NCBI GenBank assembly: GCA_014695255.1
Contig: JACJNX010000077.1
Coordinates: 310,001 to 374,000 of the forward strand
Direction of reading: 5' to 3'
From: Cyanobacteria bacterium FACHB-63
Lineage (GTDB): Bacteria > Cyanobacteriota > Cyanobacteriia > Leptolyngbyales > Leptolyngbyaceae
DNA length: 64,000 bases
Both the position numbers and the translations under genes were made by a program. The notes under the pieces were generated by a model, which made no database searches, was not told the DNA's origin, and worked only from the letters and a program-made list of their open reading frames with translations. Below, in pieces: positions 1 to 64,000 of this stretch (position 1 is its first letter; each line of letters starts with the position of its first letter).

Positions 1-977
1 CGACCCGTCGCACGACCGAGCGGCATTTGAATAAAAGGACAATCTGCCCAACCTCCATCCTCGTTTTGCTGCTGCTGAAGATAGTGTAAGGCGGCATCGA
101 AACCAGCCATCGTACCAGCTTTGGTTGAAAGCCCCAGTAGCGCAATCGCTGTATTCAACGGATCGCCCCAGCTTCCATCGACAAGTTGACGACTGCGTAA
201 GAACTCGATGCTTGGCGCGATCGCAGAAGATTCAGGACGAGCGAGTGTTAACAATCTCAAGCAGACATAGGTACCATAGTAGTCGCCATGATACCAAGTG
301 CTTTTCCAGCTTCCATTTGATTGTTGTTGGGATTCTAAATAGTCAATTCCCGGATCGATCACGGTTGAAAATCCCTGAAGATTGCAGAGTGCCAGGGCAT
401 AAAGCAGATTTGCCATTACCTCCGGATCTCCGCCTTGTCCCCAAGCTTGCCGAATCCAAAGCTGTTGCAGTTGTTGTTCGGAGGTCGTTGGAACGGCGGG
501 AACAATCCAGGTTTCGATCGCGCCATTTGCATGAAATCCGTCTTGTAACAGCACTTGGAGTGGAATGCTGCAATGCTCCTCTAGTGCTGACCATTGTTGA
601 GTGCGGGCTAGAAGCTGAATCATCTGAGCTAAATCGTCAGCATCCGGCGGTAGTTCAAGTAGCTGAGGAAAATAGCTCCACCCACCCACTCCGGTGGAGC
701 GCTGGTGACTGAGTAGATAGTTAATTTCGCGATCGAACAAAGATTGCAGAGGAGACTGGCGCTTGTCGATCGCATCGAGCAACACTTCTGCAATCAAGCT
801 CCGCTGAAAAATATCGCCAACATGTTCCGACTGATCAGAACTAAACCCTTGTTCACGCGGAAACTGCATCACATGCCTGGATTCTGCAAAATTAGATTGT
901 GCTGCCTGCTGTAGAAAGGACAATCCACTCTGAATGAGCCGTTCTGTTTGCGGTTGAACCAGTGTAGAGTGTGTCAT
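1..977 (-). CDS. Squalene-cyclase/prenyltransferase-repeat protein, C-terminus cut by window edge
   Basis: This reading frame starts at an ATG at 977 and stays open to base 1, so the C-terminus lies outside the window. About 325 residues are visible. They show an alpha-alpha barrel repeat pattern with three QW-like motifs (QQQSNGSW, QLVDGSWG and QQQNEDGGW). At residues 112-115 there is DADD, which matches the DxDD catalytic acid of class II terpene cyclases such as squalene-hopene cyclase. It differs from the true hopene cyclase at 48668-50695 in lacking the long N-terminal region before DxDD. It overlaps the upstream oxygenase gene by ATGA, so the two are probably translationally coupled. 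A role as a cyclase of a terpenoid or meroterpenoid made by this operon is inferred. A non-catalytic repeat protein is the alternative. The family call is firm and the activity is not. Confidence 0.75.
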   Translation of the reverse strand, partial: MTHSTLVQPQTERLIQSGLSFLQQAAQSNFAESRHVMQFPREQGFSSDQSEHVGDIFQRSLIAEVLLDAIDKRQSPLQSLFDREINYLLSHQRSTGVGGWSYFPQLLELPPDADDLAQMIQLLARTQQWSALEEHCSIPLQVLLQDGFHANGAIETWIVPAVPTTSEQQLQQLWIRQAWGQGGDPEVMANLLYALALCNLQGFSTVIDPGIDYLESQQQSNGSWKSTWYHGDYYGTYVCLRLLTLARPESSAIAPSIEFLRSRQLVDGSWGDPLNTAIALLGLSTKAGTMAGFDAALHYLQQQQNEDGGWADCPFIQMPLGRATG

Positions 978-1798
978 AAAGCGGAATAGAGGATAGGATT
1001 TTTAGCGGTCGCAGCCCGATCGCCTAGCTCTAAACCTGGTAGGCATTGATGGAGATGTTCTTGCCGAATCAAATCTTTTGGACAGCCCTGAAGATAGTTT
1101 TGCTTTGCTTCCGGTAGTGCAACGTGAGCACCGTCGGCATAATAGACTACCACCAGCGCTTCTCTTGTGCGATCGCTGCGATTAGCATCAGAACTATGCA
1201 GCGTCCAGCCTGCGTGAAAGGTGGCGTCTCCGGCTTGCATGGCTCCGTGATTGATTAACTGAAACCCTGATAAATCCAGTGATTGGGTATCCAAGTAGCC
1301 TTGATGATGTGAGCCAGTTGCAAAGGTTAGTGGAGCCATCGCCTGCGAGATGTCATCCAAGGCGATCCACATCGAAACGACGCGATCAGTATCCAGCGGG
1401 AAAAAGTCGCAGTCTTGATGCCAAGGAGTGGGCATTCCGCCAGGAACCTTGAAGTAAGACTCATCTCGGAACAATCGAACCGTCGGGACACCGAGTAGCT
1501 CGGCTGCAATCTTGGCGAATCGCCTTGCTAAAACGAAGTGTTGAACGGTGCGATCGCGCTCCCACAGGTTATGCACAAATTTCCAACCATTGCGATGTCC
1601 GTTCGCAATTTGTTCTAACCGCTCAGATTCTTGATCTAAGCGATCGACCACTTGGCAAATTAAGGAGCGATAGCTGGCAATTTCAGGCTGAGAAGCTACG
1701 CTCCTCAGCAGAATGTGTCCATCCTCCTGAAAGGTGGCAATTTGCTGGTTTGAGAGTGCATAGTCTTGGGAGAGGTCGGGATAAGTTAGTGAAGACAT
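974..1798 (-). CDS. PhyH-family Fe(II)/2-oxoglutarate-dependent dioxygenase A
   Basis: This 274-aa protein belongs to the phytanoyl-CoA dioxygenase (PhyH) superfamily, which hydroxylates or otherwise oxidises small molecules using Fe(II), O2 and 2-oxoglutarate. The iron-binding facial triad is visible: HQD in TPWHQDCDFF (near residue 140) and the distal histidine in FHAGWTLHSS. An arginine about ten residues later (SDRTREAL) can bind the 2-oxoglutarate carboxylate. The length is normal for the family. The gene overlaps the second PhyH gene by 13 bp at its start and the cyclase-like gene by ATGA at its end. Two PhyH genes in tandem beside a cyclase-like gene point to tailoring of a specialised metabolite. 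The substrate is unknown. Confidence 0.88.
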   Translation of the reverse strand: MSSLTYPDLSQDYALSNQQIATFQEDGHILLRSVASQPEIASYRSLICQVVDRLDQESERLEQIANGHRNGWKFVHNLWERDRTVQHFVLARRFAKIAAELLGVPTVRLFRDESYFKVPGGMPTPWHQDCDFFPLDTDRVVSMWIALDDISQAMAPLTFATGSHHQGYLDTQSLDLSGFQLINHGAMQAGDATFHAGWTLHSSDANRSDRTREALVVVYYADGAHVALPEAKQNYLQGCPKDLIRQEHLHQCLPGLELGDRAATAKNPILYSAL

Positions 1799-2649
1799 GG
1801 TGGGGCTGGAATAAAAGAAGCGGGAACAAAGCGATCGAGCGAAAGCGGTTCATAATGTTGTGCGACCCAATCGATCGGTGTGAATCCTTCAGGACGAACC
1901 CCAATGATTAGTCGCGTATAGAAATCGTCATCCACCTCAAAGACCTCTAGCGGCGCAGCAGGATTTTGCAGGTCGCGATGGTAATAGCGCAATGTCGCCG
2001 CTTGAGGAACCATCAGTCCAGCCGCAACAATCCGTTCTTGATCAGATTGATTGATCGGAGAACAATGAAATAGCCGAGAGTCATAGACTAAGGCTTGTCC
2101 CGCTCGCATAGGAATGTGCGTCAGACACTCTGCTTGCAAGACCGGGAGTAATTCGGTGTAGGGAAACTCGTTGAGCAATCCTCTGGGGTGACGATTGAAT
2201 AAATGGCTTCCTTTGATCACGCTCAGACAGCCGTTCTGTCGATCGACATCGGTGAGTGGACACCAAATACCGTAGGATGTGAACTGCGTTTCATCGACAA
2301 AAGACCAATCTTGGTGCATCTGAACTTCGCTATTGAGAAGATGAGGCTGCTTGACGATGAAGCTCCCGAAGCAAAGCCGATAGTCTGGAAAGTATCGCTG
2401 AACCTTAGGACGTAGAGCTGAGGTGATCTGTTGACTTAAGCATTGTCTATAGCTCAAATCTTGGCTCATCATACTGACCGAAAAGCCCATTCCAACTGAG
2501 GACTGAGCAGTGCGGTGGTAGAAATGGATCAGCGTTTCAATTTCGTGCTGATCTAAGCACTCAATCAGCGTATAGCCAGAGCGATCTAGTTCACTTTGAT
2601 AACCATTGAGTTGATAAGCATTGAGTTGATCACCATTAAGTTGACTCAT
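1786..2649 (-). CDS. PhyH-family Fe(II)/2-oxoglutarate-dependent dioxygenase B
   Basis: This 287-aa protein is a second PhyH-type dioxygenase. The HxD iron motif is in MHQDWSFVDE, and the distal His is in VYDSRLFHCSPINQ, followed by the RI segment expected to bind 2-oxoglutarate. I chose the ATG at 2649 because it forms an ATGA overlap with the stop of the upstream CxxC gene. A longer in-frame extension to 2907 only reads that gene out of frame. The first 18 residues contain a degenerate five-residue repeat (QLNGD, QLNAY, QLNGY) encoded by 15-bp tandem units, so the N-terminus probably expanded recently by slippage and is flexible. It presumably acts in the same pathway as the oxygenase downstream. 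The substrate cannot be read from the sequence. Confidence 0.86.
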   Translation of the reverse strand: MSQLNGDQLNAYQLNGYQSELDRSGYTLIECLDQHEIETLIHFYHRTAQSSVGMGFSVSMMSQDLSYRQCLSQQITSALRPKVQRYFPDYRLCFGSFIVKQPHLLNSEVQMHQDWSFVDETQFTSYGIWCPLTDVDRQNGCLSVIKGSHLFNRHPRGLLNEFPYTELLPVLQAECLTHIPMRAGQALVYDSRLFHCSPINQSDQERIVAAGLMVPQAATLRYYHRDLQNPAAPLEVFEVDDDFYTRLIIGVRPEGFTPIDWVAQHYEPLSLDRFVPASFIPAPPCLH

Positions 2650-2963
2650 ATCTTTGACGGGTGTGAAGTTCTCAGCTTTGTCAGCACGATCGCGCCCCAA
2701 ATCTTGCAAATCGTCCAAGGCACCGCAGCATATACCCAAGCCCCAATCGCTAACTTGCCATCGGCAAACGCGGGATGAAACAAAACCAGCTTTTGTCGAG
2801 CTTCTGGATGCGTTTGATAAAGTTCCTCTGCCGTATCCGATTCGATCGGCGTTCTTTCGATCTGGTGGAGCGAAGCTGAAACGACAATCTGTGACAGTAG
2901 GCGACATTTCCCACAGCGAGAAGCATAAAATAGGATTGGCTTTTGTGCAGTCGGTAGGGTCAT
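2646..2963 (-). CDS. Small thioredoxin-like CxxC protein
   Basis: This 105-aa protein begins with a beta-strand followed by a CGKC motif (ILFYASRCGKC), the layout of a thioredoxin-fold redox site. The middle segment is consistent with a small alpha/beta domain. A hydrophobic stretch near residues 72-95 (AIGAWVYAAVPWTICKIWGA) could be a membrane segment or a buried helix. It resembles the short thiol-disulfide oxidoreductases related to the DCC family, but the usual DxxCxxC spacing is not present, so the family is uncertain. The gene is embedded between two ATGA overlaps, to the 334-aa gene upstream and PhyH B downstream, which supports real translation. It could supply reducing equivalents or a disulfide step to the operon. 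That is inference. Confidence 0.7.
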   Translation of the reverse strand: MTLPTAQKPILFYASRCGKCRLLSQIVVSASLHQIERTPIESDTAEELYQTHPEARQKLVLFHPAFADGKLAIGAWVYAAVPWTICKIWGAIVLTKLRTSHPSKI

Positions 2964-3964
2964 AAGGCGGCTTTGAGATACAGATTCAGGCGAGTCTTTT
3001 GCTGTCGATCGCGTCCTAATCCTAAATAGGAAATCTGACTTTTTGACAGCGCTTCTGCAACCGGAAGCGGCGCTAATTCAAAAGCTTCAGTACAAGCATC
3101 GATCAAATCAATCCAAGTTGCTGCATCGTAAGCAAGACAATGTCCACAGACATCTATCTTCGTGTCAAACAGTTCACCAGTTGCAACCCGAAAGCCAGCG
3201 CTAGGGACAAGTCCAGACAAATGTAAGCTGCGATCGCCAATCACGCGAATCAGAAACGAAGTCAAAACCGGATCGTGAAGCAGATCTATCTGGATTTGAT
3301 CGAGCCTTACAGGACGTACAAAGCGCCAATATAACTTTGCTCTGACATTCGAGAGATTAGATCCTTCAATGCCAATGCTCAAGAGTTGCCCGATCGGACG
3401 CAGTGCCTCGATCGTTGCTGTTGCATCGTGATGATGCGGCAGAATGTGGCTCAACCAAGCCTGAGCCACTGTCCAAGCTGCATCCAAATCATCCGCTTGC
3501 CGCGCATCAACATACATCGCACAGCCCGGATGCTGAATACCTGCACCCAGCCACAGTACCCCGCTATCAAACCGAGAAAACTCAGCCTCATGCTTAGGAA
3601 CATAGAAATCGAGTGTGCGATCGCACAAGGACTGAATCGACATTGAATCAGTCAGCGCCAGAACAGTATCAAGCGTTGATCGACTCGATCGATAGCGGAC
3701 ATAGGGATCGCCGAAAACGTAAGCGGGATCGCCAAGTAGCCGACTCTGCACTCCTTCAGCAGTGCTGGTCAAACAGACTTGAAGCGGCGATCCGTTATCG
3801 TTTAGTCCCGACTGTCCCCCTCGTTTTTCAGCGACGTTAAACGGCATTGCCAATAAGGTATGGCTTAGTTCTTCAACTGCGGTCAAGTCTACCTGGCTCG
3901 ACTCAGCCACCACTTGCAATACCGGATAGAGCCGCAACGCGAGATCAAGCTCTGTCGTTAGCAT
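2960..3964 (-). CDS. Possible ABBA/PT-barrel prenyltransferase-like protein
   Basis: I do not recognise a named family with certainty in this 334-aa protein. It contains about five spaced beta-hairpin units, each a short hydrophobic strand ending in Gly followed by a strand of the type K/R-x-x-Y or its equivalent. Examples are LQVCLTST, VLWLGAGIQHPGCAMYVDAR, LLSIGIEGSNLSNVRAKLYW, LHLSGLVP and ISYLGLGRDRQQKTRLNLYL, separated by helical stretches. Five alpha-alpha-beta-beta repeats closing on a final strand with NLYLK are the hallmark of the ABBA (PT-barrel) aromatic prenyltransferases, so this is the best structural guess. The gene begins 5 bp after the glycine-rich gene and overlaps the CxxC gene by ATGA. 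Combined with a terpene-cyclase-like protein and two oxygenases it would fit a meroterpenoid-type route. The alternative is an unrelated cyanobacterial hypothetical protein. Confidence 0.5.
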   Translation of the reverse strand: MLTTELDLALRLYPVLQVVAESSQVDLTAVEELSHTLLAMPFNVAEKRGGQSGLNDNGSPLQVCLTSTAEGVQSRLLGDPAYVFGDPYVRYRSSRSTLDTVLALTDSMSIQSLCDRTLDFYVPKHEAEFSRFDSGVLWLGAGIQHPGCAMYVDARQADDLDAAWTVAQAWLSHILPHHHDATATIEALRPIGQLLSIGIEGSNLSNVRAKLYWRFVRPVRLDQIQIDLLHDPVLTSFLIRVIGDRSLHLSGLVPSAGFRVATGELFDTKIDVCGHCLAYDAATWIDLIDACTEAFELAPLPVAEALSKSQISYLGLGRDRQQKTRLNLYLKAAL

Positions 3965-3969
3965 TGGAC

Positions 3970-4647
3970 TTAGGGTAGGTTTTGGATGTCAATTGTTCCT
4001 CGCGTGCCATCTCGCCCACGATCGCCAGGAGCGCCATCTTCGCCACGACTGCCAGCGCCGCCACCTCTTCCGCCAGGAGACCCAGGACTACCGCCTTTGC
4101 CTGAATCTCCTGGAAGACCGCCCGGAGCCGCGATCGTATTGCCAAACACAGCGCCGCCTTCGGGTCCTGGGCGGAACGCAACTCTGACGATCGAGCCATT
4201 GCCACCATTGCCACCATTGCCAGCTTTGCCGCCTTTGCCCCCGGTTCCGCCACGACCGCCCTGCCCACCTGAGCAGCCAGGTCCAGCAGGACAAGCAGCA
4301 GGCTTACCGCCATCGCCGCCATTGCCTCCTACCGCGCCATCGCCGCCTCTACCTCCCATCCCGCCTGTCCCGCCGGAGTTAAAGACGACAAATGGAGCCG
4401 CACTCACCAGTTCATTGATGGTGATGGATGCGGGTTGAGCATCTCCACCGGACTGCCCGTTGCCGCCGTTTGCACCGCCGCCGCCGCCGCCGCCATCGCC
4501 ACCATTGGTTGCGCTCTGAGTACAGGTAGATTTCCAGTCACAGTTTGCATTTACCCCGTGAGAACCAGGATTGCCGGCTTGTCCGTTTGTACCTGGTGCT
4601 CCATTGCCACCATCAATGCCGATTACTCGAATATCGCCTAATGTCAT
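3970..4647 (-). CDS. Glycine-rich, collagen-like protein
   Basis: This 225-aa protein is dominated by glycine: a GGX/GXGG-rich core (about residues 45-155) followed by collagen-like G-X-Y triplets (about 170-220). A short non-glycine segment, SITINELVSAAPFVVFNSGG, sits near the middle. Four or five cysteines are present (CDWKSTC, CPAGPGC). No signal peptide or membrane segment is visible. The start is supported by an AGAGG ribosome-binding site six to seven bases upstream of ATG. Glycine-rich proteins of this kind are usually structural or surface-associated, but without an export signal a substrate or scaffold role is possible. A proline-rich frame on the opposite strand is only its mirror. 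Function is unknown. Confidence 0.75.
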   Translation of the reverse strand: MTLGDIRVIGIDGGNGAPGTNGQAGNPGSHGVNANCDWKSTCTQSATNGGDGGGGGGGANGGNGQSGGDAQPASITINELVSAAPFVVFNSGGTGGMGGRGGDGAVGGNGGDGGKPAACPAGPGCSGGQGGRGGTGGKGGKAGNGGNGGNGSIVRVAFRPGPEGGAVFGNTIAAPGGLPGDSGKGGSPGSPGGRGGGAGSRGEDGAPGDRGRDGTRGTIDIQNLP

Positions 4648-4684
4648 AGTGAACCTCTAAATGAGCTGCGAAGTCGTTGCATCC

Positions 4685-4831
4685 TTACTGCTTTTTCAAG
4701 CGAGTAAAGGTGAGTGTAGTTTGTACATTTTGGATGACAATAAAACCGCCATTCTGCATCAGAACATCATCAAAGGTCTTTTGAGCTTCGGAGATGATGA
4801 TGGGATCTTGGGGAGTGACTATTTTTGGCAT
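4685..4831 (-). CDS. Small 48-aa protein preceding the glycine-rich gene
   Basis: This short gene encodes 48 residues, beginning MPKIVTPQDPIIISEAQ and ending TLTFTRLKKQ. A good GAGGAAAAT ribosome-binding site lies directly before the ATG at 4831. The gene sits 7 bp after the 219-aa gene and 37 bp before the glycine-rich gene, in the same orientation. Its second half resembles the C-terminal tail of the 219-aa protein: both have I-I/L-x-I-S-E, then GG-x-I, then T-x-LT-x-x-x-LKK. This suggests a shared small beta-rich domain. It could be a small structural partner or, less likely, a ribosomal-peptide precursor for the downstream enzymes. There is no typical leader/core cleavage motif. Confidence 0.6.
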   Translation of the reverse strand: MPKIVTPQDPIIISEAQKTFDDVLMQNGGFIVIQNVQTTLTFTRLKKQ

Positions 4832-4838
4832 ATTTTCC

Positions 4839-5498
4839 TCAGTGGATAACAGTTTTTTTGAGTTGCTGAACGGTTAAATTCGTCGGACAGAAAAGCTTGA
4901 TGCAGCCACCTTCGATGATCTCTAGCTCTGAAATCAGCAGGATAGCAGGATGCTCTCCTTGTACAATCACGCAGGCGTTTGCTTCGATCGTCAATTTCTC
5001 AATCACATAGGCGGTTGCGACAAAAGGCGCATACAGAGTCTCGATCGTGGCTCTATAGCGGTCTACTTGAGTGGAATCGCCAAATAGATAGGCAAAGCCT
5101 GCGGTTTTGAGGTTCTTTTGTTCGGGTTCACTTAGACCTTCTGGCGTTGATGAATGCTGCCAAGAATCGGAAGGCAAGGGGGGCTGTGGAAAACGCCCTT
5201 GCTGAAAGTCTTGGTCAGGTAGTCCAATCCAGGTTTTAAACCGATCGAGTTGAGGGGTCGAACAGAGGTGCGATGTAATTCCAACGGTTTCTCCCAAGGT
5301 TGTTGAAAGCGTGAGAATTGAATTTGCTCGAACGATTAGCGGTTCACGATGCACAACTTCCGCAAAGTTGAGATCATAACTTTCGACAGCAGTTCTGAAT
5401 TCCTGTTGTCGATATGCTGAAACTGAATGAGGCGAAATCAAGCAAGTCTCAAGATATCGTTTTTGATCTTCAACCAGATTGATAAATGTTGTCGTCAT
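4839..5498 (-). CDS. Conserved-looking protein of unknown function downstream of the CIS operon
   Basis: This 219-aa protein belongs to no family I recognise. It has two parts. Residues 1-150 are mixed and contain two strand-rich stretches (PLIVRANSILTLSTTLGETVGI) and a proline-rich linker. The C-terminal 65 residues are a regular run of short strands (KLTIEANACVIVQG, AILLISELEIIEGGCIKLF) ending in a basic LKK tail. That tail resembles the 48-aa protein encoded next and, more distantly, the middle of the glycine-rich protein. There is no signal peptide. It starts after an AT-rich gap with a terminator-like hairpin that separates it from the CIS operon, so it may head the separate downstream operon. 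Confidence 0.65.
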   Translation of the reverse strand: MTTTFINLVEDQKRYLETCLISPHSVSAYRQQEFRTAVESYDLNFAEVVHREPLIVRANSILTLSTTLGETVGITSHLCSTPQLDRFKTWIGLPDQDFQQGRFPQPPLPSDSWQHSSTPEGLSEPEQKNLKTAGFAYLFGDSTQVDRYRATIETLYAPFVATAYVIEKLTIEANACVIVQGEHPAILLISELEIIEGGCIKLFCPTNLTVQQLKKTVIH

Positions 5499-5617
5499 AG
5501 AACTATTTCTCTGGTGATTCTTTCAGGCTAATCGTACATAACTCTAGTTCAAATTACAACTAGATATTTGAGATTTAAGTAATTTTTAATTTCATGATTT
5601 TCAGATACTAAAAATGA

Positions 5618-5636
5618 ATCAGATTTTGAATCTGAT
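5618..5636 (-). terminator. Hairpin after the CIS operon
   Basis: A perfect 8-bp inverted repeat (ATCAGATT/AATCTGAT) with a 3-base loop lies 29 bp past the stop of the last CIS gene on the minus strand and is followed there by a short T-rich run. The stem is AT-rich, so termination may be partial. It separates the CIS operon from the 219-aa gene. Confidence 0.45.
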
Positions 5637-5664
5637 CTAGTAAAGACGGAATTTCTGAGCAATA

Positions 5665-5886
5665 TTAATGAACTTGTATTGCTTCGATTTCTTGCAGATT
5701 AAATTGAGATTTATTAGAAAGTTCAGCTTTTTGCAATTCTTCTTCTAAGACTTGAATTGCACCACTAATTCGTAGCAACGTATCTCTTAAACTAGCTTGT
5801 TTTGCTTCTAGTTCAAGTAAGGCTTGTTGACCTGTAGCGTATTCATTTCTTAGCGATCGCATTCGCTGTTCTAATTGTTCTTTCAT
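5665..5886 (-). CDS. Small coiled-coil protein at the end of the CIS operon
   Basis: This 73-aa protein is almost entirely predicted coiled coil. Heptad-like Leu/Ile spacing runs through LEQRMRSLRNEYATGQQALL and on to an acidic EEELQKAEL stretch. I chose the ATG at 5886, 4 bp after the stop of the fibre-like gene. An upstream in-frame ATG at 5919 would overlap that gene by 29 bp. Its place as last gene of the CIS operon suggests it is a chaperone or a linker for the fibre-like protein encoded just before it. Small coiled-coil proteins of this kind are common in phage tail-fibre regions, but the exact family is not recognised. Confidence 0.6.
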   Translation of the reverse strand: MKEQLEQRMRSLRNEYATGQQALLELEAKQASLRDTLLRISGAIQVLEEELQKAELSNKSQFNLQEIEAIQVH

Positions 5887-5890
5887 CAGA

Positions 5891-7441
5891 TTAGAAGGGG
5901 AATTCCAAGAGAGTGACATTGAAGTAATCTCGATCGTTTGTGTTAGTGTTATCGAGCGGAGCGAGGATTAAAGTATGTTCTCCAGCTCCTAAATTTGGAA
6001 CGACGATCGCATTCCCAATCAAGCAATAGCGGGTAGTCCCACCACCAGTAGGCGAATCAGCTTGCACAACACCTATATCCTTGCTATCAATTTGAATTTT
6101 TATGCCAATGGGTCCGACTTTATTGCCAACCCCTGTTCCAGAAGCAAACACGAGAATCGTGCCACCCTGGCTGCTGAACTTTGCGTTGGCCTTACCCGGA
6201 AGTGGTCCTGGTATGTTGTTAAACAATTGGGTCACTTTCCACAAGGGACTTCGAATTGTGCCGTCGCTGCGTAGCGTGACGCCTGTAGTAGACGTACCTG
6301 CGGTAATCGAACGCGTTGCAACCAAGTCACCCACCTTTAAAGCGGCAGGCTGCTTTTGCGCCCCATCCCACAGCACAAATTCCCCGGCTTTGCTTTGCGC
6401 CGGATCACTCAATCCGTGATATCCCAGCCAGCCGCTGAAGTCGTTCCGTTGAAATCTGAGCTTCGCATAGTCAGAAAAGTTGCGGCTAGTGGCAGTGATG
6501 TTTAAGTGAGCATCGTCGATCGCTTCTGCGATCGCATCTTTCTGAACGCTTAAGGTCTGCATCACCGCAACTTGCCCTGATCCTTTCGGGCGTAGTTCGA
6601 TCGATTGATCCGGGTTAGAGCCGATCGCTTCAATCCGGTTTGATCCAACCCCCAATCCTTGCTTTTGATCCAGGCTGAGAAACGCTGCAATATCGGCAGT
6701 AGTTTGGTTATGGCTTGCTCGAATGCGAAGTTCACCTTGTTCGATTTGTAATTTTTTACTGATATCGGCGGGATTGGTGATCCCGATACCAATTGCATTA
6801 AACGTTGCTTGATCTCCAGAGATAGGCTGTGTGACGCTCAACTGTCCCGTAATGCTCAAGCTCCCGGATAGAACCGCTAAATCGCTATTGGGATTGATTG
6901 CACTGGTGCGAAGCGTAGCTCCTTTGCTTGAAGTGGCGTTCGGCAAGGCGATGCCCGCATATTGACGCACAGTTAGATCAAACGCTGAAATGGTACCGTT
7001 CTGAATTGTGACCCTAGCCAGCACAATGTTGCCTTTGGCATCAAGCACGAATTCTAACAAGGGAGTTTCTTGCCAGCGCGTGAAAGATTCCGCACCATCG
7101 GCTTGAGGATCAGTTAATTGTTGGTCATAGCGAATAGTCAGCAACCAAACTCCATCTGTTGTTTTAGAGGCGATCGTAGTTGCATTCGCCAGCACGAGTT
7201 GTCGTCCGAGTGAGTCGATCGCAGTTCCTTCAGCCACAGTGAACTTCAACGAAGAATTAGCAGCCGTCCCGATCGCGACTGCACTGACTGTTAAACCTTC
7301 TGAAATTCCAGAAACACAGAGCAAGCGACCAAAACGGCGTTGGCGATCCAGATAGTAGTCTTGCTCAGCTCGAAAATCGATGTCTTGTAAAAATTGTCCA
7401 TCGAAGTAGTTCGGGCGTTTATTAATGTCATTAGCTGCCAT
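5891..7441 (-). CDS. CIS fibre-like or peripheral baseplate protein
   Basis: This 516-aa protein starts with a compact conserved-looking segment (NKRPNYFDGQFLQ and DYYLDRQRRFGRLLCVSGI), a type of N-terminus I associate with proteins encoded after the baseplate genes of CIS loci. Residues 50-160 form a beta-rich domain, residues 170-330 contain repeated SLSITGQLSVTQ-type strands typical of trimeric fibre shafts, and the last 90 residues look like a beta-sandwich head (ending TLLEFPF). It most likely attaches to the baseplate by its N-terminus and carries a binding or anchoring head. In thylakoid-anchored systems such a protein could serve anchoring rather than host recognition. That is inference. 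It lies between the gpI-like gene and the coiled-coil gene. Confidence 0.7.
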   Translation of the reverse strand: MAANDINKRPNYFDGQFLQDIDFRAEQDYYLDRQRRFGRLLCVSGISEGLTVSAVAIGTAANSSLKFTVAEGTAIDSLGRQLVLANATTIASKTTDGVWLLTIRYDQQLTDPQADGAESFTRWQETPLLEFVLDAKGNIVLARVTIQNGTISAFDLTVRQYAGIALPNATSSKGATLRTSAINPNSDLAVLSGSLSITGQLSVTQPISGDQATFNAIGIGITNPADISKKLQIEQGELRIRASHNQTTADIAAFLSLDQKQGLGVGSNRIEAIGSNPDQSIELRPKGSGQVAVMQTLSVQKDAIAEAIDDAHLNITATSRNFSDYAKLRFQRNDFSGWLGYHGLSDPAQSKAGEFVLWDGAQKQPAALKVGDLVATRSITAGTSTTGVTLRSDGTIRSPLWKVTQLFNNIPGPLPGKANAKFSSQGGTILVFASGTGVGNKVGPIGIKIQIDSKDIGVVQADSPTGGGTTRYCLIGNAIVVPNLGAGEHTLILAPLDNTNTNDRDYFNVTLLEFPF

Positions 7442-7462
7442 ACGTCTTCTCCAAAACAGGAA

Positions 7463-8548
7463 TTAAGTCTCTCGGTCTTCAGTGCCTAAAAAGGTATTGC
7501 CTCCTTTTGCTCTCGTGGTTAGGAAGAGACCCGAAGCAAGAATGGGATTGAGCGGAAACTCGAATTGTTCGGAAGCCGTTCCGTCAGGGTAAGCAATGGT
7601 GATCGTGAGGGTTCCACTTGCGGTCATCCGACTGAGATTGGTAATTGTTACCGACCAGCGATCGTGCATTGCCTGATCAGACGTGACCGTACAGTTCACG
7701 TTTAGCAAAGCAGTGCCAATCTGTTCCGCAACAATCAATCGACTTGCACCTAAAGGATTCTCTGGATCAGTCTGAGTTGATTGAATTCTGAGGGCAAGCT
7801 TTGCATTCGTCGTCGATCGCAGTTGAGCCGTAATTTGACAGGTAGCCGTGAGCTTGAGCGGAAAGACTCTGCCCGATAGCTGCATGGTGGGCGTGAGAAT
7901 CTTGAGCGCGTAGAAAGTATGAGCGGGTTTCTCCTGATCAATGATCGTTTTAGCAATCCGGACCTGCTGCCAAAACCGAATCGGATCTGGAGTCGCCATC
8001 ACGAGCTGCACTTGAAAAAAGTGGGGAGGAAGATCTGAACTATCAAAGATTTCGACTTTCTTGGGCAGTCCAGCGCTGTCTAGATAAAGTTCCAAGATTT
8101 TTTCGAGTCCTGCTTTAGTTCCCCGCAGCTTGTAGAGTGGCACGATCGCTTGAATAAAGGCTCGCTTGGTCTGAGGCTCCCATCCCTCGCGCAGACTTAA
8201 AGCAACCCAACTGGCAAGCCAGGGCAAAAAAGCATCGGGGGTTTGGTTGAAAATGCCCGGAACAGAACTGGTCACTCCCGTCGTGCTGGGTGGAAGCGGC
8301 TGAAAGTAGGTGTGGAGATGCTCGATATACTGCTCTAATCCAGGAGAGCTTGCCTCGACGGTGGATGAGCCGCTTAAAATCTGCTCAAATGCCAGCAAAA
8401 AGCGCCCCACAAACGGTTGAGCCTGAAAAATGGTGGGTAGGTATTGCAGATAGCTGGAAACCGACTCAGCCTGTGGACGATCGAGACTGGAGGCATCAGG
8501 AAGGATTGGGGCTGCATTGGTTAAAGCAGGTTGAGTGTTGGTTGCCAT
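7463..8548 (-). CDS. CIS baseplate protein, phage tail protein I-like (Afp12-type)
   Basis: This 361-aa protein matches the phage tail protein domain related to P2 gpI, which completes the baseplate wedge. The diagnostic segment is residues 30-200: SYLQYLPTIFQ, FLLAFEQIL, the FLPWLASWVALSLREGW block and YKLRGTKAGLEKILELY. The C-terminal 150 residues are a beta-rich domain (CARDB-like fold possible) that may lie at the baseplate periphery. The ATG at 8548 is preferred. A start at 8596 would overlap the previous gene by 76 bp rather than 28 bp. It follows the two baseplate assembly genes, as in Afp/PVC-type loci. Confidence 0.85.
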   Translation of the reverse strand: MATNTQPALTNAAPILPDASSLDRPQAESVSSYLQYLPTIFQAQPFVGRFLLAFEQILSGSSTVEASSPGLEQYIEHLHTYFQPLPPSTTGVTSSVPGIFNQTPDAFLPWLASWVALSLREGWEPQTKRAFIQAIVPLYKLRGTKAGLEKILELYLDSAGLPKKVEIFDSSDLPPHFFQVQLVMATPDPIRFWQQVRIAKTIIDQEKPAHTFYALKILTPTMQLSGRVFPLKLTATCQITAQLRSTTNAKLALRIQSTQTDPENPLGASRLIVAEQIGTALLNVNCTVTSDQAMHDRWSVTITNLSRMTASGTLTITIAYPDGTASEQFEFPLNPILASGLFLTTRAKGGNTFLGTEDRET

Positions 8549-9528
8549 AGTTGCCAGGAGTCTCCATGATTGAAAAAGCAGTGTTGCAGCCGCCAACTTT
8601 GAGGCACAGTAAATTGTTTTTCGCTTCCCCCAGAGCGCTCATGAATAATCAGACCAGTCGCATCGATCGCAATTGCTACCAGTTGATCCGGCGCGATCGT
8701 GACTTCGGCTTGAGTTTGATTGAGCAGGACATTTCCCACATAGTCCACGCCTGAGAGTTGATCGAGCAATTGATAGACTTCCGACAGATAAACTGATCTG
8801 CCAAATTGCCAGCCTTTGCCGCTCCAATACTGCTCTGAATTAATCGGATGAAAAAAGGCGGCGATGTTGTGAATCGCAGTCGTTAGCACATGAGTCGGAT
8901 TTGCGCCTTCTTGGAGATAGAGATCGGCTGTGAGTTGCACCGGAACATAGCGGGGTGAAACGACGTGCGATCGAGTGGTTAACAGTCGTCGCGCTTCTAA
9001 ATAGTTCCAAATGCCTGTTTTTTGTTCGAGGCTGGGTTCTGGTGGAGTTGGCTCTGTGGGATGACTGGGCAGCGTGGCGATCGTAGGCAGCACGATCACG
9101 CTGATGTGTCCGGGTGCAGGTGTATTGATATCGGCACCGTCTAGATTTCGATTCGGAACACAATGGACTCGCTGGATCGAGTTCCAATCCTGGAGAATTA
9201 AGTTCTGATAGTCTTTTAGCGTCACCGCTCGATAAGGCTGGCGGAGGTCAACAATTGTTTTTTGAATCGAATCTTGTAAATCGCTGCCGCGCTCAAACTC
9301 TCCGCCATTGAGCAATCGCAAAAAGGTTTCGATCGTGCGATCGGGAATTTGATCCACTTGGTAGAGAGAGGCTTCAACTAACCAGGCGAAGAGTTCAATT
9401 AAAACGATGCCTGGATCAGTTGCATTGTGATCCGTCCAAGTCGGGCACTCCTGCGGAATTTGCGATCGCGCTAGTTCGACTAATTCTGCATACGTGAGAT
9501 CATCGAGTTGAGGTAGAGGCAGCGGCAT
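8521..9528 (-). CDS. CIS baseplate assembly protein (short, gpJ-like)
   Basis: This 335-aa protein opens with LDDLTYAELVELARSQIP and TWTDHNATDPGIVLIELFAW. This N-terminal helical block is characteristic of putative baseplate assembly proteins of CIS and Afp11-type loci. Residues 100-250 fit a baseplate-J-like wedge region (VTLKDYQNLILQ, ISVIVLPTI). It is much shorter than its upstream neighbour of 1,088 aa, with which it shares the wedge-forming family. The pair probably form the two arms of the wedge (gp6/gp7 roles in T4 terms). Five bases separate it from the longer gene, and its end overlaps the gpI-like gene. Confidence 0.85.
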   Translation of the reverse strand: MPLPLPQLDDLTYAELVELARSQIPQECPTWTDHNATDPGIVLIELFAWLVEASLYQVDQIPDRTIETFLRLLNGGEFERGSDLQDSIQKTIVDLRQPYRAVTLKDYQNLILQDWNSIQRVHCVPNRNLDGADINTPAPGHISVIVLPTIATLPSHPTEPTPPEPSLEQKTGIWNYLEARRLLTTRSHVVSPRYVPVQLTADLYLQEGANPTHVLTTAIHNIAAFFHPINSEQYWSGKGWQFGRSVYLSEVYQLLDQLSGVDYVGNVLLNQTQAEVTIAPDQLVAIAIDATGLIIHERSGGSEKQFTVPQSWRLQHCFFNHGDSWQLWQPTLNLL

Positions 9529-9533
9529 AAGCG

Positions 9534-12500
9534 TTAACGAAATGAGATAGTGTGAGTACCGGAGTAAACAAGAACTTGATCCGAAGAGATATTGTTCGGG
9601 ATTTCGGTCGAAACGACGTTCAGGGTTGTGACATGATCGACATTGGGAACCGATTCGATCAGGGCATAGAAATCAGAGTCGTGCGGTTCGCGCCCAAACT
9701 CCCAACCTGTCCCGGTTCCGCCCACCAACGGATGAAGAAATTTCGCTAAGCGATCGCGGATCTGAAGCAAGGTTTGTTCGACGTTTTCCAGTGCAACGGG
9801 CACGACTTCAACCGTGATCGAAACCTTTCGCCAGATGGGAGCTACCACTTTGAGATCCAGGGTGGCACTGGCACGATCGCGCAGATAGTCTGTGACTTGA
9901 TCAATCAAGGTCAAGCTTGGAGTCGGTCGCGCATCTATGGAGTCAGGCACAATCAAAACGAGCAATTCCCCTGCATTGACTCGATTGTGCAGCGATAGAT
10001 CTGGACGGGTACTACCGGGCTTAATCCAAAGGTGATCGTCTAGCGGATTGAGAAACTCGATTCTTGGATCATTCGCACCCGGCAGCAAATAGGGTGCGAT
10101 CGCTTTGGCGCGGGCGACGGCTGGACTCGCTTCGTAGGCAAGATCTTCAAAGTCTTGTAGGGTGGTCGCTCGTCCGCGATGCCGCAAGGTTTTTGGACCT
10201 CGCGCTTTGGCGCGATCGAGGGCTTCTTGATCAATGCCGCCTGCCGCCGCTTCGAGATTGGTCACTTGGTCAAGATAAGGTACTGCGGTTTTTAGTTGGG
10301 TGATAGTTCTTGCAGGACAGTTCCCCTGCCTGCCGCCGCCAGTTTGATAGTACCGAAGCTGAATGTTATTGATCCCTTGGGGCGGAATCTTGCCTTGCTG
10401 TCCATTGCCAAACTGAATCTGTCCGGTGTAGTGATCGAGAACATAATGACGATCGTGCGGAGTTGAGCCATAGAAATCAGAAACCTCGTGCCAGCGCACC
10501 CAGATTTCTGTAAGTTGTCCGGTTGCATCTTGAGTCAAAGCGATCGCGTCGTCTCCCTCAAGGGCTTTGATCTGAACTTGCTCGCTGCTGCTGGGCAAAG
10601 ATGGCTCTTGAACGACGAGTTGTTGACCCAGGAGCACCGGATGTTGAGTGGCGGTAAAGCTTTGAGCGGGGTTGCCAGTGCTCGATCCTAAAATTTCGTT
10701 TGTTAAGGTTGTGGCTTGCGTTGCCCAGGTCGTCTGAGTCCCAAGCCGCCGTAATCTAGGGGGTACGCGAAAAGTTCCTTGCTGCCACGTCACCCTTAAC
10801 CAGTACAGCGATCGTCCAAACTGCGATCGCAGCGCAAAATCAGCGGGGGCAATAAACTGAATTTGTCCGCGTTCTGCAAAAGACTGCGTTTCATCGATCG
10901 CGCCGAGTCCGCTCCATCCCGTTGAAGCGGCATACTGCCAAACCAGTTGCGGTAGCGCTCTGGTTGTTGTTTGATCTCGCACAATCAGCAGATCTTCTGG
11001 ACGCAGGGGTTCAACCTGGGCATAAAGCGCGATCGCCCGATTCGGAAAGGGGGCATCGAATCCTAAGTAAAGCGTGGGATTGCGATCGCTTGGTGGGGTA
11101 AATGGCTGAAACGCTTGCGCTGAGTTCTTAGCAGTGCAATCGCGATATTCAAAGTCATTGTAGGTCAGGCAAGTCGTGAGATCGCGGGCTGGTAGAGTGT
11201 AGTCATAGCTCACCTTAAGAGACTGAAGCGAAGGCGCACCGAGACTCGCTGTGGGACTCCGAAGAATGGCTGTGCCTATGAGATAAGCTTGATCCAGCGC
11301 TGGACTAATCGTAAGGATATCTTGCGTTAGGTCGATCGCAGTAATTCGCCGAATCGCAGGAGTCAGCGTTCCCGCCATAATTTCAACGCTGTCATTTGGC
11401 TTAAAGCCGCGTGTGTCTGTGACTTTCAAGTTCGCTCGATCGTGGGTTGGTCCGTTGTCGGTGGGTTCGCGCAGCGTTGTTAAGGTTAAGGTTGCTGCGT
11501 TGGCTCTGCCATAGTCTCCGCCGATGATTCTGACTCTCAACCAGTGATGCAATTCACCATTGATTGCTATCGGCGCGATCGTATCCGGCAAAGTTAACGA
11601 AACAGGGCCATCGGCGCTGAACGTTTCCGGTGAGGTTTTTTCGCGACTGGTTAAGAGCGGTTTCCAAGTGTCTCCTGTCCAGACTTCCCACTGTAAGGTG
11701 AGGTTAGAAGAGGGACGAACGGGATGGGGAAGCGGCTGACTCAGCTTGATAGCTATTCGTAGCGTGATTCCTGGCTGTGCGGCTCCAGGCTCCAAGCAGA
11801 AATAAAGCGTATCGTTGAACTGGGGCTGTGTTCCAAACGGAAAAAAGTCTTTGCTCAGATCGAGTGTCGCCTGGTTCAGCAAGCATCGTGCTGGAGATTG
11901 GGGTGGTTGATTGACAGTGGCACGGGCGGTGATGCGCTGAATGAAGGTGTCTGTTGCTCCCGGCACTTCAGGCAAGGGGCGAGACAGCTTTGCTCGAATC
12001 CAGCCTTGATCCGATTGATTTGGAAGGGTAAAGGGCTGGAGATCGGCGAGAGCCAGCGTCACTTCCCATTGATTCGGAGTAGGTGGGGTTTCTCCAGCGT
12101 TAGATTGTGGGCGAATTAGTTGCCATCGTTGTCCATTCCAAATCGACCATTCGATCGGAAACGTGCTGAGGCGAGCCGCCTGGGGCGAAAGAATGATTAG
12201 CGTAATGGTTTTATCACAAGGCAGTAAAAATAGCGGATCACAAGCAAGATATAAACTATGTTCGATTAATGAATCGTCTGAACTGAGGTTAAAAGGATCA
12301 AAGCTCTGATCAACTATGCCGATCGCGGCATCGGTGCGATCGGCATAGCGATCGCGATTCGGATCGCAAATCATGACTGCTGCGAGCTTTGAGGCAGGTA
12401 AAAATAAATCTCGTTCCGTTTCAAATAAAACTTCTTTTCCTTCTAAGGTTGCGGCAACTTGAGTACGAGCCGGCACAAATCCTCCGGTTGTGTTGCCTTC

Positions 12501-12800
12501 AACCAGCGAGAAAGTAAGCGGCACACGGGCAGGCTGCGGTGGAAGGAGTTGAGTTCCTAGAAGATTGAGGAAAGCGAGAAAGTTTTTATCAGGGGCTTGA
12601 TTGAGGCGCTGAACGACCTGGAATGCCATGCGTCCAAAGATGCGGATCAAAGCGCGGCCTGCGTCAGCTTGGCTATTAGTTTGGCTATTAGTTTGAGTAG
12701 ATTGAGGTTGCCAGCCAGTATAGTGCTGCATCCAGAACTCTGTCTGAGCAACGAGATCTTCGTAGCTGCGGGAATCAATGTTGGGAGGTTGAAGGGACAT
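9534..12800 (-). CDS. CIS large baseplate assembly protein (baseplate J/Afp11-like)
   Basis: This 1,088-aa protein is the largest CIS component here. The N-terminus (SYEDLVAQTEFWMQHYTGW and ALIRIFGRMAFQVVQRLNQ) and the C-terminal half (RHRGRATTLQDFEDLAYEAS and REPHDSDFYALIESVPNVDH) match putative baseplate assembly proteins with a baseplate-J domain. The large middle part (residues 100-750) is beta-rich and may project from the wedge. A short Gln/Thr/Asn repeat occurs near residue 35. It follows the gp25-like gene by 2 bp and precedes the shorter wedge protein by 5 bp. In such systems this protein organises the wedge ring around the spike and contacts the sheath through gp25. The family is clear, and the role of the insertion is not. 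Confidence 0.9.
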   Translation of the reverse strand: MSLQPPNIDSRSYEDLVAQTEFWMQHYTGWQPQSTQTNSQTNSQADAGRALIRIFGRMAFQVVQRLNQAPDKNFLAFLNLLGTQLLPPQPARVPLTFSLVEGNTTGGFVPARTQVAATLEGKEVLFETERDLFLPASKLAAVMICDPNRDRYADRTDAAIGIVDQSFDPFNLSSDDSLIEHSLYLACDPLFLLPCDKTITLIILSPQAARLSTFPIEWSIWNGQRWQLIRPQSNAGETPPTPNQWEVTLALADLQPFTLPNQSDQGWIRAKLSRPLPEVPGATDTFIQRITARATVNQPPQSPARCLLNQATLDLSKDFFPFGTQPQFNDTLYFCLEPGAAQPGITLRIAIKLSQPLPHPVRPSSNLTLQWEVWTGDTWKPLLTSREKTSPETFSADGPVSLTLPDTIAPIAINGELHHWLRVRIIGGDYGRANAATLTLTTLREPTDNGPTHDRANLKVTDTRGFKPNDSVEIMAGTLTPAIRRITAIDLTQDILTISPALDQAYLIGTAILRSPTASLGAPSLQSLKVSYDYTLPARDLTTCLTYNDFEYRDCTAKNSAQAFQPFTPPSDRNPTLYLGFDAPFPNRAIALYAQVEPLRPEDLLIVRDQTTTRALPQLVWQYAASTGWSGLGAIDETQSFAERGQIQFIAPADFALRSQFGRSLYWLRVTWQQGTFRVPPRLRRLGTQTTWATQATTLTNEILGSSTGNPAQSFTATQHPVLLGQQLVVQEPSLPSSSEQVQIKALEGDDAIALTQDATGQLTEIWVRWHEVSDFYGSTPHDRHYVLDHYTGQIQFGNGQQGKIPPQGINNIQLRYYQTGGGRQGNCPARTITQLKTAVPYLDQVTNLEAAAGGIDQEALDRAKARGPKTLRHRGRATTLQDFEDLAYEASPAVARAKAIAPYLLPGANDPRIEFLNPLDDHLWIKPGSTRPDLSLHNRVNAGELLVLIVPDSIDARPTPSLTLIDQVTDYLRDRASATLDLKVVAPIWRKVSITVEVVPVALENVEQTLLQIRDRLAKFLHPLVGGTGTGWEFGREPHDSDFYALIESVPNVDHVTTLNVVSTEIPNNISSDQVLVYSGTHTISFR

Positions 12801-12802
12801 GA

Positions 12803-13192
12803 TTAACCCCCTAGATAGAACGGATAGACCAAATTGAATCGATTGTTAGTTGTTCTAACTTGATAGCGAATCTCAATCAGCAATCGATTCGGTTCTCGTA
12901 GATCAGAATTCACATTGATCTCTAAAACATCAATTCGCGCCTCCCAGTCTAGAAGCGATCGACGCACTTCGCTTGCAATTAACCCCAGAGTTGCGGCACT
13001 ATTCGTCGCAAACACCAAATCATGAATCCCGCAGCCAAAGCTCGAATTCATTAATCGCTCTCCGGGTGCTGTACTCAAAATCATCACAATGGCTTGCTGG
13101 ACGCTCTCTTCATAGCGAGACAGAGCGACCTGATGGTTTTCATCCAACGCTATGGGAAACTGCCACCCAACGCCTAAAAAATCAATATCCAT
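12803..13192 (-). CDS. CIS gp25/GPW-family baseplate protein (Afp9-type)
   Basis: This 129-aa protein has the gp25 lysozyme-like wedge fold signature: FLGVGWQFPIALDENHQVAL, then EESVQQAIVMILSTAPGERL, then FGCGIHDLVF with the typical PGER motif. In T4 and CIS, gp25 joins the baseplate wedge to the first sheath ring and initiates sheath assembly. I use the ATG at 13192, preceded by AGGTG six bases upstream, rather than the GTG at 13201. It lies 45 bp after the PAAR-like gene and 2 bp before the large baseplate gene. Confidence 0.92.
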   Translation of the reverse strand: MDIDFLGVGWQFPIALDENHQVALSRYEESVQQAIVMILSTAPGERLMNSSFGCGIHDLVFATNSAATLGLIASEVRRSLLDWEARIDVLEINVNSDLREPNRLLIEIRYQVRTTNNRFNLVYPFYLGG

Positions 13193-13237
13193 GAGTTGCA
13201 CCTGAGCGAGTTCTGTTTAATTGCCGATCAATGAGCA

Positions 13238-13558
13238 TCACACTGCTTGAACGCGGGTTTGGGTGAATTGAATCTGAAGGGGCGTTCCTGTGGGCGTACA
13301 CACCGCCGAATTGGTGCTGAGCAAAACCGGAATGCCCATTGCAGTCACGCGAGTCGCGCCCAGAGTCCAAACGGCAGTGATGCAAACGCCCAGCCCAGTC
13401 GGTGGGGGCGGATTTGTACAAGCGGAAATCGTATAGGGACAGAGCAGAGCGATCGCTTGCCCCATCACGGTTACTCGCGGATTCGTCAGAATCGGGTTTG
13501 CCAAGCCACCGTGAGAACAGGTTGTGACGGCACCTTGATGCAAAACATATCCTGGCAT
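13238..13558 (-). CDS. CIS PAAR-like spike tip protein (Afp10-type)
   Basis: This 106-aa protein is rich in short beta strands and turns with conserved-looking Cys/His positions (HQGAVTTCSHGG, LLCPYTISAC, GVCITA, NSAVCTP). These could bind the metal ion that sharpens the spike cone. Size and position directly after the gp5-like gene match PAAR-type tip proteins that cap the VgrG/gp5 spike. It overlaps the spike gene by TAATG, so stop and start share bases. PAAR proteins can also connect effectors to the spike, but this one has no extension carrying a toxin domain. Confidence 0.82.
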   Translation of the reverse strand: MPGYVLHQGAVTTCSHGGLANPILTNPRVTVMGQAIALLCPYTISACTNPPPPTGLGVCITAVWTLGATRVTAMGIPVLLSTNSAVCTPTGTPLQIQFTQTRVQAV

Positions 13559-14316
13559 TACATCACCTCCAATGCGCCTTGATTGATGCTGACTTTAAGT
13601 GTGTTCAGGCTAACCTCAGCGCCACTATATTTGAGTGTTGCGCCCGTCTTACTCAGATTGAGATCCGCCGGAGACGCTTGCAGTTGGATGTGGTTAGCAT
13701 CGGCGCTCATTTTAGAATTGCCTCCCGCTTTGAGTTCAAATTGACCTGCACATTCAATTAGAAAATCTCCCCCGCTGTTGAAGGCAATTTTCTGCTTTGC
13801 CTGGATCTCAATCTCTTGCTCTGCGATTAAGGTCATTTTATTGTTAGAGACATCAATCACAATCTTGTTCCGACCGGATTGATCAGACACAGTAATTTTT
13901 TCTTCACCCTGAGTATCATCTAAAGTGATTTGATGACCGCTACGAGAGCGAATCAATCGAATGTCATTGTGTTCGTTTTCATTTTTTTCGGGTGGCTTGT
14001 TGCCAAAGCCCCAGAAACTTCCAAGCACAAAGGGGCGATCGACAAGTCCCTGTTCAAACGCCACTAAGACGCGATCGTCGATTTCGGGCAGGGCATAGAA
14101 GCCATAAGCCTTACCTCCTTGTTGACCGCTAGCAGTCGGCATCATCACAGGTGCCCAATTGCTTTCATTGTTGGCTTCAAACAAAGCAGGAATTTTCACT
14201 TTAACTCGACCCAACTGAAGCGGGTCTTGATTGTTCGTAACAGTTCCTACCACTACTCCGTAGTGACGAAACTTGTACTGAATGCCCAGCGCCAGAGAAC
14301 TAGAAGAATAAGTCAT
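13558..14316 (-). CDS. CIS spike protein, gp5/VgrG C-terminal type (Afp8 part)
   Basis: This 252-aa protein has an OB-fold (residues 18-105: GTVTNNQDPLQLGRVKVKIP, then GFYALPEIDDRVLVAFEQG, then PFVLGSFWG). A parallel beta-helix follows, with repeated strand units (KITVSDQSGRNKIVID, KMTLIAEQEIEIQAKQKIAF). This is the spike half of a VgrG. The hub half is encoded separately upstream and the genes overlap by ATGA, so the split is a clean gene arrangement like T4 gp27/gp5 and not a frameshift. The protein forms a trimeric needle that pierces the target membrane. Confidence 0.9.
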   Translation of the reverse strand: MTYSSSSLALGIQYKFRHYGVVVGTVTNNQDPLQLGRVKVKIPALFEANNESNWAPVMMPTASGQQGGKAYGFYALPEIDDRVLVAFEQGLVDRPFVLGSFWGFGNKPPEKNENEHNDIRLIRSRSGHQITLDDTQGEEKITVSDQSGRNKIVIDVSNNKMTLIAEQEIEIQAKQKIAFNSGGDFLIECAGQFELKAGGNSKMSADANHIQLQASPADLNLSKTGATLKYSGAEVSLNTLKVSINQGALEVM

Positions 14317-15374
14317 ACAGCATTGCGTTTGAGTGAAAACGATGTGGTGTAGCCAGCCGACTGTGAAAGCGTATGATCCGCACGGTTGACGTAGTACAAC
14401 CCATTAAAGCGGCTTCCGATTCCAGTCAGTTCGATCACGGTGCCAGGACGCATTTTGGGATATCCCGAACAAGAGCCATCCACGCTCAGATAGTCCAGCG
14501 AAATTTGATTGAGATAGTTTTGTGCGGCTTGATCTGCCTCTTCTTGCGAGGAGACTTCTTGATCGGGGAGAACCTGCGTCGTGCTGCCAAACTTTTGCAC
14601 CGATTGCTGGGTTCCGGTGAGCGTTCCGCCCATGGTGCTGCCTTCGCTACCTGCGCTGGCGCGTCCTAAGAAAGGTTCATTCTGCGTGGCATTCCAGCCG
14701 CGCACTTCTACGGCTCCAACTTGGTTCATTGTGCTAATTCGTAGGGAAAGCGTAAGATGATCCCGAACTAAGTCCAGCGTGAATTGTTTTGATTTTTTGA
14801 ATTGGCGTGGACGAAAGTAGAAGGTTTGGAGATCCATTCCCATCTCGTATCCAATCTGATTGGCACGAGCTTGCAGAAAAGCTAGATCCGTTTGCCAGGT
14901 TTGGCGAATATAGTCTAATTGTGTCTTTGTTGGTTCGATTTTTGTCATTAAGTTATGTTCTAGCGCGATCGCTTGAGCAATATCGCTATCGGTTTTATTG
15001 GAAAACACTCGATTTTTACTGCCGCGTGATAGGCGATGCCGCAGGTCATGTCCGCGAACAGTGAGATTGGCTGTTTGGTCAGTAAAGTCCGGTTCTAGAG
15101 CGGTAATTTCGCCAATGATCAAGGGTTCTAGGGCGTTGCCAAATCCCATCTGAATTTGAACTTGTGTCCCGATATCAAACGTGAGAAAGTTCTCAGGACT
15201 CAGCCACACCTGATGAGCAGTGGTCAGGCTAAGTTCTGCGAACTTCAGTGTAAACATACTGATAGCATCCAGGGTTTCGGATACAGTGATCGATTCAAGC
15301 CAATGCATGAGCTGAAATGGCTTGTGGTTGATCAACACTTGAGCGCGGGGAGCAAGAGCAGCAGTAACAGACAT
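14313..15374 (-). CDS. CIS baseplate hub protein, gp27/VgrG N-terminal type
   Basis: This 353-aa protein matches the phage late control gene D/gp27 family. The first tube-like domain (LESITVSETLDAISMFTLKF, VQIQMGFG, LIIGEITALEPDF) is followed by RGHDLRHRLSRGSKNRVFSN and the second domain (TWQTDLAFLQARANQIGYEM). Near the end is PKMRPGTVIELTGIG, a common gp27 strand motif, and then the YYVNRADHTLS block. It forms the trimer that adapts the sixfold tube to the threefold spike. It overlaps the spike gene by ATGA and lies 45 bp after the LysM protein gene. Confidence 0.92.
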   Translation of the reverse strand: MSVTAALAPRAQVLINHKPFQLMHWLESITVSETLDAISMFTLKFAELSLTTAHQVWLSPENFLTFDIGTQVQIQMGFGNALEPLIIGEITALEPDFTDQTANLTVRGHDLRHRLSRGSKNRVFSNKTDSDIAQAIALEHNLMTKIEPTKTQLDYIRQTWQTDLAFLQARANQIGYEMGMDLQTFYFRPRQFKKSKQFTLDLVRDHLTLSLRISTMNQVGAVEVRGWNATQNEPFLGRASAGSEGSTMGGTLTGTQQSVQKFGSTTQVLPDQEVSSQEEADQAAQNYLNQISLDYLSVDGSCSGYPKMRPGTVIELTGIGSRFNGLYYVNRADHTLSQSAGYTTSFSLKRNAV

Positions 15375-15419
15375 TCAGAGTTCCTTAGAGCACGTTCGAG
15401 AAGAGGCTTGCGTGAATCA

Positions 15420-16115
15420 CTAGGGCGATCGCAGCGGCGGGATGGTTAGGACTTGACCGGGTGTGATGCCGCGTGGATTGTCCAATCGATTGGTTTTCGC
15501 AATCAATCGCCAGAGAGATGAATCGTTGTATTCCTGAGCGGCGATGCTGCTGAGGGTTTCACCACGCTTGACCAGATGCACAGGATCATCGATCGCGTTT
15601 TTAGACCGCTGATCAGTTTCGGGTGCTTCCCATGCTTGGAAGGAGCAGTTGAGCGTTGCTCTTACGGGAGTTCCATCTTCTAGAAAGCGGGTGAAGTTCT
15701 TTGTGACTTGGGTTAACACGCCCTGAAATAAGATTGCTTCCCGCATTCCCCAAATCAAGCGGCATACAGGCGGACGCGGCTCTCCAGCGGCAGAAAGTTC
15801 GCTTTTGTTTTGCGTCAGTTGATACACCCGCTTGGTGTAGGTGCGAACATCGGGAGTTTTTGCTAACTTCGTCAGCGTCAGCAGGGCTGGATCAGGTGCT
15901 TTTGTGGGCGTTGTGATCAAGCTAGTGTCAAAGAATAGCGTGGTGGACAAAGTTGCAGGCGTATCAGCGGGAATGGGATCGCCGCTGGAACTCGTCCGCC
16001 ATCCGGTTTTAGTAATTTGAATTTGATTGGGATTAAATAAAACGTCGATCGGGTTTGCGACATCAAAGATAGGAAAGTTTTTTTCAACTAGAATTTTGAG
16101 CTTGACCAGTTCCAT
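15420..16115 (-). CDS. CIS LysM-containing tube initiator/baseplate protein (Afp7-like)
   Basis: This 231-aa protein starts with a domain common at this position of CIS loci (FNPNQIQITKTGWRTSS, LSTTLFFDTSL, RPPVCRLIWG, LFQGVLTQVTKNFTRF) and ends with a LysM module. The module reads HLVKRGETLSSIAAQEYNDS, followed by WRLIAKTNRLDNPRGITPGQ and then VLTIP. Comparable proteins (gp53/Afp7 type) sit between tube and hub. The LysM fold here serves as a structural adaptor and need not bind peptidoglycan. The gene starts 5 bp after the low-complexity gene. Confidence 0.88.
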   Translation of the reverse strand: MELVKLKILVEKNFPIFDVANPIDVLFNPNQIQITKTGWRTSSSGDPIPADTPATLSTTLFFDTSLITTPTKAPDPALLTLTKLAKTPDVRTYTKRVYQLTQNKSELSAAGEPRPPVCRLIWGMREAILFQGVLTQVTKNFTRFLEDGTPVRATLNCSFQAWEAPETDQRSKNAIDDPVHLVKRGETLSSIAAQEYNDSSLWRLIAKTNRLDNPRGITPGQVLTIPPLRSP

Positions 16116-16120
16116 GATGA

Positions 16121-17353
16121 TTATCCTCGTCGCTCTTGTTCAATGATCAGTCGTCGCATCAGCTTACGTTCTACTGTGTCTACTAGCGCATCGATGTTAA
16201 TCGCAGGAGGCGACTGTACTTCAGAAATAGGAGGGTCGGCAGTTGAGTGTGGAGGTCGTGTCTCCTGAGAAGGTGTGATCTCGGTGTGAAAAGACGATCG
16301 CTGTTCCCGTCCTGAGGCGATTTCAACTGGATTCAAGGCGGTCGATGACTCAACTGGCGATGCGGATGGCACAGAAGGCTGCACAAACACAAAGGATGGA
16401 GCAATTGCCGCAGACTGCAAAGGTAAGCTTGGAGCTTCTAAGGTCTGAATCAATGGTGCTTGAATGGGGTGAACTTGCGGTAGTAAGGCGGGTTTGTTAA
16501 TTGCTACGGGTTGGTTTGGTAAGAGGTCAGTCTGAAGTGGAAGTTCAGCGATCGCATTCATCTGCGATCGGATAGGGTGAACTTGCGGCAGCGGAGATTC
16601 TATCGTCTTCATTTCTGACGGTAAAGAAACCTCGCGCTGGAATGGCAATGGAGCAATTGCTTGAAGGTGATAGTGTGATGCGATAACTGGGGGGTGAGCG
16701 GTTGAAGTGAGATGAGATTGCGAACCGATCAACGCTGTCGTTCGTTCCAGAGCGTTTTGAATGGGGTCAACTTGAATTAGATCAGGCTGAGAATAAGATT
16801 CTCCAGCGGGATTGATCGTTGTTTGAAGAATAACGCTTGGATGCGCCGTAGCCTGCAAAGGTGCTGTAGGAGATTCTGGGTTCTGAACAGTTCCTCCAGC
16901 AATTCCTCCAGCAATTCCTCCAGCAGTTCCTCTAACAATAGGCAATGGCGACGCAGCAGGCATATCAGAATGGCTAGGATTTTTTGGAGTTGACTGAGCA
17001 CTTGAAAACTTTGCCTGAACCACAATGGAAGAACTCTCAGAAGCAGAACTCGCAGCAGCACGATCGCGGCTCGATTGAGTGCCGGAAGCAACCCCGCTCC
17101 CCTGCACTGGATCACTCACCCTAGGCTGTGCATAAACAATCGGGAGAGCTTCTGTTTGCCATTCTGCTGCATTCAAGTAGCGATCGGAAAGCTGATGAAA
17201 CAGCGATAATCGATCGCTAAGGAACTGCAATCGGGCATATAACTGCTGGCTCAGTTTTGGATCAATCACACGCGATCGCAGCGGAGAGAGCCGCTTCACT
17301 AACCCAGGATCTAAAGCCGTTTCCCAAGCTTGAGGCAGTGTAGAACTTGACAT
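16121..17353 (-). CDS. CIS operon low-complexity protein with short ordered ends
   Basis: The first 75 residues of this 410-aa protein are helical (VKRLSPLRSRVIDPKLSQQL, FLSDRLSLFHQLSDRYLNA). Residues 80-380 are low complexity, rich in Pro, Ser, Gln, Ala and Ile/Val. Motifs such as PQVHPI are repeated, and a four-copy GGIA-type stretch is encoded by a 12-bp tandem repeat at 16889-16936. The last 25 residues form a basic helix (VDTVERKLMRRLIIEQERRG). Ordered ends joined by a long disordered linker would suit a tether or adaptor. The position between tube 2 and the LysM protein is fixed in many CIS loci for a protein of unknown function. It is not recognisable as a tape measure, although no other candidate exists in the operon. 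Confidence 0.75.
   Translation of the reverse strand: MSSSTLPQAWETALDPGLVKRLSPLRSRVIDPKLSQQLYARLQFLSDRLSLFHQLSDRYLNAAEWQTEALPIVYAQPRVSDPVQGSGVASGTQSSRDRAAASSASESSSIVVQAKFSSAQSTPKNPSHSDMPAASPLPIVRGTAGGIAGGIAGGTVQNPESPTAPLQATAHPSVILQTTINPAGESYSQPDLIQVDPIQNALERTTALIGSQSHLTSTAHPPVIASHYHLQAIAPLPFQREVSLPSEMKTIESPLPQVHPIRSQMNAIAELPLQTDLLPNQPVAINKPALLPQVHPIQAPLIQTLEAPSLPLQSAAIAPSFVFVQPSVPSASPVESSTALNPVEIASGREQRSSFHTEITPSQETRPPHSTADPPISEVQSPPAINIDALVDTVERKLMRRLIIEQERRG
16889..16936 (-). repeat. 12-bp tandem repeat, four copies
   Basis: Four consecutive near-identical 12-bp units (core TTCCTCCAGCA on the plus strand) encode the repeated GGIA/GGTV residues inside the low-complexity CIS protein. All units are in frame. 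Slippage could change copy number without frameshift. Confidence 0.85.
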
Positions 17354-17361
17354 AGCACCTC

Positions 17362-17901
17362 CTAAACTCCCGTCAATCCGCCTAGAGAGGCGATACTGCG
17401 ACCTGCTCCGGCTATTTGTGTTGCTCGATGCTTCTCTAAGCCACTGTGAACTAGCTCAATGCTTTCGATCGCAAGCTGATTGGTATTGCTTGCTTCAAAT
17501 TCTGGGCCTGTCCACTTCACCGGATACGCCGATCTGAAATTCCACCAAACGACCGGAATTCGTTGGCGATCGAGCAGCATAATCGACCCATTCAGCCGTA
17601 ATACATTTCCCTGACTGGCATTCCAATACCAACTCCAGAGAGTATCAATATCCGTAAGTCCACGTGAGAGGACAAGCGGCGGATAGTTCACGCGCGTCGG
17701 AAACTTGTGAGATCCATTTACGCCCCCTTCTTGATACTCTTCCAGCACAATCTCACTACTTAACCCAGAGACACGACTAAAGCCACCTGTTAGCAATCCA
17801 TCGATCTCTAGCAGAAAGTTGTACCCCATATAGGGATCAAGCCGTATTCCAAGTTGCCCTGTGCTAGCAGCAAACGCAGCATTCGCTCCAACAATGCTCA
17901 T
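17362..17901 (-). CDS. CIS inner tube protein 2 (T4 gp19/Afp5-like)
   Basis: This 179-aa protein is a tail-tube protein of the T4 gp19/Hcp superfamily: DPYMGYNFLLEIDGLLTGGF, VSGLSSEIVLEEYQEGG, then FPTRVNYPPLVLSRGLTD with the LWSWYWNASQG helix and ending AIESIELVHSGLE. A 16-residue Ala/Gly/Ser-rich N-terminal extension precedes the fold. CIS loci usually have a main tube protein and a variant placed at the baseplate end. The position next to the LysM and hub genes suggests this is the baseplate-proximal ring. Its ATG overlaps the stop of the DUF6760 coding segment by ATGA. Confidence 0.92.
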   Translation of the reverse strand: MSIVGANAAFAASTGQLGIRLDPYMGYNFLLEIDGLLTGGFSRVSGLSSEIVLEEYQEGGVNGSHKFPTRVNYPPLVLSRGLTDIDTLWSWYWNASQGNVLRLNGSIMLLDRQRIPVVWWNFRSAYPVKWTGPEFEASNTNQLAIESIELVHSGLEKHRATQIAGAGRSIASLGGLTGV

Positions 17902-18089
17902 CGATAGTTCTCCAGGAATGAAGGGGAGTTAGATTGATTGATCTGTTGATTGATTTGAGCGATTTGACTCACCCAATGCTGGCGATCGCGATGAGGCAAG
18001 GACATGATTTGTTCAGGCGACCAGTGAAAGTGATAAGCAACATACGCTACCTCCTGAGACAGCCGATCTAAGGGGTAGCGGTAAACTCC
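17898..18089 (-). CDS. DUF6760 protein, probably expressed by -1 frameshift from the upstream gene
   Basis: This 63-residue segment (GVYRYPLDRLSQEVAYVAYH, then FHWSPEQIMSLPHRDRQHWV) matches the small DUF6760 proteins found between tube genes of CIS loci. The frame has no ATG, GTG or TTG before the conserved N-terminus: an in-frame TGA lies just upstream, at 18104-18106. It sits in the -1 frame of the 125-aa gene. A run of five G on the minus strand (18088-18092) lies inside the 39-base window between that TGA and the TAG of frame 0. Slippage by one base on ATG-GGG would fuse it to the 125-aa protein. The ATGA overlap with tube 2 supports translation of this end. A missing G in the assembly is the main alternative. 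Confidence 0.7.
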   Translation of the reverse strand, partial: GVYRYPLDRLSQEVAYVAYHFHWSPEQIMSLPHRDRQHWVSQIAQINQQINQSNSPSFLENYR

Positions 18090-18445
18090 CCCATCAACAA
18101 CGGCTCAACTTCAAATTCGCCCTGACAATGTGGACACGCGACATGCAGCCGACTATGACCCACTTGATTGATGCGTTGGTAGAAGTCTTGTAAGTAAGCT
18201 AGATCGCCAGAGTATAATCCTTCGATCAGTTTGGGGTTAATCGCTTGAAGGGTTCCGAGCTGGGTGATCACTCGCGAGAGCAAGATGATGATCAGATAGC
18301 CAGGATTGCTTTGCACCCGTGGATCGCGTAGGGGTGCAATCTCATCATAAGCAGTGGAGAGCCGCATCATCCCTTCGCGGTGAACATTGCCCTCCGAATC
18401 GATCAATCCTTGAGGCAGCAGAAATGGAAATTCAGTCTGGTACAT
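18068..18445 (-). CDS. CIS tail-assembly-chaperone-like protein
   Basis: This 125-aa protein reads FPFLLPQGLIDSEGNVHREG, then MRLSTAYDEIAPLRDPRVQS and IILLSRVITQLGTL, a pattern seen in phage tail assembly proteins encoded after the tube gene. Near the end is CPHCQGEFEVE, half of a zinc-ribbon-like motif. Its position between tube 1 and tube 2 is where many contractile phages place the tail assembly chaperone. The frame-0 product ends ...LLMGEFTATP. A -1 shift at the G5 run (18088-18092) would instead give ...LLMGGVYRYP and continue into DUF6760. The chaperone role is inferred from family and position. Confidence 0.8.
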   Translation of the reverse strand: MYQTEFPFLLPQGLIDSEGNVHREGMMRLSTAYDEIAPLRDPRVQSNPGYLIIILLSRVITQLGTLQAINPKLIEGLYSGDLAYLQDFYQRINQVGHSRLHVACPHCQGEFEVEPLLMGEFTATP

Positions 18446-18467
18446 GAAATCATCAGCCTCCTAAACG

Positions 18468-18920
18468 CTAAGACCACTTATCGACGGTGAACCCTTCGTA
18501 GGCAAGCTCCATACTTTCAATAGCAGCACCATCGGTCGTAGCATCAAAGTCGGGCGCTTTCCAACTGGTGGGCCAACAGTTCGTTAGATTCCAGCGAATT
18601 TTTTCCTGTCCCGTTTGATCCAACAACACGATCGAGATATCTCTGCGATCAACGGTGCCACGCGAAAGATTTTGTCGCCACTTCCAGAGTTCATCATTGT
18701 TCGTGATGCCTCGTTGCAGCGTGATATTGGTATAGGAATTGAGTCCGGGTAGCTTTCGCATGGTGAGCGGATCAGTGCCTTCGCGATAGTCACTAGAGTT
18801 CTGTGTGGATGCAAGTCCAGTACACTGGCGAAAACCAGCATGAATAATGCCGTTCCATTCCACAAAGAAGTTATAGCTATGATACGGATCGGGTTTATGG
18901 GGGGGTTTGATGTCTGGCAT
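18468..18920 (-). CDS. CIS inner tube protein 1 (T4 gp19/Afp1-like)
   Basis: This 150-aa protein is the main tail-tube protein. It shows DPYHSYNFFVEWNGIIHAGF, the short CTGL turn, YREGTDPLTMRKLPG, ITLQRGIT and the helix DELWKWRQNLSRG, and ends with AAIESMELAYEGF. It stacks as hexameric rings inside the sheath. It is about 30 residues shorter than tube 2, lacking that protein's N-terminal extension. It lies 36 bp after the second sheath gene and 22 bp before the assembly-chaperone-like gene. Confidence 0.93.
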   Translation of the reverse strand: MPDIKPPHKPDPYHSYNFFVEWNGIIHAGFRQCTGLASTQNSSDYREGTDPLTMRKLPGLNSYTNITLQRGITNNDELWKWRQNLSRGTVDRRDISIVLLDQTGQEKIRWNLTNCWPTSWKAPDFDATTDGAAIESMELAYEGFTVDKWS

Positions 18921-18956
18921 AGTCGCAACCTTCTGGTAAAACGTGCAAAACAGAGT

Positions 18957-20111
18957 TTAGGCAGCAATCGTGACTCCGGTCTCGCCGTGAATGAGACGAA
19001 CCACGATAAATTCATTGGGCAAGGCAGGCGCAAGACCCACCTCAGTCACAACAATCCCCTGCGATCGCTGCTCTGGTGGATTGGTTTCCTCATTGCAACG
19101 CACATAGAACGCTTCTTGAGGCATCTGTCCCTGGAGAGCGCCTTGCTGAAATAAGCGATCCAGGTAGGCATTGAGTTCTCGCTCAATTCGCAGCCAGAGA
19201 TTGCGCTGATTTGGCTCAAAGGCAACCGCCTGTAAGTTAAAGCGACACCACCGCGCAACAGTGAGAAATAACCGCCGAACGTTGATATAGCGCCACGTCA
19301 GTTCTGGGCTGAGCGATCGCGCACCCCAGACTCGAATGCCGCGTCCTGGAAATGCCATCAGACAATTGACGTTACTCAGCGATTGTTGTTCAGCCTGCGT
19401 CAATTGCCAACTCAGATCTAGAACTCCTTCTAAGGGATAGTTCGCCGGAGCTTTGTGCGCTCCAATGGTGCGATCGCTTTGGGCATAGATCCCGGCAATG
19501 TGCCCACAAGGAGGAATGAACGGATCAGCACTCGATCGATGCTCCGGACGAATCCAGGGAAAGTAGAGCGCTCCATTGAGACTACCCTGGCTCAATGCGT
19601 TCTGTTGAGCCTTCACAGCCTCTAGCGTAAAGTCAGCCCCACAGTCGAGAATTGCAAACCGATCTTGCATTCGATCGCAATGCTCTAGAATTGCCTGCTG
19701 CATTTGATAAAGCAAGTCCGGCTCAGGGCGAGACTCACTTTGTGAGGTTTCAACAGCACGCATGAGATCAGGCGCACAGACTAAATCAATCTCTTCTAGT
19801 GCAGTCAACCCTTCCAGCCCTTGCTCTAGTTCTTGGATCGGCGGTTGCGTTGGGTCTAAGCAAACGACATAACAGACCCGTCCGCCATTCTGAAAAAAGC
19901 CTCGCACCACATCAAATAAGTAACTTGGTTCAATGGGCTGAATCTTTTCAAAGAACTGCGTCCAGAGGGTTAGCTTCTGAATTTTTTGATTGGAATTCGC
20001 GATCGTCGCAAATCCCAAAAATGCAGGAACGCCCGTCAGTAATGTGGGATCTGCTTGGATTAGAAGCTCTTCAAATGAAACATTTGCGACCTGAAACGCC
20101 GTTGTGGTCAT
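18957..20111 (-). CDS. CIS sheath protein 2
   Basis: This 384-aa protein is a contractile sheath subunit. The C-terminal half carries the classic signatures: CGHIAGIYAQSDRTIGAHKA with PANYPLEGV, the RIWGARSLS strand, YINVRRLFLTV, and the final EAFYVRCNEETNP and VVVTEVGLAPALPNEFIVV blocks. The N-terminus lacks the KAPGVYVEE segment of sheath 1, replaced by a divergent FEELLIQADPTLLTGVPAFL. It may therefore occupy a special ring or cap position. I use the ATG at 20111, which overlaps the stop of sheath 1 by ATGA. A start at 20129 would lie inside that gene. Confidence 0.92.
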   Translation of the reverse strand: MTTTAFQVANVSFEELLIQADPTLLTGVPAFLGFATIANSNQKIQKLTLWTQFFEKIQPIEPSYLFDVVRGFFQNGGRVCYVVCLDPTQPPIQELEQGLEGLTALEEIDLVCAPDLMRAVETSQSESRPEPDLLYQMQQAILEHCDRMQDRFAILDCGADFTLEAVKAQQNALSQGSLNGALYFPWIRPEHRSSADPFIPPCGHIAGIYAQSDRTIGAHKAPANYPLEGVLDLSWQLTQAEQQSLSNVNCLMAFPGRGIRVWGARSLSPELTWRYINVRRLFLTVARWCRFNLQAVAFEPNQRNLWLRIERELNAYLDRLFQQGALQGQMPQEAFYVRCNEETNPPEQRSQGIVVTEVGLAPALPNEFIVVRLIHGETGVTIAA

Positions 20112-21262
20112 TTGTTTGCTCCCGACCAATGGCTGAGCTGGAACACCACAAACTCAGCAGGCTTAACCACAGCAACACCGATTTCAGCGACAACGACACC
20201 CCGATCGCGATTTTCTTTAGGATTAGTTTCTTCATCGCATTTGACATAGAAAGCCTGCTCTGGCGTATTGCCATACAGCGCTCCACTGCGCCAAACTGTA
20301 GTCAAAAATGCGGTGACGGTGCGGCGAATCCGCGCCCAAAGCTCCGGTGAGTTCGGCTCGAACACCGTCCACTGAGTCCCTTCATCGATCGATTCCCGCA
20401 TATAGTTAAACAGTCGCCGCACACTGAGATAGGTAAACTCTCCATTCGTTGCTGCTGTCCCAAACGATCGTGCGCCCCAGATGCGGATATTGCCGTTGAG
20501 ATTGCGAATACAGTTAATGCCATTCCCGTTCAGCGTCCCCTGCTGGTTGCGGCTGATGGCATACTTTAATCCTTCGGCTCCGACGATCGCTTCATTAGCA
20601 GGAGCTTTATGCACACCGCGTTGAGCATCGACCCGCGCATACACACCCGCGACATGACCGCTGGGTGGAACATACTGCAAACTATCGCTGGCTGGATCAT
20701 AGACCTGAATCCAGGGAAAATAGAACGCTGCATAGTCAGTTGCTTTCGGCAACTGCTTCCCACCGGGTGCGAGGGTCGCAATCTCTACTTCAAGGGTGCT
20801 ATCGAAAACAGCGAATCGATCTTTGAGATCGGCGCAATGGGCTGCGATCGCGTTGAGCGTTGGTGCGTCAGTGACACCTGGAGCGGCAACAATGGCAATT
20901 TCATCGATCGCCTCAAATTGAGCTAACACCTTCTGAATTTCCGCTAAGCTTTTACCGGCGGCTCGACCTACATAGCAGCGCGTTCCACCGTTGCGAAAGA
21001 AACCATAGACTGCATGAGCCAGAAGATTGAGGTCGGCATCGGTTTTAGAAAAATCTCCGACTGTTTTCTTAAATTCGCTGAAATTGGTGCAGAGGACGAC
21101 CTCGCTAGCGGGAGTTGGCGGATCGTCAGCTCCGCCAGCCGCTTTGGTTCCGATAAAGGCAGCAGTGCTCGTCCCGACTCCGACGATCGGAGCAGAAGAC
21201 GGCATTTCTTCGACATAGACACCTGGGGCTTTCGTTGCAAACGTTGAAACATCGATAGCCAT
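20108..21262 (-). CDS. CIS sheath protein 1
   Basis: This 384-aa protein is the canonical contractile sheath subunit. KAPGVYVEEMPSSAPIVGVG is the conserved N-terminal arm that links neighbouring subunits. It continues with GTSTAAFIG, FRNGGTRCYV, PSGHVAGVYARVDAQRGVHK, RIWGARSF and the C-terminal EQAFYVKCDEETNP. The ATG at 21262 has GGAG eight bases upstream. Contraction of the sheath drives the tube. Two sheath genes in tandem are common in CIS loci. Identical length with diverged sequence argues for an old duplication. Confidence 0.95.
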   Translation of the reverse strand: MAIDVSTFATKAPGVYVEEMPSSAPIVGVGTSTAAFIGTKAAGGADDPPTPASEVVLCTNFSEFKKTVGDFSKTDADLNLLAHAVYGFFRNGGTRCYVGRAAGKSLAEIQKVLAQFEAIDEIAIVAAPGVTDAPTLNAIAAHCADLKDRFAVFDSTLEVEIATLAPGGKQLPKATDYAAFYFPWIQVYDPASDSLQYVPPSGHVAGVYARVDAQRGVHKAPANEAIVGAEGLKYAISRNQQGTLNGNGINCIRNLNGNIRIWGARSFGTAATNGEFTYLSVRRLFNYMRESIDEGTQWTVFEPNSPELWARIRRTVTAFLTTVWRSGALYGNTPEQAFYVKCDEETNPKENRDRGVVVAEIGVAVVKPAEFVVFQLSHWSGANK

Positions 21263-21274
21263 GAAGAGCACTCC

Positions 21275-21916
21275 TTACTGGATTGGAAGAATTTGCTGAA
21301 GTCGAATCGTGAGCGTTGTGATTTCTCCTTGTCTGAGCGTGATTCGTTGTGTTGCTACTTCATAACCGGGTGCAGTTGCCTTCACGGTCATGGTCGGTGG
21401 CTGTGTCGAATCAGCACTTGCATTCCACCCTTCTAGTGGAGTGAGGAGATACTGTCCTTTTGAGTCGCTAAACGTGAAAGCATCGCTGCCTTCGATCCAA
21501 ACCTTCGCCATCACGATCGCTTGCTGCTTTTGGTCTTGAATCGTGCCCTTGAGCGTGGTTGGACGCAGAGACAATTGAGTCCAAATTGGTTGAGTCGCTG
21601 CTTCTGAGGGCGGCACTGTAGCGATCGTGGTGTTCGAAGCTTGATAACGTCCTGCGGCATTCGGGAGTGATGCGGTCAGGGTATAGTTGCCGCCGGGAAG
21701 ATTGATAAAGTAAAACCATCCATCGTGGGCTGTTGCAGACTCATTCAGCCTGCGTCCTTGCAGAGCCGAGAGGCGGACTTGCTCTAGGAATTGCGCTGGA
21801 GCATCTGTGATCTCCACACGAGCACCCTTAAGCGGTTGTTGAGTTTGCTCATCAATTACAATTCCCGCGATCGCAACTTGCCGTCGATTTGGTTCTAATT
21901 TCACCCAAGATGACAT
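21275..21916 (-). CDS. CIS-associated protein with two carboxypeptidase-regulatory-like domains
   Basis: This 213-aa protein consists of two beta-sandwich repeats of the carboxypeptidase-regulatory (CarboxypepD_reg/DUF4480-like) type. The first spans residues 13-110 (IAGIVIDEQTQQPLKGARVE, DGWFYFINLPGGNYTLTASL), and the second spans 118-205 (LKGTIQDQKQQAIVMAKVWI, SDSKGQYLLTPL, MTVKATAPGYE). There is no signal peptide. The position between the DUF4255 gene and sheath 1 makes it a likely structural accessory of the particle, for example at the cap or sheath surface, but no function is known to me. Confidence 0.75.
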   Translation of the reverse strand: MSSWVKLEPNRRQVAIAGIVIDEQTQQPLKGARVEITDAPAQFLEQVRLSALQGRRLNESATAHDGWFYFINLPGGNYTLTASLPNAAGRYQASNTTIATVPPSEAATQPIWTQLSLRPTTLKGTIQDQKQQAIVMAKVWIEGSDAFTFSDSKGQYLLTPLEGWNASADSTQPPTMTVKATAPGYEVATQRITLRQGEITTLTIRLQQILPIQ

Positions 21917-21935
21917 GAGAGGCTAGCTCCACAGT

Positions 21936-22499
21936 TCAGATTTGAGAATTCGTCACCAATGGCACTGTATCGGCATCCTGCTGGAAGATGGGAACTGCGA
22001 TCGTCACAGTATAGTTCAACGCAGGTTTAGGTTTGCCGCCCATTGCCTGCCAGAACTCTCCCATACTTTGGAGTTGAGTGGGTCGCAGAGCAAGCGATCG
22101 GGGAATGGGAGATTGATCCCGAAGCGTACCCTGCAAAACCATCTCAGGCAGCACACGATGACGAAACAATGCCTGCATCACTTCGCCCAGAATTTGATGT
22201 TCAGTCTGCCAATCTGTCGGGTCTTGCGTCCAGACCGTCACGACATAGGAACAATCAACGCGCACTGGTGGGCGCTGCCGGAGCGCCGTGCCATTAGACT
22301 GACGGCTCACTATCCACTCGGTTTCTCGTAGCTCTAGATTCTCCCGCACATCATAGAGAAAGAGATTGATCGCTGGAAGGGTGAGCTTATTGATAAATTC
22401 TGGATTCGGAGCGCAGAAAGTGACCTCATAGTTCGCAAATGCTGGCGGTAGTTCACGCTTGAGAAGTTCTCTCAAGGTTTTATCCAAATCATCAAGCAT
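21936..22499 (-). CDS. CIS DUF4255 (Pvc16-like) protein, probable cap/terminator
   Basis: This 187-aa protein has the DUF4255 signature: LDKTLRELLKREL, FINKLTLPAINLFLYDVREN, RPPVRVDCSYVVTVWT and EHQILGEVMQALFRH. DUF4255/Pvc16-type proteins cap the end of the sheath-tube in described CIS. It is the first gene of the minus-strand operon, which begins just left of the 727-bp intergenic region shared with the AAA+ gene. The promoter must therefore lie in that region. Confidence 0.9.
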   Translation of the reverse strand: MLDDLDKTLRELLKRELPPAFANYEVTFCAPNPEFINKLTLPAINLFLYDVRENLELRETEWIVSRQSNGTALRQRPPVRVDCSYVVTVWTQDPTDWQTEHQILGEVMQALFRHRVLPEMVLQGTLRDQSPIPRSLALRPTQLQSMGEFWQAMGGKPKPALNYTVTIAVPIFQQDADTVPLVTNSQI

Positions 22500-23226
22500 G
22501 AGAAATGCTCCCTGAACTTGACTTGTACTCTCCTTTTGAGTGGCAGCACAAACTGAACCGCCAGCAGGATAAAGGAGATATAGTATGATGCTTTACGATC
22601 GTGCTGAACTAGAACGAAGCGACAAAGATAGATACAGTGTTACAGGTAATTAAGCTGAACTGGATCATTGCGACGCAATTGATTGTCATGAAGTATCAAA
22701 TTGCCACCTGGGATTCGATTTCAGGCACTATCAATGCAGCAGATTCGCTAAAGTAGTAGCTTTGCTCATTGAATGGTTGAACCAACTATAGAACGGTAGC
22801 ACCAAATACCTACGAGAGATAGGGTCTTAATATTTTCTTTCTTTTGAACAAAGTTGATTCATACTCTAAGGATGCTTGCTTCATCTCACTTATTTCGGTA
22901 AGTTATTAAATGCTTACTTTTTTACATGCTTATTAGTAAGTGTCGATGCGCTGCAATTGACCCGATAGATTTTCTATAGTTTTATAGCTTAAGTTTTATA
23001 ACTTAAACCAAAAGAGGCTCCAAAAACTTTGCATAATTCATTGTTGACTTTTTTACTAAGTTGACTTTTTTACTAAGTTGACGAATATTGCTGTAAGTAT
23101 TGAACTAGCACTTTCGTAGCTTCCATTTAGGAAAACAGATAGCTTCGACTGTTAGAAGCCGGACTGAATACGAACTCATGTCTTTCACAATCCTGAGCCA
23201 TCAGTGTTAAAACAGGTTCATCTCTC
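22500..23226. promoter_or_regulatory. Divergent CIS control region
   Basis: These 727 bp separate the divergent CIS operon and AAA+ gene and hold no convincing reading frame. The right half is AT-rich. It includes an imperfect palindrome (TTAAGT/ACTTAA arms at 22989-22994 and 23001-23006) and a 17-bp tandem repeat at 23044-23077. The repeat units begin with TTGACT, resembling a -35 box. No transcription factor site could be recognised. Confidence 0.45.
23044..23082. repeat. 17-bp tandem repeat upstream of the AAA+ gene
   Basis: Two perfect adjacent copies of TTGACTTTTTTACTAAG (23044-23060 and 23061-23077) are followed by a partial TTGAC. The block lies 145 bp before the AAA+ start codon, within the divergent control region. 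It could be an operator or a slippage product. Confidence 0.8.
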
Positions 23227-25236
23227 ATGGCACAAACAGTAGAACGAATCAAGTCTGCCAATGCTTTCATCAGTCAAATCGTTCCGCTGTTGCAATATCT
23301 AGAGCAATGCCTAGAAGAAGTGCTCAGCACAGAGCGTCATGCTGAATCAACGGCAAACCTGCTTTCCTTTAGTGCAGGACTGCTAAATGATCTCAATCAA
23401 TCTGTGAACTCACTAGGCAAGATCGAAATCCTCGATCTTGCTCCAGACTCCCGTTTAGTGCAACTTCAGTGCCGATTTGAGCTATCTAACTTTGATTTAA
23501 AAATACTTATTTTGGCGATCGCAACAGATCTCGATCGCCGTTATGAGTCACTCTATGCTTACCTACAAGATCATCCTCATCTCAAACGCCCAACTGTTGA
23601 TCTTGCGCTCAATTTATTTTGTACAACTGCGATCGATAAACTTTCTCGGCGTACTCACTTTAGTTCAACAGCCCCTCTGATTCAGCACCAATTAATTCAC
23701 CTCGTAGCGGATGGTGGTCAACCGACCTTACTCCAACAGTTTCTAGTGCCTGATCCCCAAGTTCTACAGTTTCTACTCGGTCAACCTGGAATTGATCCAA
23801 AACTCAGTTCTTTCTGTCACCTGGACTTGCTTCAAGTACCCAATGCAACTGACCTCGATCGACTCTATCCTGCCGTTCAAGCATGGCACACTCAGCAACC
23901 CCTACGACTCTACTTTGAAGGGCGCGATCGCTCAGGAAAACACCAAGCCTTGCGAGCGTTAGCCGCCGAGATCAAAGCTCCTATTTTAACGGTTGATCTT
24001 AGACAAATTCCGAAAGATAGTTTTCCGGTAACGCTGGGTCGAATCTGTCGAGAGGCATGGTTCCAAAGTGCGCTTCTACATTTCGAGTTTATCGAAGCGC
24101 TGCAAGATTCATTGCTCTATGAACTCTTTCTGCAACAGATTGCAACCGAGAACAGAGTTGTCGTTCTCTCAGGTCAATTGCCTTGGGTTCCCAGTACGCT
24201 GCATCCGATCGGCATCACAACTATTGCATTTCCAATGCCCGACTTCACCCAGCGCCGTCAGCATTGGCAAGCGCAGTTACGTTCTAATATCCTAGATGAT
24301 GCCGAACTCGATGGGATTGCCGATCGCTTTCGGTTAACCTCGGATCAAATTAACCATGCGATCGCAATGGCGAATAGTACAGCACAGTGGCGCGGAGATG
24401 CCCATCCCACGAGGCTAGATTTATATGAAGCAGCACGAGCACAATCAGGACATGATCTCCAAGCTTTAGCAGGCAAAGTTGACCCGATCTATACCTGGGA
24501 CGATCTCGTATTGCCAGATCATCCGCTTGCTTTACTAAAAGCCCTCTGTAACCATGCGAAGCATCGCCATATCGTGTACGGCGACTGGAAGTTAAAAACG
24601 CGATCGCAGGGGCTCACCGCCTTGTTTTCAGGCTTGCCCGGTACTGGTAAAACTATGTCTGCCGAAGTCATTGCCACAGAGTTACAGCTTGATGTTTACC
24701 GCATTGATCTGTCTCAAATCGTGAGCAAATACATCGGCGAAACCGAGAAGAATTTGGATCGCATTTTTACGGCTGCAACCCATTCCAATGCCATTCTGCT
24801 TTTTGATGAAGCCGATGCTTTATTTGGCAAGCGCTCTGAAGTCCAAGATGCCCACGATCGCTATGCCAACATCGAAATTAGCTATCTTCTGCAAAAAATG
24901 GAAACTTATGAGGGCATCGCCATTCTTACAACCAATAGTCGGAGTAGCCTAGATACTGCTTTTATCCGTCGGCTTCATTTCATCATCGAATTTCCACTTC
25001 CAGGTGCAATAGAGCGATCTCGTTTATGGCAGCAAGTTTTTCCATCGACGCTGCCGCGCCAAGATTTCGATTTAGATGCTTTAGCGCAGCAGTTTGAACT
25101 CACAGGAGCAAGTATTCGGAATGTTGCATTAGCAGCCGCCTTTCTTGCAGCAGAAGCATCTAGCATTCTTACGAAGTCACACATACTGGAAGCAATCCGA
25201 CGGGAATATCAAAAAATGGGCAAGGTAATTCTCTAA
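23227..25236 (+). CDS. CIS AAA+ ATPase (Afp15/Pvc15-like)
   Basis: This 669-aa protein has an N-terminal helical region (1-220), a degenerate AAA domain with a broken P-loop (RDRSGKHQA, near 235) and an active C-terminal AAA+ domain. The latter shows Walker A GLPGTGKT at 469-476, Walker B ILLFDEADALFG with D527 and E528, the sensor-1 Asn in TTNSRSSLD and an RR pair for the arginine finger. Afp15/Pvc15-type ATPases are part of most CIS loci and are thought to assist particle assembly or cargo loading. The gene is divergent from the structural operon, which allows separate control. It ends 202 bp before a strong hairpin terminator. Confidence 0.92.
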   Translation: MAQTVERIKSANAFISQIVPLLQYLEQCLEEVLSTERHAESTANLLSFSAGLLNDLNQSVNSLGKIEILDLAPDSRLVQLQCRFELSNFDLKILILAIATDLDRRYESLYAYLQDHPHLKRPTVDLALNLFCTTAIDKLSRRTHFSSTAPLIQHQLIHLVADGGQPTLLQQFLVPDPQVLQFLLGQPGIDPKLSSFCHLDLLQVPNATDLDRLYPAVQAWHTQQPLRLYFEGRDRSGKHQALRALAAEIKAPILTVDLRQIPKDSFPVTLGRICREAWFQSALLHFEFIEALQDSLLYELFLQQIATENRVVVLSGQLPWVPSTLHPIGITTIAFPMPDFTQRRQHWQAQLRSNILDDAELDGIADRFRLTSDQINHAIAMANSTAQWRGDAHPTRLDLYEAARAQSGHDLQALAGKVDPIYTWDDLVLPDHPLALLKALCNHAKHRHIVYGDWKLKTRSQGLTALFSGLPGTGKTMSAEVIATELQLDVYRIDLSQIVSKYIGETEKNLDRIFTAATHSNAILLFDEADALFGKRSEVQDAHDRYANIEISYLLQKMETYEGIAILTTNSRSSLDTAFIRRLHFIIEFPLPGAIERSRLWQQVFPSTLPRQDFDLDALAQQFELTGASIRNVALAAAFLAAEASSILTKSHILEAIRREYQKMGKVIL

Positions 25237-25438
25237 AGTAATTTGAGGCATGGCTCGACGAATCCACGACACTACGATCAGTTCTATAAGCCGCACTAAT
25301 ATCTACCGCAAGATGGCGACAGTTCGATCGAGCGATAGAGGAAACATTCAACCTCACGGGGGGCACGATCGCGCAGCGGCAAATTGTATTCTAAGAGCAT
25401 AAGTTAACACCCTATACGGAAGCTAAATATGTCAAGTC
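25237..25438. other. Spacer between AAA+ gene and terminator
   Basis: No reading frame with coding character is visible here. Together with 25467-25730 it forms the 494-bp gap before the PEP-CTERM gene. The right part (25467-25730) is AT-rich up to about 25610 and presumably holds the promoter of that gene. I see nothing else in it. Confidence 0.4.
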
Positions 25439-25466
25439 GGGGAGCCAAAAAGCTCCCCTTATTATT
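25439..25466 (+). terminator. Rho-independent terminator after AAA+ gene
   Basis: A 7-bp GC-rich stem (GGGGAGC/GCTCCCC) with a CAAAAA loop is followed by a T-rich TTATTATTT tract. It is the likely end of the AAA+ transcript. Confidence 0.8.
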
Positions 25467-25730
25467 TAGGCGCTTTAAAGAAAACAGAAATTCTACTGAA
25501 AATTGCAAACTTCATCATATTGAAATCTTAGTAGCGAAAAACATCAGATTCCGTGAATTTTCAGGTTCAATAATTAAGCTTGTGTAAAATAATGCAGATA
25601 GCGCTAGAGAATTCTACGAGAGTCTGATAGAAATACTTAGCTGTTCTACAGCGATGGCGATTCTGCGAAGCGACAAGGTTACGGGGGCATCGACCAATTT
25701 CCTCTCCGTCCTACTGAAAGGTCTCCTCGT

Positions 25731-26810
25731 ATGACAACTGATCCCCATGGTTCCCGAAATTTTCCTGAGCCGCATTCCACTCCGGCAGCCCCCACAAATG
25801 CGAAGCTGCCCCAGTTTACGAGCGTGCGAAAGCATTCTTCACAACGCCGTGTTTCAGCGCGACGATCATCTTTGGCTCGATTAAGCATCGGCATTACCAG
25901 CACCTGGCTTTTCGGTAATATTGCGCTCCCGGCTTATGCTGCTACCTTTATCAACAATTCAGGCATTCAATTTGAACAAGACACAACCCTCGAATCTAAC
26001 TTTGTCGAATCTCATGGGGCGTATCAATCCACCTTCGGCGTGATTAACCTGGACACAAAAGAGAAAACGCCGCTGCTCACTGAAACCAAACCCTCTGACG
26101 GTTCTGAAACGATCTTCAAGCCTTCCTCTTTCCGCAGCCATCTTGGAGCAAATACCGACTTCAAGGGCACACCTGGCAATACCGTTCCGAAGTCCATAGC
26201 GCAGTACAAATTCAGAGCAAACCAGCGATACGTGCTGTATCTAGAATCCACGTACAAGGGTCGTCCGACTGGCATCGTTTACTCAAACGATGTCTTGAAT
26301 GCCAATCGCGAACAGCAGGTTCAATTTGCTGGAGGAGCGAATGATTTGTGTACGAGTGGAATCACGGTCGGTTGGGATGATACTGGCTCAAAGCTGGTGC
26401 GAAACCGCCAGCAGGAAGACCGGGATTTTGATGACTTTGTTGTACAGATGAAGAATACAACCTGCGGAATTGGCAGCGATCAGATCACGCCGCAGTCAGA
26501 GCCGCCATCCGTGGTCGCTGAGTTACCGCCTGCTCCGCCTGCTCCGGGAGGAGTCAGTCCGCTCTGGGCAACGCCGCTCTTGCTGCTTCCCTTTATTTTT
26601 GGTTCCGATCGAGGTGGCTCTAACCCAGGCATTCCATCTAACCCAGGCATTCCATCCAACCCAGGCACTCCATCCAACCCAGGCACTCCATCAGGCTGCT
26701 CCGGCGAAAATTGTAAGCCCGTCCCAGAACCGCTGACGATTTTGGGATCAGGAAGCGCGATCGCAATGGCAGCATTAATGGAGCGACGGAGAAAACGCAA
26801 GCGCAAATAA
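25731..26810 (+). CDS. PEP-CTERM sorted protein with DUF4114-like domain
   Basis: This 359-aa exported protein has a long basic N-terminal lead (residues 1-50), a hydrophobic signal segment (SIGITSTWLFGNIALPAYAA) and a beta-rich domain with the DUF4114-like end GWDDTGSKL and DRDFDDFVVQM. A Pro-rich region follows, then SNPGIP/SNPGTP repeats encoded by four 18-bp units. The C-terminus is a PEP-CTERM signal: PVPEPLTILGSGSAIAMAAL, then a short ERRRKRKRK tail. PEP-CTERM proteins are cut by exosortase and delivered to the cell surface or matrix. The exosortase is encoded convergently just downstream, so this is probably its dedicated substrate. The true start could be an internal codon closer to the signal segment. 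Confidence 0.88.
   Translation: MTTDPHGSRNFPEPHSTPAAPTNAKLPQFTSVRKHSSQRRVSARRSSLARLSIGITSTWLFGNIALPAYAATFINNSGIQFEQDTTLESNFVESHGAYQSTFGVINLDTKEKTPLLTETKPSDGSETIFKPSSFRSHLGANTDFKGTPGNTVPKSIAQYKFRANQRYVLYLESTYKGRPTGIVYSNDVLNANREQQVQFAGGANDLCTSGITVGWDDTGSKLVRNRQQEDRDFDDFVVQMKNTTCGIGSDQITPQSEPPSVVAELPPAPPAPGGVSPLWATPLLLLPFIFGSDRGGSNPGIPSNPGIPSNPGTPSNPGTPSGCSGENCKPVPEPLTILGSGSAIAMAALMERRRKRKRK
26622..26693 (+). repeat. 18-bp tandem repeat, four copies, in the PEP-CTERM gene
   Basis: Four in-frame 18-bp units of the type AACCCAGGCATTCCATCT encode SNPGIP/SNPGTP. The first two units differ from the last two by one base (ATT versus ACT). The repeat forms a flexible Pro/Gly linker before the sorting signal. 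Confidence 0.9.
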
Positions 26811-26817
26811 GAGAATG

Positions 26818-26846
26818 ACTTGCGAGACTCAATGAGCCTCGCAAGT
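26818..26846. terminator. Bidirectional hairpin between convergent genes
   Basis: A 9-bp inverted repeat (ACTTGCGAG/CTCGCAAGT) sits between the convergent stops of the PEP-CTERM gene (26810) and the exosortase-associated gene (26850). No long T tract follows on either strand, so termination strength is uncertain. Confidence 0.55.
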
Positions 26847-26849
26847 TGC

Positions 26850-27530
26850 CTAAGATTCAGGCGGATAGTTGTTCTGCCACCATTGCACCCATTCAACCCA
26901 GGCTTGTTCGAGTTCTGGTTGAGAATTCGTCGCTGAAGTGGAGTTCATGGGCGTTGACATTCTCACCCAAAGGCAGCGCAAATTTCTCAGCGGAGCCTGT
27001 CCTAGAAACCAAGGCAGCGCTCGACGAGCCAGCACATCGATACGATTCTGGGCGCTGCGGAGTTGACCACTTGTAATGGTCGTTTCTCGCGTTGCTGGGA
27101 TGCAGCCCGTGATGAAAGATTGCTGCGATCGCTGATAAACTGCGTGTGCTCCAACGCTGGATTGAGCGGGCGTGAGCGGAATGCGCGCCATCTCAACTGT
27201 ACTGTCTTTAACAATGTCCGAGACTGAGGAGTAGTCGCGAAGATAGCGAATTTCGATACTGATCGGCTGACCGTTGCGGAGATAGCGGTAATGCTGTCCT
27301 GAAATGGTCAAATCATCCAGGCTGGTTGCAAGAGAAGGCGTGTAGAGCTTTTGTAGCCCGATCGGAGTGGCTTGCACGAATTGCCAGCGAGACAGAGGAA
27401 TAGAAGCAGGAAAGGTGTAGCTCGGTGGCGGCGGTTTTTGTGCAGGGGTGAGCGTCAACTTGAGCAGGACCAGGCTGCTGCTTACGAGCGCTGTGCTTAA
27501 CCAAAAATTACGAGTTTTCACCCAGTTCAA
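26850..27530 (-). CDS. Cyanoexosortase A system-associated protein
   Basis: This 226-aa protein has an N-terminal membrane anchor (residues 8-28, STALVSSSLVLLKLTL), a beta-rich periplasmic domain (RWQFVQATPIGLQKLYTPSL, GQHYRYLRNGQPISIEIRYL) and a C-terminal WVEWVQWWQNNYPP motif. Proteins of this type are encoded next to cyanoexosortases and are thought to assist them. The start is TTG at 27530, whose first bases overlap the exosortase stop as TTGA. A GTG three codons later is an alternative. It shares the operon with the exosortase. Confidence 0.85.
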   Translation of the reverse strand: MNWVKTRNFWLSTALVSSSLVLLKLTLTPAQKPPPPSYTFPASIPLSRWQFVQATPIGLQKLYTPSLATSLDDLTISGQHYRYLRNGQPISIEIRYLRDYSSVSDIVKDSTVEMARIPLTPAQSSVGAHAVYQRSQQSFITGCIPATRETTITSGQLRSAQNRIDVLARRALPWFLGQAPLRNLRCLWVRMSTPMNSTSATNSQPELEQAWVEWVQWWQNNYPPES

Positions 27531-28363
27531 GCTTGCACCTCCTCTTCTTCTTCAGCTCGATCGGCTTGCTCTAACAGCACATAGCACAGTAAGCCAAACA
27601 GCGAAACAGAAATCAATGAAAAGATCATCGATCCGGTTCCAAGATGCCAGTAGTCGAATGCCTCCCGATTGTTTTGCGCGACTAAGACTGCCATCAGCGC
27701 AACTCGGATGCTGTTGATAATAAAAGCGATCAGCACACCCGCGATCGGCACAATCAGCGATCGCATCCAGCCGATCGGAAACACTATCACAAACAGAATA
27801 CCAAGCGATAAGTGTTGCCAAATCAACTGAAGTCCAGAGCAGCCCGGATAGACTTCAACGCTCCCGCCCGGTAAATGCAGCATCACTCCGTCTTGAATCA
27901 CGCGAAAGCCCGCATACCAAAGCAAATTACCGCTAAATTCTGCGGTGAGCGGAGAGATATCGAACTGCGACAGAAGGGTGGTGGTAGGGATAGTCATCAA
28001 GCCCAAAGTCAGAAGTTCGCGCCAGTAGTAATTGAGCGTAAAGCCAGAAGCAAGTAGCGCCACGCTGAAGCCAGTGGTCAGCGGCAGAAATCGCATAAAT
28101 GAGTCGTACTCATTCACAGTGAGGCTTCTAAGTAAAATCCAGGCAATGCAGGCAAGCCCGATCGCGCTAGCAATGGGAGTGCTCTTGAAGCTGAGTTCCT
28201 GTCGTCTGCGCCAAATCATAAACCAAGCGGCTGCCCAACAGACGAGCGAAGCCTCCAAAAATTGCCCCTGATGACCAGTTCTCCAGATTAGTTGGAAATG
28301 GATGGTTGTTAGGGCAACTGCGATCGCTAGTAATAAGTAACGGGTGTTGAAAAACCCTTTCAT
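27527..28363 (-). CDS. Cyanoexosortase (PEP-CTERM sorting transpeptidase/protease)
   Basis: This 278-aa polytopic membrane protein has about eight hydrophobic segments. The exosortase catalytic residues are visible: Cys in VYPGCSGLQL (near residue 175), Arg in NSIRVALMAVL, and His in FDYWHLGTG. Exosortases recognise PEP-CTERM signals and cleave the substrate before the membrane anchor. The gene pair with the associated protein and the convergent PEP-CTERM gene forms a compact sorting unit. I use the ATG at 28363. An in-frame TTG at 28390 adds nine residues. It is most likely the cyanoexosortase A subtype, given its partner, but the subtype is inferred. Confidence 0.9.
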   Translation of the reverse strand: MKGFFNTRYLLLAIAVALTTIHFQLIWRTGHQGQFLEASLVCWAAAWFMIWRRRQELSFKSTPIASAIGLACIAWILLRSLTVNEYDSFMRFLPLTTGFSVALLASGFTLNYYWRELLTLGLMTIPTTTLLSQFDISPLTAEFSGNLLWYAGFRVIQDGVMLHLPGGSVEVYPGCSGLQLIWQHLSLGILFVIVFPIGWMRSLIVPIAGVLIAFIINSIRVALMAVLVAQNNREAFDYWHLGTGSMIFSLISVSLFGLLCYVLLEQADRAEEEEEVQA

Positions 28364-28538
28364 GGGGTACGACTTTATTAAGGACTGCAAAATAAAAAAA
28401 GCTAGGGCTCACGATACTTAGTTTTGCGGATGATTTCTAGTCGCTCAGGATAGATTGCCTAATTAAACGAGTCCATTGATATAAAATTGCAGACTGATGT
28501 TACCAGTTCCGAACGTCTTGCGACACAGCTATTCCCTC

Positions 28539-28622
28539 GTAAAGATGCGAACACCGTAGGTGCAGCGACGCTCCTAATCGCGTCTTTACTAAAATCTGTA
28601 TAGCGACACGATTAATCGTGTC
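28539..28622. repeat. Pair of palindromic repeat elements downstream of ppc
   Basis: Two palindromic units lie side by side. The first has 12-bp arms GTAAAGATGCGA (28539-28550) and TCGCGTCTTTAC (28578-28589), one mismatch, with a 27-bp loop. The second is a perfect 18-bp palindrome GACACGATTAATCGTGTC at 28605-28622. The units have the look of interspersed palindromic repeats found in cyanobacterial genomes. They could act as mRNA 3' ends for ppc. Confidence 0.75.
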
Positions 28623-28649
28623 ACTTGTTCTGGAGCAAGGCGCTCAGCA

Positions 28650-31600
28650 TCAGCCCGTATTTCTCATTCCCGCAGCAATACCGTTGATGGTTAACAGCGC
28701 ACCGCGTAGTAGCTCACCTTTGCTGTAGCGCGATCGCACGACTCCTGAAGCCGCCAGCGTTTTATGCTGCCGCAGTCGCTTCAACAGAGACACTTGCAAA
28801 AAGCCCAGAGGAACAATTGTACCATTGCGTAACTGCACCGATCGCTGAAGCTCTGGATCGCCGTCTAATAGGCGATTGTGTCCGGTAATTGTTAGCACTA
28901 GCTCACGAGTGAGCAGATACTCGTTGCGAATCTGCTCGAACACAGGAGCAAAGCGCTCTCGATCTTCCGGCTGCGTTAGTTCATCAACATAGTGACTCGC
29001 AATTTGCAGATCGACTTTAGAAAGCGTCATTTCTACTCTAGAAATCGCCATCTTGAAGAAGGGCCATTTGTAGTAGAAGTGCCGTAGAAGCTGCATATGT
29101 TTTTCTGGCGCTTCATCCAGGAATCCTTGCAGCGCCGTACCCACCCCATACCAGGAGGGCAGCAAAAATCGGCTTTGCGTCCAGCTAAACACCCAAGGGA
29201 TCGCCCGTAAGCTAGCGAGATCTTTCTTGCCGCCCCGACGCGCTGGACGAGAGCTAATTTGAAGCTGACTGATTTCCTCGATCGGCGTGACTTGATGGAA
29301 GAAATCAATAAAGTCCGGTTGTTCGTAGATTAGAGCGCGGTAGTGAGTGCGCGATCGTGCCGCTAATTCCTCCATCACCTGCTGCCACGGCGCAATCTCA
29401 TCAAACTTATTGTGTAATAGACTGCCTTGAATCACGGCAGTCGTCACCGTTTCCAAGTTGTAAATTGCGAGTTCGGGCAGCGAATACTTCGATGCCAGCA
29501 CTTCACCTTGTTCGGTAATTTTGATCCGACCATTCACACTATGTCCGGGCTGCGCCAAAATTGCTTCATAAGCGGGGCCGCCTCCACGTCCCACCGAACC
29601 CCCGCGACCGTGAAAGATCCGCAGCACGACTCCATGCTCATCTGCAATACTTTGCAGCGCTTGCTGCGCTTTGTGAATCTCCCAATTGCTGCTAAGGAAT
29701 CCGGAGTCTTTGTTGCTGTCAGAATAGCCCAGCATCACTTCTTGCAGTGCGGTTTTCACTCCGATCGACTCGAATCCACCCGCTAACAACGCCTGATAAA
29801 ACGGCAAGTCAAACACGCCCTGCATGATATTAGGCGCTTTTTGCAAGTCCTCGACCGTTTCAAACAGCGGCACAACTTGAATTGCCCCAACTCCGGTAAC
29901 GGGATCGTAAAGCCCCGCTTCTTTGGCAAACAGCAGCACTTCCAGCAAGTCGCTGACATCGTGACTCATGCTGATGATGTAGGTATGGCAAATGTCGATG
30001 CCAAATTCCTGCTGTAGTTTGCGAACCATGCGGAAGGTTTCGATCGTTTCGCGAGTGCGATCGGAAAAAGGCATCTCGGTTGGAATCAACGGTCTGCGCG
30101 TCTGCAGCTCGGTGATCAACCATTGGCAGCGTTCCGCCTCGGTCATGTCGTTGTAGGCTTTGGGCAGAACTTGCAGGTACTCCACAATTTCATTCATCGT
30201 TTCTGAATGACGTGGGCTTTCTTGCCGAATGTCTAGATGCGCCAAATTAAACCCGAAGATTTCGACTTGGCAGATTAAATGGTCGAGATCGCGACAGCTT
30301 AATCCAGTTGCAGACAAATTGCCTTGAATCAGGCGCAGTTCAGCTAGGAAATCATCGCCCGATCGATAAAAGGTGGCTTCATCATATTCGGGGATTTCCT
30401 GCTGAAGCCCGTCGCCGTTTGAGAGGATATGATTGCGATCGAGGGTATTTTCAAGTCGCTTGCGAATATAAGCAAGCTTGAGGCGATAGGGTTCTTGGCG
30501 AAAGCGGATGGATAGACGATCGTACACATCCGGCATTCGCTGTTGGTCTTGTTCTAATGATTCCAGCAAATCCGGTAGCACATCGCTCCAATGCAGAGAC
30601 AGACTCAGCAAATCGGTCAGCAACTGAATTGATTGGACGTATCGCTCCAGCACCATACGTCTTTGATAACAGGCAGTTTGCCAAGTGACTTGGGGTGTAA
30701 CCGAGGGATTACCATCACGATCGGCTCCCACCCAAGAGCCAAACTGACAGAAATTGCGGCGCGGCATCTGCATTTTGGGGAACGAGCCGTGAACCGCCTC
30801 TTCTAGTCGCTGGTACAGATGCGGAATCGCGTCGAAAATCACTTCTCGGAAGTAATGCAGCGCGTGATCTACTTCATCTAAAACCGTGGGCTTAAACTGA
30901 TGCAGTTCATCGGTGCGCCACCACAGGCGGATTTCTTCGGTAAGCTGATCGCGCAGGGCATCGGCTTCCCAAGACGAAGAAAGACCGATCGCTTTTAAGC
31001 TATCTTCAACGCTATCGAGTTGGCGCAGGATCTTGGCGATACGGCGCTGTTTATCGCGGATCGTGTGACGCACAATTTCCGTCGGGTGTGCGGTAAAGAC
31101 CAGCCACACGTCGAGCTGATTAATCAACCGCTGAATCTGCTGCGGCGGGACATTCAACTGCTTCAAGCGCGGAAACAGCCAGTGAAACGTGCCAATTTCA
31201 CGCCGAGAAGCCGATTCGTGCAGACTTCTTTCTAAAAAGTCGGCTTCGGGTCGTCCGGCATCTTCCTCAGTGGCATACGCCCGCCGTTCGTGTTTCGGAT
31301 CGGGCTGAGCATGTCCCTCACGCGCCATGCGATATTGCAACTGCTGATCGCGCTGTTCGTAATGCTGCTCAACGATATTGATTAACTGAAAGTAGAGCGC
31401 GAAAGCGCGAGCCGCCCGAATTGCCTCATTTAGATCGAGCTTTTCCACAACTTGCAGCACTTCAGACCCCGTAAAGGTCGTCGCTTGTCCCTCTGGAGAA
31501 CACATCTGCCGCAGTTGATTCAACAGATCGACCAGTTCTTGCCCGCACTCTTGGCGCAACACAGATTCCCAAAGGTCTTCTACAATCTTGAGCCGATGAC

Positions 31601-31697
31601 GCAGAAATAAATCAGACATCAGCGTTGTGACATCTTCGGAAGTCGCTGTGGTGATGCTGGCTGAAAATTCGTCAGAAGAGGGTCGGGTCGAACTCAT
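28650..31697 (-). CDS. ppc: Phosphoenolpyruvate carboxylase
   Basis: This 1,015-aa cytosolic enzyme carboxylates PEP with bicarbonate to give oxaloacetate, the main anaplerotic entry to the TCA cycle in cyanobacteria. Signatures are [19 protein letters not shown] near residue 205 (active His), [12 protein letters not shown], and [14 protein letters not shown] with the mobile loop GRGG repeats. The C-terminus RNTG is the expected bacterial tetrapeptide of the allosteric site. The N-terminal Ser/Thr-rich stretch is not the plant-type phosphorylation motif. It is full-length, with no frameshift. The downstream intergenic holds palindromic repeats that may end the transcript. Confidence 0.97.
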
Positions 31698-31759
31698 ACA
31701 GTATTCCAGAGGGGTTCAACAATTTTAGGAGAGAAGGGTCAGCTTGGGGAGACGATCGC

Positions 31760-31954
31760 TCACGAATTTGGCGGGAAATCCAAATGGGGAAGTCGATCGC
31801 CCCGAAACAGTTCTTCACTCATCGTGCCGAGTTCTTGAAGAGTTTGCGCGATCGCGTGTCCTCCAATCAAAGCGACCAAAACGGGAATCGTCGCAATACT
31901 TAAGGCGACATCGGGATCAACCAAGCCGAAAATACGATCGAAGTCAGGGTTCAT
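31760..31954 (-). CDS. Small conserved-looking membrane protein
   Basis: This 64-aa protein begins MNPDFDRIFGLVDPDVALSI, continues into a hydrophobic helix (IATIPVLVALIGGHAIAQTL) and ends in a charged tail (SEELFRGDRLPHLDFPPNS). It has one membrane segment of about 20 residues. It lies upstream of ppc in the same orientation, 63 bp before its start codon. I recognise it as a plausible small cyanobacterial membrane protein but cannot name a family. Codon use and the regular amphipathic tail favour a real gene. An overlapping plus-strand frame has no recognisable features. Confidence 0.6.
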   Translation of the reverse strand: MNPDFDRIFGLVDPDVALSIATIPVLVALIGGHAIAQTLQELGTMSEELFRGDRLPHLDFPPNS

Positions 31955-32319
31955 TAGATTGTAGGTTCCAATGCGAAGTAAACCAGTGTCTAGAGTAACA
32001 GTCTAAACGGTGCATAATTTTTCCAGGTGTCTCTAAAGCGATAAAGCCTTGAATTCAGCCGGATTGTGGATCTGAAAAACTAGCTAGCCATGCACGGACG
32101 GAACCATAGCACTTTAGAGTTATCGAGTAGAGCCTGAAAAAATTGCGTTGATGGCACAGTTTGTGCTTACCATAGCTAAAAAAAGTGTATCAAAACCAAA
32201 AGTTAAGCTTAAATGCTTCAAGGTCGGAGCGAGGGCAAAAACTGAGACCCTGAATCAAGCGAGTTTTGATTCGTGGTGTGCCGCTGAGTGTTGAAATCAT
32301 ACAGGGAAGCAGAATTCGG
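31955..32319. other. Intergenic region before the DUF1574 gene
   Basis: No coding frame or RNA gene is recognisable here. It must contain the promoter of the downstream plus-strand gene and of the small membrane protein. I see nothing else. Confidence 0.4.
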
Positions 32320-35300
32320 ATGGGGAATCGATCGCCGTATACAGTCTCTTCGTCACCCAAAGCCGTTGGATCACGGTTGCCGTTGCTGCCGTGGCTCTAC
32401 CGCGTGATCGGCATTCCTCAGATTCAGCTACAAGTGCGGCTGCGCGGAAACAATCTTTATATTTTAGCGGAAGGGCGCAACTGTCCGGATCGATCGCTGA
32501 TGTTTGAACAGATGGTTCGGGCATTAGCAAAAATCGAGATCGAAACGCTGCTACCGCCTTCGCAGCCGAAAGTTTATCAGGTGATTCTCTATGGTCGTCG
32601 CGCTGGAGAGCCGCGCCCAGAGTGGGCAGAGGTAATTCACGTTGCTCAGATCGATCGCCATCTAGAAGATCTAAAAGGCGCGAAAACCGAGGGTGAAACG
32701 ACGGTCGCGATTGAGCTTGCCAATTTGGGCATGGCAAAGCGCGGCAGACCGGATGCGATCGCTCGTTATCTTAGCGAAGCATTATCTGCGTTAGGCGTTG
32801 CGGTGCGTGCCAGCGTCAAATCGGCAGCGCTGCCCGAAGAACCCGGACTGCCCCAAATGGCGAATTTAGCCTCGGTTCTGAGCAGCACCGCTTCACTGAC
32901 ACCGCAAGCGCTGCTGAATCGGCTGTGGGTCGTCTGTGAATCGGTCTACAGTCCTGACACCTCGCTGCTCAGCGAGACGATCGCGCAAAGGTTGCGGGAC
33001 TTAGAACTGGATGGATTTCGCGACGCGATCGTCTTTAGCCGCGTCCGGGGAGAAGCAGAGCCAGAGTGGGTGCTGCGAGTCGATCTGACTCCACCCCAAG
33101 AAATGCTGAAAGATTGGGCACGTTGGGGCGATGTCGAGGCGCTGACGCGCTTGATGAGTAGCGCAGTTCGGGATCAAGGGGTAGACCTGTCTGCAACCTT
33201 GATGGACAAGACGCTGCATGTGACGGCTCAACGTCTGAATGCCCCCGAAAAAGAGCGAATCTTCGCCGCGATCGCACCGCTCATCGACACGATCGCGCCG
33301 CAAGGCATTCGAGCGATGGCAGTTTACGGACTGAGCGGCACTCCCAATCCGATTCCACATTTGTCGATCCCCGATGCGCCGACTTGGGTGCAGTGGATGA
33401 ATTTACCCGCCGCACAGCATCCCGCTTTGTCGGAATCGACGCGCCTCCTTGCCCAAGAAGGCGACTTGAGCGCGATCGCGTTCCTGCTGACTCGCTTGCT
33501 CAATCCGCATCTCGATACGCAGTTGGCGACAGGTGGAATTCGGCTGCAAATCCGGCAGAAAGAGGATTTGCTGCACATTATGACTGATGCCCCCGTTTGC
33601 CCGTCTCAGAGTCAAGTGGGCGCAAAAGTCGTGAAATTTATTCGGGCATTAAAGCTGCCGGATGTGCAGGGAGTCCGAGTCTACGGGCGACGATCGGGAC
33701 AAAAGCGCCCTTTGTGGAGCTACGGCACTGATTTTGCTTCTCGCGATCTCAATAGCACCCGTCGGACACGATCGACTCCCGAAACGACTCCAGAGTTTGC
33801 GACTTCGGATGCCTATGTCGGTGATCTGCTAACCAGAGAACCCGGCGCGCTCACTGTTCCAGAGTATGAAGACGTTGAGCCAACGCCCTGGGAGCGGGTG
33901 ACTGAGGCAATTCAGGGGGGAATGGCGCGGACTCGACTGTTTACGATCGAGTCAGAAACCGCACCGAATACCGCTCGCGCTGCACAAACATCTGCCCCAA
34001 ACGACGCAAGAGTGGCGATCGTGTGGGCAGCCTTGGGTATTTTGCTGACGGTTCAGGCGGATTGGCTGCTGGGGCAATTTGTTAAACCCCTAATTGCCGC
34101 GAAACCGGCTCCGATCGCTTCACCCGCTCCTTTGCCACCAGAGCAACTGACGTTACCGCAACTGTCTCTACAAAAAACTGAGGGATTTGACGAGCTTGGT
34201 TCCGGCTTTACGCAACCGACCCAGACGTTACTGACACCCGGATCAGGCTCGACAGCACTCTTGGCTTCGCCGTTGAAGCCGAAAGCCGCGATCGATACCT
34301 CGCGATCGCCGTATCCCACGTTTAACGCCCCACAAATCGATGAAAAGTTTGTGTTGTATCGGCAGTATGTAGCGCAATACGGTGCGCCTGATGTGCTGAT
34401 TGTGGGAAGTTCGAGAGCAATGCGCGGGGTTGATCCAGTTGCACTAGAACAGGCTCTCGCAACGCAGGGCTATTCTGGAATGCGAGTGTTTAACTTCGGC
34501 ATTAATGGTGCAACGGTTCAGGTTGTGGATTTGGTTGTACGGCGATTATTGGCATCGGAAAAACAGCCGAAATTGATTTTGTTTGCCGATGGGTTACGGG
34601 CATTTAACGAGGGGCGACCCGATGCAACGTATAACGCGATCGTGTCCTCTCCGGGCTACCGCAAGCTCCCCGAAGTTGAGATCGATGCGGCTCCCAGTCC
34701 CACGCAAGCCTTTACCAAGCCTTTAGAGACGATCGTTCGCACTCCTACCACGGTTGCCGATCGCTATCAATCTTTTAATGACCAGCTTTTACAGCAAACG
34801 GGTCAGCTTTCGACGATTTGGAGTCAGCGCGATAAGCTGCAAACGCTGATTAAGCGCAGTTTATCGTTTAGTTTTAGCCCGATCGCGACCTCAGAGGCTG
34901 ATCCAGAATCGACGATCGTTCAAGATGGACAAGGCTTGATTGATCTCAATGGCTTTTTGCCGATTTCTTTACGCTTTAATCCGGTCACGTACTATCAGAA
35001 ATACTCCAGAGTTCCGGGAGAAAGCGATGCAGATTACGCCAATTTCAACTTAGAGGGCGCACAAACTCAGGCATTGCGATCGCTAGCACAGTACACCAAG
35101 TCGCAGGATATTCCTTTGGTTGTGATCAACTTGCCGCTGACTGAGAACTATCTCGATTCCTATCGGCGCGAGCGGGAACAGCAGTTTCAGCAATATCTGA
35201 TGCGAATGTCTGGGGAACTTGGTTTTACGTATCGCGATCTGCTTGAGAATTGGAAGAATACACCTGACTTTTTCTCTGATCCAAGTCACCTCAATCGCTA

Positions 35301-35364
35301 CGGTGCTCATGCTGTTTCGACGCATCTTGCGAAAGATCCGCTCATCCCCTGGAGGAAACGCTAG
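32320..35364 (+). CDS. Large DUF1574-domain protein with N-terminal cyanobacterial repeats
   Basis: This protein has about 1,014 residues from the ATG at 32320. A TTG at 32266 adds 18 residues and I cannot exclude it. Three similar N-terminal modules (VRLRGNNLYILAEGRNCPDR, LMDKTLHVTAQRLNAPEKER and IRQKEDLLHIMTDAPVCPSQ) are separated by spacers and each is followed by a strand like VYGRRAGE. A membrane-like segment (VAIVWAALGILLTVQADWLL) near residue 570 precedes the C-terminal DUF1574 part, which contains DVLIVGSSRAMRGVDP and VFNFGINGATVQV, the SGNH-hydrolase-like block I and II layout. A late SDPSHLNRYGAHAVS supplies the Asp-His pair. It may be an acyl-transferase or esterase of envelope polymers with a cytoplasmic sensor half. 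That is inference. Confidence 0.8.
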   Translation: MGNRSPYTVSSSPKAVGSRLPLLPWLYRVIGIPQIQLQVRLRGNNLYILAEGRNCPDRSLMFEQMVRALAKIEIETLLPPSQPKVYQVILYGRRAGEPRPEWAEVIHVAQIDRHLEDLKGAKTEGETTVAIELANLGMAKRGRPDAIARYLSEALSALGVAVRASVKSAALPEEPGLPQMANLASVLSSTASLTPQALLNRLWVVCESVYSPDTSLLSETIAQRLRDLELDGFRDAIVFSRVRGEAEPEWVLRVDLTPPQEMLKDWARWGDVEALTRLMSSAVRDQGVDLSATLMDKTLHVTAQRLNAPEKERIFAAIAPLIDTIAPQGIRAMAVYGLSGTPNPIPHLSIPDAPTWVQWMNLPAAQHPALSESTRLLAQEGDLSAIAFLLTRLLNPHLDTQLATGGIRLQIRQKEDLLHIMTDAPVCPSQSQVGAKVVKFIRALKLPDVQGVRVYGRRSGQKRPLWSYGTDFASRDLNSTRRTRSTPETTPEFATSDAYVGDLLTREPGALTVPEYEDVEPTPWERVTEAIQGGMARTRLFTIESETAPNTARAAQTSAPNDARVAIVWAALGILLTVQADWLLGQFVKPLIAAKPAPIASPAPLPPEQLTLPQLSLQKTEGFDELGSGFTQPTQTLLTPGSGSTALLASPLKPKAAIDTSRSPYPTFNAPQIDEKFVLYRQYVAQYGAPDVLIVGSSRAMRGVDPVALEQALATQGYSGMRVFNFGINGATVQVVDLVVRRLLASEKQPKLILFADGLRAFNEGRPDATYNAIVSSPGYRKLPEVEIDAAPSPTQAFTKPLETIVRTPTTVADRYQSFNDQLLQQTGQLSTIWSQRDKLQTLIKRSLSFSFSPIATSEADPESTIVQDGQGLIDLNGFLPISLRFNPVTYYQKYSRVPGESDADYANFNLEGAQTQALRSLAQYTKSQDIPLVVINLPLTENYLDSYRREREQQFQQYLMRMSGELGFTYRDLLENWKNTPDFFSDPSHLNRYGAHAVSTHLAKDPLIPWRKR

Positions 35365-35394
35365 GCATGAGCGGAAATGCAAGTTTTAAATTCG

Positions 35395-37161
35395 TTACCG
35401 CTTCTGGCGCGAGGCAAGCGCTAAAAAGCCGTCGAACTGAACTTGATCGCCAGTAATCGTACTCGCACCGCTAATACTGCGAATGCTGGCTAATGTGTCT
35501 TGCACTTGCGTTAAAAATGGATTTCCTTGCGCCGATCGACCCATGAACACGGGCAACACTCCATTGTTCACAAACGTCATGAATGCACCTTGATTCACAT
35601 AGAAATAGCCCAAATTCGCATTCGGAAAAGGCGCGATCGAAGCCTGAAAATTCGCGCTTTGGGTGAGATTCCGTTGTGGCTTCGGGTTAAATTCACTCAT
35701 AGAACCGCCTCCAAACAGCAGGATTAGCGTGTTGTCATCTGTCCAACCGTGGCTAAAGAAGTTCAACGCTCGACCGTTAGCAACGGCTCCATAGTTAGCG
35801 AAGGGCTGTCCAGCAATCTCGCCTTGCTGTACCAAGGGCTTGCCGAGTCGGGGAGTGATAAATGTATTAAATTTTTTCAGGGCTGCTTCAGCCGCAGGAC
35901 GATCGCTCGTTTGCATCATCATTCCCATGGCGATATCCATGTTGGGAGACATCGCTGGGATGAAGCCTTTGTTAGTCGGGTAGGCGAATAGAACATATTC
36001 ACCGTTCATCCAGGGGAGAACATCGCGATCGTCTACCCCAATAAAGCCTTGCAGCGTTTGGCGCACTTGATCTAAGCCCTGTTTCCAGGTGGGTTGAGTT
36101 TCTAGTGCGGTCGTCAGGACACGCCAGTAAAGCGCTAGATTCTGGCTGTTTGACATCATGTAATTGACTTCGGGCAGGCGCTCTAGAATCTGATTGCGCG
36201 TGATGAGTGAGGATCGCAAGTCCTCTGGAACCGCTTGTTTAAGATTGACGGCAAATTGCAGGCGCATTCCAGTCGGTTCTGCCCAGACATACCCCTCAGC
36301 AGTGTCGTAAAACTGCGAGAGCGGATCAACCTGATTGGGATCGAACGCTGGCGGTACAGGGCTATTTGGATTGAGTTTGCGAAGCTCTTCGAGTTGGGCT
36401 TGACTGATTTGAGTGATCGTTTTGATGGCTTCGGTGTATTTGCCGTATAGAGTCGCGATCGCCCGACTCGATTTCGGATTGTTGGTGATGCGCTGAAACT
36501 TAGGATTATCCGCCAATTTGCCCTGAGCATCGAGCATCTCTTGAATGGCTGCGGCAGAATCCGAACTGACAAAATAACCAGGGAGAACCGCGATCGCCAG
36601 CTTTGGAACTCGGAAAATTTGAGGCGCTGTTGCTTCAGGTTTTTTTGTGGCTTTCGCTGGAACGGGTGCAAGTGGCTTTTCCGGCTCAAACTCTAAAATG
36701 GTTGCGCCTTTGTACTGAATCTCTTTTGGTGCTTTGGTGCGAGCAGCTTTGATACGATCGACATACTGACCTAATGCGGCTTGATCTTTCACCGACGAAA
36801 CCATCAGAATGCTCTTTGCTGAAAGTAGCGCCACGCCAAACTGATCTCCCAACCACGGCTGGACATCCTTAGCGAAACTCATTCCTTTTTCAGCCGGGTA
36901 AAAGATTCCTCCCGGAAACGCTAGATCAGGTGGAAATAGATTGAACTGGCTCAATTGCTGCCAGCGATCGTCTTGGGTATTAATCATCACAACGCCCAAC
37001 GTCTCTGCGGGCAAAATCCCGGCGATCAAGGTGGATTGTGTGAGCGGAGCAGAAACCGGAGCGGGTTGAGCGAGCACTTTTGGCGGTGCGATCGGTAGCT
37101 CCGGAGCAGCAATTAGACTGAGAGCAGCAAGCGTCGTAAACAAAGAACGTTTTAGCAACAT
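35395..37161 (-). CDS. DUF3352 exported protein
   Basis: This 588-aa protein has a lipoprotein-like or Sec signal (KRSLFTTLAALSLIAAPELP). Two long homologous halves typical of DUF3352 follow: AGILPAETLGVVMINTQDDR and VNYMMSNSQNLALYWR, then GEYVLFAYPTNKG and FAEAALK-like stretches. DUF3352 proteins are found widely in cyanobacteria, and their function is unknown. No catalytic motif can be seen. It is convergent with the DUF1574 gene and separated by 30 bp. Confidence 0.85.
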   Translation of the reverse strand: MLLKRSLFTTLAALSLIAAPELPIAPPKVLAQPAPVSAPLTQSTLIAGILPAETLGVVMINTQDDRWQQLSQFNLFPPDLAFPGGIFYPAEKGMSFAKDVQPWLGDQFGVALLSAKSILMVSSVKDQAALGQYVDRIKAARTKAPKEIQYKGATILEFEPEKPLAPVPAKATKKPEATAPQIFRVPKLAIAVLPGYFVSSDSAAAIQEMLDAQGKLADNPKFQRITNNPKSSRAIATLYGKYTEAIKTITQISQAQLEELRKLNPNSPVPPAFDPNQVDPLSQFYDTAEGYVWAEPTGMRLQFAVNLKQAVPEDLRSSLITRNQILERLPEVNYMMSNSQNLALYWRVLTTALETQPTWKQGLDQVRQTLQGFIGVDDRDVLPWMNGEYVLFAYPTNKGFIPAMSPNMDIAMGMMMQTSDRPAAEAALKKFNTFITPRLGKPLVQQGEIAGQPFANYGAVANGRALNFFSHGWTDDNTLILLFGGGSMSEFNPKPQRNLTQSANFQASIAPFPNANLGYFYVNQGAFMTFVNNGVLPVFMGRSAQGNPFLTQVQDTLASIRSISGASTITGDQVQFDGFLALASRQKR

Positions 37162-37292
37162 AATCCGTGAGATTAACGTAATAATTAAAATCCTGCCTAA
37201 GAGGCTGGGATCGCTGGAATCGTTGAGTAATCTTTACATTAGGGTTCCCAAGAACCTGACTCATCGTGCTGTGAATACTGGGAGAAACCATT

Positions 37293-38183
37293 TTGACGAC
37301 TCTTGAGACATTTGAAACTGAAACCGCAGAAACGCTGGTCAGATTAGCAGTCTTGCTAATTTTTGTGGTCGCTGTTGCGTTCTTTGTGGCAGCGGAACTG
37401 GCGATCGTGTCTGCTTCTAAAGGCGAAATTGACTCGCTTGCCCGTCAAGACGATCGCCCTGGAACTCAAAAAGCAGCTCAACTCGTCCAGAAAGCGCAAA
37501 ACAACCTCGGACAGTATCTTTCGGTGACGCAAACCGGAACGACTGCGGGAAGCCTCTTACTGGGATGGTTAGGAGAAGGTGCAACGGTTCATTGGATTGA
37601 GCCTTGGATCAGTCTGCTTCCGATCGGACATTTTTCTATGATGATTACAACGCACACGATCGCAACCACGATCGCGTTTCTGATTGTGACTTATGTTGAA
37701 ATCGTATTAGGTGAACTGGTACCCAAAGTATTAGCGGCTCATGCTCCAGAAAAAACTGCACTGTTGTTAATTCGTCCGCTTCAGATTTGCTCTTATTTAT
37801 TTTTTCCAGCTTTAGTCATTCTCAACGCAACGGTGCGATTGTTAACCGGACGGATTACCAATCGCGATCGCATTACCGAAGATGAATTTATTCGTAAAGA
37901 TGAATATTCTGTTTTGTTAGCTGGAACGGCTGACCTTACAACTGTCAATCAACAATTGCATCTCAGCTTGCCTGCAAGTGATGCCTATCGAACTGCCGCA
38001 GGGTTTATGATTCATCACTTAAATCGAGTTCCGGCAACGGGCGATCGATTACAGTGGGGTGAATTAGAGTTTGAAGCCACCCGCGTGGTAGAAAATCAAA
38101 TAGAAACGCTTTTATTGCGTCAGGTGACTCGCCCACTCGAAGGCACACCCGAAAAAACCCTAGCCGCTAGTTCTTATGAGTGA
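37293..38183 (+). CDS. CNNM/CorC-like membrane protein lacking CBS domains
   Basis: This 296-aa protein has a DUF21 membrane domain (residues 15-185), with helices at LVRLAVLLIFVVAVAFFVAA, IAFLIVTYVEIVLGELVPKV and CSYLFFPALVILNATV. A CorC/HlyC transporter-associated domain follows (residues 203-285: DEYSVLLAGTADLTTVNQQL, FMIHHLNRVPATGDRLQWG). CNNM/CorC family proteins, linked to Mg2+/Co2+ transport, normally carry a CBS pair between these parts. Here only about 15 residues are left. The start is a TTG preceded by GGAG. Its ATG-TGA end overlaps the next gene by 8 bp. Confidence 0.85.
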   Translation: MTTLETFETETAETLVRLAVLLIFVVAVAFFVAAELAIVSASKGEIDSLARQDDRPGTQKAAQLVQKAQNNLGQYLSVTQTGTTAGSLLLGWLGEGATVHWIEPWISLLPIGHFSMMITTHTIATTIAFLIVTYVEIVLGELVPKVLAAHAPEKTALLLIRPLQICSYLFFPALVILNATVRLLTGRITNRDRITEDEFIRKDEYSVLLAGTADLTTVNQQLHLSLPASDAYRTAAGFMIHHLNRVPATGDRLQWGELEFEATRVVENQIETLLLRQVTRPLEGTPEKTLAASSYE

Positions 38184-39093
38184 AATGATCAATTCTGGTG
38201 TCGCGTTTTACGATCGCACTGCTTGGGGACGCATCACAGTATCAGATGCTGATCGTCTCAATTTTCTCCACAATCAAAGCACCAATACCTTCAAGCTCAG
38301 AAAACCAGGAGAAGGCTGTGATACAGTTTTTCTCACCTCGACGGCAAGAACGATCGATCTTGTAACCGCTTACATTCTGGAAGATTCCGTTTTACTTCTG
38401 GTTTCACCGGGAATGAGTGAGAAAATTATTGCGTTTCTCGATCGCTATATCTTCTTCGCCGACAAGGTGAAACTGGCCGATGTGACTGAACAAACCGCAG
38501 CGTTTAGCCTGCTGAGTGCAAAAAGCCACGACATTGTAAAAGCTCTCGGAGCCGAGACTTTAATCAATCAGCCCTACGGAACGCATTGTCTTGTTGATCA
38601 AGTTCGGATTGCAGCCGGTAGTGGGTTATCAACCGAGGGCTATACCTTAATCTGCGATCGTGATTTCAACCTGAAGCAAAAGCTGATTGACCTTGGCGTA
38701 ACCGAAATCGATGATTCAACCTGGAACGCGCTCCGCATCGAACAAGGTCGCCCGCTGCCTGGAACTGAACTCACCGAAGATTACAATCCGCTTGAAGCAG
38801 GACTTTGGCACACAATTTCTTTTAACAAAGGCTGCTACATCGGACAAGAAACGATCGCTCGTCTCGATACCTACAACGGCGTGAAACAACAGCTTTGGGG
38901 AGTGAAGCTCAATCAATCGGTAGAACCGGGAACACCCGTCAAGATTGAGGATGAAAAAGTAGGCATCATAACGAGCGTTACAGGATCGATCGGGCTTGCG
39001 TACATCCGCACGAAAGCAGGCGGTGCAGGCTTAAACGTCGATTTAGGTGAAATTGTTGAAGTTCCCTATCTGACGCATGAGAAGCAGGCTTAA
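38176..39093 (+). CDS. ygfZ: YgfZ/GcvT-domain folate-binding protein
   Basis: This 305-aa protein matches the YgfZ family related to the glycine cleavage T-protein. Diagnostic is KGCYIGQETIARLDTYNGVK near residue 220, the YgfZ signature with its conserved Cys. The N-terminal domain (LNFLHNQSTNTFKL) forms the folate-binding fold. YgfZ supports assembly or repair of certain iron-sulfur clusters, using tetrahydrofolate. It overlaps the upstream CNNM gene by 8 bp, so co-expression is likely. Confidence 0.92.
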   Translation: MSEMINSGVAFYDRTAWGRITVSDADRLNFLHNQSTNTFKLRKPGEGCDTVFLTSTARTIDLVTAYILEDSVLLLVSPGMSEKIIAFLDRYIFFADKVKLADVTEQTAAFSLLSAKSHDIVKALGAETLINQPYGTHCLVDQVRIAAGSGLSTEGYTLICDRDFNLKQKLIDLGVTEIDDSTWNALRIEQGRPLPGTELTEDYNPLEAGLWHTISFNKGCYIGQETIARLDTYNGVKQQLWGVKLNQSVEPGTPVKIEDEKVGIITSVTGSIGLAYIRTKAGGAGLNVDLGEIVEVPYLTHEKQA

Positions 39094-39114
39094 CTGCTCC
39101 TCACTCAGTCGAGA

Positions 39115-39636
39115 TTACGCTTTCTTATTAACCCGAATGGCCACAACGCTACTTGCAAAGTTGTAAGTGGGACCATCAAGCTCGATCAGCGTTCCCACTT
39201 TGACTTTTTCGCCACCTAGCACGGGCGTTCCATCCACAACTGGAACTTCATTCGTCAGCGTCAGCAGCATATCGGTCGTCAACGCAAGTTCCGGACGAGG
39301 ATCAGGAAATACCTTCAGCGTACCGTCAGGCTGTGGAGTTGCAACGGTACGCGGTAAAAACCGGATCTGCTTTAAGGTTGCCGTTCCTGAAGGCTGTTTT
39401 CGCACCAAAATACTCGTCGTGTCACCAGCTTTGACAAAACTCTTCGGATCACTAGCACCTAATCCGCGCACCATGACATCCACCTCGACAGGCTGACGTG
39501 CCCCTTGCGCCACTGACCCCGATGCCCCTGGAAAAATAAAGATTCCGAACACCACCAGCAGCAAAACGATCGCCGCACCCACATCCAGGATGCTGACTTT
39601 ACCAAAGAGCCGACCTTGGGAATCCACAATAGCCAT
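39115..39636 (-). CDS. DUF4330 membrane protein
   Basis: This 173-aa protein starts with VDSQGRLFGKVSILDVGAAI and a membrane helix (VLLLVVFGIFIFPGA), then a beta-rich extracytoplasmic domain (VEVDVMVRGLGASDP). This is the DUF4330 layout found in cyanobacteria and spirochetes. The function is unknown. It converges with the ygfZ gene, 21 bp apart. Confidence 0.88.
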   Translation of the reverse strand: MAIVDSQGRLFGKVSILDVGAAIVLLLVVFGIFIFPGASGSVAQGARQPVEVDVMVRGLGASDPKSFVKAGDTTSILVRKQPSGTATLKQIRFLPRTVATPQPDGTLKVFPDPRPELALTTDMLLTLTNEVPVVDGTPVLGGEKVKVGTLIELDGPTYNFASSVVAIRVNKKA

Positions 39637-39828
39637 AAATAATGCTTAGTCTAGATGTCGTTCGCGTTGCCCCTGCTTAAAATCAAACAAAATCAACGCC
39701 AGTCAAGATTAGCACGACTCTGTGAAGCGATCGAGCAAAATTCTAGCCCTCCTGCAACTAAATTTGCTCGAATCGCGTCTTGTCCAAAATGTTGACCAAA
39801 GCGCCTCACGCATTTTTTCTACCGTTCT

Positions 39829-40659
39829 ATGATTACAAAAACTTTGCGTCGCCGTTGGCTGTATCCAGTCCTATCGATCGTCATAGCTACCGGAATCTTC
39901 TTCGGTCAGCCGCTGATTGCCCAAGCCATTTCTTGGGGAGATTTGCTCCGGGGGGGAGTCCAGATTTTTCAAGGCGTACAGCTTTCCCGGCTCAGCGATA
40001 ACCAAGAAGCCGAACTCGGTCGCCAAATTAATGATGAACTCACCCGCTCTCAAGTCCGAGTGGTGAACGATCGCGCCTTAACTGCCTATGTCAATGAAAT
40101 TGGTCAACGACTCGCAGCCAGTAGCGATCGGCCCAATCTCCGCTATACGTTCCAAGTCGTCGATCAAAACAGCATTAATGCGTTTGCCACAATGGGCGGT
40201 TACGTCTACGTGCATCGAGGGCTATTAAACGCGGCAGACAATGAAGCTCAACTTGCCAGTGTCATCGGACACGAGATCGGGCATATTGCCGGAAAACACG
40301 CGCTGAATCAAATGCGTCAGGCGGCTGTTCAACAAGGGCTACTAGCAGCCGGAGGACTCGATCGCAGTACAGCGGTGAATCTCGGTGTTCAGCTTGCTCT
40401 ACGCTTACCCAATAACCGCCGCGATGAGTACGACGCGGATGCACGCGGATTACGCACTTTTAGCCGTGCGGGATACGCTCAATCTGAAATGGTCGCGTTT
40501 ATGCGGAAATTGCTTAAATCAGCTTCGCCGCCCACCTTTCTTGCCAATCACCCCGCGACTTCCGATCGCATTACCCGCCTGCAACAGCTTATCAGCGCCA
40601 GCCCCAGTCCCGGACGTGCGGGAACGGATGCTGCTAGCTATCGATCGCGCCTCCGCTAA
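39829..40659 (+). CDS. M48-family metalloprotease
   Basis: This 276-aa protein has an N-terminal signal (WLYPVLSIVIATGIFFGQPL) and an M48 peptidase core. The zinc site is HEIGH in VIGHEIGHIAGKHALNQ, and the third ligand is the Glu in RRDEYDADARGL. The protein resembles exported M48 proteases of the BepA/YfgC type, without the C-terminal TPR of that family. The N-terminal region (IFQGVQLSRLSDNQEAELGR) is typical of cyanobacterial members. A role in outer-membrane protein quality control is inferred. Confidence 0.92.
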   Translation: MITKTLRRRWLYPVLSIVIATGIFFGQPLIAQAISWGDLLRGGVQIFQGVQLSRLSDNQEAELGRQINDELTRSQVRVVNDRALTAYVNEIGQRLAASSDRPNLRYTFQVVDQNSINAFATMGGYVYVHRGLLNAADNEAQLASVIGHEIGHIAGKHALNQMRQAAVQQGLLAAGGLDRSTAVNLGVQLALRLPNNRRDEYDADARGLRTFSRAGYAQSEMVAFMRKLLKSASPPTFLANHPATSDRITRLQQLISASPSPGRAGTDAASYRSRLR

Positions 40660-40709
40660 ACCCAAAGAACTCGGAGCGATAGAACACTCCGAGTTCTTTG
40701 AATTTCAAT

Positions 40710-41465
40710 CTACAACCTTAATGCCTGCTGTCGCCCGCGTTTCTGGGGTTCAACGGGCATCACAATTTCATCCAGCATTAACGTCCGCACCTGATTCGTA
40801 TAGACATTAACCTGATACACTCGCTGAGCATCAATCTCCAGCGCGGTCAGCCACCCGCTTTTTGGATGATATGCGCCTGTGTCGATATCAATCCAACCTT
40901 GTCCACAAGCAACTGCACCCGGTACAACTCCCTGAAACGTAAACGTAATCGTGTGCCCAGTAATAATCGTTTTGTCAGGAAAATAGGGCTGCCTTGAACT
41001 ATGGAACTCATCTCGAATCCAGCAGAACTCTGAATACCCTTGCTGCTCGATCGGGAGGTCAGGATTAACGCCCGCATGAACCAGCCAAACATCTCCTAAG
41101 TCTAAGTAAGTCGGCAAGGTGCGAATCCACTTAACGTGCTCAGCGAGCAGCTCCATTGCGTTATAGCTCGAAACCGTCGCCCGTCCTCCACTTTGTAACC
41201 ATGCCTGAAGCGCAGGCGCATAAACTTGTCCATTCGGAAACGCTTCGAGCAGCAGATGCTCGTGATTACCGAGCAGCGATTGATAGGGGCTATTTTTGAC
41301 AAATTCAATCACCTCGCAGCTTTGAGGACCGCGATCGATTAAATCCCCTAGAAAATAGACCTGATCTTGCGATCCAGGTGCGATCGTGTTGAGCAAGTTC
41401 ATCATCCCTTCGTAGTGACCATGCACATCTCCAATCACAATTCGACGTGCGGGTTGCTGACTCAT
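40710..41465 (-). CDS. PPP-type metallophosphatase
   Basis: This 251-aa protein has the metallophosphoesterase motifs in order: GDVHGHY, GDLIDRGP, GNHE, and later GHT and DTGAYHPKSGWL. These match serine/threonine-phosphatase or ApaH-like enzymes. The ATG at 41465 is used; an upstream start at 41486 adds seven residues. The substrate, protein phosphate or dinucleotide polyphosphate, cannot be told from the sequence. Confidence 0.92.
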   Translation of the reverse strand: MSQQPARRIVIGDVHGHYEGMMNLLNTIAPGSQDQVYFLGDLIDRGPQSCEVIEFVKNSPYQSLLGNHEHLLLEAFPNGQVYAPALQAWLQSGGRATVSSYNAMELLAEHVKWIRTLPTYLDLGDVWLVHAGVNPDLPIEQQGYSEFCWIRDEFHSSRQPYFPDKTIITGHTITFTFQGVVPGAVACGQGWIDIDTGAYHPKSGWLTALEIDAQRVYQVNVYTNQVRTLMLDEIVMPVEPQKRGRQQALRL

Positions 41466-41752
41466 GCGATCGTCCTTCGGAAACACTAAGACTAGAAATT
41501 AGACACTGAAATACGAGAACAGTGGCTTGAGTATATGCCACAATTATGCGCCGTCCATCACAGCAATGGACGATACTCATGGAATCCTCATGTTCTCTAG
41601 GTAGGATGTTATCCTCTTGTCTCTGTGTTGAATCAGAAATTTATCTTCCCGATTCTTGGTTGAATAACGCTTCACAAATTCAGTGTTAAACACTATTACC
41701 CAGGTAGGGAAATGTCCTTCGGAAGTCTGAAGGATAGATTAGATCCGATGTT
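41466..41752. other. Intergenic region between phosphatase and DUF1995 genes
   Basis: This 287-bp stretch contains no convincing gene. The minus-strand frame at 41686-41880 is a shadow of the DUF1995 gene in another frame. A promoter for the phosphatase gene is expected here. Confidence 0.4.
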
Positions 41753-42475
41753 TTATCTTCCCAGCGCTTTGAGAAATTGCTGAAAGCCTGCGAATAGTCC
41801 AGGCTTTGCAGCTTGTCCCAAGACTCCTGCAAAAATTTCGTCCAGTCTTTCGGAGTCTGGGCGCTCTTGTTCTTCAGCAATCAGTTGATACTCGCCGTCG
41901 GGCGCATACCAAACTTGCCAGGGGGATGGGTAACAGCGCAAAATTGCCGACTGATCATCCAGCGGGCGCAAATAATAACAAGGCTCGATCGTATCTAAAA
42001 ATCGCAGTCTCAACTGTCGTCCTGCATATCCAATCCCGATCGTTGCAACATCTTCGAGTCTGGGATTGAGCAAGATCACCGGACGTTCGCCTGCAACATT
42101 GCAAATCTGCTCGACGGGGCCAACTTCTACCGAACTCGGCGCAACGAAAATATAGAGTTCGTCTTCGGGATCAACTTGTTCCTCGACCGGAGTGGTTTGA
42201 CGTGAACCTGCTACATCTAAGCTGCGAATTTTAAACGGAACGTCTTGCCAATCTCGCTTTGCCAGCGCTGCAAATCCAGAATCCGTGAAAAACAGCTTTA
42301 ATCCTTCACCTCGATCGCGAAAAATTGAAACAAATTTCTCTGCGATCGGCATTGCTTTTAGTTCTGGAAACACAAGCTCAACTTGTAAGCGAGTGTATCC
42401 TGCGGCAAGTGCAGCTTGAGTTGCGCTTTGAGCTTGAGCGATCGCGTCATCTAAGGTATCTGGCAGTCCAGTCAT
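41753..42475 (-). CDS. DUF1995-family protein
   Basis: This 240-aa protein matches DUF1995: GYTRLQVELVFPELKAMPIA, LFFTDSGFAALAK, VILLNPRLEDVATIGIGYAG and CYYLRPLDDQSAILRCYPSP. Members occur in cyanobacteria and plant plastids (LPE1-like proteins), where some affect photosystem II protein synthesis. Function here is inferred from that family only. The gene is divergent from the aldolase gene, with 76 bp between. Confidence 0.88.
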   Translation of the reverse strand: MTGLPDTLDDAIAQAQSATQAALAAGYTRLQVELVFPELKAMPIAEKFVSIFRDRGEGLKLFFTDSGFAALAKRDWQDVPFKIRSLDVAGSRQTTPVEEQVDPEDELYIFVAPSSVEVGPVEQICNVAGERPVILLNPRLEDVATIGIGYAGRQLRLRFLDTIEPCYYLRPLDDQSAILRCYPSPWQVWYAPDGEYQLIAEEQERPDSERLDEIFAGVLGQAAKPGLFAGFQQFLKALGR

Positions 42476-42551
42476 AACAGGTTATTTTAAAACAGCAGTA
42501 TTCCAGCAAAGCTTATCGTACAATGCCTTTATTCTAGAGGAACGACGGCTC

Positions 42552-43451
42552 ATGCTGACTTCGACACGGGAATTACTGGAAACAGCGCGCCGGAATATTT
42601 ACGCGATCGGTGCGTTCAACGTCTACAACCTCGAAGGAGTTAAGGCAGTAATCAGTGCTGCCGAGGTGAGCCGCAGTCCCGCGATGCTACAGCTACATCC
42701 TAGTGCGCTGAAATACGGTAATTCTCCGCTGGTAGCGATGTGCCTTGAAGCAGCAGAGGCAGCAACGGTTCCAGTTTCTGTTCATCTGGATCACAGCACT
42801 TCGGTTAAAGATATCGATCGCGTTTTACGAGAAGGAGTGCGATCGATCATGGCGGATGGTTCTCCGATGCCGTATGAGAAAAATCTAGAATTCACCCGCG
42901 ATATGACTCGATTGGCGCATTCACACAACGCGATCGTCGAAGCTGAAATCGGACGAATTAGCGGCACCGAAGATGGATTAACGATCGCCGAAAAAGAAGC
43001 AAAAATGACCGACCCCCAGCAAGCAGTTGAGTTTGTACAAGCGACAAACGTTGACGCGCTGGCGGTGACGATCGGCAATGTTCATGGCGAGTATAAAAGC
43101 CCTCCTCGTCTAGATTTTCCCCGCTTAGAGCGCATTCGCAATTTATTAGACATTCCGCTGGTGCTACATGGCGCATCTGGCTTACCTGCGGAAATGATTG
43201 CTCAATCCATCCAACTTGGTGTCTGTAAGTTCAATGTCAATACCGAAGTGAGACAAGCGTATATGCAGGCATTAAAAGATGAAATCTGCGGTCAGGGCGA
43301 CAAGGATTTATTAGAAGTGACCGGAGAAGCGATCGCGGCAATGCAAGATGTGATCATCGATAAATTAGAGCTTTTCGGCTCTGTTGGCAAAGCTCATTTG
43401 CATGAAACGCCTTACGCTGCCGTTTTAGCCGCTGCTGCACACCGGAACTAG
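42552..43451 (+). CDS. Class II ketose-bisphosphate aldolase
   Basis: This 299-aa zinc-dependent aldolase belongs to the class II fructose/tagatose-bisphosphate family. Visible are NVYNLEGVKAVI, HLDHSTSVKD with the metal-binding His, EAEIGRISGTEDG, the metal His in GNVHGEYKS and HGASGLP. It is shorter than the main class IIA fructose-bisphosphate aldolase and looks closer to the IIB, tagatose-type group. Substrate preference is not certain. AGAGGA lies upstream of the ATG. Confidence 0.9.
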   Translation: MLTSTRELLETARRNIYAIGAFNVYNLEGVKAVISAAEVSRSPAMLQLHPSALKYGNSPLVAMCLEAAEAATVPVSVHLDHSTSVKDIDRVLREGVRSIMADGSPMPYEKNLEFTRDMTRLAHSHNAIVEAEIGRISGTEDGLTIAEKEAKMTDPQQAVEFVQATNVDALAVTIGNVHGEYKSPPRLDFPRLERIRNLLDIPLVLHGASGLPAEMIAQSIQLGVCKFNVNTEVRQAYMQALKDEICGQGDKDLLEVTGEAIAAMQDVIIDKLELFGSVGKAHLHETPYAAVLAAAAHRN

Positions 43452-43544
43452 CCTCTAGAGTATCGAAACTCCATTCGCTCGTCAGAAATCATAGCGTTAG
43501 GCAGTAGGATTAGAAATGCAAAAAGAGTAATTCTATCTGTGACT

Positions 43545-44912
43545 ATGCCGAATGCTACTGTGATTGGGTTGGGGAAATCTGGCAACGCCGCCGCCCGACT
43601 TCTCAAACGCCAAGGATGGCAAGTCACGATTCGCGATCGCGGTGCTTCCGATGTCCTTCGATCGCAACAACAAGAACTAATCGCAGACGGAATCGATGTG
43701 CGTTTGGGCGATAACTTCGATCCTGAATTAGTGCAACCAAATTTGATTGTGGTGAGTCCGGGCGTACCGTGGGACGTGCCGAGTTTAGCCAAGGCTCGAT
43801 CGATGAACATTGAAACGATCGGCGAAATGGAACTTGCTTGGAGAGCATTAAACTACGCTCCTTGGGTAGCAATCACCGGAACGAACGGCAAAACTACGAC
43901 AACAGCTTTAACTGCGGCAATCTTTCAGAAAGCGGGATACCATGCACCTGCATTCGGCAACATTGGATATGCTGCTTGTGAAGTGGCATTGTTAGATCAA
44001 AAAATTGATTGGGCGATCGCAGAAATTAGCAGCTATCAGATTGAATCATCGCGCTCGATCGCGCCTGAGATTGCCATCTGGACAACGTTTACACCCGATC
44101 ATCTCAGTCGCCATAGAACCTTAGAGAACTATTTCAACATCAAAGCGAGTTTACTCAATCAATCAAAGCAACAGATTTTTAACGGGGATGATCCTTATCT
44201 ACGCAACATCGGACAACAACAAAGTTATCCGATTCAAGAGACTGCTTGCTGGACAAGCGTAAAGGGTAAGTCTGAATTGATAGGAAATCCTGAGTTCGGA
44301 GCTTACATTGAACAGGAATGGGCGATCGTCCAAGGTAAAAAGATTGTTCGGGCAGATGCGTTGAGAATGCCCGGAGCGCACAATTTACAGAATCTATTGA
44401 TGTCTGTCGCAGCCGCACATTTTGCAGGAATTGACAAAGACGCGATCGCTCAAGCGGTTGCAGAGTTTCCGGGTGTTCCACATCGATTAGAGCGGATTTG
44501 CACTTGGCAGGGAATCGAGTTTATCAATGATAGTAAAGCGACTAACTATGATGCCGCAGAAGTTGGACTTGTCGCGGTCGAAGCTCCAGTGATTCTAATT
44601 GCAGGCGGAGAACCAAAGATCGGTGAGGATCAAGCTTGGCTCAATGTAATCCAAGCGAAAGCTGCGTTTGTGTTGTTGATTGGTGAAGCGGCTTCGACCT
44701 TTGGAAAACGGCTTGAAGAGATTGGCTACTCGAACTATGAAGATGTTGGCACAATGGAACGGGCGGTAGCGCGATCGACCACACTTGCAAAACAACATTC
44801 TGCGAAAGTTGTTCTTCTATCTCCCGCCTGTGCCAGCTTTGATCAGTATCAAAATTTTGAGCAACGGGGCGATCACTTTCGTCAGCTTTGTCTGGAGATA
44901 TTACAGGGTTAG
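43545..44912 (+). CDS. murD: UDP-N-acetylmuramoylalanine--D-glutamate ligase
   Basis: This 455-aa cytosolic enzyme adds D-Glu to UDP-MurNAc-L-Ala in peptidoglycan precursor synthesis. It has the N-terminal dinucleotide-type fold ([15 protein letters not shown]), the ATP loop [11 protein letters not shown], the DHLSRH stretch, [20 protein letters not shown] and the C-terminal [20 protein letters not shown] signature of MurD. The ATG at 43545 is used. A GTG at 43539 would add two residues. Confidence 0.96.
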
Positions 44913-44972
44913 AACAAGCCGATTTTGCGGCAAAATGTTAGCCTAGAAGGGATTTTAGATTGCGAAACTCTG

Positions 44973-46019
44973 ATGAACAAAGTTGTGGTAGGACTCTCTG
45001 GGGGAGTCGATAGTTCGGTTGCGGCTGCCACGTTGCATGATCAAGGCTATGAAGTCGTGGGCTTAACCCTTTGGTTGATGAAAGGGAAGGGTCAGTGCTG
45101 CTCTGAAGGCATGGTCGATGCGGCTAAACTTTGTGAGGAGTTGGGCATTCCGCATCACATTGTCGATAGTCGCGATGTGTTTCAGGAAAATATTATCGAT
45201 TATTTGGTGACGGGCTACGGGGAAGGAATTACGCCGTTGCCGTGTTCGCAGTGCAATAAAGCGGTGAAGTTTACCCCGATGCTGAACTATGCGCGGGAAG
45301 CGTTGGGGATTGATAAAATTGCCACTGGTCACTATGCGCGGATTCGGTTTGAGAATGGGCGGTATCAATTGCTGAGAGCGATCGATCGATCCAAAGATCA
45401 ATCCTATTTCTTGTATGACCTGGATCAAGAAGTTCTCTCACAGGTGCTCTTTCCGCTGGGTGAAAAACACAAAACCGAAACCCGCCAAATTGCTGCTGCG
45501 TTTGGATTGCACACCGCAGAAAAGCCCGAAAGCCAAGATCTTTGCTTAGTCGAAGCGAACGGTTCAATGCAAGCGTTTCTTGATAAATACATCACGCCGC
45601 ACAAAGGCGAAATTGTCGATCGCGCTGGTAAAGTTCTCGGTCAGCATGAGGGCGTACACCACTACACGATTGGGCAGCGTAAAGGGTTAGGAATCGCTCA
45701 CACAGAGCCGCTGTATGTGATTGGTTTAGACGCTGCTCGCAATCGGGTGATTGTGGGTGAGCGATCGGAAGCGCAGAACCCCGAATGTACCGTGGGACGG
45801 ATTAACTGGGTGTCGATCGCGCAGCCGACTACGCCGATTAGAGCCGATGTGCAGATTCGCTATCGATCGACGGCGACTCCTGCGACGGTGATTCCGATCG
45901 AAGAGAATCGGGTGCGGATTGTGTTTGATGAGCCGCAGTTTAGTATTACACCCGGACAAGCCGCCGTTTGGTATGACGGAGAAGTGCTACTAGGAGGCGG
46001 AATTATTGAGCGGGGGTGA
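44973..46019 (+). CDS. mnmA: tRNA-specific 2-thiouridylase
   Basis: This 348-aa enzyme thiolates U34 of tRNA for Lys, Glu and Gln. The PP-loop [11 protein letters not shown], catalytic Cys region [26 protein letters not shown] and the second catalytic Cys in ESQDLCLVE are visible. The ATG at 44973 begins the canonical [11 protein letters not shown]. An in-frame start at 44925 is less likely. The stop overlaps the convergent dipeptidase gene by 30 bp. Confidence 0.96.
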
Positions 46020-46667
46020 GGCAATTGCGCCAAACGGAACATCTCGAACTGAGAAGTTTTGCCAGCCTTTGCCGTCAAAGTGCCACCATTCGGTTGAGAG
46101 CGGGATAAAACCTGCTCTCACCATCGCATTCTCTAACAATTGCCGATTTTCTAGAACTTGTGCGGATAGGTTAGTGTAAGTACGGCTGGCGCGTTCTGTG
46201 AAATCATCGAATTCGGTTGGCATCGGGAGTTCTTTTCCGTTGCGATCGACCAGGGTGACATCGACGGCTGCTCCTCGATTATGCCGTGATCCCCTAGCAG
46301 GATTGGCGACATATCGCTCGTCGGGTACAATTTCCCACAAGCGTTTTTGAACCGATAACGGCCGATAACAATCGTATACTTTTAGTCCAAGCCCTTTTTT
46401 TTCTAGATCTGTTTGCACTTGTGATAACTGTTGTGCAACCGAAGCGCGTAGAATACATCTCGCTTGTGAATACAGCTTCTGTTTGACGAAATTGTTAGTT
46501 GTGGCGTAACGAATGTCGAGCGCGATTCGGGGATTGATCGATCGAATATCTACAAACACAGTGGGATTGAGTCCAGTTGCATTCATCGGGCGGTGAATGA
46601 GCAAGGCACACACAAGCGCGATCGAGAACGCGAGAACAGACCGAATCTGGGAAAAGAAGAATTTCAT
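45990..46667 (-). CDS. M15-family D-Ala-D-Ala dipeptidase (VanX/DdpX-like)
   Basis: This 225-aa protein has an N-terminal signal or anchor ([14 protein letters not shown]). The zinc-dipeptidase motifs are [13 protein letters not shown], which matches SxHxxGxAxD, and EWWHFD. Also seen are [20 protein letters not shown]. Such enzymes hydrolyse D-Ala-D-Ala. In bacteria without vancomycin operons they act in peptidoglycan recycling or nutrition. It overlaps the mnmA end by 30 bp in convergent orientation, so it is tightly packed. Confidence 0.92.
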
Positions 46668-46817
46668 CTGAGTTCAAGCTAATGAGTTTTGGCGGGAAGG
46701 CAGGCTGGGGTTCTGATCGCTATGTTTATTTTGACAATCTGTGGTAGTCAAAATCTTGATTATTGCCTAATCTTTTCAATTACCATGCTGTTGTTTTCGA
46801 GAATCAATGCATGGCAT

Positions 46818-47196
46818 ATGGTTCCGATCGCCCTTGGATTACATGGACTGATGTTTGTCATCCCGGTTCCTTCTCAGGATGCGATCGTAGAACGGAAAAA
46901 TCCCAAAACAGTCACGTTGCCAATGTGCCCAATCCTTCCTCCAAAACAACAACGCCGTCGGCTTCCAAGGCAAAAACCTCTCCCAAGCCCACTCCACAAC
47001 CGTTGGTGAAGCCGCATGTAATTGAAAAATCTTCTGCAATTCTTTCTCAACCAAAGCTGAAACACAAGGGCGAATAATATCGACAACGCTAGAGAAACAG
47101 CTACAAGATCAGAGCTATCAAGTGATTGAGAAAGGTATCAACAAAGATGTAGGAATGCGAGTGTATCAAGTTGAGAAATCAGGAACTCAGCCGTAG
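46818..47196 (+). pseudogene. Remnant of a TonB-like or Pro-rich linker protein
   Basis: Parts of one protein appear in at least two frames. They are MVPIALGLHGLMFVIPVPSQ, then a Lys/Pro linker SKTTTPSASKAKTSPKPTPQ in another frame, then a C-terminal domain-like STTLEKQLQDQSYQVIEKGI and GMRVYQVEKSGTQP. Stops and shifts separate the parts. The layout of membrane anchor, Pro/Lys-rich linker and short C-terminal alpha/beta unit resembles TonB-like proteins. Strong decay is likely. The boundaries are approximate. Confidence 0.5.
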
Positions 47197-47220
47197 CAAA
47201 CTCGAAGCGATCGCGAATCT

Positions 47221-48345
47221 CTAGTACGTGCGCCCTTTCCATGCGCCGCCCTGTCCTTGCCAATGTTTGATGGCAGAATCGATCGTCATGAGTAGATAGA
47301 GGAATGCGATCGCAGGTAAGCAAAACGCATACCAAAATGAACAGCGATAAAATTGCACGATTGGAAAGTAAGCTAGAGTCATTAACGCATAAGTTAATAC
47401 ACTAATTGAAGTTCCGGTGAATATTCCAATGACGGGAGAGAGATAAACAATAAACATTCCGAACACTGCACCTATTAATAGTAGAGGAGAATAGTTTAGC
47501 TGGGTATAAGCAGTACGAGAAACCATGTTCCAGATCGTATCGAGTGAATCATAAGGACGTAAACTAATTGTCGTTGGAGTTAATCCGAGCCAGATTCTTT
47601 TAGAACCCGTCGATTTAATCGCATCCGCTAATGCACAATCATCAATTAACGCTTGCCGAATTGCCGCGACACCACCGATTCGGATTAATGCCTCATGTCG
47701 AATCAGACTACATCCACCTGCGGCAGCAGCTAACGATCGACCCGGATCATTTGCCCAACGAAACGGATATAGCTTAGCGAAAAAGAACACAAACGCTGGA
47801 ATGAGTAGCTTCTCCCAAAAGCTCACACAGCGCAATCGCACCATGAGCGAAACTAATTCGCGATCGTCTGAGATCGCCTGACTGACTAAGTTCCGCAAAT
47901 TGTCTGCATCATGTTCGATATCAGCATCCGTCAATAGAAAATAATCCGGCTGCAACTCCATACCTTTTTGAATGCCCTGTTCTAACGCCCATAGTTTTCC
48001 TGTCCAGCCTGTGGGTAGGGGTTGCGCTGAGAGAATCTGTAACTGGTGAGCTTTTCCGAGCGATTCGGCTGTTTCCTTGGCGACTTCTGCGGTTTCGTCG
48101 GTGCTGTGATCGTCTACTAGAATGATTTGGAGCGAACCAGAATAGGATTGTGTGAGCAACGATCGCAAAGTAATCGGCAGCAAATCCGCTTCATTTCGGG
48201 CTGGAATTACGACGCAAACCGAAGCGCTATCTAACTCTCCATCGGGCAAGCGCTGATCCATTTGCCAAAACTGCCCCCGGAATCCTAGCAGATAGATCCA
48301 AATTAATAAACTTACGATCGACATCCCAAGAATGATTTCACTCAT
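47221..48345 (-). CDS. Glycosyltransferase of the HpnB type (hopanoid-associated)
   Basis: This 374-aa protein is a family 2 glycosyltransferase: VCVVIPARNEADLLP, IILVDDHSTDET, LLTDADIEHD with the DxD, GRSLAAAAGGCSLIRHEALI and LIDDCALADAIK. It has an N-terminal membrane helix and three C-terminal helices (LLLIGAVFGMFIVYLSPVIG, VLTYALMTLAYFPIVQFY). These features fit hopene-associated glycosyltransferase HpnB. The squalene-hopene cyclase gene starts 323 bp away on the other strand, separated by the small 83-aa gene. Substrate is inferred from family. Confidence 0.88.
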   Translation of the reverse strand: MSEIILGMSIVSLLIWIYLLGFRGQFWQMDQRLPDGELDSASVCVVIPARNEADLLPITLRSLLTQSYSGSLQIILVDDHSTDETAEVAKETAESLGKAHQLQILSAQPLPTGWTGKLWALEQGIQKGMELQPDYFLLTDADIEHDADNLRNLVSQAISDDRELVSLMVRLRCVSFWEKLLIPAFVFFFAKLYPFRWANDPGRSLAAAAGGCSLIRHEALIRIGGVAAIRQALIDDCALADAIKSTGSKRIWLGLTPTTISLRPYDSLDTIWNMVSRTAYTQLNYSPLLLIGAVFGMFIVYLSPVIGIFTGTSISVLTYALMTLAYFPIVQFYRCSFWYAFCLPAIAFLYLLMTIDSAIKHWQGQGGAWKGRTY

Positions 48346-48390
48346 GTCACAATCACGATAAATGCTTTAATTACACGGGAAACGATCGCA

Positions 48391-48642
48391 ATGGCTTTCA
48401 TTCGCGTTGACGAAAACATCACTGTGAACACCCAGTACATCGTAAAAGTAAAGTGGAAACATAATGCTGAAAATGATGAACTCTCAGGATCAATTTTCTT
48501 GACAGGGGGCGACAAAAACGAAGTGGTTGCGATCAAAGGTGCAGCCGCTTATAAATTGTGGGATATTCTTCATGCGCGTGAGGATTTGCCCCGCAATAAA
48601 AACAGTGAAGCTACCGCAGAATGGCAGCGTAGAGGTTGGTAA
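48391..48642 (+). CDS. Small conserved-looking protein upstream of shc
   Basis: This 83-aa protein begins MAFIRVDENITVNTQYIVKV and ends in a basic, Trp-containing tail (ATAEWQRRGW). Strands and a single helix fit a compact fold, and there is no transmembrane segment. It lies 45 bp from the HpnB-like gene and 25 bp before the cyclase start on the same strand, so it probably shares the cyclase transcript. I do not recognise the family. Confidence 0.7.
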   Translation: MAFIRVDENITVNTQYIVKVKWKHNAENDELSGSIFLTGGDKNEVVAIKGAAAYKLWDILHAREDLPRNKNSEATAEWQRRGW

Positions 48643-48667
48643 TGTTTGGGTGTGAGGAGAATTTGGA

Positions 48668-50695
48668 ATGCAGGAACGATCGCTCTTAACCGCAATTGAA
48701 GCAAGTCAGCAGTATCTTTTATCGCTGCAAAAACCAGAGGGCTACTGGTGGGCAGAGCTTGAATCGAATGTAACGATCACAGCTGAGACCATTTTGCTGC
48801 ATAAGATTTGGGGAACCGATCAAGCACGACCGCTGCACAAAGCCGAGAACTATTTACGATCGCAGCAGCGTGATCATGGCGGTTGGGAACTGTATTACAA
48901 CGATGGCGGCGATCTGAGTACGACGGTTGAAGCGTACATGGCGCTCCGGTTGCTTGGGGTTGCGGCGGCTGATCCGGCATTGGTCAGAGCCAAAAAATTT
49001 ATCCTGGCGCGGGGCGGAATTACCAAAACGCGGATTTTCACGAAGTTTCATTTGGCGCTGATTGGGTGTTTTGATTGGCGCGGCATTCCTTCGCTGCCGC
49101 CTTGGATTATGTTTTTGCCCTCGCTGAAAGTGGAGATTCCGAATCCGTTTGGCACAGAGCCGCTTTTTTCAGGGCATACCTTTAGCATTTATGAAATGTC
49201 GAGTTGGGCACGGGGCAGTACGGTTCCGTTGTTGATCGCGTTCGATCGCAAGCCGGTTTTCATCACCGATCCAGCCATTACACTCGATGAACTCTACGCC
49301 GAAGGTGTTCATAATGCGGTGTATGAGTTGCCGCGAAAATCGGATTGGACAGACTTATTTTTGGATCTCGATCGAGCGTTCAAATTTGCTGAAGAGTTGA
49401 ATTTCATGCCGCTCCGCGAGGAAGGCATCAAAGCGGCAGAAAAATGGATTCTTGAACGCCAAGAATCCACCGGAGACTGGGGCGGCATCATTCCCGCGAT
49501 GATTAATTCGCTGTTTGCATTGCGCTGTTTAGGATACGACGCGAATGATCCGTTTGTAGCGCGGGGATTAAAGGCGATCGACAATTTCGCGATCGAAGAA
49601 GAGAATAGTTACCGGATTCAGCCTTGTATCTCTCCGGTTTGGGATACGGGGTTGGTGATTCGATCGCTGGTTGAGTCGGGTGTGTCTCCGTCTGATCTGG
49701 CATTAGTGAAAGCGGGTGAATGGCTTTTAGACAAACAGATTCTTAGCTACGGAGACTGGGCAGTTAAGAATACAGAAGGAAAGCCCGGAGCTTGGGCGTT
49801 TGAATTCGAGAATCGCTTTTACCCTGATGTAGATGATTCAGCAGTCATTGTGATGGCGCTGGATCTGCTCCAGATGCCGGATGAAGCGATCAAACAACAA
49901 GCGATCGTTCGGTGTGTGAACTGGATTAGCACGATGCAGTGTAAGCCCGGAGGCTGGGCAGCATTTGACCTCGATAACGATCAAGATTGGATAAACGCGA
50001 TGCCTTACGGGGATCTTAAAGCCATGATTGATCCGAATACTGCGGATGTGACGGCTCGTGTTTTAGAAATGTTTGGTCAGCTTCAAACCGGGGATTCTAA
50101 ACGCTGTGCAGCCTTGACACCCGAAAGAATCGATCGTGCCCTATCTTACCTGGTGCGCGAACAGGAAGCGGACGGCTCTTGGTTTGGGCGCTGGGGTGTG
50201 AACTACATCTATGGAACCAGTGGCGTTTTAGTCGCGTTGTCGAAGGCGGCTCCCAAGAACCATCGAGACAGCATTCGACGGGGAGCGGCTTGGCTTGTAC
50301 GATTTCAAAATCCCGATGGCGGCTGGGGTGAAACTTGCGAAAGCTACAAAAATCCGGCGCTCAAAGGGAAAGGCGGTAGTACCGCCTCTCAAACCGCTTG
50401 GGCAATTATTGGATTGTTGGCGGCGGGAGATGCCACTGGGGACTATGAGTGGGACGCGATCGACAAAGGAATTGCTTATCTGATTGAGACTCAGAAAGAC
50501 GGTGCATGGAATGAAGACTTCTTTACAGGTACAGGATTTCCAGGACATTTTTATTTGAAGTATCACCTGTATCAGCAGCATTTTTCGCTGACGGCATTAG
50601 GGCGATATCAGACGAGTTTGCAGCAGCGATCGGCGTTAAAAGTGCCGCTAAATCTGAAGCTGAAAGAAGTCGTTCTAGAATCGGGAGAAGCCTAA
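48668..50695 (+). CDS. shc: Squalene-hopene cyclase
   Basis: This 675-aa membrane-associated class II triterpene cyclase converts squalene to hopene. DVDDSAVIVMA at residues 387-390 is the DxDD catalytic motif. QW motifs recur (QKPEGYWWAELESN, QQRDHGGWE, QESTGDWGGII, QNPDGGWGETCES). The length is normal for the family. The first step of hopanoid synthesis here is thus covered; the HpnB-like glycosyltransferase is adjacent. The stop codon shares three bases with the stop of the convergent sbtB gene. Confidence 0.97.
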   Translation: MQERSLLTAIEASQQYLLSLQKPEGYWWAELESNVTITAETILLHKIWGTDQARPLHKAENYLRSQQRDHGGWELYYNDGGDLSTTVEAYMALRLLGVAAADPALVRAKKFILARGGITKTRIFTKFHLALIGCFDWRGIPSLPPWIMFLPSLKVEIPNPFGTEPLFSGHTFSIYEMSSWARGSTVPLLIAFDRKPVFITDPAITLDELYAEGVHNAVYELPRKSDWTDLFLDLDRAFKFAEELNFMPLREEGIKAAEKWILERQESTGDWGGIIPAMINSLFALRCLGYDANDPFVARGLKAIDNFAIEEENSYRIQPCISPVWDTGLVIRSLVESGVSPSDLALVKAGEWLLDKQILSYGDWAVKNTEGKPGAWAFEFENRFYPDVDDSAVIVMALDLLQMPDEAIKQQAIVRCVNWISTMQCKPGGWAAFDLDNDQDWINAMPYGDLKAMIDPNTADVTARVLEMFGQLQTGDSKRCAALTPERIDRALSYLVREQEADGSWFGRWGVNYIYGTSGVLVALSKAAPKNHRDSIRRGAAWLVRFQNPDGGWGETCESYKNPALKGKGGSTASQTAWAIIGLLAAGDATGDYEWDAIDKGIAYLIETQKDGAWNEDFFTGTGFPGHFYLKYHLYQQHFSLTALGRYQTSLQQRSALKVPLNLKLKEVVLESGEA

Positions 50696-50988
50696 AGCAA
50701 GGCTGTACAGTTCAGCGATCGAACCTCCATCGCGTCCGAAACATAGCACGATCCCCCAAATCGGTTCAGAATCGGACGGATGTTTTCGATCGCTTCCTTC
50801 ACCTGCTCCGGTGAACAAAACGCAATAATGTATGCCATTTCGATCGCTTCATCGCTACCAGAAACTCCACTACTTTCAACATTGTGGAATACAGTAAAGC
50901 GATTGATTTGGGATTGCTTCAAACTACGGAGAATTTTCGGAAGCTCAATTGCATCTGAAATAATTTCAATTCGTTTAACAGCGTTCAT
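50692..50988 (-). CDS. sbtB: SbtB-like PII-type regulator
   Basis: This 98-aa protein has a PII-like fold (KRIEIISDAIELPKILRSLK, then SDEAIEMAYIIAFCSPEQVK). It follows the SbtA-like gene by 4 bp, and SbtB proteins are encoded in that position and control the bicarbonate transporter in response to adenine nucleotides. It lacks the C-terminal Cys-containing R-loop (CGPxGC-type) known from some SbtB proteins and ends in VRSLNCTALL. The ATG at 50988 is used. Its stop overlaps that of shc. Confidence 0.82.
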   Translation of the reverse strand: MNAVKRIEIISDAIELPKILRSLKQSQINRFTVFHNVESSGVSGSDEAIEMAYIIAFCSPEQVKEAIENIRPILNRFGGSCYVSDAMEVRSLNCTALL

Positions 50989-50992
50989 AGTT

Positions 50993-51961
50993 TTACCAAA
51001 GAAGAGTAATACCGTATTCGTACAATGGAATCCCAATTAAGATATTGAACGGAAAAGTTACTGCAAGTGCAGCAGAGATATAGAAACTAGGATTTGCTTC
51101 AGGAACTGCTAAACGCATCGCTGCGGGAACTGCAATATAAGATGCACTCGCGCATAGAACCGCAAAAAGAAGCGCATCACCTGAGGACATTGAAATCCCT
51201 TTTGCAAGAAATATGCCGATCGTTGCATTCAACATCGGAGTTAATACCCCGAACGACACCAAAAACGCCCCAGCTTTCTGCAATTCTTGAATTCGTTTTG
51301 CTGCAACTAGCCCCATATCCAGTAGAAAGAAGGTCAGCACCCCGTAAAACATATCCTGCGTAAACGGCTTCAAGGTTTGCCAGCCGTGTTCTCCGGTGAC
51401 AAAACCGATCACTACACTCCCCACTAACAGAAAAACCGATCCGTTAAAAAATGCTTCTCGCAGCACTTCTGACCATTGAATCGATTCATCACCAGAACGA
51501 TCGGTAAACACATTCACCAAAATCAATCCAATAATAATCGCAGGTGACTCCATGAGCGCTAATGCTGCGACCATATAACCGTTATAAGGAATCTGAAGCT
51601 GATCAAGGAATGATCCAGCCGTAATGAATGTTACTGCACTAATCGATCCATAGGTTGCGGCGATCGCGGCTGAATTATACGGATCTAAGCGCGATCGCAA
51701 AATAAAGAACGTATAGATTGGAACAACAATCGCCATTGCGATCGCAGCGCTCAACGTCACGATAACCGCTTGGTTAATCCCGCTTCGTGCCAGTTCGACC
51801 CCACCTTTAAACCCGATCGACAACAGCAAATACAGCGAAAACAACTTCGGAATCGGTGCGGGAATGTCGAGATCCGATTTCACCAAAACCGCCAGCATTC
51901 CCAGAAAAAAGAACAACACAGGCGGATTGAGAAAGTTAGAAACGATCAGGGTAAAGTCCAT
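50993..51961 (-). CDS. sbtA: SbtA-type sodium-dependent bicarbonate transporter
   Basis: This 322-aa inner membrane protein has about ten hydrophobic helices and SbtA landmarks: FFFLGMLAVLVKSDLDIPAP, LLLSIGFKGGVELARSG, TYGSISAVTFITAGSFLDQL, ALMESPAIIIGLILVN, SFGVLTPMLNATIGIFLAKG and ASYIAVPAAMRLAVPEANPS. SbtA imports bicarbonate with Na+ as part of the carbon-concentrating mechanism. The length fits SbtA lacking a long cytosolic loop. Together with sbtB downstream it forms the canonical pair. Low-CO2 regulation is known for the family but no site was identified here. Confidence 0.92.
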   Translation of the reverse strand: MDFTLIVSNFLNPPVLFFFLGMLAVLVKSDLDIPAPIPKLFSLYLLLSIGFKGGVELARSGINQAVIVTLSAAIAMAIVVPIYTFFILRSRLDPYNSAAIAATYGSISAVTFITAGSFLDQLQIPYNGYMVAALALMESPAIIIGLILVNVFTDRSGDESIQWSEVLREAFFNGSVFLLVGSVVIGFVTGEHGWQTLKPFTQDMFYGVLTFFLLDMGLVAAKRIQELQKAGAFLVSFGVLTPMLNATIGIFLAKGISMSSGDALLFAVLCASASYIAVPAAMRLAVPEANPSFYISAALAVTFPFNILIGIPLYEYGITLLW

Positions 51962-52116
51962 TCACAGAAAAAATAGTGTTACCTTCCATTCAAACGGGGA
52001 ATGGCGATCGAAGCAAGAACGCACAATCTTTACGACTTCTTGACCAGAGCTTAACCCGCTTTCAGAAAACAGTGAGTACGATCGCTCCTGTAGCTAACCC
52101 CCTAGAGCTTCTAACT

Positions 52117-52272
52117 ATGCAACAAGTTCTGAATCAATCGACCGATCGTGCCGCAAATTCGAGTTACCACAATTTGCCGGATAGCCCATCATTTAATTTT
52201 GAGCTTTGGGCAAAACAATTACGCCCCCAACTTTTGGCTGCTTTGAACAAACGCAAGCAGAATCACTGTTGA
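52117..52272 (+). CDS. Small protein of 51 residues
   Basis: A short frame from the ATG at 52117 encodes QQVLNQSTDRAANSSYHNLP, then FNFELWAKQLRPQLLAALNK with a basic tail. The FxxxLWAxxxRPQLLAxL pattern resembles a type of short helix-rich protein seen in cyanobacteria. It ends 2 bp before the stop of the convergent Uma2 gene. Upstream in-frame residues to 51976 have weak coding character. A moderate-confidence call. Confidence 0.45.
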   Translation: MQQVLNQSTDRAANSSYHNLPDSPSFNFELWAKQLRPQLLAALNKRKQNHC

Positions 52273-52273
52273 A

Positions 52274-52858
52274 CTAACGTCCAGCCCTAAGAATCTGTTC
52301 GGCAGTCAATTGCAGGTTCAAGAATGTAGGAGAAACGATCGTATCGGTATCTTTGAACTCGCCGACTTCCCGATAACGATCGTTCTCTAGTTGCAATACG
52401 GTAATGAGCGATCGCTCTGGATCAATCAGCCAATATTCAGAAATACCGCGTTCAGCGTACTCTTTGCGCTTCTCAACGTAGTCGCGATCTCTAGATTGCT
52501 TGTCGCTGCTTGAAACGACTTCAACCACCAGCAAAGGAGAAGGCATTTCAGGCAACAATATATTTCCTCCCGCAAGAATTGCATTGGCAGACTCTTCGGT
52601 GTGAACAATTAGATCGGGTTGTCGTGCGGTCACTTGAGCCGAACGAGTTGCAATTTGATGCCCGATCGCTAATCGATAAGAAGGAATTCCCATTCTCAAA
52701 AAAGCAGCAAAAAGGAAGCTTGCAATCACAACGTTAAGCGGATTCTCCGGAGCCATTTCGATCAACTCTCCGTGTACCAATTCGTTGCGAGTATCAGTCC
52801 CATCGTTGTAATCAAGGTATTCCTCAAACGTTCTAAACCGCCGTTTTGCCTGCGTCAT
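52274..52858 (-). CDS. Uma2-family (DUF820) protein A
   Basis: This 194-aa protein is a Uma2-family restriction-endonuclease-fold protein common in cyanobacteria: YLDYNDGTDTRNELVHGELI, the Asp in ARQPDLIVHT, LLVVEVVSSSDKQSRDRDYV and EYAERGISEYWLIDPERSLI. The PD-ExK-like site is D ... E-x-V. Function is unknown. The ATG at 52858 overlaps the GH15 stop by ATGA. A start at 52918 would overlap that gene strongly. Confidence 0.9.
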   Translation of the reverse strand: MTQAKRRFRTFEEYLDYNDGTDTRNELVHGELIEMAPENPLNVVIASFLFAAFLRMGIPSYRLAIGHQIATRSAQVTARQPDLIVHTEESANAILAGGNILLPEMPSPLLVVEVVSSSDKQSRDRDYVEKRKEYAERGISEYWLIDPERSLITVLQLENDRYREVGEFKDTDTIVSPTFLNLQLTAEQILRAGR

Positions 52859-55800
52859 GAGAATTCGCCTCCCAACTGCGTCAAGAACTGCATTGCTTTT
52901 GCAACATAGCTTGCACAATCGTAGGGTGAGCTTTCATAGAACGATCGCCAAGCTGAACCTTTATGTTCATCATAGCGATCGCAATGCTCTGGATGTCGAT
53001 CGAGCCATGCCAACCGTACCGCGTGACCAATTAGAACATCCATCACAATGTATTCTTCAACTTTGAACTCTGGGTTACGTTGTGCGATCGCTGAAAGTTC
53101 CATCAAAGCTTCAACATTCGCCTGACGATACTCAGGAGCCTGAATTTTGTTGAGCAGATGTTCGATTTTTAGTGCAAAGTTCTTTTCACCTGCAGTCATT
53201 TCGGTCGTGAGAAACTCACTCTCAAGCCGATTCCGCCGTTCTAGCTTGTCCCCGATGACTAACCCTTGGCAGTGATGTAAAAGCTTCCACACGCTCGGAT
53301 AGAAGTCTTTGGGAACGCGATTGAGTGCGCCATCGACCTGACGTTTGCGCCACCAGTTTTGGGCACTGGGTTCGATTTCGGTTTTGTCCACCAGAATCAC
53401 CCAGTCGATCGCGCTGTTGGGCAATTTAACTTTGAGTGATTCTTGTTTCAGCAATGCTTTGTTTAGATCGGCATAACCGACTACAATCTCACGCAGCCGA
53501 GTTTTAATCTCAAACGGACTGAGGCTCATCAACTTTTCATAAGCTTCATCTTGAGTTAGTTCTAACTCTCGCGCCAAGTCGGTTGTAATTAACAAAATCA
53601 GATAACCGACTCGCAAAGTTAACAGTCCCTTGAATAGTTCCGGTTCTGCTTTGATCAGCAAGCTGAGATAGATAATTACTTCCTGAGTCAGCACCCGATC
53701 GCTGATATCTTCCCGGCAGAACTCGCGAATCTTTTCTAAGACCTCAGTATGGGGTAGCGGCTGCATAATCAGCGAATCTTCACTGTATGCACGTCCGATC
53801 GCAATCTGCTTCTGTCTCACTAAGATATCTGTGACAGCATCCGACAATCCCACATCAATCTTATCGAGCAGTCCCGCACATCGCCGTAAAATGCTCCAGT
53901 AAGGTGATCCGGCGGAATCTCCTTTACTTGCCTTAGCATATAGTTCATTGAGCAAGTCTCGAACTGTCACCGATGACTGTGCGCCCGCAAATCCGGTTTC
54001 AAAGTTCAGTCCTTCTAAGCGCACCAATGTTCCTAATAGTTCAACTTGCTCATAAAGGTTCTGTGACGATCGCAAGCTCTCTAACAGCACTTGAACATCA
54101 GTTTCATACTCTAGTTTGAATTCCTGCGAAATGCTTAAGGGATGGGTACGATCGGGTTCAAAAGCTAGATAATAGCGAGACACACCTACTTCAGCGACAG
54201 ATTTTGATTCAAACTGGAAGCCATGCAGCCAATCAATCCGTTCAGTCCCTGCAGTTCGGACAAACTGTTTAAGCTGACCCAATTGAACTGGAATGTCTCC
54301 ACATCGCCCCGCTTGGAGTTCTTGCACCAAATCGAGCAATGCTTCTCGACCGAGTTCATACATTTCGTGTGTCAGCAACAAGGTGACGATCGGGCGACCC
54401 ACTTGTTGCCAATGTCGATGGATGTAGGCTAAATCGCTTTTGATGTTCGACACTAAAAAGTGATAATCCAACGTCAGATAAAACCGCTCCGGTTCAAGAA
54501 ACGAGGGCAGGAATACGATCGTTTCTCCTTGGATGCGATAAACTCGCGCCGTAGTAAGACTTCGCATCCGTCGCTGCGGTCGTCCCGTAAGCACTAATTT
54601 ATCGTTGCGTCCCACATGGGTATAGGCGGCAGCTAATTCTCGTGCATGACGGACTTGAATCGGCTCCACTTGTTCGAGTGTTTGTGTGGTTACATTGTTT
54701 GCTGCAAGTTGAGTTTGTAGCATTTCATCTTCTGCTAACAATGCGATCTGAATTGTTGCTTTTCGGCGTTGTCCTCGGCGTAAATATCGCCCACACGGAT
54801 CGATATCTCCAACAGAAATTAATCCTTCGTGCAGCATCTTTGCCAGCATATATAAGCTCTGCGCCCAAACAAGCGGGATGTTTTCATTTGGAACGCGAGT
54901 TTGACTATGAGGATTCGCTTTTTCGGCTGCGATCGACTGTTCTGGAACAATGAATAGTTCAGGTAATAACTTCACTCCATCTCGCTCGACTGTGAGTGCA
55001 TCCAAGCGATCGAGATAGTCTTGCGCTTGAACACGATCGCCCCGAAAAATGCCATCTAAGGCAAGATAGGTAAAGAATAAGGGCCATTCACACTCAACAT
55101 GTTCAAACTGCTTGAGTTCAAACGGCTCATAGTGCAATCGTGTGTTGTCTTCGATTACAGTTTGATGTCCATCACGCAAGAAGCGCTTACAGCCATAGCG
55201 ACCTTGCAGCAGATCAATGACTTTATCGCGAGTACGATCGACCAGTTCGATATCCTCCACTGCAAATGCAGGAAAACCGATCGCGCTTAACAATGCAGCA
55301 TCGACTTCTTTAGAGCTTGATTCGCGTGGCAGCAATGACTCTAACGTTGTCCGACAACGAGCAATCTCATCGGGTAGCACATGAATCACCGAACTCTGTC
55401 CGCCCTGTGTTCCGAACAGATTCAGCCCATTCATCGCTTCGAGTGCTGCTTTTGCCATGCCGACAGAGCTTCCATTCAGTTCAGGATTGCCGTGATTGAT
55501 CTTGTTACCGCGCTCCCAAATTCCATAGTCAGGTGTGCGATAAGTTCGACCAATGTAGTAAACCAAGTTTTGCACAAAGTTCACTTCATCACAGGTGTAG
55601 ACAATAGACAATCCCGAAGTGGTCATCTGCGCCAACATCAACAGAAATACCGAAGTTGCATCTAACTGCAAATGTCCCCATTCATCGTCACCGACTACTG
55701 TTGATCCAGTTGCAGTGTCATATTTTGCATGAAGGGCATCTAACGGATTCTGATTGTGTTTGAACTTCTCAACCTTTTGCGCTTGCTGCATCATCGAAAA

Positions 55801-56079
55801 CAACAATCCGCGCATTAACTTGACGACGCTATGTTCTAGCTCATAAGTGCGTCCGCGATCGTCATCAAGTTTTCGATAAGCTAATGCCAATCCCCACACT
55901 GCCAGAATGCTATACACATTGTCCCGCACCCAAGCATCGGTGTAGTCTCCGTGAGCGTTTACAGCGGTACTGGCGGGCAGCAGTCCAGAAATCGGGTTTT
56001 GACGACTCAAGATAATCGATCGCACTTCTTCGTAATAGCGATCGAGCCGATTCGCGAGGTCAATTGCTGGAGTTGCCAT
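52855..56079 (-). CDS. GH15/phosphorylase-kinase alpha-beta-like protein
   Basis: The N-terminal part of this 1,074-aa protein is a glucoamylase-like (alpha/alpha)6 domain of the GH15 family found in phosphorylase kinase alpha/beta subunits: HGDYTDAWVRDNVYSILAVW, DALHAKYDTATGSTVVGDDE, WGHLQLDATSVFLLML, WERGNKINHGNPELNGSSVG and ECEWPLFFTYLALDGIF. The rest (residues 400-1074) lacks a recognised enzyme domain but resembles the C-terminal regulatory part of the kinase subunit. It may bind glycan or regulate glycogen phosphorylation. That is inference. Its end overlaps Uma2 A by ATGA. Confidence 0.85.
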   Translation of the reverse strand: MATPAIDLANRLDRYYEEVRSIILSRQNPISGLLPASTAVNAHGDYTDAWVRDNVYSILAVWGLALAYRKLDDDRGRTYELEHSVVKLMRGLLFSMMQQAQKVEKFKHNQNPLDALHAKYDTATGSTVVGDDEWGHLQLDATSVFLLMLAQMTTSGLSIVYTCDEVNFVQNLVYYIGRTYRTPDYGIWERGNKINHGNPELNGSSVGMAKAALEAMNGLNLFGTQGGQSSVIHVLPDEIARCRTTLESLLPRESSSKEVDAALLSAIGFPAFAVEDIELVDRTRDKVIDLLQGRYGCKRFLRDGHQTVIEDNTRLHYEPFELKQFEHVECEWPLFFTYLALDGIFRGDRVQAQDYLDRLDALTVERDGVKLLPELFIVPEQSIAAEKANPHSQTRVPNENIPLVWAQSLYMLAKMLHEGLISVGDIDPCGRYLRRGQRRKATIQIALLAEDEMLQTQLAANNVTTQTLEQVEPIQVRHARELAAAYTHVGRNDKLVLTGRPQRRMRSLTTARVYRIQGETIVFLPSFLEPERFYLTLDYHFLVSNIKSDLAYIHRHWQQVGRPIVTLLLTHEMYELGREALLDLVQELQAGRCGDIPVQLGQLKQFVRTAGTERIDWLHGFQFESKSVAEVGVSRYYLAFEPDRTHPLSISQEFKLEYETDVQVLLESLRSSQNLYEQVELLGTLVRLEGLNFETGFAGAQSSVTVRDLLNELYAKASKGDSAGSPYWSILRRCAGLLDKIDVGLSDAVTDILVRQKQIAIGRAYSEDSLIMQPLPHTEVLEKIREFCREDISDRVLTQEVIIYLSLLIKAEPELFKGLLTLRVGYLILLITTDLARELELTQDEAYEKLMSLSPFEIKTRLREIVVGYADLNKALLKQESLKVKLPNSAIDWVILVDKTEIEPSAQNWWRKRQVDGALNRVPKDFYPSVWKLLHHCQGLVIGDKLERRNRLESEFLTTEMTAGEKNFALKIEHLLNKIQAPEYRQANVEALMELSAIAQRNPEFKVEEYIVMDVLIGHAVRLAWLDRHPEHCDRYDEHKGSAWRSFYESSPYDCASYVAKAMQFLTQLGGEFS

Positions 56080-56154
56080 AGGATTCAGGGTAGGAGGTTA
56101 GGGTTTTATAAGCACATTACTCGGTTGAATCAAAGATCTTAACCGAAAAAATCA

Positions 56155-57576
56155 TCAAGAATAGCCAATTGATGTCCCCGGAAGCCCCATCACCGATCGA
56201 TATCGCGCTTCAGTTTCTGCAACGGAGATAGATTTGCGTTGTGTTGTCCATTCACTGCGATCGAACAGTCTTTCTCTCAAATCGTTCACATTAACATTAC
56301 AGATTGCATGATCAGAGATGACTTGCCGACCATTCACCCAAGCATGACTCACAACATTCACAGGGCGACCAAGAATCAGTAAGCCGATCGGATCAGTTCG
56401 CGGTAACAAGGACAATGATTTCAGGTCATACATCACCAAATCCGCTTTCTTGCCAACAGTGAGTGACCCAAATTGATCGGCACGATTCAAGCCTGTTGCA
56501 CCGCCCAGCGATGCCATTTCCACAGATTGTCGAGGAGTAATCCAGTGGTGATAGTCAAAGTCTGTGACTGAATGCAGAATCGACCCAATTTTGATAGCTT
56601 CGAGCAAATCTTGAGAATCATTACTTGCAGAGCCATCACACCCAAACGCCACATTTACGCCCGCTTGACGGTACTTCAGAATTGGGGCGATCCCACTTCC
56701 TAACCGTAAGTTACTCAAGGGATTGTGAACGACGGTCGATCGCGTTTCCGCCATGATTTCAATATCTTGGTCATCCAGCCAGACACAGTGAGCCAGAGAG
56801 GTTCTTTCGCTTAAAAAGCCAAGCTCTTTAAGATGCTGAACGGCACTACAACCATACTTTTCTTCAGCCAGCATCTTTTGTGCTTTGGTTTCGAGTAGAT
56901 GAGCATGACGACTCAGATGATATCGATCGCTCAGTTCAACGCACCCTTCAAACAACGCATCCGAACAAAGCTGAATTCCAGTCGGCGCAGCGACAATTTC
57001 AATTCCTTCAGCCGGACGATGAAACTGTTGTATTGCTTCTTGAAGGAGTTCAAGCACTGCCTGAGTCGGTTGCTCAGAGTTGCCATGTCTTGCTTCATCG
57101 CTACCCGTTGGAATGCCTGCACTCAAAGCCTCATCCTGAATCAGCGGCGCGATAAAGGCTCGAATGCCCACTTCTCGATACCCCCGATCGACCGCAGCAA
57201 TGGTTTCGATTTCTTGTCCTGGAATCAGCACCAAATGATCAACAACACTCGTTCCACCGGTCATGAGAGTTTCGATCGCAGTGCCGACTGCACTGAGATA
57301 AGCCTGCTCTGGGTCGAGCGTTGTGGTTTCGTAGAGTTCTGCGATCCAGAGTTCGAGCGGTACAGGCGGAATCAATCCACGCTGCCACATTTCGGAAGAA
57401 TGGGTATGAGCATTCACAAATCCAGGCAGTAAAAGTTGATTTGTGCCATCGATCGCGGTTCCAATCACCACTAAGTTGGGCGCGATCGCAACAATGCGAT
57501 CGTCTTGGATTTGCACATCAACTGTTTTATACCCCTCACCTTCTGCAATCAAAACATTCTGGATCGTAAAACTCAT
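56155..57576 (-). CDS. Amidohydrolase-family protein (TRZ/ATZ or MtaD-like)
   Basis: This 473-aa cytosolic metal-dependent hydrolase has NAHTHSSEMWQRG with the HxH, SRHAHLLETKAQ with a later His, SLAHCVWLDDQDIEIMAE and FGCDGSASNDSQDLLE with the catalytic Asp. The C-terminal beta-sandwich carries VGKKADLVMYDLKSLS. The family includes SAH/MTA deaminases and s-triazine hydrolases. The substrate cannot be decided from the sequence. The gene starts 37 bp after the stop of the upstream b-type cytochrome gene. Confidence 0.9.
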   Translation of the reverse strand: MSFTIQNVLIAEGEGYKTVDVQIQDDRIVAIAPNLVVIGTAIDGTNQLLLPGFVNAHTHSSEMWQRGLIPPVPLELWIAELYETTTLDPEQAYLSAVGTAIETLMTGGTSVVDHLVLIPGQEIETIAAVDRGYREVGIRAFIAPLIQDEALSAGIPTGSDEARHGNSEQPTQAVLELLQEAIQQFHRPAEGIEIVAAPTGIQLCSDALFEGCVELSDRYHLSRHAHLLETKAQKMLAEEKYGCSAVQHLKELGFLSERTSLAHCVWLDDQDIEIMAETRSTVVHNPLSNLRLGSGIAPILKYRQAGVNVAFGCDGSASNDSQDLLEAIKIGSILHSVTDFDYHHWITPRQSVEMASLGGATGLNRADQFGSLTVGKKADLVMYDLKSLSLLPRTDPIGLLILGRPVNVVSHAWVNGRQVISDHAICNVNVNDLRERLFDRSEWTTQRKSISVAETEARYRSVMGLPGTSIGYS

Positions 57577-57613
57577 AGATCGATGCCTATTCCATACATA
57601 GCAGCCTAAGCTA

Positions 57614-58201
57614 TTAAACTCGATTCCGGAGTTGTTGAATCCACAATTTTGGGTGATCGTCCGATCGCACCTTCAAGCTGCTCATCGATAACAAAAGCGG
57701 CACACCACCCACTTTGGCGCTCATCAATAGGTGCAGGGCTAAACAGACCAGCATCGTTGCCCAAGCGGTTAGATGTAAGGAATAAGCCAAGTGATGCAGT
57801 TCACCTGTGGGCAACCAAGTTTCATCCATTAGTTTTCCGCTAATTGCAGCAAATATGATCGCAAGCAACATTAATGTATTTGTTAGCCGTTGTAGACTAA
57901 TCCACCAAATAGGTTTTCTAATGTTCGACAATTGCGCGATCGAGTCTTTTTGAACTAATTTCTTTCGACCGCGCCAAACACTATAAATCACAAATAACGG
58001 TGCAAATAGGAAAAACGTCAGTCCGATCGTGCCATGGTAATCAATGATCGGATTGATTCTGGGTAAGGGAATCTTGCCAAAGCGCCCATCAAACGTGTCA
58101 TACACCCAATATCCGCTAATCAATGCCGCAATCACAAACAGTGCATTTACTCCGTGCAGAAACCGCAGCAGTGAAGGTTGATAAGGTTTAGTGCGTGACA
58201 T
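57614..58201 (-). CDS. Cytochrome b-type membrane protein
   Basis: This 195-aa protein has four hydrophobic helices. His residues occur in LLRFLHGVNALFVIAALISG, DYHGTIGLTFFLFA, HHLAYSLHLTAWATM and CLALHLLM. They are spaced to bind two hemes as in the cytochrome b561/Ni-Fe hydrogenase b-subunit superfamily. It may pass electrons across the membrane for an unknown partner. There is no partner gene nearby. Confidence 0.8.
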   Translation of the reverse strand: MSRTKPYQPSLLRFLHGVNALFVIAALISGYWVYDTFDGRFGKIPLPRINPIIDYHGTIGLTFFLFAPLFVIYSVWRGRKKLVQKDSIAQLSNIRKPIWWISLQRLTNTLMLLAIIFAAISGKLMDETWLPTGELHHLAYSLHLTAWATMLVCLALHLLMSAKVGGVPLLLSMSSLKVRSDDHPKLWIQQLRNRV

Positions 58202-58400
58202 AATTCTGTTCTTAGATTGTTCTCTTACTGATATAGCTTAAATTCTTAAAAAAGTTGGAACTCAGGCAGTGGAAATTTTTGCGATCGTAAAGTGAGTATT
58301 CGATAACATTTTGCCTCAACAGTGATCAAAAGATTACGTCTATGGGGTTCATCGGATAGATGCGATAGCGTGATGAGGTACTAAAAATTTTGAAGTGTGA

Positions 58401-59471
<1,071 letters not shown>

Positions 59472-59475
59472 GTCA

Positions 59476-59514
59476 TCTATGATGGGGGTCGCTTGATCCC
59501 CGTCGTAGATTTTT
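59476..59514 (+). terminator. Rho-independent terminator after gap
   Basis: 12-bp arms (59476-59487 and 59498-59509, two G-T-type mismatches) enclose a loop of 10 bases and are followed by five T residues. Confidence 0.85.
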
Positions 59515-59614
59515 GATGATTCTTTGCTTTTTATCTGGCTATTACTTTCGCTGGTGAGAAGAACTCGATCGACATAATAGAATGGAAGCCTTAGAGGGTT
59601 GAAAGGTGGCGCTT

Positions 59615-60178
59615 ATGGTTCAGACTCCTGCTAAATATCTGACGCTAGAAGAATTCCTAAAGCTTCCAGAAACGAAGCCAGCAAGCGAGTATATTGGCGG
59701 TCAAATTGTTCAAAAACCCATGCCGCAAGGAAAACACAGTACAGTTCAACGAGACCTAACAACTGCAATTGAGGTTGTTCTAAGACCTCCTCGTATTGCA
59801 AGAGCTTATCCAGAATTACGCTGTACTTTTGGTGGTCGTTCAACTGTTCCAGATGTCAGTGTGTTTACCTGGAATCGAATTCCTCGCGATGAAAATGGTG
59901 AGGTTGCAAATACCTTTCAAATCGCTCCAGATTGGACGATCGAGGTTCTTTCTCCAGATCAAAGCCCAACGAAAGTGATCAAAAACATTCTGCACTGTAT
60001 TGATCACCAAACGCAGATGGGTTGGCTCATTGATCCCGATGAGAAGGTTGTATTTGTTTATTTTGCCGATCGTACCATTCGATTTTTTGATGTTCCAGAA
60101 CAGCTTTTGCCTGTACCGTCGTTCGCAAGCAGTCTTCAATTAACTGTTCAGACATTATTCGGCTGGTTAGCTGAGTAG
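59615..60178 (+). CDS. Uma2-family (DUF820) protein B
   Basis: This 187-aa protein has YLTLEEFLKLPETKPASEYI, the PDVSVFTWNR and EVLSPDQSPTKVIKNIL blocks and MGWLIDPDEKVVFVYFADR. These give the PD-ExK-like nuclease fold of the Uma2 family. AAAGGTGG lies before the ATG at 59615. It is diverged from the other Uma2 gene in this window (52274-52858). Function is unknown. Confidence 0.9.
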   Translation: MVQTPAKYLTLEEFLKLPETKPASEYIGGQIVQKPMPQGKHSTVQRDLTTAIEVVLRPPRIARAYPELRCTFGGRSTVPDVSVFTWNRIPRDENGEVANTFQIAPDWTIEVLSPDQSPTKVIKNILHCIDHQTQMGWLIDPDEKVVFVYFADRTIRFFDVPEQLLPVPSFASSLQLTVQTLFGWLAE

Positions 60179-60186
60179 CACTCGCT

Positions 60187-62466
60187 TTAGAACTCTACAT
60201 CCTCCTCATCAGCCTCTCCAATCACCGATAGCGGAAACTGTTGCTTCAAAGCAGGAATCACTGGGCAAGGTTTACGATCGTCCATGTTTTCCGGCTTGTT
60301 CCAGCTAAATGGAGCTTGTTTTGCCGCAGACATCCATAACAATCGTTTTGCGCGAGTCATTGCAACATACAACAATCGAAACTCTTCAGCAGTTTTGAGA
60401 GATCCAGCGCGTTCCCAAGCTTCCTCAATGTTGGGAATCGGTTCTTGATGAACGATCGCTCTGATTTGCGCTCTTGCGACTTCAGATAAGGTAAAGTCTC
60501 CTAGAAACTGCATTGCAGGTGGAATGTAGAGCGATCCGGGAATCATGTTTTCATGCAAAAAGGGAATAAACACATAATCCCAGTCGAGACCCTTTGCTTT
60601 GTGCATGGTGATGACAGTTATCTGACTGGGGCGAACATAACGATCGTCGTCTTCTGCTTCAACAGGTTCAAATCGCTCTGAGCTTACAATGTCGTTGAGT
60701 ACCTCTAACATTGTAGTTAAGGAATTCTCACGAGTTTGTTGCATAATCCGTTCTGCAAGCTTATCCGCAGTTGCAAGCTCTGTTTGCTCATAGTTCAAAG
60801 TATAAGCAAGAAATGAAATCAATTGATAGAGGGGTAGCTCTAATCTCGCTCTCAGTAAGCTTGTACAAAAACGGCTTGCTTGTTGAACTTGTGAATCTTG
60901 AGGTGGATCGAGTGGAGCAGGATAAAGAAACTGTTCTGGAAAAGTAATGAGTGCATTCAGGTCTTGATTTGGAATAATGCGACGACCGACGAATACAGAT
61001 AAAGCAGCTTTGAGATTGTCTGGAGAATGAGGTCGATCGAGAAATTGCAGCAACGATAGCATCTCTGCGGGGATATGAGACTGTCGATCGCGCATTCCCA
61101 CTTCAAAGACTGAAATCTTGTCATCAAACCATCGTGCTAGTTCTCGCGCTACAAATTTTCCTTGCTCATTGGTACGAACTAACACTGCTGCCGATCGCTC
61201 TGGGAACTTCGTGAACAATGCGATCGCTCTTTTCCCAATCCATTCGACCGTTTGATGCACATCTTCGGGCGTGTGAATTTCAAAGCCTAAGCCTTCAGGA
61301 CTGGGATTTGCATCAGCTTGTGGATCATTGTTAGGAACAGGGTGAATCATCTGCGATCGAAACGGTGCAGCATCTTCGCTGCCGTAAGTTCGATTCACCC
61401 AGCTCAGTACAAAGTTTGCAGCTTCGAGAATGATCCGACTGCTGCGACCTGCCTGATTCATCTCAGCAAGCCGATCCTCGATCGCGCACATCTGGCAAAA
61501 TTCTCGAAAGAACACCGGATCAGCAGGCGTAAATGTCGAATTAATAGCTTGATTCGGATCGCCAACGCGCACTAAGTTTTGATGATGCGATTGTTCCGGG
61601 TCGGTTGCTAATAGCTCTAACAATCGCGTTTGTAGAGGACTTGAATCTTGTGCCTCATCTTCAAATACTGCGAACACTTGAGATTGCCAACGCGCTCTGA
61701 TTGTTGGATGTTCTAGCACTCGTAGCGCACCTAAAACCATTTCATCATAGTCAATGAAGTTCCGGTTTTGGAGTTGCAGTTGGTACTGTTCATACAGTCC
61801 TGCGGCGATCGACAAAATCGAATAGTCATCGGATGCAATCTGATTGCGTAAATCTTCCGGTAATAATCCTGAGCTTTTCGCTTCTCGAATCACGGTTTCT
61901 GCCAGTGCAGGCAACACCTCTGTTCGTAATACGGCTTGTCTTCGTAACCGCTCGGTTTCTTCTCCATCGAATTGCTGCCCTTCTAACAAGCGCTGATAGA
62001 GGTGCGGATTCAGTCCCAACCATTGTTCTACACTGGTGCGGATCAGTCGATTCCCTTGAGTGGGCGTGATCAAAATCGAATCGGGATTAAAACCCGATCG
62101 CTCTGGAGCGCTACGAGCGATCGACCAAGCTAATCCGTGTAAGGTATGCACCACGAACCCACCTTGGGGAAGGCTTAACTTTTTCAGATACTCTCGAATT
62201 TTGGCTTTGATGTTGGCGGCTGCCGATCGCGTGAAAGTGACGACGACTAGCTGACGGCGGCTATGGAGTTGGTGTTGTGCGATCGCGACTGCTGCCGCGA
62301 CTGCCATTCCGGTCGATTTTCCTGCCCCCGGAACGGCTGAGACTGCTAATCGTCCGCCTTGCCAATCTGCGATTTCTCGCTGTCCCGGACGTAGCGTACT
62401 CCGCAGCGTTTGTAATAGCTTCTCGCGAATCTCTAACACACTGGAAACAACAGGATCAGCAGCCAT
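60187..62466 (-). CDS. UvrD/Rep-like superfamily I helicase
   Basis: This 759-aa protein has all core helicase motifs: AVPGAGKSTGMAV (Walker A), VVTFTRSAA, VFEDEAQDSSPLQ (Walker B, DExQD-like), VGDPNQAIN, TMHKAKGLDWDYVF and LLYVAMTRAKRLLWMSA. It is a 3'-5' DNA helicase of the UvrD/Rep/PcrA group, related to ATP-dependent helicases of cyanobacteria. There is no additional nuclease domain. It likely acts in DNA repair. It converges with Uma2 B, separated by 8 bp. Confidence 0.94.
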   Translation of the reverse strand: MAADPVVSSVLEIREKLLQTLRSTLRPGQREIADWQGGRLAVSAVPGAGKSTGMAVAAAVAIAQHQLHSRRQLVVVTFTRSAAANIKAKIREYLKKLSLPQGGFVVHTLHGLAWSIARSAPERSGFNPDSILITPTQGNRLIRTSVEQWLGLNPHLYQRLLEGQQFDGEETERLRRQAVLRTEVLPALAETVIREAKSSGLLPEDLRNQIASDDYSILSIAAGLYEQYQLQLQNRNFIDYDEMVLGALRVLEHPTIRARWQSQVFAVFEDEAQDSSPLQTRLLELLATDPEQSHHQNLVRVGDPNQAINSTFTPADPVFFREFCQMCAIEDRLAEMNQAGRSSRIILEAANFVLSWVNRTYGSEDAAPFRSQMIHPVPNNDPQADANPSPEGLGFEIHTPEDVHQTVEWIGKRAIALFTKFPERSAAVLVRTNEQGKFVARELARWFDDKISVFEVGMRDRQSHIPAEMLSLLQFLDRPHSPDNLKAALSVFVGRRIIPNQDLNALITFPEQFLYPAPLDPPQDSQVQQASRFCTSLLRARLELPLYQLISFLAYTLNYEQTELATADKLAERIMQQTRENSLTTMLEVLNDIVSSERFEPVEAEDDDRYVRPSQITVITMHKAKGLDWDYVFIPFLHENMIPGSLYIPPAMQFLGDFTLSEVARAQIRAIVHQEPIPNIEEAWERAGSLKTAEEFRLLYVAMTRAKRLLWMSAAKQAPFSWNKPENMDDRKPCPVIPALKQQFPLSVIGEADEEDVEF

Positions 62467-62539
62467 AGGTTTAGTAGAGAGTATGTACTACTACTTTAAG
62501 CGGTAAACTGGTTCGATCGTAGACTTCAAACCGAAATTC

Positions 62540-62926
62540 ATGACGCGATCGGAAGCTGAAACTATTTTGCGGCAATTTATCTGTACCGAGCGATCTTCTG
62601 AACCGCTTGATTATGCGGCGATTCGAGAAGCAGTTTTAATCGTGGCAGATTTATCTGATTATCAAATTCTAGGAATCTGTGCAGAAACGGCTGAGGAAGG
62701 CTTGAAAGCGATGACGAGCTACGCTGGCGCATTGAAATACGATGTGCCAGAAACGCGATCGATTCCTGGAGTCATCTACATTAAATTCAATCCGTTAACG
62801 GGTCGATCGCACATGGAACCCTACAGTGGAGAGCATCGGGGCGTATTAGTTTCTTGCCAATCTGCGTTTGAGGATGGTGTAAATGAAACATTTGGACATT
62901 TGCCGATCGATCTGTTTGAGCAATAA
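62540..62926 (+). CDS. DUF1824-family protein
   Basis: This 128-aa protein matches DUF1824: LIVADLSDYQILGICAETAE, GLKAMTSYAGALKYDVPETR, then PGVIYIKFNPLTGRSHMEPY and GEHRGVLVSCQSAFEDG. The family is small and restricted mainly to cyanobacteria, and its function is unknown. It is followed by a strong terminator. Confidence 0.88.
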   Translation: MTRSEAETILRQFICTERSSEPLDYAAIREAVLIVADLSDYQILGICAETAEEGLKAMTSYAGALKYDVPETRSIPGVIYIKFNPLTGRSHMEPYSGEHRGVLVSCQSAFEDGVNETFGHLPIDLFEQ

Positions 62927-62927
62927 T

Positions 62928-62963
62928 AAACCCAGACCGGAGACCGACCTGGGTTTGGTTTTC
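62928..62963 (+). terminator. Rho-independent terminator after DUF1824 gene
   Basis: The stem AAACCCAG (62928-62935) pairs with CTGGGTTT (62949-62956), followed by GGTTTTC. It begins 2 bp past the stop codon. Confidence 0.85.
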
Positions 62964-63201
62964 TATAAACCAGCCTTAATAATGAAGTTCGGCTAGTGCT
63001 TTTGGTAAAGTGCAATACCTTTATTGATTCCATCCTACAAAACACGTCTCAATTTTGGTGAGAAAACACATCCTTCTTTAACATTTGATACTTTGCTTAA
63101 TGAATTCATCCAGCTAAGCATTGCCAAAGTCAATTCAATTAAGTAGGCTGTCTGGAATGGGTGTCAACCGCATCGAAATCTTCCCTTTAGAAAGATCTTG
63201 T

Positions 63202-63966
63202 ATGAAAGCACTCTCTACTCTCAAGACTCGTTTAGTTCGCAGTGTTGCACTCGCGCTGGTTGGAATCCTGATACCGACGATCGCTCGAAGCGATTGGTAT
63301 CCAAATTTTGCGCCCTCAAATATGCAGGTGATTACAAATTCAGCGATCAACGGCGCTGTGCTGCAAAGTATCGTTCGTCGGAATGCTGCAACTCGCTCTA
63401 ACACGACGCGATCAAGCCAAAATCAATCCACTCAGGCAGCGACTAACCTAAGCTTTCGACCAAATCCAGCAATCTCGCGCCAGGTTCAGAGGTCGATCGT
63501 CGAACCTGTCAGGCGGCAAGTTCCATCAGAAGCGGACAAACTCGCTTCTATCCTGGCATCCGGTCAGCCGATGAGCATCTATTCCAAGGTTGTTGCTAAG
63601 TACGGATTAAGGGTGGACAACGTTGCAGATGCGATGACGACTTACATGGTGACAAACTGGTTGATTGTGAACAATGTGCAGACTGATCCTTCACGGGCAT
63701 CAGTGCAAGCGGTACGATCGCAAATTGTGCCCATTGTTCTGAACAATTCTCAATTTCGCTCAGAGAAAACTCGTCAATTGGTTGCAGAAAGCCTAATTTA
63801 TCAAACGATCTTTTTGAATGCCAATTATGAGCGGGTGCGGGCATCGAATAATCCGGCACAGATGCAGCAATTTGTACAGACGACGCACCAATCGATAGCA
63901 ACCGGATTCGGCTTAGATTTCCGCAAAATTGATTTGACAGATGCAGGGTTTCGCCCACGAAGCTAG
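63202..63966 (+). CDS. DUF6683-like exported protein
   Basis: This protein has 254 residues from the ATG at 63202. A frame extension back to 63121 has no coding character. A signal peptide (RLVRSVALALVGILIPTIAR) is followed by an Asn/Ser/Thr/Gln-rich linker and a helical domain from about residue 115. The domain includes DKLASILASGQPMSIYSKVV and NVADAMTTYMVTNWLIVNNV. It matches DUF6683-type proteins, which are of unknown function and occur at the periplasm or outside. Confidence in the family is moderate. Confidence 0.7.
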   Translation: MKALSTLKTRLVRSVALALVGILIPTIARSDWYPNFAPSNMQVITNSAINGAVLQSIVRRNAATRSNTTRSSQNQSTQAATNLSFRPNPAISRQVQRSIVEPVRRQVPSEADKLASILASGQPMSIYSKVVAKYGLRVDNVADAMTTYMVTNWLIVNNVQTDPSRASVQAVRSQIVPIVLNNSQFRSEKTRQLVAESLIYQTIFLNANYERVRASNNPAQMQQFVQTTHQSIATGFGLDFRKIDLTDAGFRPRS

Positions 63967-64000
63967 TTGAAGATCAAATCAAGCCTTTGTTGTGAGGCTT

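Follow-up and report, generated by a model that had tools for sequence, protein, structure and literature searches.

In the 64,000-nucleotide stretch of DNA analysed here (the window), a frame encoding DUF6760 follows a short chaperone-like gene and precedes a tube gene and, as the original prediction stated, has no ATG, GTG or TTG ahead of its conserved YP motif. How, then, is this frame translated? The answer first proposed, a programmed −1 frameshift linking a tail assembly chaperone (TAC)-like protein to DUF6760, is supported by the conserved frame, the heptamer, the spacing and a downstream stem-loop, the last being a feature absent from that proposal. We put at roughly 0.92 the probability that the TAC gene of a contractile injection system (CIS) carries a programmed −1 ribosomal frameshift signal giving both TAC and a TAC-DUF6760 fusion; the occurrence and the efficiency of slippage are what we infer from the sequence.

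Reading frames of the locus

The tail cluster of the window contains two sheaths, two gp19-type tubes, gp25, baseplate J and Phage_base_V, together with a GPD hub, CIS_tube and LysM, Pvc16 and an AAA ATPase and, judged from the genes of the scanned tail cluster alone, is a CIS. The frames that concern us are the following.

18468 to 18920, minus strand: tube protein 1, the upstream neighbour (Phage_T4_gp19, 1.4e-43)
18068 to 18445, minus strand: tail assembly chaperone (TAC), 125 aa, frame 0, the short product (phrog_508, E 3.2e-5; fold comparison)
18068 to 18070, minus strand: frame-0 stop TAG (read from sequence)
18105 to 18107, minus strand: TGA closing the DUF6760 frame upstream (read from sequence)
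17898 to 18104, minus strand: DUF6760 frame (−1), 68 codons and stop, the C-terminal part of the predicted fusion (PF20546; P2 E′ alignment)
17362 to 17901, minus strand: tube protein 2, in ATGA overlap with DUF6760 (Phage_T4_gp19, 2.5e-36)

The DUF6760 frame (locus L027 of our set) is the −1 frame because its codons begin on the third base of frame-0 codons. It is open from 18104 to 17901, ends in TGA at 17900-17898 (minus strand) and matches PF20546 at 57.7 bits, over the curated cut-off of 27. The upstream in-frame TGA was correctly anticipated, although it lies at 18105-18107 and not at 18104-18106. The ATG of tube 2 (17901-17899) overlaps the end of DUF6760 as ATGA; this overlap had been read correctly as well, but alone it does not prove that DUF6760 is translated.

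Two side observations concern the neighbouring sequence. A 410-aa protein follows tube 2 (16121-17353); it matched nothing in Pfam at E ≤ 1, and by position could be a tape-measure-like or linker protein. The C-terminus of the TAC (18125-18136) bears a CPxC motif that amounts to half a zinc ribbon; in 116 of 168 loci a Cys precedes the slip codon by 11 codons, and some short TACs (L016, L158, L163) lack the motif.

The −1 offset is conserved

A TAC-only query returned 585 confirmed stretches, and in all of the best 80, which we took, DUF6760 lies directly downstream in −1. The titles of these 80 name cyanobacteria, Chloroflexi, Proteobacteria, Actinobacteria, Firmicutes, Nitrospira, Acidobacteria, myxobacteria and archaea, and include many metagenome bins. 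Searches with PF20546, which ignore both TAC and frame, found the domain in 26 of 58 relatives, in 28 of 292 genomes of the window's own phylum and, in the phyla of other loci, in 16 of 246 genomes (Streptomyces), 6 of 299 (L083, Lachnospiraceae), 6 of 349 (L051, Caballeronia; three over the cut-off), 60 of 140 (L043, Minicystis), 10 of 196 (L078, Methanosarcina) and 10 of 151 (L066, Herpetosiphonaceae). At most 30 loci entered the pool per genome search, the matches from the Minicystis phylum being the 30 best. From the 224 loci pooled, 22 were removed (21 duplicates, and L175, which lacks DUF6760), leaving 202 non-redundant loci, which are related, so that counts among them are not independent events, and many of which come from metagenome bins.

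DUF6760 is in −1 relative to TAC in 194 of these 202 loci, and in 116 of 124 when the TAC-fetched loci are excluded. The other eight comprise two in +1 and one in frame 0 (L021, L145 and L161, in which the TAC frame seems broken and GGGGGA is kept), one separate gene (L138) and four in which no TAC was found, two of them on short contigs (L029, L136) and two being weak DUF hits (L174, L176). An in-frame TAC-DUF6760 fusion occurs in none of the 198 loci that have a TAC, which argues that short and long products are both wanted. The original prediction had named alignment across CIS loci as its check: the −1 offset is joined by the slip heptamer in 189 of the 194 loci, and 149 of those 189 have no start codon in the 40 nt before YP.

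These counts also bear on whether the window merely holds a broken gene, or a fused gene with six Gs that was miscounted in sequencing. One added G would indeed fuse the window frames, but the offset recurs in many assemblies, accompanied by synonymous-site conservation, and the zero count of in-frame fusions is again at odds with such an error, which we regard as barely credible.

Two further loci or groups deserve mention. A second CIS locus (L005, G000:C6:7219-10353) is present in the genome of the window; it shares the G5 slip site, the −1 offset and the stem, and its TAC has diverged to 45% identity with that of the window. Directly upstream of the TAC in L018, L158, L160 and L163 lies a protein with a TAC-like ...INGL end, which may be a second chaperone-like gene.

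A slippery heptamer at the end of the chaperone gene

The G5 run predicted at 18088-18092 on the minus strand is correct and stands in register for slippage.

18086 to 18092, minus strand: slip heptamer G_GGG_GAG (frame 0: ATG GGG GAG), with G5 at 18088-18092 (read from sequence)

In the 189 loci counted above the slip heptamer stands in the frame-0 register, and 174 of the 194 −1 loci have at least five Gs in that register (exactly five in 145, six to eight in 29). The background is low: within TAC bodies, five Gs in the slip register occur at 23 of 19,939 codons and any counted slip heptamer at 83 of 19,939, and GGG makes up 259 of 1,253 Gly codons, the P-site codon being GGG by definition in the 174 G-run sites. 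A heptamer lies within the last 12 codons before the stop in 185 of 194 loci in register, versus 31 and 4 of 194 in the other registers. Among the 174 G-run sites, the A-site codon is GAA in 97, GAG in 52, GGG in 15 and GGA in 10; Tyr lies 15 nt beyond the slip in 163 of them and 18 nt beyond it in the other 11; and the frame-0 stop follows the slip by 0 or 1 codon in 158.

Another 15 of the 194 loci carry heptamers other than G5: GGGAAAT in the archaeal L207-L210, GGGAAAC in L211, GGGAAAG in L172, and TTTTTTA, TTTTTTG or AAATTTT in L072, L077, L083, L088, L094, L167, L170 and L171 (Firmicutes by title or search), of which L072, L094, L167 and L171 have TTTTTTG or TTTTTTA. The slip site of L200 is doubtful, having been counted only through CCCCCCG/CCCGGGG. 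At the TAC-body rate of 83/19,939, chance alone would be expected to place a heptamer in about two of the 20 loci without G5. Among named organisms, Haloferax larsenii (L227) has G_GGA_AAC in register, with an ATG after the heptamer, and Streptomyces clavuligerus (L230) has G_GGG_GAA.

The heptamer of the window is not a strict X_XXY_YYZ, since re-pairing of the A-site GAG on GGA needs a middle G·U. Re-pairing in both the P and the A site is available in 25 G-run sites (A-site GGG or GGA), and in the 15 non-G sites by definition of the scan.

The same G run could in principle act during transcription, slippage of the polymerase adding a G to a share of the mRNAs and so joining the frames. The homopolymer is present, an extra G gives the same frame, and six to eight Gs occur in 29 of the 174 sites. 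Yet the run is exactly five Gs in 145 of the 174, and a five-G run is short for polymerase slippage; GGGAAAT and AAATTTT, which stand at other loci, are not homopolymers; and an RNA stem at frameshift spacing, described below, is not expected to be needed. We consider transcriptional slippage very improbable.

Could DUF6760 instead be a separate protein, made by termination-reinitiation at a non-standard codon (AUA, AUC, GUA and others) with the G run as a Shine-Dalgarno sequence? Annotated DUF6760 starts include ATA in Nostoc sp. UHCC 0926, an internal TTG in Rhodococcus sp. WB1 and ATG in Haloferax larsenii, and a genuine ATGA start occurs in four of the loci from the actinobacterial search, in keeping with separate initiation. 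Five of the 194 −1 loci lack a slip site, and four of these (L135, L137, L140, L141) have an ATGA start; L215 has GGGGAAA plus an ATG. Only the four ATGA loci, L138 and perhaps L215 combine a start of their own with the lack of a slip site, a finding said beforehand to count against the frameshift. An ATG, GTG or TTG follows the slip in 40 of the 189 slip-site loci, so separate initiation could operate there. Against this, the other 149 slip-site loci offer no such codon in the 40 nt before YP, and the G run lies merely about 1-4 nt from the would-be start. Reinitiation also leaves unexplained the single G-run register in 174 of 194 loci, the replacement heptamers, the 15-nt spacing to Tyr in 163 of 174 sites, and the stem. 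We judge it quite unlikely, and return to the −1 frameshift with the RNA downstream of the heptamer.

A conserved stem-loop follows the heptamer

Downstream of the slip site, the window contains two arms that form a perfect 7-bp complement.

18074 to 18080, minus strand: 5′ arm of the stem, CGCTACC, 5 nt after the heptamer
18045 to 18051, minus strand: 3′ arm of the stem, GGTAGCG, inside the EVA-motif codons

In 144 of 168 loci a conserved stem NGCUACC/GGUAGCN′ begins 5 nt past the heptamer. Among the 173 loci that remained of the 194 after removal of near-identical, short or N-bearing entries, at least six of the seven base pairs form in 140, and the outermost pair in only 105. The codons that encode the arms are strongly skewed. 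After the slip, Tyr is TAC in 154 of 172 loci (577 of 1,139 elsewhere) and Pro is CCC in 143 of 172 (340 of 1,133 elsewhere), with NGC as the codon ahead of Tyr in 160 of 172; in the EVA motif, GAG is used in 150 of 152 (1,007 of 1,872 elsewhere) and Val is GTA in 147 of 152 (158 of 1,480 elsewhere). The Tyr and Pro codons were counted in 172 of the 194 loci and the EVA codons in 152; of the loci left out of the latter count, 20 are without EVA and 22 do not begin YP. Protein sequence alone would not require such constancy in the codons that follow the slip.

Folding of the 51-nt region was compared with 200 synonymous-codon randomisations and gave a mean z of −2.97, with 133 of 173 loci below −2, whereas three control regions put through the same test gave mean z values of −0.38, −0.49 and −0.59, with 15, 8 and 19 of 173 below −2. 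For pairing and covariation we used a set of 118 of the 173 loci (A4), chosen by an identity filter only and hence the fair set. On it 84.9% of cells pair, versus 31-64% in slid registers. The covariation score was 0.141 versus 0.099 (sd 0.007) in shuffles, and double-change cells numbered 34 versus 15.8, values reached in each case by 0 of 500 shuffles. Two of the five covariation measures on A4 do not clearly beat shuffles; pairs with a double change numbered 4 versus 2.6 (reached by 48 of 500 shuffles) and further pair types 12 versus 11.7 (287 of 500). Double changes from TAC/GTA to TAT/ATA gave a Fisher p of 1.9e-7 over 153 loci, a value uncorrected for relatedness. RNAalifold returned a 9-bp stem with a bulged A on set A3, whose 67 loci were hand-picked mostly for having the stem and in which the window row is set 14 bases off; on the mixed A4 it returned no consensus structure.

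A different stem, GACGUACGCG/CGCGUACGUC, stands at the same place in 13 loci with 8-10 pairs, 12 of the 13 having a slip site; ten of these loci come from the searches of the Streptomyces and Herpetosiphonaceae phyla, and the others are L095, L102 and L108. Another 20 of the 173 loci fit neither stem, and Rfam gave no match at E up to 1 within 17300-19000. On sequence evidence, then, a heptamer, a 5-6 nt spacer, a stem-loop and an early frame-0 stop together are the arrangement of a −1 programmed frameshift.

Two other candidate elements were set aside. We do not claim an upstream Shine-Dalgarno-like stimulator, for which the signal is weak and, in the window (GAAGTTGAG), poor; GTG encodes the Val five codons ahead of the slip in 64 of 81 cases, and the upstream region pairs with the 16S tail somewhat better than its synonymous versions do (mean z −0.86; 42 of 168 below −1.5). 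A hairpin pairing the G run with CCCC was discarded on logical grounds, because the slip site would lie inside it.

What the two proteins are

Protein profiles were built from the best 80 of the 585 TAC-search loci, 58 of which plus the window form the TAC set (A5) and 54 plus the window the DUF6760 set (A6). All 59 members of A5 matched phrog_508, a tail assembly chaperone family, the best at 5.9e-11 and the window at 3.2e-5. The predicted TAC structure has a mean pLDDT of 85, and the nearest PDB chains among the Foldseek candidates were yqbN (Z 6.6), which we take to be a TAC, and the HK97 TAC (2ob9; Z 6.1), moderate scores that lie below a level safe alone. Foldseek itself listed no PDB chain with E < 0.001, the HK97 TAC ranking seventh (E 1.3) and yqbN eighth (E 1.4). 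Against viral models, the six best matches, all with E < 0.001, were a baseplate protein, a T4-like baseplate hub assembly protein or uncharacterised, and Mu FS-gp41 stood at rank 20 with a Foldseek probability of 0.99 and E 0.022.

DUF6760 is predicted to be a small helical protein; among the viral models Foldseek found none with E < 0.001, the best being uncharacterised or, with E 0.43, a phage tape-measure chaperone. In hhalign the DUF6760 profile aligns with that portion of P2 E+E′ which is reached by frameshifting (probability 93.6, E 2.1e-7), the controls P2 Ogr and P2 gpE each giving a probability of 0.1, so that the comparison with P2 E/E′ drawn at the outset is apt. Phage_P2_GpE (PF06528) was matched weakly by 17 of the 55 DUF6760 members at E up to 0.1 (best 0.0092). 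The TAC profile did not match P2 gpE, so we do not claim that the two are homologous. With tblastn, neither the window TAC nor its DUF6760 had a match among 50,697 phage records.

Proposed mechanism and products

In the mechanism that we propose, most ribosomes would read frame 0 and stop at TAG 18070, yielding the 125-aa chaperone, while a minority would slip back one base at G_GGG_GAG, where tRNA-Gly could re-pair perfectly from GGG to GGG and the stem-loop starting 5-6 nt downstream would hold the slipping ribosome. Slipped ribosomes would then continue in the DUF6760 frame to give a TAC-DUF6760 fusion. The predicted fusion has 182 aa and a mass of 21.1-21.2 kDa for P-site or tandem slip alike (21.1 kDa computed, where about 22 kDa had been suggested). 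The window junction would read ...LLMG-GVYRYP after a P-site slip and ...LLMG-EVYRYP after a tandem slip; the GGVYRYP junction anticipated for the window fits the former, but the junction may read GEVYR instead. The corresponding predicted peptides are LHVACPHCQGEFEVEPLLMGGVYR for the P-site slip and LHVACPHCQGEFEVEPLLMGEVYR for the tandem slip, with LHVACPHCQGEFEVEPLLMGEFTATP for the frame-0 end.

By analogy with lambda gpG/gpGT and P2 gpE/gpE+E′, the short form may coat the tape-measure protein while tube subunits would be recruited through the DUF6760 portion of the fusion; given these two roles, the ratio of short form to fusion would govern tube assembly. We lean, with some reserve, towards a broader reading: that a two-part RNA signal, a G run and a stem-loop written in the YP/EVA codons, has been retained by cellular CIS in different bacterial phyla as well as in archaea, and re-formed with different heptamers or an alternative stem after drift, setting a required ratio of chaperone to chaperone-DUF6760 that controls tube assembly.

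Discussion

The original prediction held that such a frameshift had not been described for CIS, and in the open-access literature we indeed found no description of a −1 frameshift in a contractile injection system, nor any mention of DUF6760. Within the available text of PMC13222765, PMC8528098, PMC8718954 and PMC9022992, the co-occurring CIS and frameshift terms belong to a reference title, an unrelated mutation or phage tail proteins. For archaea, a 2021 review counts one reported −1 case besides viruses, plus a suggestion for magnesium chelatase; if our reading is true, the archaeal loci would provide a −1 frameshift of a cellular machine.

In the records inspected, DUF6760 is annotated as stand-alone with an ATA, TTG or ATG start, so that a probable CIS assembly factor may have been misread. 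The annotated starts in L225 (2863-3033) and L226 (2884-3027) are ATA or an internal TTG, and the TTG start cuts off the YP motif. Codon-optimising or rebuilding such a machine would unknowingly destroy both slip site and stem. The phage rule of two chaperones from one gene by −1 slippage also becomes testable in a cellular machine.

Comparison with known systems

The kind of frameshift that we propose is already known from lambda, P2 and actinophages. The predicted TAC fold may resemble those of phage Mu FS-gp41 and the HK97 TAC, at low sequence identity and with six viral models matching better. Mu also has a TAC frameshift of the known kind. HK97 appears in the GeneTack survey, the available text of which names a phage TAC cluster related to it (PMC3711429).

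Lambda gpG/gpGT is alike in pairing a short chaperone with a low-level −1 fusion, which for the CIS is predicted; unlike the CIS, lambda is a virus, and its tail is non-contractile. In the available part of PMC5009743, a 30:1 ratio of the two lambda products is described as crucial to tail assembly, and G_GGA_AAG, carried as GGGAAAG by L172, is listed as highly shift-prone.

The actinobacteriophage TAC frameshifts belong to phage genes, whereas ours lie in cellular CIS, but the heptamer is shared: the accessible portion of the PRFect paper (PMC10885494) describes a motif 'fivetwo', GGGGGAA, in about a thousand SEA-PHAGES cases, with G·U re-pairing on GGA, and this is the heptamer of 97 of the 174 CIS G-run sites.

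P2 gpE/gpE+E′ differs in its first part, to which TAC has no match, in the slip sequence, which in CIS is mostly G_GGG_GAR, and in that the CIS stem is conserved; the gene that follows is a second tube gene in the CIS locus and the tape-measure gene in P2, and the CIS is cellular. The available text of PMC3931495 describes P2 E′ as lacking a ribosome binding site and using a T6G slip. In both systems the chaperone gene comes after sheath and tube and the second frame is −1, and the P2 slip T_TTT_TTG (annotation of AF063097; register checked) has counterparts in the TTTTTTG/TTTTTTA of L072, L094, L167 and L171.
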